In this document: positions 1 to 21,779 of the stretch, in pieces | Layout: every line of letters begins with the position of its first letter | Numbering within the stretch: position 1 is the stretch's first letter | Virus record (IMG/VR): IMGVR_UViG_3300019760_000014 | Span: 1-21,779 of that record | Direction: 5' to 3' (one strand) | Length of the DNA: 21,779 nt | Origin: a virus | Translations under genes and position numbers: made by a program | The notes under the pieces: generated by a model | The model's input: only the letters and a program-made list of their open reading frames with translations | The model's database searches: none | Told to the model about the DNA's origin: nothing

Positions 1-1
1 A

Positions 2-1444
2 ACAAGAGAGGTTATCAAGACAGATAGCAAATTACGTCCTAAATGGAACTCATTCCTTAATGAGAAAGACAAGATAGAGGAAGCCACAAGTAATATGTAT
101 ACTCAATTTGAAGACTGGGTTAAACAAGTAGTGTATGGTGATAATCAAGTAGGTGATTTAGGGGAAATTGAGTTTAAGAATGTTAAGATAGATGTGGCTA
201 AGGGTATTGATTTAATAACTAGATATGCTTCATTAAACATGTTATCTCTTAACGTATTAGCTGGTAGTGCCAATGTTGTATTAGGTGAAACAATGCAGAG
301 AGCAGAAGCTATTGCTGGTGAATTTACTACAAATAAAAGCTTACAAAAAGCATCTAAGTTATATCGTAAGAATATGTTTGGTATATTAAATGATATTGGT
401 GCTAGAAAGTCAGGTAATATATTGAATCAGCTAGAAGATGAGTTTCATTTCTTGAATGACTACGATGGTAATAAATTCAATAATGATAGTAAGTTTAAGA
501 ACTTAATGAAAACAGATACGCTATACTTTAATACAAATGCGGGAGAACATTTCATGCAAATGAGATTTGGTTTATCTATGTTAGATAGAGTAGTGGCTAA
601 AGATAAGGATGGTAACGTATTAGGTTCGATGTTAGACATGTATGAGCAAGATTCCAAAGGTAATCTTAAACTAAACGATAAGGTGTCTGAGAAAGAATCT
701 AAGTGGACTGAAGACGATAAAATTGTATTTACAATGAAAGTCAGAGAGGTATTAGCTAGATTGCATGGTGATTATAGGATGGAAGGTAAGGTTGCTATAC
801 AGAGATATGCTCTTGGTAGAATGGCATTCCAATTCCGTAAATTTATACCAAAAGGTGCTCAACGCAGATTTGGTCGTAAAGAATATAATGAGCAAATAGA
901 AGCTGATGTTGAAGGTAATTATAGAACAACTGCTAAATATATTAGAAACTTAATGAGATCTCTTAGAGCTCAAAAGTTTAATGCAATGGGATTAGAGTGG
1001 TCTAAACTATCTGATATGGAGAAGGCTAATATTAGACGTACAGCAGTAGAGGCTACAGCAGTATTATCTAGTGTACTATTATCTTATGCAATGACTAGTT
1101 TATTAGGAGATATAGATGATGAAGAAGACAAGTTTAAATACTGGTTGGCCAATACTGTTAATTACCAATCAGTTAGACTTAAAACAGAATTATTATTCTT
1201 TACCAATCCAGTAGAAACACTTAGATTATTTAAATCACCAGCAGCATCTATGAGTATATTTGAGAATATATTTAGATTAGCTGGTAATTTAATACCGGGT
1301 GTTGATGGTCTTGAGAAATATCAACAAGGAAACTGGAAAGGTCAATATAAGTTTGAAAAGAACTTATATAGGATGCTTCCATGGGCATATAATATAACTA
1401 AAGGATTACATCCAGAAGATCAAGTCAAATGGTTTAATCAATAA
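2..1444 (+). CDS. C-terminal part of a large, probably virion-associated phage protein (5' end outside window)
   Basis: The frame is open from the first bases of the window, and the 31 codons before the first ATG (position 95) look coding, so this is the 3' end of a longer gene; about 480 codons are visible. It is the only plus-strand gene and converges on the replication block. The protein is mostly helical and charged, with one hydrophobic stretch near residues 320-342 counted from the ATG (Ala/Leu/Ser-rich, followed by an acidic GDIDDEED run) and an aromatic tail ending HPEDQVKWFNQ. From memory, crAss-like phages end the late block with very large proteins of the RNA-polymerase/ejected-cargo region, and this fits in position and style. 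I see no catalytic motif here. It ends with TAA and a strong hairpin follows. The function is inferred mainly from context. Confidence 0.75.
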   Translation, partial: TREVIKTDSKLRPKWNSFLNEKDKIEEATSNMYTQFEDWVKQVVYGDNQVGDLGEIEFKNVKIDVAKGIDLITRYASLNMLSLNVLAGSANVVLGETMQRAEAIAGEFTTNKSLQKASKLYRKNMFGILNDIGARKSGNILNQLEDEFHFLNDYDGNKFNNDSKFKNLMKTDTLYFNTNAGEHFMQMRFGLSMLDRVVAKDKDGNVLGSMLDMYEQDSKGNLKLNDKVSEKESKWTEDDKIVFTMKVREVLARLHGDYRMEGKVAIQRYALGRMAFQFRKFIPKGAQRRFGRKEYNEQIEADVEGNYRTTAKYIRNLMRSLRAQKFNAMGLEWSKLSDMEKANIRRTAVEATAVLSSVLLSYAMTSLLGDIDDEEDKFKYWLANTVNYQSVRLKTELLFFTNPVETLRLFKSPAASMSIFENIFRLAGNLIPGVDGLEKYQQGNWKGQYKFEKNLYRMLPWAYNITKGLHPEDQVKWFNQ

Positions 1445-1502
1445 GTCTGTGCGTCTCCCTGCTTTGCGGCAATGAGAAAGTGAAATATATTTAAAAATAG
1501 TA

Positions 1503-1540
1503 AAGGCTAGTAGTTCCAAATTAATGGAGTTACTAGCCTT
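1503..1540 (+). terminator. Hairpin terminator between convergent genes
   Basis: The inverted repeat AAGGCTAGTAG / TTACTAGCCTT encloses a 16-nt loop, and TTTTGC follows on the plus strand. It lies about 60 nt after the plus-strand stop. On the minus strand the same stem is followed by TTTACTATTTTT, so it may stop transcription from both sides. The rest of the gap (1445-1618) holds only a weaker 6-bp hairpin at 1588-1608. Confidence 0.75.
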
Positions 1541-1618
1541 TTGCATTATAGGTAAGTTTCTAGCTCACATCTATAATTACTATTTTATGTAGGAGATCTC
1601 AACCTACACACCCTAGTT

Positions 1619-1789
1619 TTATTTATACATGTAATCAAAAGCATATGGCTCCATATTACAACATCTTAATATTTTATTATTTTGTTTTTTGCGGATTAAC
1701 ATTTTTAATGCATTACGTAGATGGTTCAGTGACATATCGTCTACGTCTATTTTAGATCCATCTTTCATTGTCCAATAAATTTTACTCAT
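1619..1789 (-). CDS. Small conserved-type phage protein, 56 aa
   Basis: A 56-codon frame starts MSKIYWTMKDG and contains the string DDMSLNHLRNALKMLIRK. The pattern of a short 'W-T-M-K-D-G', an aspartate stretch and 'M-x-x-x-H-L-x-N-A-L-x-M-L' recurs, to my knowledge, in many small hypothetical phage and prophage proteins of unknown role. The likely fold is a short strand pair followed by a helix. The ATG lies 2 nt after the TAG of the preceding gene. If that TAG is read through, the upstream frame ends in a TGA that overlaps this ATG as ATGA, which implies translational coupling. It ends with TAA and is the last gene of the minus-strand block. Confidence 0.75.
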   Translation of the reverse strand: MSKIYWTMKDGSKIDVDDMSLNHLRNALKMLIRKKQNNKILRCCNMEPYAFDYMYK

Positions 1790-1791
1790 GT

Positions 1792-2232
1792 CTATTCCCT
1801 ATCTTCTAAAATACTTTTAAACAGAGTAGCATAGAACTTATTAATAAACATTGCATATGAATAATCTTCTAATATTGCTTCTATGTGATCTGTATCTAAA
1901 TCTTTAGCTAATTTCCATGTTGTTTCAGGCAATCTATTTCTATCTTTATCAAAATTAACTCCCCATAAAGTGTATTCTTTTGGGTCAACTCCCTGATCTT
2001 TTAAGAACTGATTACATTCCTCATTCCACAAATAGTAATTGTTTTCGGCAATTCCTAAATTGATAAGCATTTGTCCAAAACGCTGATCTGGATTCTTATT
2101 CCAATAATCATCTATTTGTATAAGGATTGTTTCATCCTTTTCAATATTAGAGAAATTTAAACTAAATGATTCTTCTAACTTATTCCAGTCTATCAAATTC
2201 AATAGAACTGGTATTCTTTCTTTCTTTCTCAT
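1792..2232 (-). CDS. Unknown acidic protein, 146 aa, ending in TAG
   Basis: I do not recognise a family. The 146-residue protein is acidic and aromatic, with a basic start (MRKKER) and no membrane segment or Cys/His cluster. Its ATG lies 14 nt after a terminator-type hairpin with no obvious ribosome-binding site. It ends in TAG. The next codons are ACA and then TGA, and that TGA overlaps the ATG of the following gene, so under TAG=Gln the protein would be 148 residues ending in Gln-Thr. The same ATGA junction occurs at 8197-8200 in this window, which favours the longer reading. Role unknown. Confidence 0.8.
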   Translation of the reverse strand: MRKKERIPVLLNLIDWNKLEESFSLNFSNIEKDETILIQIDDYWNKNPDQRFGQMLINLGIAENNYYLWNEECNQFLKDQGVDPKEYTLWGVNFDKDRNRLPETTWKLAKDLDTDHIEAILEDYSYAMFINKFYATLFKSILEDRE

Positions 2233-2246
2233 ACTATAAATAAAAA

Positions 2247-2271
2247 AGAGGGAGTTAACTACTCTCCCTCT
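2247..2271 (-). terminator. Hairpin terminator just upstream of a start codon
   Basis: On the minus strand AGAGGGAG and CTCCCTCT form a perfect 8-bp stem around the loop AGTAGTTAA, followed by TTTTTTA. It ends the tRNA-bearing transcript but lies only 14 nt before the ATG at 2232, leaving no room for a separate promoter. The 11-nt core GTTAACTACTC (plus strand) is identical in the hairpin at 6263-6289, although the stems differ. Confidence 0.8.
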
Positions 2272-2308
2272 ATCATATATTAACCAAAAATATACTCTAT
2301 GAACTATG

Positions 2309-2380
2309 TGACCAGACAGAGATTCGAACTCCGCCGCCTCAATCCCCTAGAGGGATGCGTGCTCCTATACACCAATGGTC
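2309..2380 (-). tRNA. Candidate amber-suppressor tRNA, anticodon CUA
   Basis: The T-arm (CGGAG, loop TTCGAAT, CTCTG), the D-arm (GTGT/GCAC) and an anticodon arm are clear. The anticodon loop CTCTAGG has U33 and the triplet CUA, which would read UAG. The D-arm resembles Gln/Glu tRNAs (TGGTGTA...GG...CAC). Oddities: only five acceptor pairs form (GACCA/TGGTC), while the T-stem can extend to seven (GGCGGAG/CTCTGTC), so the stacked helix keeps 12 bp but the branch point is moved by two. Pair 27-43 is a mismatch. No CCA is encoded. Phages that recode TAG commonly carry a CUA tRNA, probably charged with glutamine. A degenerate tRNA is the alternative. Confidence 0.65.
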
Positions 2381-2544
2381 TAAATAAAAAAGGCTAATCA
2401 CACAGCCTTGTACAAATCTTAATGATAAACAATCAACTCATATCAAACTTTCTCAAGGATTTGAAAAATGTTTAATCTTTGTAAGTTCAACTTTGATCGT
2501 GTAAGATCTTTAATCTTTAAGCTTCGATATTCTGTTGAATACCG

Positions 2545-2558
2545 CCTAGTATACTAGG
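2545..2558. repeat. Perfect 14-bp palindrome in non-coding DNA
   Basis: CCTAGTATACTAGG is a perfect inverted repeat with no spacer. It lies in the gene-free stretch between the two tRNA genes (2381-2596), which is otherwise A/T-rich with the recurring word TTTAATCTTT (twice near 2471-2518). It could be an operator or a small RNA hairpin. Nothing else in that stretch is recognisable. Confidence 0.45.
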
Positions 2559-2595
2559 TAACCTTTAAGTGTTAAACTTTAAACTTTTCTTATTA

Positions 2596-2695
2596 TATGT
2601 TTGCTTGAACCTAAATCAAGTGCGTATACCCTTCCGCCACATCCCCTTATATTATTATTTAGAGGGGATGGTAGGATTCGAACCTACAAAACATA
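2596..2695 (-). tRNA. tRNA-Leu(UAG) with its two parts in permuted order
   Basis: Reading the minus strand, the T-arm (GTAGG, TTCGAAT, CCTAC; 2687-2671) and 3' acceptor strand CATCCCC (2670-2664) come first. Then come an A/T-rich linker of about 17 nt and the 5' acceptor GGGGATG (2646-2640), a Leu-type D-arm (GCG/CGC with GGG in the loop) and a perfect anticodon arm CTTGA-TTTAGGT-TCAAG (2620-2604) with anticodon UAG. The two acceptor strands are perfectly complementary over 7 bp. No T-arm follows the 5' part and no 5' acceptor precedes the T-arm. The outer flanks AAACATA (2602-2596) and TATGTTT (2695-2689) also pair, as a class II variable arm would. The sequence therefore supports a circularly permuted tRNA gene; how it would be joined is unknown. 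Confidence 0.6.
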
Positions 2696-2753
2696 AACTT
2701 CTGATTAGCAATCAGTGTTTATAAGAAAGTTATCATATTAACCCTTATGATAA
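2693..2753 (-). other. Two stem-loops upstream of the permuted tRNA
   Basis: On the minus strand a 7-bp hairpin (TTATCAT/ATGATAA; 2753-2730) is followed by a longer one (2722-2693) made of ATAAAC/GTTTAT around CTGA/TCAG with loop TTGCTAA. The second mimics an anticodon arm (U33, GCU = Ser), but no 5' acceptor matching the nearby CATCCCC lies upstream. It is therefore more likely a leader structure or part of the joining site of the permuted tRNA than a tRNA-Ser. Confidence 0.45.
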
Positions 2754-2805
2754 TAGGGGATTGTATTAAAAGATTTTCGTGTAATTAACCTTTATTTTTT
2801 GTTTT

Positions 2806-3432
2806 CTACGCAACTTCTATGAAAGTAGTTGCATTAATTTCAGACAAACTAGCATCAACTTCCATCTCAAAATTAGAGATTTCGGTAGTTAAATTGTCTA
2901 TTGTTAGATCCACATTAATTGGATCAGATAACAATAACTCGTTACCTTCAATATAAGGTTTTCTGATTGTTTCTACGTCTTCGGATTTAGTTTTTACACC
3001 ATCTTTACCTAGAGCAATCTCAGCAAGGTTATCTGCTTTAACATTAACCTGAGTATTGTGACGTTCAATTTCCATAGTTCTACTTCTACGATTGGATTGT
3101 AGTCTGTTTAACAAATCACGTTTCCATTGAACTGTATTCTTAAAATTAATAGCTTCAAGAATAGTCATCTCTTTATCACCAACTGTTACTTTTGTCGTGG
3201 CATTTGCAATATTAATTGCAGATTTTAATTTAGTCTGACGATCAATCAGATCATTAATAGATTGGTAATCACTTATAGCTTGTTGTTCAAAATCCTTTAG
3301 TGGTTTGAAATCAAATAGTTTCTTATCTCTAGAATAATGACCTACTACGCTAAGACCATTGATATGTCTATCAATGCGATTATCTATTGTTTTTAGCTCT
3401 GTTAGAGCTCTGTGGATTGTTATCTTCCCCAT
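2806..3432 (-). CDS. Unknown helical/coiled-coil protein, 208 aa, ending in TAG
   Basis: The protein is largely helical: N-terminal heptad-like stretches (about residues 1-75), a small DKEMTILEAI segment, then a basic SNRRSRTMEIERHN region and an acidic second half. The shape recalls DIP1984-like phage proteins, but I cannot confirm that. There is no catalytic motif, signal peptide or membrane span. It starts 28 nt after the terminator hairpin at 3461-3483, in the leader TTAATTAATATG. It ends EVA-TAG; read-through would add six codons before TAA at 2785. The two preceding genes of the operon also end in -VA, so the three may share a C-terminal signal. Confidence 0.8.
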   Translation of the reverse strand: MGKITIHRALTELKTIDNRIDRHINGLSVVGHYSRDKKLFDFKPLKDFEQQAISDYQSINDLIDRQTKLKSAINIANATTKVTVGDKEMTILEAINFKNTVQWKRDLLNRLQSNRRSRTMEIERHNTQVNVKADNLAEIALGKDGVKTKSEDVETIRKPYIEGNELLLSDPINVDLTIDNLTTEISNFEMEVDASLSEINATTFIEVA

Positions 3433-3460
3433 ATTAATTAACTTTAAAATTTGATACTAA

Positions 3461-3483
3461 AAAGGGGCTTATTGGGCCCCTTT
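3461..3483 (-). terminator. Hairpin terminator
   Basis: On the minus strand AAAGGGGC / GCCCCTTT form a perfect 8-bp stem with loop CCAATAA, running into TTTTTAG. It lies 11 nt after the TAA at 3494 and is the clearest intrinsic terminator in the window. Confidence 0.88.
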
Positions 3484-3493
3484 CTCTATATTA

Positions 3494-4042
3494 TTAAGCT
3501 ACTTCTTTAAGTATAGGTCTTAATTGACCTGCCAACGCTTTATAGTCGGTAACTTCATCACTGTTTACGGCAGTAATAATAGTCTTAAGAGATTCACCTA
3601 ATTTATTATCTTTGAAATCATCAATGTTTTTAACACTTAAAGATTCTATTTCATTAGAATCTAACGCATATATACGAGACCATTCCTTTTCAATTGACTT
3701 ATGAAGATTATCAATTTCTTCTTTAACAATCTCCCTCCTGTTGGCATAATATTCTTTAATTGACACTTCATTTTGCTTAACGATATCTATTGAATTAGAC
3801 CAATTGTATACGGTTGTATTATTAACTTTATCGGATTTATTATTACCGGATAATATTTTAAAACTAACCTTAATGTATTGTTCATCCTCATCACAACAAT
3901 CTCTTTCTTCTACAACTTCGCCCACAGAAGTAATTTCAATAGTTTGATATTTACATAAAAATCTACCTCCAAATGACGAATCATCCATTGCTATTAAAAT
4001 ATCACCTTTTTCTAATTTTTGAGCTCTTTTAAAATCTAACAT
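3494..4042 (-). CDS. Unknown protein with an N-terminal SH3-like barrel, 182 aa
   Basis: The first 85 or so residues (LEKGDILIAMDD ... YQTIEITSVGEVVEERDCCDEDEQYIKVSFKIL) have the strand spacing and 'KGD' opening of small SH3-like barrels seen in phage accessory proteins. The rest is charged and helical, with possible coiled coil (NLHKSIEKEWSRIYALDS). It starts in a very A/T-rich leader (AAAATAAAATAATATG) about 60 nt after a tRNA-like minihelix and ends KEVA-TAA right before a terminator. There is no enzymatic motif. Nucleic-acid or protein binding is a guess from the fold pattern only. Confidence 0.8.
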   Translation of the reverse strand: MLDFKRAQKLEKGDILIAMDDSSFGGRFLCKYQTIEITSVGEVVEERDCCDEDEQYIKVSFKILSGNNKSDKVNNTTVYNWSNSIDIVKQNEVSIKEYYANRREIVKEEIDNLHKSIEKEWSRIYALDSNEIESLSVKNIDDFKDNKLGESLKTIITAVNSDEVTDYKALAGQLRPILKEVA

Positions 4043-4098
4043 ATTATTTTATTTTTATTTAATTAAAACTTATTTATTTGAATATCAACTTACGTCGT

Positions 4099-4147
4099 GA
4101 ACCGTTAGTGGGAATCGAACCCACCTAGGCAGCCTGCTACAACGGTT
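4099..4147 (-). tRNA. 46-nt tRNA minihelix-like element
   Basis: On the minus strand ACCGTTG and TAACGGT pair over seven positions (one G-U), followed by TCA. A perfect T-arm (GTGGG, TTCGATT, CCCAC) sits directly before the 3' acceptor strand. Between the 5' acceptor and the T-stem there are only 15 nt (TAGCAGGCTGCCTAG), which can form a 3-bp stub, so there is no room for D- and anticodon arms. It could be a decayed tRNA or a substrate for RNase P/tRNase Z that cuts the operon transcript. The rest of the gap (4148-4273) holds one imperfect hairpin near 4222-4236 and no gene. Confidence 0.5.
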
Positions 4148-4273
4148 AAATGTATTATAAAATGATTAAACTTCCAGATCTAACTCCTTCTGTTTTAAAT
4201 TCATATATTGGTTTCGTTCTACACACGTAGTACTGTACCACGGGTATAATTTTGTAAATTATAATCCCCATGC

Positions 4274-4672
4274 CTATGCTACTTGTGGTTCAAAATATGT
4301 TAAGAACTGTTTCCAGTTTGCAATAGTTTCTCTAAGTTTAGCTTTAGCTTCTTCTAGAGCAACGCCTTTAGCAAACCATCTCATACGAGATTCTTCACTA
4401 TTACCTAAATCTTTAATGTCATAAAATGATTCTAACAAATTCTCATCTGTTTGTTCCAATTCACGTTCCATTTTATTAATTTGGATATTAGCATCCTCTT
4501 TAACATACTTAATAAACTTACTCACTTTTAACTTCTTACCTAATTCTTCAGAAAGGTTAGCTAACATTTGAACTGGAGACTTCTTCTCTTTTGCAGCTTG
4601 ATCTAATAATTCCTGCATTGTTTCAACGTTCATGTCTTGTACTTTTTCTGATGCTTTTGCTGTCTTAGCCAT
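4274..4672 (-). CDS. Unknown helical protein, 132 aa, ending in TAG
   Basis: An all-helical, charged protein: AKTAKASEKVQDMNVETMQEL opens, followed by heptad-like segments (residues about 60-80 and 95-120). It has no cysteines, membrane segment or catalytic motif. The start follows the leader ATTAATTATATTATTATG. It ends QVA-TAG, and read-through would add Gln-Ala-Trp-Gly-Leu before TAA. A small oligomeric or regulatory protein is plausible, but the role is unknown. It sits between a 96-aa unknown protein and a tRNA-like gap. Confidence 0.8.
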   Translation of the reverse strand: MAKTAKASEKVQDMNVETMQELLDQAAKEKKSPVQMLANLSEELGKKLKVSKFIKYVKEDANIQINKMERELEQTDENLLESFYDIKDLGNSEESRMRWFAKGVALEEAKAKLRETIANWKQFLTYFEPQVA

Positions 4673-4682
4673 AATAATATAA

Positions 4683-4973
4683 TTAATAATGTTTGTTACT
4701 TATTTTAATTCGCGAAATTTCGTTTAGTCTCAGTTCCGCACCTGAGATGTTTTGATACCTGATAGGAGTATTTTTAATACGATAATTCTTATACTTTTTA
4801 GGGAACAATAATCTTTTAAAGAACCCAAATTTAACTGGTTCTTTATTCACCACTTCTTCAAAACATACCGTATGTGGTACTGGTTTCCTTAGTAGTGTAG
4901 CATACTCATATGTTTTTGAAAAATCAATAGGTCTAAAATCAGATTCTAATATATCAAATGGAATAACTGCCAT
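4683..4973 (-). CDS. Unknown small basic protein, 96 aa
   Basis: A 96-residue protein with a basic centre (FFKRLLFPKKYKNYRIKN) and no recognised domain. Its ATG lies 1 nt after the TAA of the preceding gene (TAATATG), so it is very likely co-translated with that gene. It ends in TAA 10 nt before the next start. The short hydrophobic piece around residues 50-58 is too short for a membrane span. Function unknown. Confidence 0.75.
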   Translation of the reverse strand: MAVIPFDILESDFRPIDFSKTYEYATLLRKPVPHTVCFEEVVNKEPVKFGFFKRLLFPKKYKNYRIKNTPIRYQNISGAELRLNEISRIKISNKHY

Positions 4974-4974
4974 A

Positions 4975-5556
4975 TTAATAATATTTTTTTGAAAACACTA
5001 ATGGTGATTCCATTTTAGGATTCGCTGATGTACCACTTCTTCTTCTTGAACGTATTGGTTTAAGCAACTCCCGTTTAGATATTTTATCATAATAATCTTT
5101 AGGCCTTCCATAGTCAGTTGATTTAACTTTTTCAAGATCTGTGAGATTAAACCACCAACAATGACCATCTTTACCACTTACTCCAGTAACCACCTGATTC
5201 CCATCATGACCTTTTGCAAAAGGTAAATCGAATTCAACCAATACACTTAACATATCACTATAGCTCATATGTATAATATTCCCAAAATTATATTTATTAA
5301 TATTGGGATGTTTGATTAAAATTCTTACTCTATCTCCTTCTTTGAACAAAGGTTCTGGTTTGAATAACTCTAGTGAGTCTTTTTCACACCACCATGTTTT
5401 AGATTCACCTTCGATATTATCGAACCTTACTTTATATGGAATAGCTTTATCAAGTACATCACATGTTACAATGTTACCAAGTTTTCCAATAAACTCATCA
5501 TTACCATCACATGGACTTATCGCTTTTACTCTATCTCCTTTTTTAAATTCTGTCAT
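4975..5556 (-). CDS. Tandem SH3-like (KOW/Mib-type) repeat protein, 193 aa
   Basis: Two similar modules are visible. Module 1 (about residues 3-66) opens FKKGDRVKAIS, has a turn GKLGNIVTC, a strand YKVRFD and ends TWWCEKDSLELF. Module 2 (about 70-145) opens FKEGDRVRILI, has NFGNIIH, VLVEFD and ends CWWFNLTDLEKV. The 'GDRV...G-x-I...V-x-F-D...W-W' spacing is that of SH3-like barrels found in many phage accessory proteins. The tail (KPIRSRRRSGTSANPK) is basic, as expected for nucleic-acid contact, which is inference. The start has a GGAG too close to the ATG to be a normal ribosome-binding site. It lies between UDG and a 96-aa gene. Confidence 0.82.
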   Translation of the reverse strand: MTEFKKGDRVKAISPCDGNDEFIGKLGNIVTCDVLDKAIPYKVRFDNIEGESKTWWCEKDSLELFKPEPLFKEGDRVRILIKHPNINKYNFGNIIHMSYSDMLSVLVEFDLPFAKGHDGNQVVTGVSGKDGHCWWFNLTDLEKVKSTDYGRPKDYYDKISKRELLKPIRSRRRSGTSANPKMESPLVFSKKYY

Positions 5557-5578
5557 TCTCCTTTAATATTTGTTAGTA

Positions 5579-6250
5579 CTACCAATTTATTTCATCTACT
5601 CCATTGCTCTTCAAATAATCATTACAATTATAGAAATGATCACATCCGAAAAAGCCTCTAGATGCTGATAATGGAGATGGATGAGCTGCTTCTAACACTA
5701 AATGTTTAGGGTTATCAATCAGACTTTTTATTTCTTTTGCATTATTGCCCCACAATAAGTAGACAATAGGTTTATCTTGTTTGTTAATTAGTTTGATTAT
5801 TTCTTCTGTGAATGTCTTCCAACCTATTTTACTATGTGAATTGGCTTTGCTCTTTTCTACAGTTAGTGTTCTATTTAATAGTAATACTCCTTGTTTAGCC
5901 CAATCTTCTAAGTTATTATTATAAGTTCTTTCAACAGCCATTGATGGGCCATATTCTGATAATAATTCTTTAAAAATATTTCTTAAACTAGGTGGTGTTT
6001 TATCAGATAAAGTACTGAATGCTAAACCATGCGCAGAACCATCATGATATGGGTCCTGTGCAACTATTACTACTTTAATATCATCTAACTTTGTTAAGTT
6101 AAGAGCATTAAATATTTCTTCTTGTTTAGGGTATACAATTGTATCTGATTCGTATTTAACAGTTACGTACTTATACAACCATAAGAAGTATTCTTTTGTG
6201 AATTCAGGTCTGAGCTTCTCAAACCAATCTTCATTTAATTTCCAATCCAT
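5579..6250 (-). CDS. ung: Uracil-DNA glycosylase (family 1)
   Basis: Removes uracil from DNA by cleaving the N-glycosidic bond. The water-activating loop reads AQDPYH (residues 64-69, catalytic Asp66; the usual first Gly is Ala). GLAFS (75-79), LLLNRTLTV (123-131), the strand VYLLWGN (163-169) and the leucine-loop motif HPSPLSA (190-196, His190) follow, so all family 1 landmarks are present and the length (223 aa) is normal. The frame ends Asp-Glu-Ile-Asn-Trp-TAG, then TAC and TAA. With TAG read as Gln the tail becomes INWQY, close to the I-D/N-W-Q/x ending common in this family. It starts 12 nt after a terminator hairpin. A phage copy may police uracil in phage DNA during replication. Confidence 0.97.
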   Translation of the reverse strand: MDWKLNEDWFEKLRPEFTKEYFLWLYKYVTVKYESDTIVYPKQEEIFNALNLTKLDDIKVVIVAQDPYHDGSAHGLAFSTLSDKTPPSLRNIFKELLSEYGPSMAVERTYNNNLEDWAKQGVLLLNRTLTVEKSKANSHSKIGWKTFTEEIIKLINKQDKPIVYLLWGNNAKEIKSLIDNPKHLVLEAAHPSPLSASRGFFGCDHFYNCNDYLKSNGVDEINW

Positions 6251-6262
6251 ATATAATAAAAA

Positions 6263-6289
6263 AGCACCGGGTTAACTACTCCCGATGCT
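6263..6289 (-). terminator. Hairpin terminator just upstream of ung
   Basis: On the minus strand AGCATCGGG / CCCGGTGCT form a 9-bp stem (one U-G) with loop AGTAGTTAA, then TTTTTTATT. It lies 12 nt after the TAA at 6302 and 12 nt before the ung ATG. The loop and its closing pair are identical to those of the hairpin at 2247-2271. Confidence 0.85.
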
Positions 6290-6301
6290 CTATAACCAAA
6301 T

Positions 6302-6850
6302 TTAACTCAAACTATTCAATATCTCTTTCTTACCGGGTTTGTACCATAACTCTCCCGGATTATTTAATTCTTCTATTTTAATATTTTTCTTTTTTAGATA
6401 GTTTCTGATATGTTCTGTTTTGTTTAATAGCAAAGATGCTACTACACTTTTACTGTTCAAATTCCAAAAATCTAGAACTTGATGTTTATAGTCGTATGAG
6501 AATTGACTATATTTGCCAGCTTTAAAAGAATTATAATCGTCTTTCCATTTATCTGGAACATTAAACACATATACGATTCCGTCTTTGTCATCGTAATCGT
6601 CTACATATGTGGATAAGTGTTCTAATTTTCGTTCAAATATAGGAAAGTCAAGAAGTAAATCATACTCATATTTAAGTAAGATTTTATTTTCATAGTTTGG
6701 TTTATTAATATCCGATAAGTATGCATTTATATAAGTAGGTCTTTGAAAGAATATTGGATTATGTGCATCAAATATATCGTTCTTTCTAAAACTAATATCT
6801 TCAACTAGCATAGGTAACACAAACCTTGTTGTATTATTAAGCTTTGCCAT
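6302..6850 (-). CDS. Unknown protein, 182 aa
   Basis: No family is recognised. It is an aromatic-rich alpha/beta-looking protein with YEYDLLLDFPIFERKL near residues 60-76, an acidic turn YVDDYDDKDG and a basic C-terminus (YLKKKNIKIEE ... KPGKKEIL). It has no membrane segments and no cysteines. Its ATG overlaps the 3' end of the exonuclease gene by 14 nt, so the two are probably translationally coupled and may work together in DNA processing, which is inference from position only. It ends with TAA just before a terminator. Confidence 0.82.
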   Translation of the reverse strand: MAKLNNTTRFVLPMLVEDISFRKNDIFDAHNPIFFQRPTYINAYLSDINKPNYENKILLKYEYDLLLDFPIFERKLEHLSTYVDDYDDKDGIVYVFNVPDKWKDDYNSFKAGKYSQFSYDYKHQVLDFWNLNSKSVVASLLLNKTEHIRNYLKKKNIKIEELNNPGELWYKPGKKEILNSLS

Positions 6851-7862
6851 CTATATAATCCTTTCTACTTATTTTAACAATACCATTGCCTTCGTAATAC
6901 TCTTTATCATGATCCCATTTATCATTATCAAAATGCCATTTAATAAGCGGCATTAACTCTTCAATCTCATTGATACCATCTAATAATTGATACTCTTCTA
7001 CTTGAAATACTCTTACTTCAGGTACTTGTTCATCTTTATTAGTTGCAAGTATATATGTTTCCTGAGTATAATCTTCAATATTATATTCAGTATTATTATC
7101 AATCCAGTATTTTAATGCTAACCAATAATAAGCACACTGTCTATAATAACCAAATTTAGCAAATGACTTACCAAATCCGTATATATTACTTGTTGTTTTG
7201 ACATCAATTAATTTAATTACTTTATTATCATGGTCAATTACAACTCTATCTAACATAGATTTGCATTTAACTCCCTTCCATTCCCAGAATATAGGTAACT
7301 CGTTATACGATTCTATATTCCCAAATGGATCATCAACCAACATACTAGAACACGCTTTGTGATTAAGCATTTCTTTAGCGCATCCATTGATTAATTGCCA
7401 AGTATTCCATGGTAATATTACTTTTGCATCTACAGTTCTTTCTAGGTAATCAATATATCTACTGAGTTTACCATAAGTTTCTAATGCTATTTCTTGTATT
7501 TTTGCATCAGACTTACCTTTTGTTGTGTAAGTTTCTGTATAAGCTTCTACTGACTTTTCTTCTTTAGTTTTTAACTTAGAATCCAAGTACTTTTTTGCAA
7601 ATTCTTTTTGTTGTTTGCTCGATGGCAGGTCAACATCGACATATGCATATGTTTTAAAGAAATCTTCTGTCTCTAATACTCTCATATGTATTTGTCTACC
7701 TAATTCAAAATAAGTTCTGGGTGTTTCGTCTTTAATTTCTCCGTTAAGCTGTGCAATGAAATACTTAGGCGATTGTTGAAACCACGATAAACTACTGTTA
7801 CTTACAGCAAATTTACTGTAATACTCCTTTTCACTTACTTGTTGTATTTTGTCTACACCCAT
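6837..7862 (-). CDS. PD-(D/E)XK exonuclease, RecE/Cas4-like
   Basis: A RecB-family nuclease of the type phages pair with SSBs and annealases. Visible landmarks in order: GRQIH (residues 55-59, motif-I His59), LDRVVID (204-210, Asp205), LIDVKTT (218-224, the D-x-K pair Asp220/Lys222) and YYRQCAYYWLAL (239-250, the Q-x-x-x-Y helix). The spacing and length (341 aa) match RecE C-terminal/DUF3799-like and Cas4-like exonucleases, predicted to digest double-stranded DNA ends using a divalent metal. It starts within the 3' end of the preceding small gene and overlaps the next by 14 nt. With the SSB-like protein and P-loop ATPase upstream it could form a recombination set. Confidence 0.88.
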   Translation of the reverse strand: MGVDKIQQVSEKEYYSKFAVSNSSLSWFQQSPKYFIAQLNGEIKDETPRTYFELGRQIHMRVLETEDFFKTYAYVDVDLPSSKQQKEFAKKYLDSKLKTKEEKSVEAYTETYTTKGKSDAKIQEIALETYGKLSRYIDYLERTVDAKVILPWNTWQLINGCAKEMLNHKACSSMLVDDPFGNIESYNELPIFWEWKGVKCKSMLDRVVIDHDNKVIKLIDVKTTSNIYGFGKSFAKFGYYRQCAYYWLALKYWIDNNTEYNIEDYTQETYILATNKDEQVPEVRVFQVEEYQLLDGINEIEELMPLIKWHFDNDKWDHDKEYYEGNGIVKISRKDYIDGKA

Positions 7863-8200
7863 TCTGTTATAGTTATTGTTTTTTCAACTGGTTTTACATT
7901 TTCGAAACTTAAAAATGTATCCTGACCTTCTTGCATTTCTGTCGCAGGATGATCCCAAGAAGCCTTAATATAACCTATTAAAGAATCTTTATTATCGGTA
8001 TCTATCGCTTTAAACACTTCCGTTCTATACACAGTCCATCTTCCACCAGATTCTTCACTTTCATCTACGCTAACAAACTTAATTTTATCAAATTTAGAAT
8101 CATTCAATAATTCACTAGGGTAGTTACCGTAAGTATCCGATTTTACATTGCTATTTAATTCTTCAACAATGTCGTATATATCTATTTCAATTTTACTCAT
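7853..8200 (-). CDS. Unknown acidic protein, 115 aa, ending in TAG
   Basis: An acidic beta-rich protein (DESEESGGRWTVYRTEVFKAIDTDNKDSLIGYIKASW around residues 45-85). The strand pattern and the 'GGRW...Y-R...F...Y' spacing look like a small accessory beta-barrel. I do not recognise a named family. The ATG overlaps the TGA of the 54-aa gene as ATGA. It ends in TAG inside the exonuclease start region; read-through would continue five codons to a TAA within the exonuclease gene. Function unknown. Confidence 0.8.
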   Translation of the reverse strand: MSKIEIDIYDIVEELNSNVKSDTYGNYPSELLNDSKFDKIKFVSVDESEESGGRWTVYRTEVFKAIDTDNKDSLIGYIKASWDHPATEMQEGQDTFLSFENVKPVEKTITITEWV

Positions 8201-8361
8201 TTAACGTTTTGTTTTTTAATCATTTCTTTTACAAATGCTTCTGGTGATTCATATACCTTCTCACTTATTGCTACTGTTTTATACCCATCTTCAAATCCGG
8301 CTATATAACAATATTGTATAAGCTCTCTATAAGCATTTTTACTTAATAGTATATCATCCAT
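8197..8361 (-). CDS. Small protein, 54 aa
   Basis: This short frame (start ATGGATGATATA) encodes MDDILLSKNAYRELIQYCYI followed by AGFEDGYKT and an acidic-basic helix ending KKQNVK. It is held in place by its neighbours: its ATG overlaps the last 8 nt of the DUF1064-type gene, and its TGA overlaps the next ATG as ATGA. Helical, possibly a small regulatory or structural protein; no known family. Confidence 0.7.
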   Translation of the reverse strand: MDDILLSKNAYRELIQYCYIAGFEDGYKTVAISEKVYESPEAFVKEMIKKQNVK

Positions 8362-8764
8362 TTTTAATCTCCTCTATTACCGCTAACACCTGTTTTTGAT
8401 TTCTCGGTAGATATAATTTAGGACCTTTTAACCCAAATATATCTCTTAAATGGTATTTGAACAACTTCCATCTTAATGGAAAAGCATCATTCATATTGCC
8501 TTTACACTCTATTACGAATGTCTCGCCAACAAAATCTGGTGTAAATGTCATTGCTCTTACTTTCTCACCATTATACTCAAACTTATCTAGTAAAGTATAT
8601 CTATTTTTTTCATATGCGGCTTCTATGTTATGTTCTTTTAATTTTCTGTAGCAAAACAACTCTAACTTGGATTTAAACTTTATACCGTCTTCCTCACAAG
8701 GAGTCGCGTTCCTTACTTTTTTGTTTTGAGTAGTAGAGTTTTTACTCTTTCTTCTCACTTTCAA
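8354..8764 (-). CDS. DUF1064-type PD-(D/E)XK nuclease
   Basis: The sequence follows the DUF1064 phage family: DGIKFKSKLE (residues 26-35, with Glu35), the YNGEKVRAMTFTPDFVGE strand pair (64-81, Asp77) and FVIECKG (83-89, Glu86 and Lys88, the E-x-K of the PD-(D/E)XK fold), then a basic helix. Such proteins are predicted endonucleases, possibly branch-resolving, but the substrate is not established here. The only start giving the full domain is TTG at 8764 (or GTG two codons later), overlapping the preceding gene by 23 nt; the first in-frame ATG would cut into the fold. The basic N-terminus (KVRRKSKNSTTQNKK) suits DNA binding. Confidence 0.82.
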   Translation of the reverse strand: MKVRRKSKNSTTQNKKVRNATPCEEDGIKFKSKLELFCYRKLKEHNIEAAYEKNRYTLLDKFEYNGEKVRAMTFTPDFVGETFVIECKGNMNDAFPLRWKLFKYHLRDIFGLKGPKLYLPRNQKQVLAVIEEIKNG

Positions 8765-9095
8765 TGCTTTCTTTAGTTTCTTCTACAGGAACCCATTTGA
8801 TTTCGGTAGTTACGATTTCTTTAGCTTTTGCACGTGTTAATTCAGATATATCGTCCCTTTCAACACCCCAACTGGCATCTCGTATTACATAATCCTCGTT
8901 AATCCATGATCCAATATATTGATCAAAATTATCTACATCAGGAAACCATTCTCTATGACTCTCTTTTATTGTATAAAGCAACTGAGAATAAAAACTTGTT
9001 TCTTTTGCATGTTCGTCCTCTATAATTTCAAAATCCCAATCTGTTAATATAACATCAAAAAATTCAGGATGATCTTTTTTTAATAATTTATTCAT
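8742..9095 (-). CDS. Unknown acidic protein, 117 aa
   Basis: An acidic, Trp-rich protein (seven Asp/Glu in DWDFEIIEDEHAKE, later WINEDYVIRDASWGVERDD) ending in an E/K-rich tail (EETKESIESEKKE). No family is recognised. It starts inside the last codons of the primase gene (8-nt overlap) and overlaps the nuclease gene downstream, so it belongs to the primase-nuclease translational chain. The acidic character could suggest a DNA mimic or partner-binding protein, but nothing specific supports that. Confidence 0.8.
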   Translation of the reverse strand: MNKLLKKDHPEFFDVILTDWDFEIIEDEHAKETSFYSQLLYTIKESHREWFPDVDNFDQYIGSWINEDYVIRDASWGVERDDISELTRAKAKEIVTTEIKWVPVEETKESIESEKKE

Positions 9096-10053
9096 TTATT
9101 AATTGTTTTAATAATATTTTACTGTCTTCAACAGTATTGTCCTTAATATAATCAGATATATCTTTATATCTCAAATGATCTGGTATGAATATAGTATCAA
9201 ATCCTGTAGCTTCAGCTATCTTATTAGCACCATTTATACCTGCCTCATCGTTATCATATAGAATTACTACTCTCTTAAATCGCGACTTAATATCATCAAT
9301 AATTATTTGTGGTATTGGTTTATGTTCTCCAATTGGCGCAATTGCATTATAGCCTAAGCCATCTAATACAAATACATCCTTTCCACTTTTAGTGATAATA
9401 AGTAACTCGCCATTCTTAGGTAGTTGTTCATATCCAATTAAATCATGTTCTTTACAATTAGTTCTAAATTTATATTTTCTCTCAGCTAAAGGAGAATAAA
9501 TCTGGAAGTTATTGTATATTTTATATGCATATATAGGATCGTCATTGGTATAATGTCGAGGTCTTAATTCTCCGTTAATCCAATATTGTTCAATAGGAGA
9601 CGCATTAAACTTCTTTAATCTATCTCTGTCTATCACTTTAAAAGATCCCCAATAAGCATCGTCATTTGTCGTAAAGTTACGACGCTTAACAGATATTACA
9701 GTATACTCTTTTTCGCCCATTTCAAGCGTTTTAAGACCATAATCTGTTGTCCGTAGTCTTCCTTTATTCAAATCTATATAGACTTGCTTATTTAGCTCAA
9801 AACCACGCAAATTTAATATCATTCCAGCTAGTTTGAAACAGTCTCCAGATTCACCTGTCGATAAGTCTTTAAACATAAGACTTCCTTTCCTTCCTCGATA
9901 TACACCGAATGATGGATTTCTGTCTTTCCTAAATGGCGAACTGAATATTTCACCTACCTGAAACTGATACCCAGTATAATATCTAAAGATGTCATACTCG
10001 GTAGTCTTTTGTAATATTTCTTCTCTTGTTATTCGTTCTAAATACATAGGCAT
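9088..10053 (-). CDS. DNA primase, DnaG/TOPRIM type
   Basis: The N-terminal part (FRKDRNPSFGVY ... LMFKDLSTGESGDCFKLAG, residues 41-77) matches the core of CHC2-type primase domains, although the usual zinc Cys/His set is not visible. A C-terminal TOPRIM domain follows: LLIITKSGKDVFVL (217-230, the first acidic motif as K-S-x-K-D), NAIAPIGE (236-243) and RVVILYDNDEAG (261-272, the D-x-D metal site), then YKDISDYI. It would make RNA primers for the replisome with the helicase encoded upstream. At 321 aa it is short, without a helicase domain. It starts 11 nt after a terminator hairpin; Met3 is an alternative start. Confidence 0.93.
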   Translation of the reverse strand: MPMYLERITREEILQKTTEYDIFRYYTGYQFQVGEIFSSPFRKDRNPSFGVYRGRKGSLMFKDLSTGESGDCFKLAGMILNLRGFELNKQVYIDLNKGRLRTTDYGLKTLEMGEKEYTVISVKRRNFTTNDDAYWGSFKVIDRDRLKKFNASPIEQYWINGELRPRHYTNDDPIYAYKIYNNFQIYSPLAERKYKFRTNCKEHDLIGYEQLPKNGELLIITKSGKDVFVLDGLGYNAIAPIGEHKPIPQIIIDDIKSRFKRVVILYDNDEAGINGANKIAEATGFDTIFIPDHLRYKDISDYIKDNTVEDSKILLKQLINE

Positions 10054-10064
10054 TTAAAAAGTAA

Positions 10065-10092
10065 ACACCCTCCCCATTACTGAGGAAGGTGT
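10065..10092 (-). terminator. Hairpin terminator between the SSB-like gene and primase
   Basis: On the minus strand ACACCTTCC / GGAGGGTGT form a 9-bp stem (one U-G) around TCAGTAATGG, followed by TTTACTTTTTAAATG. It lies 27 nt after the TAA at 10120 and 11 nt before the primase ATG. It may be a partial terminator that sets the primase/SSB ratio. Confidence 0.75.
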
Positions 10093-10119
10093 GATTATAT
10101 ATAATATAGGTATTATCTA

Positions 10120-10758
10120 TTAAAATGGACTTTCATCCGTTTTAGCAGGACCTCCACTAGTTTCAAAAGGATTAGCTGTTGCTTTTTCTTTATCAGCCAT
10201 TGGTCTTTCTAATACATCAATTTTTAGAGGTTGAATCTTAGAATCTTCTTTAGAAATAGACATTGATTCAATAAATTGATATTTACTATATTGTGGTAGA
10301 GTTGTATATCCTTTACGATTGTAAACGAATTTAGCTCTTACCTTTTTACTTTGATAACCGTTAGCAGTCAGTATTGCTACCACATGCTTAGCAAATGCTT
10401 CAAAGTTCCAAGGAGTTGGAATTTGCATTTGTTCTCTGGTTACATATCCCCCATCAATTAGAATTTGACCAACTCTAGAGATAAGGTTCTTCACTTTAGT
10501 TTTAAATAAATCCTCTAAAGTACCCTCATAACCTTCAGGCAACCTTTCAGCTGGCTTAGGTTCATATTCTGTGTGTGAAGTCTTACGATTCTCTTCATCT
10601 TTAAAGTAGAAGCATAAAAACTTATTTCCACCGGGAGTACTTATGTCGTATTTAACATTTTCCATTACGAGATTTTCATGAATTCCACCATCTAGGAATT
10701 TCTCTACACTTTCTGATTGTCCAATATTTATCTCGTTGAAATCAATGTTTATATTCAT
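10120..10758 (-). CDS. ssb: Single-stranded DNA-binding protein (crAss-type), SSB-like tail
   Basis: The 212-aa protein has a beta-rich core with aromatic strands (MENVKYDISTPGGNKFLCFYF, residues about 31-51; KKVRAKFVYNRKGYTTLPQYSKYQFIE), then a Pro/Gly-rich linker (about 185-205) and the terminal motif TDESPF. An acidic tail ending Pro-Phe is the hallmark of bacterial and phage SSBs, where it docks partners. The N-terminal fold is not a standard OB match by eye, so the call rests on the tail and on its place between the P-loop ATPase and primase. It ends in TAA, followed at once by TAG. Confidence 0.72.
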   Translation of the reverse strand: MNINIDFNEINIGQSESVEKFLDGGIHENLVMENVKYDISTPGGNKFLCFYFKDEENRKTSHTEYEPKPAERLPEGYEGTLEDLFKTKVKNLISRVGQILIDGGYVTREQMQIPTPWNFEAFAKHVVAILTANGYQSKKVRAKFVYNRKGYTTLPQYSKYQFIESMSISKEDSKIQPLKIDVLERPMADKEKATANPFETSGGPAKTDESPF

Positions 10759-10784
10759 TGCGCTTGTTGTTTTTAATGTTAATA

Positions 10785-11492
10785 TTAAGCTTCGTAGTTG
10801 TTATACGCGACAATACTATCAATAATTAATTGATAATCATTGTCTATACGGTAGGATTCAAACATCTCTTCTGGAGATTTGCATGTATTCTTACCGTTGT
10901 TTTGTGTCGTAAAGTAATATTCTGGTTTATCAGCACCCATCACGACGTCTGTGTAAAGTACTATATCAAACAATTCTTCTAATGAAGTCTTATCTTTAAG
11001 AATTTTACCAGCAGGCACTTTTGCTTGAAGAATCTGGACACCATTCTCATCTGCATTAGTTTCAACATGAGATGTAAAGAAGATGGTTAAATCGTCTCTC
11101 ATGTTTCCACTATAATCTAATATATCCCAAACTCCTTTAGCCAATGAATTGAACTTATCGAAACCTCTCTCTTCGATAGTTTTGATGAATTCACCAAAAA
11201 CAACCATTGTTAAAGTATCTATAATAACCGTCTTTATTTCATGACGTTCATCATTAATCTTCTTAAGTAACATAAGAAGTAGTTTAGGATCTCTTGTTTT
11301 ATAATAGTTAGAAGTAGCAATATCCACTCTTCCGTTAGCTAAATAGTTGGTTTTGTATTGTGATTTCCAACCTCTAAACGGTAAACCTTTACCATCTCCT
11401 GCTATCATAAACGTTGTTGTCGGGTCTAAATTTTTAATTGCGCGACTTTTACCAGTCCCCGACTTGCCACAAATAAGTACTCTTTCTGCCAT
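10785..11492 (-). CDS. P-loop ATPase, AAA_24/Sak4-like
   Basis: The Walker A motif CGKSGTGKS lies at residues 8-16, a Walker B strand TVIIDTLTMVV about residues 95-105 and a sensor-like TIFFTSHVE about 136-144. The length (235 aa) and architecture match phage RecA-like/AAA_24 proteins such as Sak4, which work with SSB in single-strand annealing or replication. The SSB-like gene follows directly (26-nt gap). It starts in a TTATATTATATG leader downstream of a strong terminator at 11571-11598, so a promoter may lie in the 78 nt between them. The exact activity, recombinase or helicase helper, is not decided by sequence alone. Confidence 0.87.
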   Translation of the reverse strand: MAERVLICGKSGTGKSRAIKNLDPTTTFMIAGDGKGLPFRGWKSQYKTNYLANGRVDIATSNYYKTRDPKLLLMLLKKINDERHEIKTVIIDTLTMVVFGEFIKTIEERGFDKFNSLAKGVWDILDYSGNMRDDLTIFFTSHVETNADENGVQILQAKVPAGKILKDKTSLEELFDIVLYTDVVMGADKPEYYFTTQNNGKNTCKSPEEMFESYRIDNDYQLIIDSIVAYNNYEA

Positions 11493-11524
11493 ATAATATA
11501 ATTAAATAATTTAAAAACTATTTA

Positions 11525-11562
11525 ATCTGTTAGCATCTGAGATACTCGGATAATATCTGTTA
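11525..11562 (-). promoter_or_regulatory. Possible promoter/operator region with a direct repeat
   Basis: Between the terminator at 11571-11598 and the ATPase start (11492) lies a 78-nt A/T-rich leader holding ATCTGTTA twice (11525-11532 and 11555-11562 on the plus strand, 30 bp apart). A new transcript should begin here if the terminator is efficient. No clear Bacteroides -7 (TAnnTTTG) box is seen. Confidence 0.25.
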
Positions 11563-11570
11563 TTAGATAA

Positions 11571-11598
11571 AAGAGGTGGGGCCGAAGCCCCTTCTCTT
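11571..11598 (-). terminator. Strong hairpin terminator with UUCG loop
   Basis: On the minus strand AAGAG.. GGGGC closes on GCCCC .. CTCTT around a TTCG tetraloop (12 positions, one mismatch), followed by TTTATC. It overlaps the stop codon (11597-11599) of the gene it ends, so the stop lies in the stem. Confidence 0.85.
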
Positions 11599-12046
11599 AT
11601 AATTTAAACGCATACAATGTGCCACTTGAAGGTTTAACTTCAACTGGAGTGTTTCTATACGTTACATGGTGACCATTAATAATAGTCAACCCCAAACCAT
11701 TGTCACTATCCATAGTAACCATAGGAACTTTCGCGTTCAATATGACATCATATGGAGATTTTGTAACCGGTTTACCAAAAACAACTTGGTTAACATTAAC
11801 ACAATCTTTTACCTCAGTACCAATAAAATACTGTGGTGTAGCTTGTAATTCCTCAACATCATCGACAAAGAACGCTGTCTTGCCTACTACATTGATTGCT
11901 GCTTTTCCGACCATAGAATGGTTCGATAAGCCATCTACGTTAATTCCCCTAGCTTCTAAAGAAGGTAAGAAAATACTGTAAAATTCGCTACTTACTCTGT
12001 TAATTCCTGCATTGTCTTGTGGTAATAATACTGCAAAGTTGTACAT
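11597..12046 (-). CDS. Unknown protein, 149 aa
   Basis: A soluble alpha/beta protein, with hydrophobic strands alternating with polar turns (TAFFVDDVEEL, DVILNAKVPMVTMDSDNGLGLTI, HHVTYRNTPVEV). The many Val/Asn/Gly turns and the lack of charge clusters set it apart from its neighbours. I do not recognise the family. It sits between the helicase and a terminator, starts in a TATACTATTATG leader and is probably co-transcribed with the helicase. Function unknown. Confidence 0.8.
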   Translation of the reverse strand: MYNFAVLLPQDNAGINRVSSEFYSIFLPSLEARGINVDGLSNHSMVGKAAINVVGKTAFFVDDVEELQATPQYFIGTEVKDCVNVNQVVFGKPVTKSPYDVILNAKVPMVTMDSDNGLGLTIINGHHVTYRNTPVEVKPSSGTLYAFKL

Positions 12047-12075
12047 AATAGTATAAATTTGAAATTAGTAATTAA

Positions 12076-13005
12076 TTATGGTTCTTGTATTCGATTAAAT
12101 TTCAGTTCATTTTTGAACTGCAATATCTTTACTTCCCCGTCTCGATTTTTCAAGATATGTATGTAAACCATACCCTCTGACGGTAGCGATTGTACGCCAT
12201 ACTCCTTAATTCCAATTATTTCTGGCCTATGTATTATCAACACATAATCTGATGCATGATAAATAGCATCCGAACCAAAAATATCAGTTCTATTAGGATA
12301 ATGCATTTGAGTATTTTTAACTCTTTCAGGACTTTCTATACTACGATTCATTTGAGACAATTGAATAATAGTAGTCAATCCTACTTTCTTTTGCTCAATC
12401 CATAATTTCTGTAATTCGCTGATAATTTTACGTTCGTCTTCGCCACCACTTGGCTTAACTAAAAGAGTATGGTCTAAGATGACCATTAACCATGTGCCTT
12501 CATTTAATGTTTTTCTGAAAGCATTAATTGTGTTACTAATTTCGTCGATAGTACCTGCTGAATCAACATAATAAATATCGTACTTCTTTATACCATTAGC
12601 GGTATTTTTTAATAATTTAAAATCGTGATCATTTAACGATTCTTTTGCAGAATATAATTGAGATGTAGTCTTATTTAACTTGCTAGAGATTTTTCTCCCC
12701 ACCTGTTTTGAACTCAGCATTTCTAAGCTGAATGATAATACTGCAAAATCTATTTCAGGATTTATGTCAAATAAATCTGTTTCTAATGAATTAACAAATG
12801 AACTTTTACCGGAACCAGATATACCAGCTATGCTATAAACGGCATTTGGTTCAATTCCACCCATCGTTACGTTATTTAACTTATCCCATTTTGTTTTGAG
12901 AGATTTGGTTAGACCTTTCCTTCTCTCATCTACATACTGTACTATTTCATCAGCTGCTTTGCTGATATGTCTAAATGTTAAACTTTTACTCGATTGATTC
13001 TCCAT
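12076..13005 (-). CDS. DnaB-type replicative helicase (RecA-like domain)
   Basis: Unwinds DNA at the fork using ATP. The RecA-like core shows Walker A GISGSGKSS, the strand DFAVLSFSLEM with its H1a Glu, Walker B LMVILDHTLL, motif H3 IIQLSQMNRSIESP and the H4/arginine-finger region of DnaB proteins (SDAIYHASDYVLIIHRPE). No N-terminal DnaB domain is present. An ATG at 13071 keeps the frame open but adds 22 residues read from the preceding gene; MENQSSKSL at 13005, overlapping that gene by 20 nt, is the more likely start (13026 is another option). It follows a possible loader gene and acts with the primase encoded downstream. Confidence 0.92.
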   Translation of the reverse strand: MENQSSKSLTFRHISKAADEIVQYVDERRKGLTKSLKTKWDKLNNVTMGGIEPNAVYSIAGISGSGKSSFVNSLETDLFDINPEIDFAVLSFSLEMLSSKQVGRKISSKLNKTTSQLYSAKESLNDHDFKLLKNTANGIKKYDIYYVDSAGTIDEISNTINAFRKTLNEGTWLMVILDHTLLVKPSGGEDERKIISELQKLWIEQKKVGLTTIIQLSQMNRSIESPERVKNTQMHYPNRTDIFGSDAIYHASDYVLIIHRPEIIGIKEYGVQSLPSEGMVYIHILKNRDGEVKILQFKNELKFNRIQEP

Positions 13006-13561
13006 ACTTTGGCTCTGTTGGTGCATTAAAATTTTCTTTATAAATCTCTTCGTATTCCATCCAAGATTCATCCTTGAACCAACGTCCTAAAGTTTTCATA
13101 TACTTCATTGAGTCCTCGATATTCCGGAGCTTTAGCTCATAGTTCAACATCTTAAGTATATGCTGGTGTTTCTTTAGGTCTTTACCAACTATTTTACGAT
13201 ATTTATCCTTCATAAGTTTTTGAGAACCTTTTAGGGTTCCTTTATTCCCTTCTGGACGTATTACAGTAGCTGGATATGTAGACCAAAATTCATCCCACAT
13301 TACAGAAAAGTCGCCAAATATTTGTTCAGCAAATCTTTCCCTTATTACTATTTTAGACCAATCATACTCGCCATCAGAGTTAGCATTATGTATAATTTTA
13401 TTGTCTATTAAATTCTGTATTTCTTCATCGGCAATACCATTTGATTCGACATATTCTGTTAATTTACCTAATTCTTTCTTATATACTAGGTATACCAATA
13501 AGAACTGATTTGCACTTATGTTGTTTTCACACAACAAATCAATATCAATTTCTATTAGCAT
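12986..13561 (-). CDS. Putative replication/helicase-loader protein, 191 aa
   Basis: The N-terminal half looks like a winged-helix or DnaD-type helical region (IDIDLLCENNISANQFLLVYL). The C-terminal half holds a pattern known from phage replication-initiation and loader proteins: FWSTYPATVIRPEGNKGTLK (about residues 102-121), a basic helix MKDKYRKIVGKDLKKHQHIL, then KYMKTLGRWFKDESWMEYEE. The gene lies directly upstream of the DnaB-type helicase with overlapping frames, as helicase loaders often do. The role is inferred from motif and position, not proven. Confidence 0.75.
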   Translation of the reverse strand: MLIEIDIDLLCENNISANQFLLVYLVYKKELGKLTEYVESNGIADEEIQNLIDNKIIHNANSDGEYDWSKIVIRERFAEQIFGDFSVMWDEFWSTYPATVIRPEGNKGTLKGSQKLMKDKYRKIVGKDLKKHQHILKMLNYELKLRNIEDSMKYMKTLGRWFKDESWMEYEEIYKENFNAPTEPKYGESIE

Positions 13562-13571
13562 ATATTAATTT

Positions 13572-13790
13572 TTAACTTGTATTATAATATCCTTCTCCCA
13601 CTAAAATCAACATTGCTCTCAATGCTTTGTGTTGAACTTGTGGATTTTGATGATTAATTGCTTGTTGAACTGTAAGTTCAATAGCATCATCATTGTAATT
13701 CCCTAGATGCTTCAGACCATAAAGACACTTAACCTTTACTTTTAACGATGCATCTAATTCTCTGTAAAATTCTGTTATTTCTTCTGACAT
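13572..13790 (-). CDS. Small helical protein, 72 aa
   Basis: A short helical protein (MSEEITEFYRELDASLKVKV at the start; QAINHQNPQVQHKALRAMLI later, HEAT-like in flavour). No known domain. It fits between the polymerase (13-nt gap) and the loader-like gene (10-nt gap) in the replication operon and has a TAA stop. It may be a small replisome partner, but that is only position-based. Confidence 0.72.
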   Translation of the reverse strand: MSEEITEFYRELDASLKVKVKCLYGLKHLGNYNDDAIELTVQQAINHQNPQVQHKALRAMLILVGEGYYNTS

Positions 13791-13803
13791 TAGATTTGAT
13801 AAT

Positions 13804-15636
13804 TTAAAACAGCTTTAGCTGTGGATTTTCGATTAATTCTTTAATTTTCCTAGCTCTACTGATGTAGTATCCATATTCAATATGGTAATCATCTGCTTTG
13901 TAGTAATCATTAAATAGTGTGACATTATGTCCCACACACACATCTGCTATTTTACCAGTGTTTTTATCATGTTTATAGATCTTGCCACCATTGGTGCTAA
14001 CAAAGTACCTATTAGTTCTTTGTAGTTCATCTATAGCATGTTCACTGCCGTCTTTTAAGTAGTGATATTCATTGGTAAATTTCTTATCAGACTTGCGTGC
14101 TATACAGAAATCATATATATCTGTATGTTCTCTAATAGTAGTCTCTATATCAATACCATTTACATAATACTCATATAAAGCAATTGGTACTATTGGAGCA
14201 TTAAAACCTTTCTTTAAAGGTGTTTGTGTTTCAAATTCACCTTTAACTTTAACTTTGTTACCCGGTTTCATTGTAATGTAATTATTGACATCACGTCTAG
14301 CATACTTTACATACTCGGTATACTCTAGTTCGAAATTTGTTTTAGTCTCCCATTCTCTGCAAGTTTGTTTGTAAATCTCCTCCTTTTCTCTGGGTACAAC
14401 TGTAACGATACCATCTGTATTAGCTGATATTACTTCGAAACCACGAAGATTTAACGCTTCTATTAGCATTAATAAATAGAGCTGACCATTTACGGTCACC
14501 TGAAGAGTTACTTTTGTATCTCTTAACCAATGATGTTCAGAATTAGTCTTACCGTATGTTGCGTTAAGGACTATTTTCAAACTATCTGCTGTTATTAAAT
14601 CACCAGCATGTTTTGCGTCTACCCTAGTTCTTCTAATTTCATCGTATTTATCAATGAAACCATCACCTAAATGCTCTGGAGCAAGTCTATGATTAATAAT
14701 TAAGGATGGATACATTGATGCGATATCAGCGTCTATTAGTTTCTTTCTATCATCTTCTTCAAATAAACCGGGTTTATCGTCTGAATGAATTCCTCCTATT
14801 CCTAGTTGATAGGCTGTGCCTCCGAATATAATCTTCTCTGAAAATTTAGATACTCCATATTCAAATGTCTCTAGTTTTAAACGACAGAGGAAATTCCTTA
14901 ATTGTGCAGTTTTAAACTCAATGCCATCAAAGATAATATCTTTAAATGGAATTTTATTTCTAACTGTTTGCATATCTCTTAACTCTTTAACTGGAATGTT
15001 AAGTGCTTCAGAGAATATTCTTTCTAGCAGTCTGTTTGAAATACCTGAATCAGATTCATCTAATACATTAACACCATACTTTTTACTAATATCCCATCTT
15101 AATTTAATAAATGGTAATATTTTATTGTATAATGTTTCAGTTATTTCAACATCATTCAAGTTGTACTTTAAAAGTAAATCAACTTGATTTGATTCTATTA
15201 AATCATCCGGATCTATTGGTAGATCCTGTATTTTTGGCCATTTTAAATTAACTGCTACTAATTTCAATGGCTTTTGATCCAAATTCCCTACTCTCATGAG
15301 GTCAATTCCTTGAAAGGGAAGTCGGTATTTATAGTCTTTACTATCTCTAAGGATAATATCGTCTGATAAATCTTTTAATTTACTACAAATTTGATCTGTA
15401 GTTTGTTCTGATAATTTCTGGTAATGTTTGAATATGTAGTTTAATATTTGATTATCATAATAATGACTATTATAACCAACAAACCACTTTTCAGCATCAT
15501 TTATGAACATATATAAACCTTGGAGATCATTTCTATCACCATGTATTGCAAATGTCCTTATTTCGCCTGTTTTGACGTGTTTAAAGATTACTGAAAAGAA
15601 GTTCCTATAAACTTCTATATCAAATACATATACCAT
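13804..15636 (-). CDS. polB: Family B DNA polymerase with 3'-5' exonuclease
   Basis: The replicative polymerase. Exonuclease: ExoI FDIE (Asp6, Glu8), ExoII NSHYYD (Asn56-Asp61), ExoIII YNLND (158-162, Asp162). Polymerase: GGTAYQLGIGGIHS (272-285, YxGG-like region), motif A DADIASMYPSLI (302-313), motif B KIVLNATYG (354-362), motif C SANTDGI (404-410) and a basic VKVKGEF strand further on. At 610 aa it is compact, nearer protein-primed or small phage enzymes than T4-like ones, but no terminal-protein regions are evident. Motif C has Asn where most family B enzymes have the first Asp of DTD. It starts 4 nt after the preceding gene's TAA, and a 72-aa gene, the loader-like gene and the helicase follow. 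Confidence 0.96.
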   Translation of the reverse strand: MVYVFDIEVYRNFFSVIFKHVKTGEIRTFAIHGDRNDLQGLYMFINDAEKWFVGYNSHYYDNQILNYIFKHYQKLSEQTTDQICSKLKDLSDDIILRDSKDYKYRLPFQGIDLMRVGNLDQKPLKLVAVNLKWPKIQDLPIDPDDLIESNQVDLLLKYNLNDVEITETLYNKILPFIKLRWDISKKYGVNVLDESDSGISNRLLERIFSEALNIPVKELRDMQTVRNKIPFKDIIFDGIEFKTAQLRNFLCRLKLETFEYGVSKFSEKIIFGGTAYQLGIGGIHSDDKPGLFEEDDRKKLIDADIASMYPSLIINHRLAPEHLGDGFIDKYDEIRRTRVDAKHAGDLITADSLKIVLNATYGKTNSEHHWLRDTKVTLQVTVNGQLYLLMLIEALNLRGFEVISANTDGIVTVVPREKEEIYKQTCREWETKTNFELEYTEYVKYARRDVNNYITMKPGNKVKVKGEFETQTPLKKGFNAPIVPIALYEYYVNGIDIETTIREHTDIYDFCIARKSDKKFTNEYHYLKDGSEHAIDELQRTNRYFVSTNGGKIYKHDKNTGKIADVCVGHNVTLFNDYYKADDYHIEYGYYISRARKIKELIENPQLKLF

Positions 15637-15640
15637 TTAA

Positions 15641-15994
15641 TTATGATTTTAATTTTTTAAAAAAATTTAAAAACTCTTTTTTTGGCCTACATCTGGGTAG
15701 ACCTTTTGGAAATTTTGAGTTTTTATAATATATGTTATCTTCTGTTAATGGAACATACACATCGAAATTCTCAAGAACATGTCCGTTGAAAACTTCTTTT
15801 GAGTCTAACTTTTCTGTAGAATAGCCACCTATTGATAAAAAATCAATTAGATGGCTCCATTCTACTAATGAATTAGCAATATTTCCTTGATGATAATCAT
15901 CTAAAAATCTGACTTCTATTACTTTTCTAGAAATATAATCACCATAATAATCAGATTTGGTTTCTTTTGTCTTATCAAATATTTTATATTTCAT
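15641..15994 (-). CDS. Unknown basic protein, 117 aa
   Basis: No family is recognised. The protein mixes an acidic, Tyr-rich middle (SDYYGDYISRKVIEVRFLDDYHQG) with a basic, Pro-containing tail (KGLPRCRPKKEFLNFFKKLK). It starts in a TAAATAACATG leader 5 nt after the previous gene and stops 4 nt before the polymerase ATG, so it is tightly coupled to polB. A polymerase accessory role is only a positional guess. Confidence 0.75.
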   Translation of the reverse strand: MKYKIFDKTKETKSDYYGDYISRKVIEVRFLDDYHQGNIANSLVEWSHLIDFLSIGGYSTEKLDSKEVFNGHVLENFDVYVPLTEDNIYYKNSKFPKGLPRCRPKKEFLNFFKKLKS

Positions 15995-15999
15995 GTTAT

Positions 16000-16185
16000 T
16001 TATTTTTGTATTAATCTACAGGTTTCAATTAATCCAGCTTCTAGAGCTTCTTCGTAGGAATCGAATTGATCAGACCATTCTACTACATCATATCTATAAT
16101 CATCTCTATTTCGAATTACTCTATATTTATGGCATGGAATATAGTCTGGACTATCATTGTAGTTCCATAATTTACTTGTTTTAAT
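16000..16185 (-). CDS. Small conserved-type protein, about 61 aa, without an ATG/GTG/TTG start
   Basis: The frame encodes EWSDQFDSYEEALEAGLIE with a C-terminal TCRLIQK, a pattern (aromatic strands, then D-S-Y-E-E-A-L-x-A-G-L) seen in many small phage proteins. It is open for 61 codons between TAA at 16192-16194 and TAA at 16000-16002 and contains no ATG, GTG or TTG. The only plausible near-cognate start at its beginning is ATT at 16185 (reading M-K-T-S-K-L-W). It lies directly downstream of a tRNA-like element whose 3' end contains the upstream in-frame stop. AUU initiation or a decayed start are the alternatives. Confidence 0.6.
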   Translation of the reverse strand: MKTSKLWNYNDSPDYIPCHKYRVIRNRDDYRYDVVEWSDQFDSYEEALEAGLIETCRLIQK

Positions 16186-16191
16186 TACTAG

Positions 16192-16276
16192 TTACTCAGC
16201 CCGGAATCGAACCGGGACGCTTTCAAACGTCTCATAAGTTAGGACGTAATTATACGTTGCGTTCACTGCCTGAGTT
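16192..16276 (-). tRNA. tRNA-like element, class II-like, about 84 nt
   Basis: On the minus strand ACTCAG (5') pairs with CTGAGT (3'), and a perfect T-arm (CCCGG, TTCGATT, CCGGG) sits in canonical position before the 3' acceptor strand. A variable-arm-like hairpin ACGTT-TGAA-AGCGT precedes the T-stem. The would-be anticodon stem (TATAA/TTATG) encloses 12 nt instead of 7, the D-arm is only two pairs, and position 1 faces A. No anticodon can be assigned with confidence. Decayed tRNA or processing signal. Confidence 0.4.
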
Positions 16277-16458
16277 AATATTTTGGTTATTCTTATTTGT
16301 CTCATCTTTCAATGCTAAGTCATTAGCCCATCCCATTGTTGGATTTGAACCTGTTGTATCACCACATATATAAGTTTATCTTTGTCACATATGCTGTCAA
16401 CTGTCATGAACCGATAGTAACTGCCACTATCTGTTAAACAAATAAAATGTTTAATTTC
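16277..16458 (-). other. Gene-free stretch with one hairpin
   Basis: No frame of note. On the plus strand it holds a 6-bp hairpin GATAGT/ACTATC (16413-16431), TGTCA three times (16383-16406), and a GGTTCAAATCC string on the minus strand (near 16331-16341) that resembles a tRNA T-loop but lacks a T-stem and acceptor partner. It separates the zinc-ribbon gene from the tRNA-like element. Confidence 0.5.
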
Positions 16459-16683
16459 TTAAATCGGTGTTTTCTTTGAACCATCTCCCGATCCAATACC
16501 AAACACTGAATTTAAAGACGAAGGATACAAATCTACTTCATCTTCTACACTTTCACCTCTCTGACACTTAGGACAGTAATGAGTATGTTTACCTTCTTCT
16601 AGCCAACCTTCTGATTTTAACTGACTTTGTCCGATACATGTATTACATGAATTACAGACATACGAATTAATCTTTTTTACCAT
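16459..16683 (-). CDS. Zinc-ribbon protein, 74 aa
   Basis: A short protein with two metal-binding knuckles: YVCNSCNTC (Cys10, Cys13, Cys16) and YCPKC (Cys37, Cys40), with His33/His35 nearby. The first knuckle and the CPKC pair make a classical four-Cys zinc ribbon, which usually binds nucleic acid or a protein partner. The tail is Gly/Ser-rich and disordered. It starts 3 nt after the TAA of the basic 135-aa gene, so they are co-translated. In phage replication blocks such proteins are often small transcription or processing factors; that role is inference. Confidence 0.8.
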   Translation of the reverse strand: MVKKINSYVCNSCNTCIGQSQLKSEGWLEEGKHTHYCPKCQRGESVEDEVDLYPSSLNSVFGIGSGDGSKKTPI

Positions 16684-16686
16684 AGG

Positions 16687-17094
16687 TTATGCTGCGGATT
16701 TAATTTTACGTCTAAGAATAATTACTTTAGATTTAAGATCAGATGAGTCAAACTTGTTCTGTTCATCTTCGGTAAATTTAACTTTTTTCTTTTTCATATC
16801 AGCTATGCTGAGTTCTATTTGAGAATTAAGCCTACTAACAGCAATTTCTCTACGTCCTTGTTGACGACGTTTCTTTTCAAAACGACGACCTTTTTTTAAA
16901 GAACCAAATTTCTCAACTACTTTGATATGGTTTGTTTTTCTTTCGGAAATAAAAGCAATGTATACATCTGATTGATACACTCCATGTATACCATTAAATT
17001 TAGTCAATAATTCTCTGATTTCAGAATTATTCTTAGATCCTTTGAAACGTTTGTATAAGATATTTATATCTTTACATCTATATTTTTTTGTCAT
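16687..17094 (-). CDS. Basic phage protein, about 135 aa
   Basis: A strongly basic protein with SLKKGRRFEKKRRQQGRRE near the middle and a Lys-rich tail ending KSAA. The first half (MTKKYRCKDINILYKRFKG ... VYIAFISERK) looks alpha/beta. The ATG at 17094 is preferred; a TTG at 17112 would add six residues. It shares the -AA ending and basic composition with the large protein encoded just upstream (35-nt gap), so the two may act together, for example as nucleic-acid-binding virion cargo or in an RNA complex. No known family. Confidence 0.75.
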   Translation of the reverse strand: MTKKYRCKDINILYKRFKGSKNNSEIRELLTKFNGIHGVYQSDVYIAFISERKTNHIKVVEKFGSLKKGRRFEKKRRQQGRREIAVSRLNSQIELSIADMKKKKVKFTEDEQNKFDSSDLKSKVIILRRKIKSAA

Positions 17095-17129
17095 TTGAGT
17101 AATTTTTTTCAAGTTAGTTATTAATTTGG

Positions 17130-20100
17130 TTATGCTGCCTGTTTGTTACCAATAGGCTCTACTTTCTTTCCTTTACCTTTTCCGCGACTAGGCGACTTAC
17201 CTGTCTTAGCTTTGGAAAGCTCTTCCTTAGACTTATCATCATAAGGTTTTTCCTCAACACGTTCTTCTAACATACGTTTTTTCTTATCCGAAGCTATCTT
17301 TTCTTTAATCTCGGCAACATATGTTTTTTTCTGCTCAACCATTTTTTTCTTATCTTTTTTATCGACTAATTTGGTCTTTGGTTTAGCATTCTGTTGAGGA
17401 CGAGACAATGCCTTAAGCTTATCCTCGATAGACTTAATTAGCTTTTCGTCTGGTTTATCATCAGGCTTAATCTTGCTAATTTGATTATTTAACTTAGTTT
17501 CCTGAGCTTTTAACAATTTAACAGATTCCTCCAAACCATCTATAATAGATTTGTTTGGTTTATCTTTAGATTTAGCTGTTTTTAACTTAGCTTTTTCGGT
17601 TCCTAACTTACTTCTTACTCCTTTTAATTCCAGAGTTAGAGCGTCAATTAATTTTTGACCAACCTTTTTAACTTCAAGAAGTTCAGCTTTAAGTCTTTTT
17701 GTTTCCTTTTTAACCCTTAAAACTTCATCACGAATTTCTTTTTGATCTTTCGTTTTAAATTTTTCAGATTCTTTCTTTTGACTTTTTTTATGCTTTGTAG
17801 CATCTTCAGTTTGCTTTTTAAGCTTTTCAGCTTTCTCGTCTTCACGAGCTTTATTTGTTTCCACTCTTTCCGTATGGAAATATTTTTTGAAATTATGTAC
17901 GTATTTTTCTAGGTTAAACCGTTTAACTGGTTTCTCACCATCCTTTAGAACAACTTCCTCATTCGCTTCTTCAGCGGCTTTATTACTAGCGTTAGCTAAT
18001 AACATACGAGCTATCATGTTATTCCCTTCTGTGAGCTTTTTATAATACTTGCCACGATTTGTTAAACGATGTGGTTTAGATGGTTTTTTCTTTTTATCAG
18101 CGGATTTTTCAGATACAATTGTTTCTTGAAAATCACTGGTTGTGATATTGGCTTTCTTGTCAGAGTTAATAATAGCTTGAGCTACTTTCTCGGTTACTTG
18201 ACAATATTCCAATCTAGGTCTAAGTTTAATTTCAAACGAAGACGATTTGGAACCAAATAATTTCACAGTATCTTTAACAAAAGAATCCTCTACTCTCTTT
18301 TGACCATTGGTATCAATAGATCTCCAATAACCAATGTAATTTTTAGTGGATACTAAGTCATTTTCTTTTGGTTTTAACACCTTTATTGCAAGAATACCCT
18401 TATTGTGATCAGATTTAAATCTGAAAATAGTACGAGCAACGGAAGAATGTTCGCTAGTATTTAACCAACTACCCGATCTCTTCATAATACCTGCTACTTT
18501 AACAGTAGTTGTATGAGAAAAAATATCTTCTTTTTTCTTTTGTAATGGTTCAATTACCTTGTTTTGCAAAGCCTTATATGCTTTTAAAACACCTCGACTA
18601 ACCTTTTCGTAACCACGCTTAAGCATTGATTGTAATTGGCTACGCGGAACCTCATCAACAACCTCTGTCTTAGGATCTCTAATTGGGATTAATTTATCAT
18701 ACTTTTTCCATTCTTTTGTTTCAAAGAATTTCTTAGTATCCAAAGGAGCCCAATATGAAGTTTCACCAGCACCTTTACCTAAGATTAGTTTTTTGTTAAC
18801 ATCAGAATCACAATAGATATCTATTTCCAGCTGATTCTTTTCATTAACGGTTACCATACCCGGTTGATACAATGTCGATTTTCCTTTGCGCTCATTTTTT
18901 ATAAGCACATATGAACCAACAATAGGACGTTTTTTCTCAACATTCAAAGGAATAAAACTTTTATCTTCACTATCAATAAACGATAATGGTCGATCTTGCC
19001 AAATAACATTTGGTTTTGGAGCTTTAAAACTAGCAGTTCTTTCTAAAGATTTTTCAACCTTCTTAGCAGTTTTCTTACTACTCTCTAAACGTTTTTTTGT
19101 TATTTCGTCTGCCTTTTTGGTATCACCTGAAACAGGCTGTTTTTGCCCCTTTTTAGGCTGTTTATTGACATTATTATTACGATCCTTACGTTTTGATTGC
19201 TCAGGTCCAATTTTGTCCTTATTATCGGGTTTTTCAATAATACGATCTTTAACATCTTCCTCCTCAGACTTTGTTACTTCTTTTTTCGGGGTAGAAGTCT
19301 CTTTCTTATCAGCTGCTTCTTTTTTAGCGTCAGCTTCTGCTTGAGCATCTAATGTTAAAATATCTTCAATCGCATCCGCGTTGTTGGAATAGAATTCACG
19401 TTCTTTCTCTGTAAAATCAGCTTGCTTACCGGCTTTAATCATATTGGCTATGAAACCAGCAGTGATATTAGTATCCTCTTTAGTTGTTTTCTCTTCTTCA
19501 GATGGAGGATTATGGAAAGCAAAAGCTTCTTTAAAGAGTTTAATACGCGGTTTATCCAACTTAATCTTTTTGTTTTTAGCAAAGATTGTAGCTATATCCT
19601 TAGGAATATCCTGTGGATTTATTTCAGTTATATGGCATTCTTTCACCATTAAACCTTCTAAACCAGCATCTTTAAATGCTTTACTTTCTTTCTTGTCTTG
19701 CAATAAATATGCAAGTTTATTATATATTAAATCTTTTGACATTTGAGTTGTTTTTACTTTGGTTAATAACTTGAAAGCTCGGACTGAATCTAAAATCCAA
19801 CTTCGTCTTTCCCCTGATTCTGATTCTAAAACATAAACATGTAATCTTTTTGGAATAAACATGTCAGTAAAACATTGTATAACTTTTCCGGTAAATCCGA
19901 ATGTATCTGTAACAATATCATCTATATAAGGCACTCTTCTTATTGATAAGATCTCAAGATTCTTTGGTAAGAACTTATAATATCCATCTAGATTGCTTTT
20001 TAATGTGCTACAGAATATAATTGAAACTTTTCGTGTTTTTTTATCAACGGTAGTTATCTCCGCTAATGTTTTCAAACTTCTAAGTTTATTTGTGTTATAC

Positions 20101-20549
20101 GTATAGATTCGATCTGATACAGATTCTCCTCTTATGTGATATGTTGTTACATTTGTTTTAGATCTTTCCACTTTAATAATAGTCCCTCTGAAACCATCTG
20201 TTTTATCTTCAACAGATTCTCCACATTCAAAACGTTGCTCTGATATATAATCATCTTGTTTAACTTCTATCTTATAAAAGTTACCACGGTATCTTATAGT
20301 ACCGTCATTATAAATGAAATTATGATTATCAATACTATCTAATACATCATCTAATATGTGAATATCTACTTGTTTAAAACTTAGGTTGTTCTCTAAAATA
20401 AGACTAGGATGGACTATTGATGGCATTACACATTGCGTGTCTCCAGAAAAATTGAACCATTTTACTAGCACATAGTCTTCTTTTCGTGCTTGTATAATAC
20501 CAAATACGTTGGCATATGGATGCCATCTATGTTGTACTAATGGTATCAT
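17130..20549 (-). CDS. Very large Lys-rich protein with SH3-like modules and coiled coil, 1139 aa
   Basis: The largest gene here, unrecognised as a whole. The N-terminal third contains SH3/KOW-like modules: about residues 1-55 (YVLVKWFNFSGDTQ), about 105-160 (CGESVEDKTDGFRGTIIKV) and about 205-265 (DDIVTDTFGFTGKVIQCF ... RRSWILDSVRAFKLL). A Glu/Lys-rich disordered linker follows (about 345-510). Two more beta-rich modules come next (VGSYVLIKNERKGKS ... SYWAPLDTKKFF, and TTTVKVAGIMKRSGSWLN ... YIGYWRSIDTNG). The last 300 residues are Lys/Glu coiled coil (KDQKEIRDEVLRVKKETKRL) ending in a basic SPSRGKGKGKK tail and QAA. Binding to nucleic acid or a scaffold role is inferred from composition. 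The W-terminated modules resemble those of the 193-aa protein at 4975-5556. Confidence 0.85.
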   Translation of the reverse strand: MIPLVQHRWHPYANVFGIIQARKEDYVLVKWFNFSGDTQCVMPSIVHPSLILENNLSFKQVDIHILDDVLDSIDNHNFIYNDGTIRYRGNFYKIEVKQDDYISEQRFECGESVEDKTDGFRGTIIKVERSKTNVTTYHIRGESVSDRIYTYNTNKLRSLKTLAEITTVDKKTRKVSIIFCSTLKSNLDGYYKFLPKNLEILSIRRVPYIDDIVTDTFGFTGKVIQCFTDMFIPKRLHVYVLESESGERRSWILDSVRAFKLLTKVKTTQMSKDLIYNKLAYLLQDKKESKAFKDAGLEGLMVKECHITEINPQDIPKDIATIFAKNKKIKLDKPRIKLFKEAFAFHNPPSEEEKTTKEDTNITAGFIANMIKAGKQADFTEKEREFYSNNADAIEDILTLDAQAEADAKKEAADKKETSTPKKEVTKSEEEDVKDRIIEKPDNKDKIGPEQSKRKDRNNNVNKQPKKGQKQPVSGDTKKADEITKKRLESSKKTAKKVEKSLERTASFKAPKPNVIWQDRPLSFIDSEDKSFIPLNVEKKRPIVGSYVLIKNERKGKSTLYQPGMVTVNEKNQLEIDIYCDSDVNKKLILGKGAGETSYWAPLDTKKFFETKEWKKYDKLIPIRDPKTEVVDEVPRSQLQSMLKRGYEKVSRGVLKAYKALQNKVIEPLQKKKEDIFSHTTTVKVAGIMKRSGSWLNTSEHSSVARTIFRFKSDHNKGILAIKVLKPKENDLVSTKNYIGYWRSIDTNGQKRVEDSFVKDTVKLFGSKSSSFEIKLRPRLEYCQVTEKVAQAIINSDKKANITTSDFQETIVSEKSADKKKKPSKPHRLTNRGKYYKKLTEGNNMIARMLLANASNKAAEEANEEVVLKDGEKPVKRFNLEKYVHNFKKYFHTERVETNKAREDEKAEKLKKQTEDATKHKKSQKKESEKFKTKDQKEIRDEVLRVKKETKRLKAELLEVKKVGQKLIDALTLELKGVRSKLGTEKAKLKTAKSKDKPNKSIIDGLEESVKLLKAQETKLNNQISKIKPDDKPDEKLIKSIEDKLKALSRPQQNAKPKTKLVDKKDKKKMVEQKKTYVAEIKEKIASDKKKRMLEERVEEKPYDDKSKEELSKAKTGKSPSRGKGKGKKVEPIGNKQAA

Positions 20550-20560
20550 AGTAATTGATT

Positions 20561-20839
20561 TTAGCTTTTAAAATAGTAGTATTGAGCAAATACATTAAAT
20601 ATTAATATAAGAACCAATGTTATTATCAATATTCTAATTGCATATGCTCTAGCATATTCAGACATTGCTTTTTCAATAGATTTCTTTTGTTCCAATGGGA
20701 ACATATCTAATTGAATACCATCCGCAGAATACCATCCAAATATTTCTTCTTGTTTACCAATCAGTTGTAATCTAATTGTATTAAATAACACGGCAATAAA
20801 TGTAATTACCATTGTTTTATATTGTTTTATTGTTTTCAT
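20561..20839 (-). CDS. Small membrane protein, 92 aa
   Basis: Two hydrophobic segments are seen: MVITFIAVLFNTIRL (about residues 10-24) and IRILIITLVLILIFNVFAQYYYF (about 70-92), separated by a soluble piece (KQEEIFGWYSADGIQLDMFPLEQ). The likely topology is two spans with a loop. It starts 28 nt after the tRNA-like element and its stop is 11 nt before the large Lys-rich gene. With the transglycosylase upstream it could belong to a lysis or cell-envelope step (holin- or spanin-like), but neither is recognisable. Confidence 0.75.
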   Translation of the reverse strand: MKTIKQYKTMVITFIAVLFNTIRLQLIGKQEEIFGWYSADGIQLDMFPLEQKKSIEKAMSEYARAYAIRILIITLVLILIFNVFAQYYYFKS

Positions 20840-20867
20840 AATAGTATGATTTAGTTAATTTGATTGA

Positions 20868-20991
20868 GCCAGAAGAGGGAGTCGAACCCTCAAATACTAC
20901 TTTTCGTAATCGCGTCTAACCTCCAAGGTCGGTAGTATTATGGTGTTTTTCACAGTTATCATCTGCAAACGCGCAAACCTCCATTTCCGGC
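20868..20991 (-). tRNA. tRNA-like element with a long insert, 124 nt
   Basis: On the minus strand the 5' strand GCCGGAA pairs with TTCTGGC (7 bp, one G-U), and a perfect T-arm GAGGG-TTCGACT-CCCTC precedes the 3' acceptor, followed by TCA. A plausible anticodon arm TGCAG-ATGATAA-CTGTG (U33, anticodon GAU, Ile; A37) lies in the 5' part. About 59 extra nt follow, closed by AATACTAC/GTAGTATT, and the D-arm is weak. The string TGGAGGTTxGxCGCG appears twice with changes. An intron-bearing, chimeric or decayed tRNA are all possible. Confidence 0.45.
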
Positions 20992-21012
20992 TTATGCGGT
21001 TACCCGCAGGGA

Positions 21013-21711
21013 CTAGATCCTTGAATCCAATCCCCTACGAGCAAACCGTTTGAAGTCTGTAACTTCTAGCAATCCATCATTATCCCCATAATGGGTATCA
21101 ACAACTGAATTACCATCATATGCTTTACGAGAAAATGAATTCTCTTTAGCATATTTATCACCAATAATATAATCATCAGCACCTTTTCCGATTGCCCTAA
21201 GAGCTGTCGGATGAAAGACGCCTAGATACAAATCTTCATAAGATCTGACATAGTCGAATAAGCGATGTGATTCAAAATATTTATCAATATAAGGAATCTG
21301 CTCAACGACGTTCATTCTTTGCAGCTTTTTTACACTAGTACCAAGCGATCTAGCTGTGCTAGGAAGCCACTGTATAATACCAGTAGCATTGCTGTACTTA
21401 TTCTGTATCCATGCTTTTCCTCGTGATTCAGAATGTATTGTGAGAACTAACCATTCCCATTTTACATTACGTTTCTTAGCTAATTTCTGTAATTCGAAAA
21501 TAACTTCACGTTTGTAGGCTGCATACCCCCACATCTTAGTAGCTAACTTATTAGCTTCTTTTTCAATGATTGTTTCATGACCTAACATGGTTAGCTGCTT
21601 TGTTAGAAAAACTTTACCCGGTTCGTATTGAACCTCATTTACTACATGTGAGCGTGAACCCACATTTATAAATAGCATAAGTCCTGCTAACAAACTCATT
21701 AATCGTCTCAT
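21013..21711 (-). CDS. Lytic transglycosylase (SLT domain), endolysin-like, ending in TAG
   Basis: Cleaves peptidoglycan. A basic then hydrophobic N-terminus (MRRLMSLLAGLMLFINV) looks like a signal peptide or anchor. The catalytic region reads VLTIHSESRGKAWIQN with Glu95 in the S-E-S motif of SLT enzymes, followed by ATGIIQWLPSTARSLG (the G-x-x-Q-x-x-P-x-T motif) and YIDKYF. The length (232 aa) is usual. It ends Ser-Arg-Ile-TAG. Reading on gives six codons and a TAA at 20992-20994, the nucleotide next to the first base of the tRNA-like element. It is the first gene in the window on this strand and would serve lysis or DNA entry. Confidence 0.9.
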   Translation of the reverse strand: MRRLMSLLAGLMLFINVGSRSHVVNEVQYEPGKVFLTKQLTMLGHETIIEKEANKLATKMWGYAAYKREVIFELQKLAKKRNVKWEWLVLTIHSESRGKAWIQNKYSNATGIIQWLPSTARSLGTSVKKLQRMNVVEQIPYIDKYFESHRLFDYVRSYEDLYLGVFHPTALRAIGKGADDYIIGDKYAKENSFSRKAYDGNSVVDTHYGDNDGLLEVTDFKRFARRGLDSRI

Positions 21712-21779
21712 AGTAAAGACTTTGGTTCTACATCGGCTCTGCGTTGACGTTTGGCTACTGCCAAAACTCCGACTTGCCA
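21712..21779 (-). promoter_or_regulatory. Leader upstream of the transglycosylase
   Basis: This stretch is richer in GC than its surroundings and contains a perfect hairpin TTTGGC-AGTA-GCCAAA on the minus strand about 40 nt before the ATG. No standard promoter is visible; the region continues beyond the window. Confidence 0.3.

Follow-up and report, generated by a model that had tools for sequence, protein, structure and literature searches.

A candidate circularly permuted tRNA-Leu(UAG)-type gene with a variable-arm junction in a crAss-like phage fragment

A non-coding region of a crAss-like phage carries the parts of a tRNA-Leu(UAG) in circularly permuted order, with the T-arm and the 3' acceptor strand preceding the 5' acceptor strand, a Leu-type D-arm and an intact anticodon arm. 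On the basis of sequence comparison and folding models this arrangement very probably goes beyond chance. The fuller reading, namely a tRNA-Leu(UAG)-type gene that is circularly permuted at a variable-arm junction and whose RNA would work as two pieces without ligation and read CUA/CUG, is given about an even chance of being correct.

The DNA analyzed (the window) is an IMG/VR virus record of 21,779 bases representing a fragment of a phage related to crAssphage. It had been taken for a phage genome in the first-pass annotation, and its exonuclease, DNA polymerase and DnaB place it with the crAss-like phages: the best phage matches of the exonuclease and the DNA polymerase are Crassvirales genomes, and a Pfam scan of ten window proteins found DnaB, toprim and uracil glycosylase domains.

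Parts and order of the permuted unit

The unit is encoded by the minus strand, within a gap of 573 non-coding bases (2233-2805). Its parts and surroundings are listed below in transcript order, with the lines of evidence in brackets.

2381-2805, minus strand: structured non-coding region of 425 nt enclosing the unit (z -5.07; 0 of 100 shuffles as good)
about 2779-2793 with 2389-2403, minus strand: predicted 15-bp helix closing the structured region (fold)
2721-2728, minus strand: predicted outer helix, 5' strand TTTCTTAT, partner of 2586-2593 (fold with the tRNA core imposed)
2689-2695, minus strand: variable arm, 3' strand TATGTTT, 5' end of the unit (sequence, fold, flank shuffles)
2671-2687, minus strand: T-arm GTAGG-TTCGAAT-CCTAC (sequence, fold, R1 model)
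2664-2670, minus strand: 3' acceptor strand CATCCCC (sequence, acceptor-based scanner, R1 model)
2647-2663, minus strand: spacer of 17 nt, TCTAAATAATAATATAA (sequence, fold)
2640-2646, minus strand: 5' acceptor strand GGGGATG (sequence, acceptor-based scanner, R1 model)
2622-2637, minus strand: Leu-type D-arm GCGGAAGGGTATACGC (GCG-GAAGGGTATA-CGC) (sequence, fold, acceptor-based scanner)
2604-2620, minus strand: anticodon arm CTTGA-TTTAGGT-TCAAG, anticodon UAG at 2611-2613 (sequence, fold, ARAGORN on the re-ordered halves)
2596-2602, minus strand: variable arm, 5' strand AAACATA, 3' end of the unit (sequence, fold, flank shuffles)
2586-2593, minus strand: predicted outer helix, 3' strand ATAAGAAA, partner of 2721-2728 (fold with the tRNA core imposed)
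2390-2409, minus strand: terminator-like hairpin downstream of the unit, excluding the closing 15-bp helix
2308-2380, minus strand: tRNA in ordinary order, anticodon CUA (amber-suppressor type), downstream neighbor of the unit (ARAGORN)

The transcript thus reads TATGTTT, U, T-arm, CATCCCC, 17-nt spacer, GGGGATG, UG, D-arm, A, UAG anticodon arm, C, AAACATA. T-arm and CATCCCC occupy 2664-2687, ahead of GGGGATG, D-arm and anticodon arm at 2604-2646. This is the order proposed in the first-pass annotation, and the gap of about 17 nt that it placed between the halves is the 17-nt spacer at 2647-2663. The perfect acceptor match described there holds as well: CATCCCC and GGGGATG form seven Watson-Crick pairs out of seven. 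The first base of the spacer corresponds to position 73 (U) and can pair with its last base (A, before G1) to give an 8-bp acceptor stem. CCA is absent from the gene, TCTA following the 3' acceptor strand, and the discriminator is U73, not the A73 present in 151 of 154 phage tRNA-Leu. The bases that link the two halves of a tRNA, read from the sequence, are all in place (U8/A14, R15/Y48, G18G19/U55C56, U33, R37) and the anticodon arm is intact (U33, UAG, G37).

Perfect acceptor complementarity is rare between unrelated tRNAs; when 3' and 5' acceptor strands of phage tRNAs of different isotype were combined, 7/7 Watson-Crick pairing occurred in 3 of 8,520 pairings, and in 40 of 8,520 if G-U pairs were counted. 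Identical acceptors in tandem isoacceptors are a real confounder, as in a Leu-Leu pair in another record (L139) which matches 7/7, each half there having its own partner. At the window unit, in line with the initial claim, no normal-order partner was found for either half on its own side: a search of 260 nt upstream gave none, the stretch downstream as far as the CUA tRNA shows none, and ARAGORN reports no normal-order tRNA at this position. A normal-order reading in which the hairpin CTGATTGCTAATCAG serves as a Ser(GCU) anticodon arm was rejected, as it has no 5' acceptor partner upstream.

A check with a permuted-tRNA covariance model, suggested in the first-pass annotation, gave a match. 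The model R1, made from 28 ordinary phage tRNAs permuted in silico, none of them from the window, scores the unit at 57.2 bits with 7/7 acceptor pairs intact and one non-standard D-stem pair; because ordinary tandem tRNAs also score with R1, the acceptor pairing and the missing partners constitute the discriminating evidence. A second model (R2), derived from a natural permuted phage family and built without the window, finds the window core at 41.7 bits (E 3e-10). When the halves are re-ordered and joined by an invented variable-arm loop ARAGORN calls tRNA-Leu(UAG), in agreement with the Leu-type D-arm and UAG anticodon arm recognized initially; this result bears on the halves alone because the loop is invented. 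A BLAST match to Psa21 tRNA-Leu shows 86% identity over 55 nt.

The outer flanks TATGTTT and AAACATA pair 7/7 exactly flush where the Leu variable arm belongs, another feature noticed from the start, and an unconstrained fold of 186 nt returns the permuted cloverleaf with this 7-bp arm (z -2.4). A flush 7-bp helix arose in 106 of 20,000 flank shuffles (0.5%). The energy of the whole flank duplex is ordinary (865 of 3,000 shuffles equally good), the AT-rich flanks making short pairings cheap, and the flank evidence is therefore considered moderate. According to these models, the RNA can fold as a complete tRNA-Leu in which the T-arm and 3' acceptor come first, the 17-nt loop bridges the acceptor end and both outer ends exit through the variable arm, closed by the 7-bp helix and, with the tRNA core imposed, by a further 8-bp helix continuing it.

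In the lowest-energy fold of the enclosing 425-nt region the T-arm strand has a different partner, and the permuted cloverleaf, when imposed, is only 1.3 kcal/mol less stable (-102.3 vs -103.6 kcal/mol for the free fold). Pairing of the T-arm strand with TTGAACTTACAAAG was considered as a ground to reject the cloverleaf and dismissed, since it represents an alternative fold of nearly equal energy. The closing helix and the terminator-like hairpin are mutually exclusive, as in an attenuator upstream of the CUA tRNA, and this predicted competition may be regulatory.

Some further features of the locus were observed. The CUA-anticodon tRNA is present although 6 of the 29 window ORFs end in TAG (standard code), and ten bases of the upstream flank (2754-2763, CAATCCCCTA) are perfectly complementary to its anticodon arm (2340-2349). 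Three additional T-arms on the minus strand that are not called as tRNAs (4108-4180, 16200-16290 and 20866-20991) each apparently have a normal-order upstream acceptor partner and an aberrant or missing anticodon region; similar orphan T-arms occur by the dozen in related crAss-like loci.

Relatives and other permuted RNAs

A second copy of the permuted tRNA-Leu was found neither among 50 crAss-like records nor when viral and genome contigs were scanned with patterns, and no normal-order copy, which the first-pass annotation had named as contrary evidence, came to light. The collection searched, from which near-identical records are possibly absent, gave no close relative: the adjacent 208-aa protein led to none, the loci of the crAss-like phages nearest to the window (L010, L011, L013, L014) contained no T-arm that met the filter, and the relatives reached through the exonuclease (two, then 80 through alignment) hold no other permuted tRNA. 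Over 1.46 Mb of loci, the acceptor-based scanner detected no additional case. Viral contigs contained 0 matches to exact patterns with this acceptor and 2 to a relaxed pattern, both belonging to another permuted tRNA-like element; in genome contigs, acceptor patterns gave 0 and then 5 matches, all five judged by eye from their sequences to be chance. Among the matches listed for a broad Leu pattern most were ordinary tandem tRNAs; this pattern also led to the record L149. R1 had matches in 31 of the 50 crAss-like records, and those of 22-51 bits, examined at 48 loci, were ordinary neighboring tRNAs or permuted tmRNAs. Where the acceptor partner lay downstream only, the locus was almost always a permuted tmRNA.

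Five crAss-like loci carry permuted tmRNA genes above the Rfam cut-off (53.7-71.1 bits vs 47), and thus the permuted layout is already used by this group for a tRNA-type RNA.

L212:1253-1432, permuted tmRNA
L216:1700-1891, permuted tmRNA
L221:1579-1771, permuted tmRNA
L269:118-300, permuted tmRNA
L272:20-199, permuted tmRNA

Two-piece tmRNA, which occurs in phages (PMC9004378), is described as working as separate RNAs (PMC10085705). The window unit shares with permuted tmRNA (RF04321) the order T-arm, 3' acceptor, loop, 5' acceptor as well as a helix of the outer flanks, whereas in tmRNA the D-arm is reduced, the anticodon arm is missing and a tag reading frame is present. The RF04321 cut-off is not reached by the window (20 bits vs 47, covering the T-arm/acceptor part only). 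YrlA (RF02553), described as a tRNA mimic (PMC8394870, PMC7790460), likewise has a permuted tRNA-like domain with paired outer ends; unlike the window unit, its junction lies in the anticodon stem, it has no anticodon hairpin and its acceptor loop is short and closed.

A further group of permuted units follows a DUF7873 gene in phages. A 292-kb phage contig, reached through a broad pattern scan (among the matches listed), contains 29 ordinary tRNAs, a permuted-type tmRNA call and two permuted tRNA-like units after the DUF7873 gene. Units at the same place with a different acceptor stem are present in L233, L234, L236, L238 and L241, and also in Rhizobium phages RHph_Y65, TM16 and Y1_11 and Klebsiella phage KpLz-2_45.

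L232:3463-3765, DUF7873-linked permuted unit
L233:3449, DUF7873-linked permuted unit
L234:3409, DUF7873-linked permuted unit
L236:3501, DUF7873-linked permuted unit
L238:3364, DUF7873-linked permuted unit
L241:3348, DUF7873-linked permuted unit
L242:3457, DUF7873-linked permuted unit
L243:3574, DUF7873-linked permuted unit
L244:3362 and L244:3561, DUF7873-linked permuted units
L245:3555, DUF7873-linked permuted unit

Judging by their sequences, these units are a conserved permuted tRNA-like family in large phages, mostly with NCCA and with covarying acceptor stems. Across 12 units, 15 of the 16 pairs of the T-arm, acceptor and D-arm are changed on both sides (shuffle mean 9.3). As many as 99% of the cells pair in these 12 units, a value partly selected for the T-stem and acceptor because the units were found by requiring both to be paired; pairing reaches 96% in the D-arm, which the search did not require, and the location behind DUF7873 played no part in the search criteria. 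A full NCCA follows the 3' acceptor strand in 11 of the 14 units listed. Since their flanks form the anticodon stem, the junction of these RNAs is assigned to the anticodon region. They (L232-L245) have in common with the window unit the permuted T-arm/acceptor/D-arm in a phage, R2 finding the window core, and differ from it in the anticodon stem/loop junction, the usual NCCA, the lack of a canonical anticodon loop and unrelated flanks.

Several DUF7873-linked units match YrlA weakly (28-39 bits vs a cut-off of 69). Their outright assignment to YrlA was rejected, as they fall below the Rfam cut-off and have the NCCA that is absent from the YrlA consensus, which shows a short acceptor loop without CCA (RF02553). 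RHph_Y65 encodes a TROVE (Ro60-type) protein about 6 kb away, and is the only record tested that does. Upstream, the family shows a common stem that carries CAAACU or UUAG repeats. Elsewhere, in L248:4080-4360 (also L247), permuted tRNA-like elements are arranged in tandem with linkers that recur (GGTGCGCAGATGA, GGTTCTC); they may form an array of Y RNA-like units, and one of them matches YrlA at 32 bits.

Outside phages, a 2014 review counted 34 permuted tRNA genes, all from algae and archaea, in which a splicing endonuclease and a ligase make a circle and the junctions (15/16, 20/21, 37/38, 50/51, 59/60) are marked by a bulge-helix-bulge motif (PMC3978253). As in the permuted tRNAs of Cyanidioschyzon, green algae and Thermofilum, the 3' half of the window unit precedes the 5' half, the spacer is within the known range of 1-74 nt, the conserved tRNA bases are kept, the isotype is of the favored class II, such as Leu, and, as in C. 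merolae, CCA is not encoded (PMC3978253). The window unit differs in belonging to a bacteriophage genome and in its variable-arm junction, absent from the 34 reviewed. Among the papers listed by a search of open-access text, none showed a permuted tRNA gene in a phage. The initial remark that no phage example was known with certainty has to be narrowed: phages do have permuted tmRNAs and other permuted RNAs that resemble tRNA, although none of those found has an intact anticodon arm like that of the window unit.

Maturation, decoding and alternative readings

By analogy with permuted tmRNA, the unit probably matures as two pieces without ligation. It would be transcribed together with its neighbors; RNase P would excise the 17-nt loop together with RNase Z or exonucleases acting at the 3' side, which would free the acceptor end for the addition of CCA. 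Like those of two-piece tmRNA, the pieces would be held together by the acceptor stem and the variable arm and by contacts between D-loop and T-loop, making a ligase or an intron unnecessary. End-joining need not be assumed, because permuted tmRNAs work as two pieces and five crAss-like records carry them. The product would be a two-piece tRNA-Leu reading CUA/CUG, codons which account for 14% and 3%, jointly only 17%, of the leucine codons in the window ORFs. Decoding is favored by the intact Leu(UAG) anticodon arm (U33, G37) and the complete set of putative tertiary-contact bases; against it are U73, the lack of CCA and the embedding in a larger folded RNA. A73 matters strongly to the LeuRS of E. 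coli. That this is the first decoding circularly permuted tRNA of the bacterial world, with a variable-arm junction and two base-paired pieces that require no ligation, is put forward tentatively, being somewhat doubtful.

Among the other readings, the serious one, although unlikely, is that of a tRNA mimic which does not decode and keeps its permuted form, with a loop-closed acceptor and paired ends that tether a protein in the manner of Y RNA/YrlA, or with the RNA as a whole serving as bait for tRNA-binding enzymes such as anticodon nucleases. The topology is that of YrlA, with a closed acceptor hairpin, the T-arm before the D-arm and paired 5' and 3' ends (RF02553 consensus; PMC8394870), and the DUF7873-adjacent RNAs demonstrate permuted tRNA-like phage RNAs lacking a proper anticodon loop; U73, the missing CCA, the 8-bp acceptor and the large surrounding structure agree with such a role. 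However, YrlA flanks form an anticodon stem and leave no anticodon hairpin, whereas the anticodon arm of the window is intact (U33, UAG, G37), a search of the window with RF02553 gave nothing at E values up to 10, and no Ro60 (TROVE) gene was found in the incomplete genome of the 21.8-kb window or among 27 crAss-like records examined for it, many of which are fragments. The dull alternative, which we regard as improbable, is a relic of a tandem tRNA pair with the same acceptor whose upstream gene lost its 5' half and whose downstream gene lost its 3' half, nothing functional being made. Tandem isoacceptors with identical acceptors do exist and give the same signal (the 7/7 Leu-Leu pair of L139), and the upstream sequence ACAATCCCCT...AAGGG (about 2743-2763) is a weak echo; yet two independent losses would have to spare exactly complementary halves with no mismatch in the T, acceptor and anticodon pairs, the outer variable-arm strands pair too, and the missing halves leave no recognizable remnant. 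A permuted gene is itself likely to have originated by tandem duplication.

Maturation through a circular or otherwise joined RNA would yield a one-piece tRNA, the joining being due to an RNA ligase or to a split self-splicing intron located in the flanks; in our estimate it has a very low probability. In algae and archaea the ends of permuted tRNAs are joined by way of a circle (PMC3978253), and the flanks, within a 425-nt region that folds strongly (z -5), have the length needed for a ribozyme. Rfam searches of the window gave no match, even permissively, to introns or ribozymes (group I/II introns, ribozymes, GOLLD and ROOL were sought), although a split intron core could escape the models, and the Pfam scan found no RNA ligase in the ten window proteins of this incomplete genome. 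To our knowledge, the bulge-helix-bulge endonuclease pathway is not known from bacteria.

Implications for phage RNA biology

A permuted tRNA in a phage would mean that a tRNA can work as two unjoined pieces, like two-piece tmRNA; alternatively, it would mean that phages build tRNA mimics from whole tRNA genes. Standard tRNA finders skip permuted genes, as seen in the absence of an ARAGORN call at the window unit, and phage genomes hold further permuted tRNA-like RNAs without annotation.
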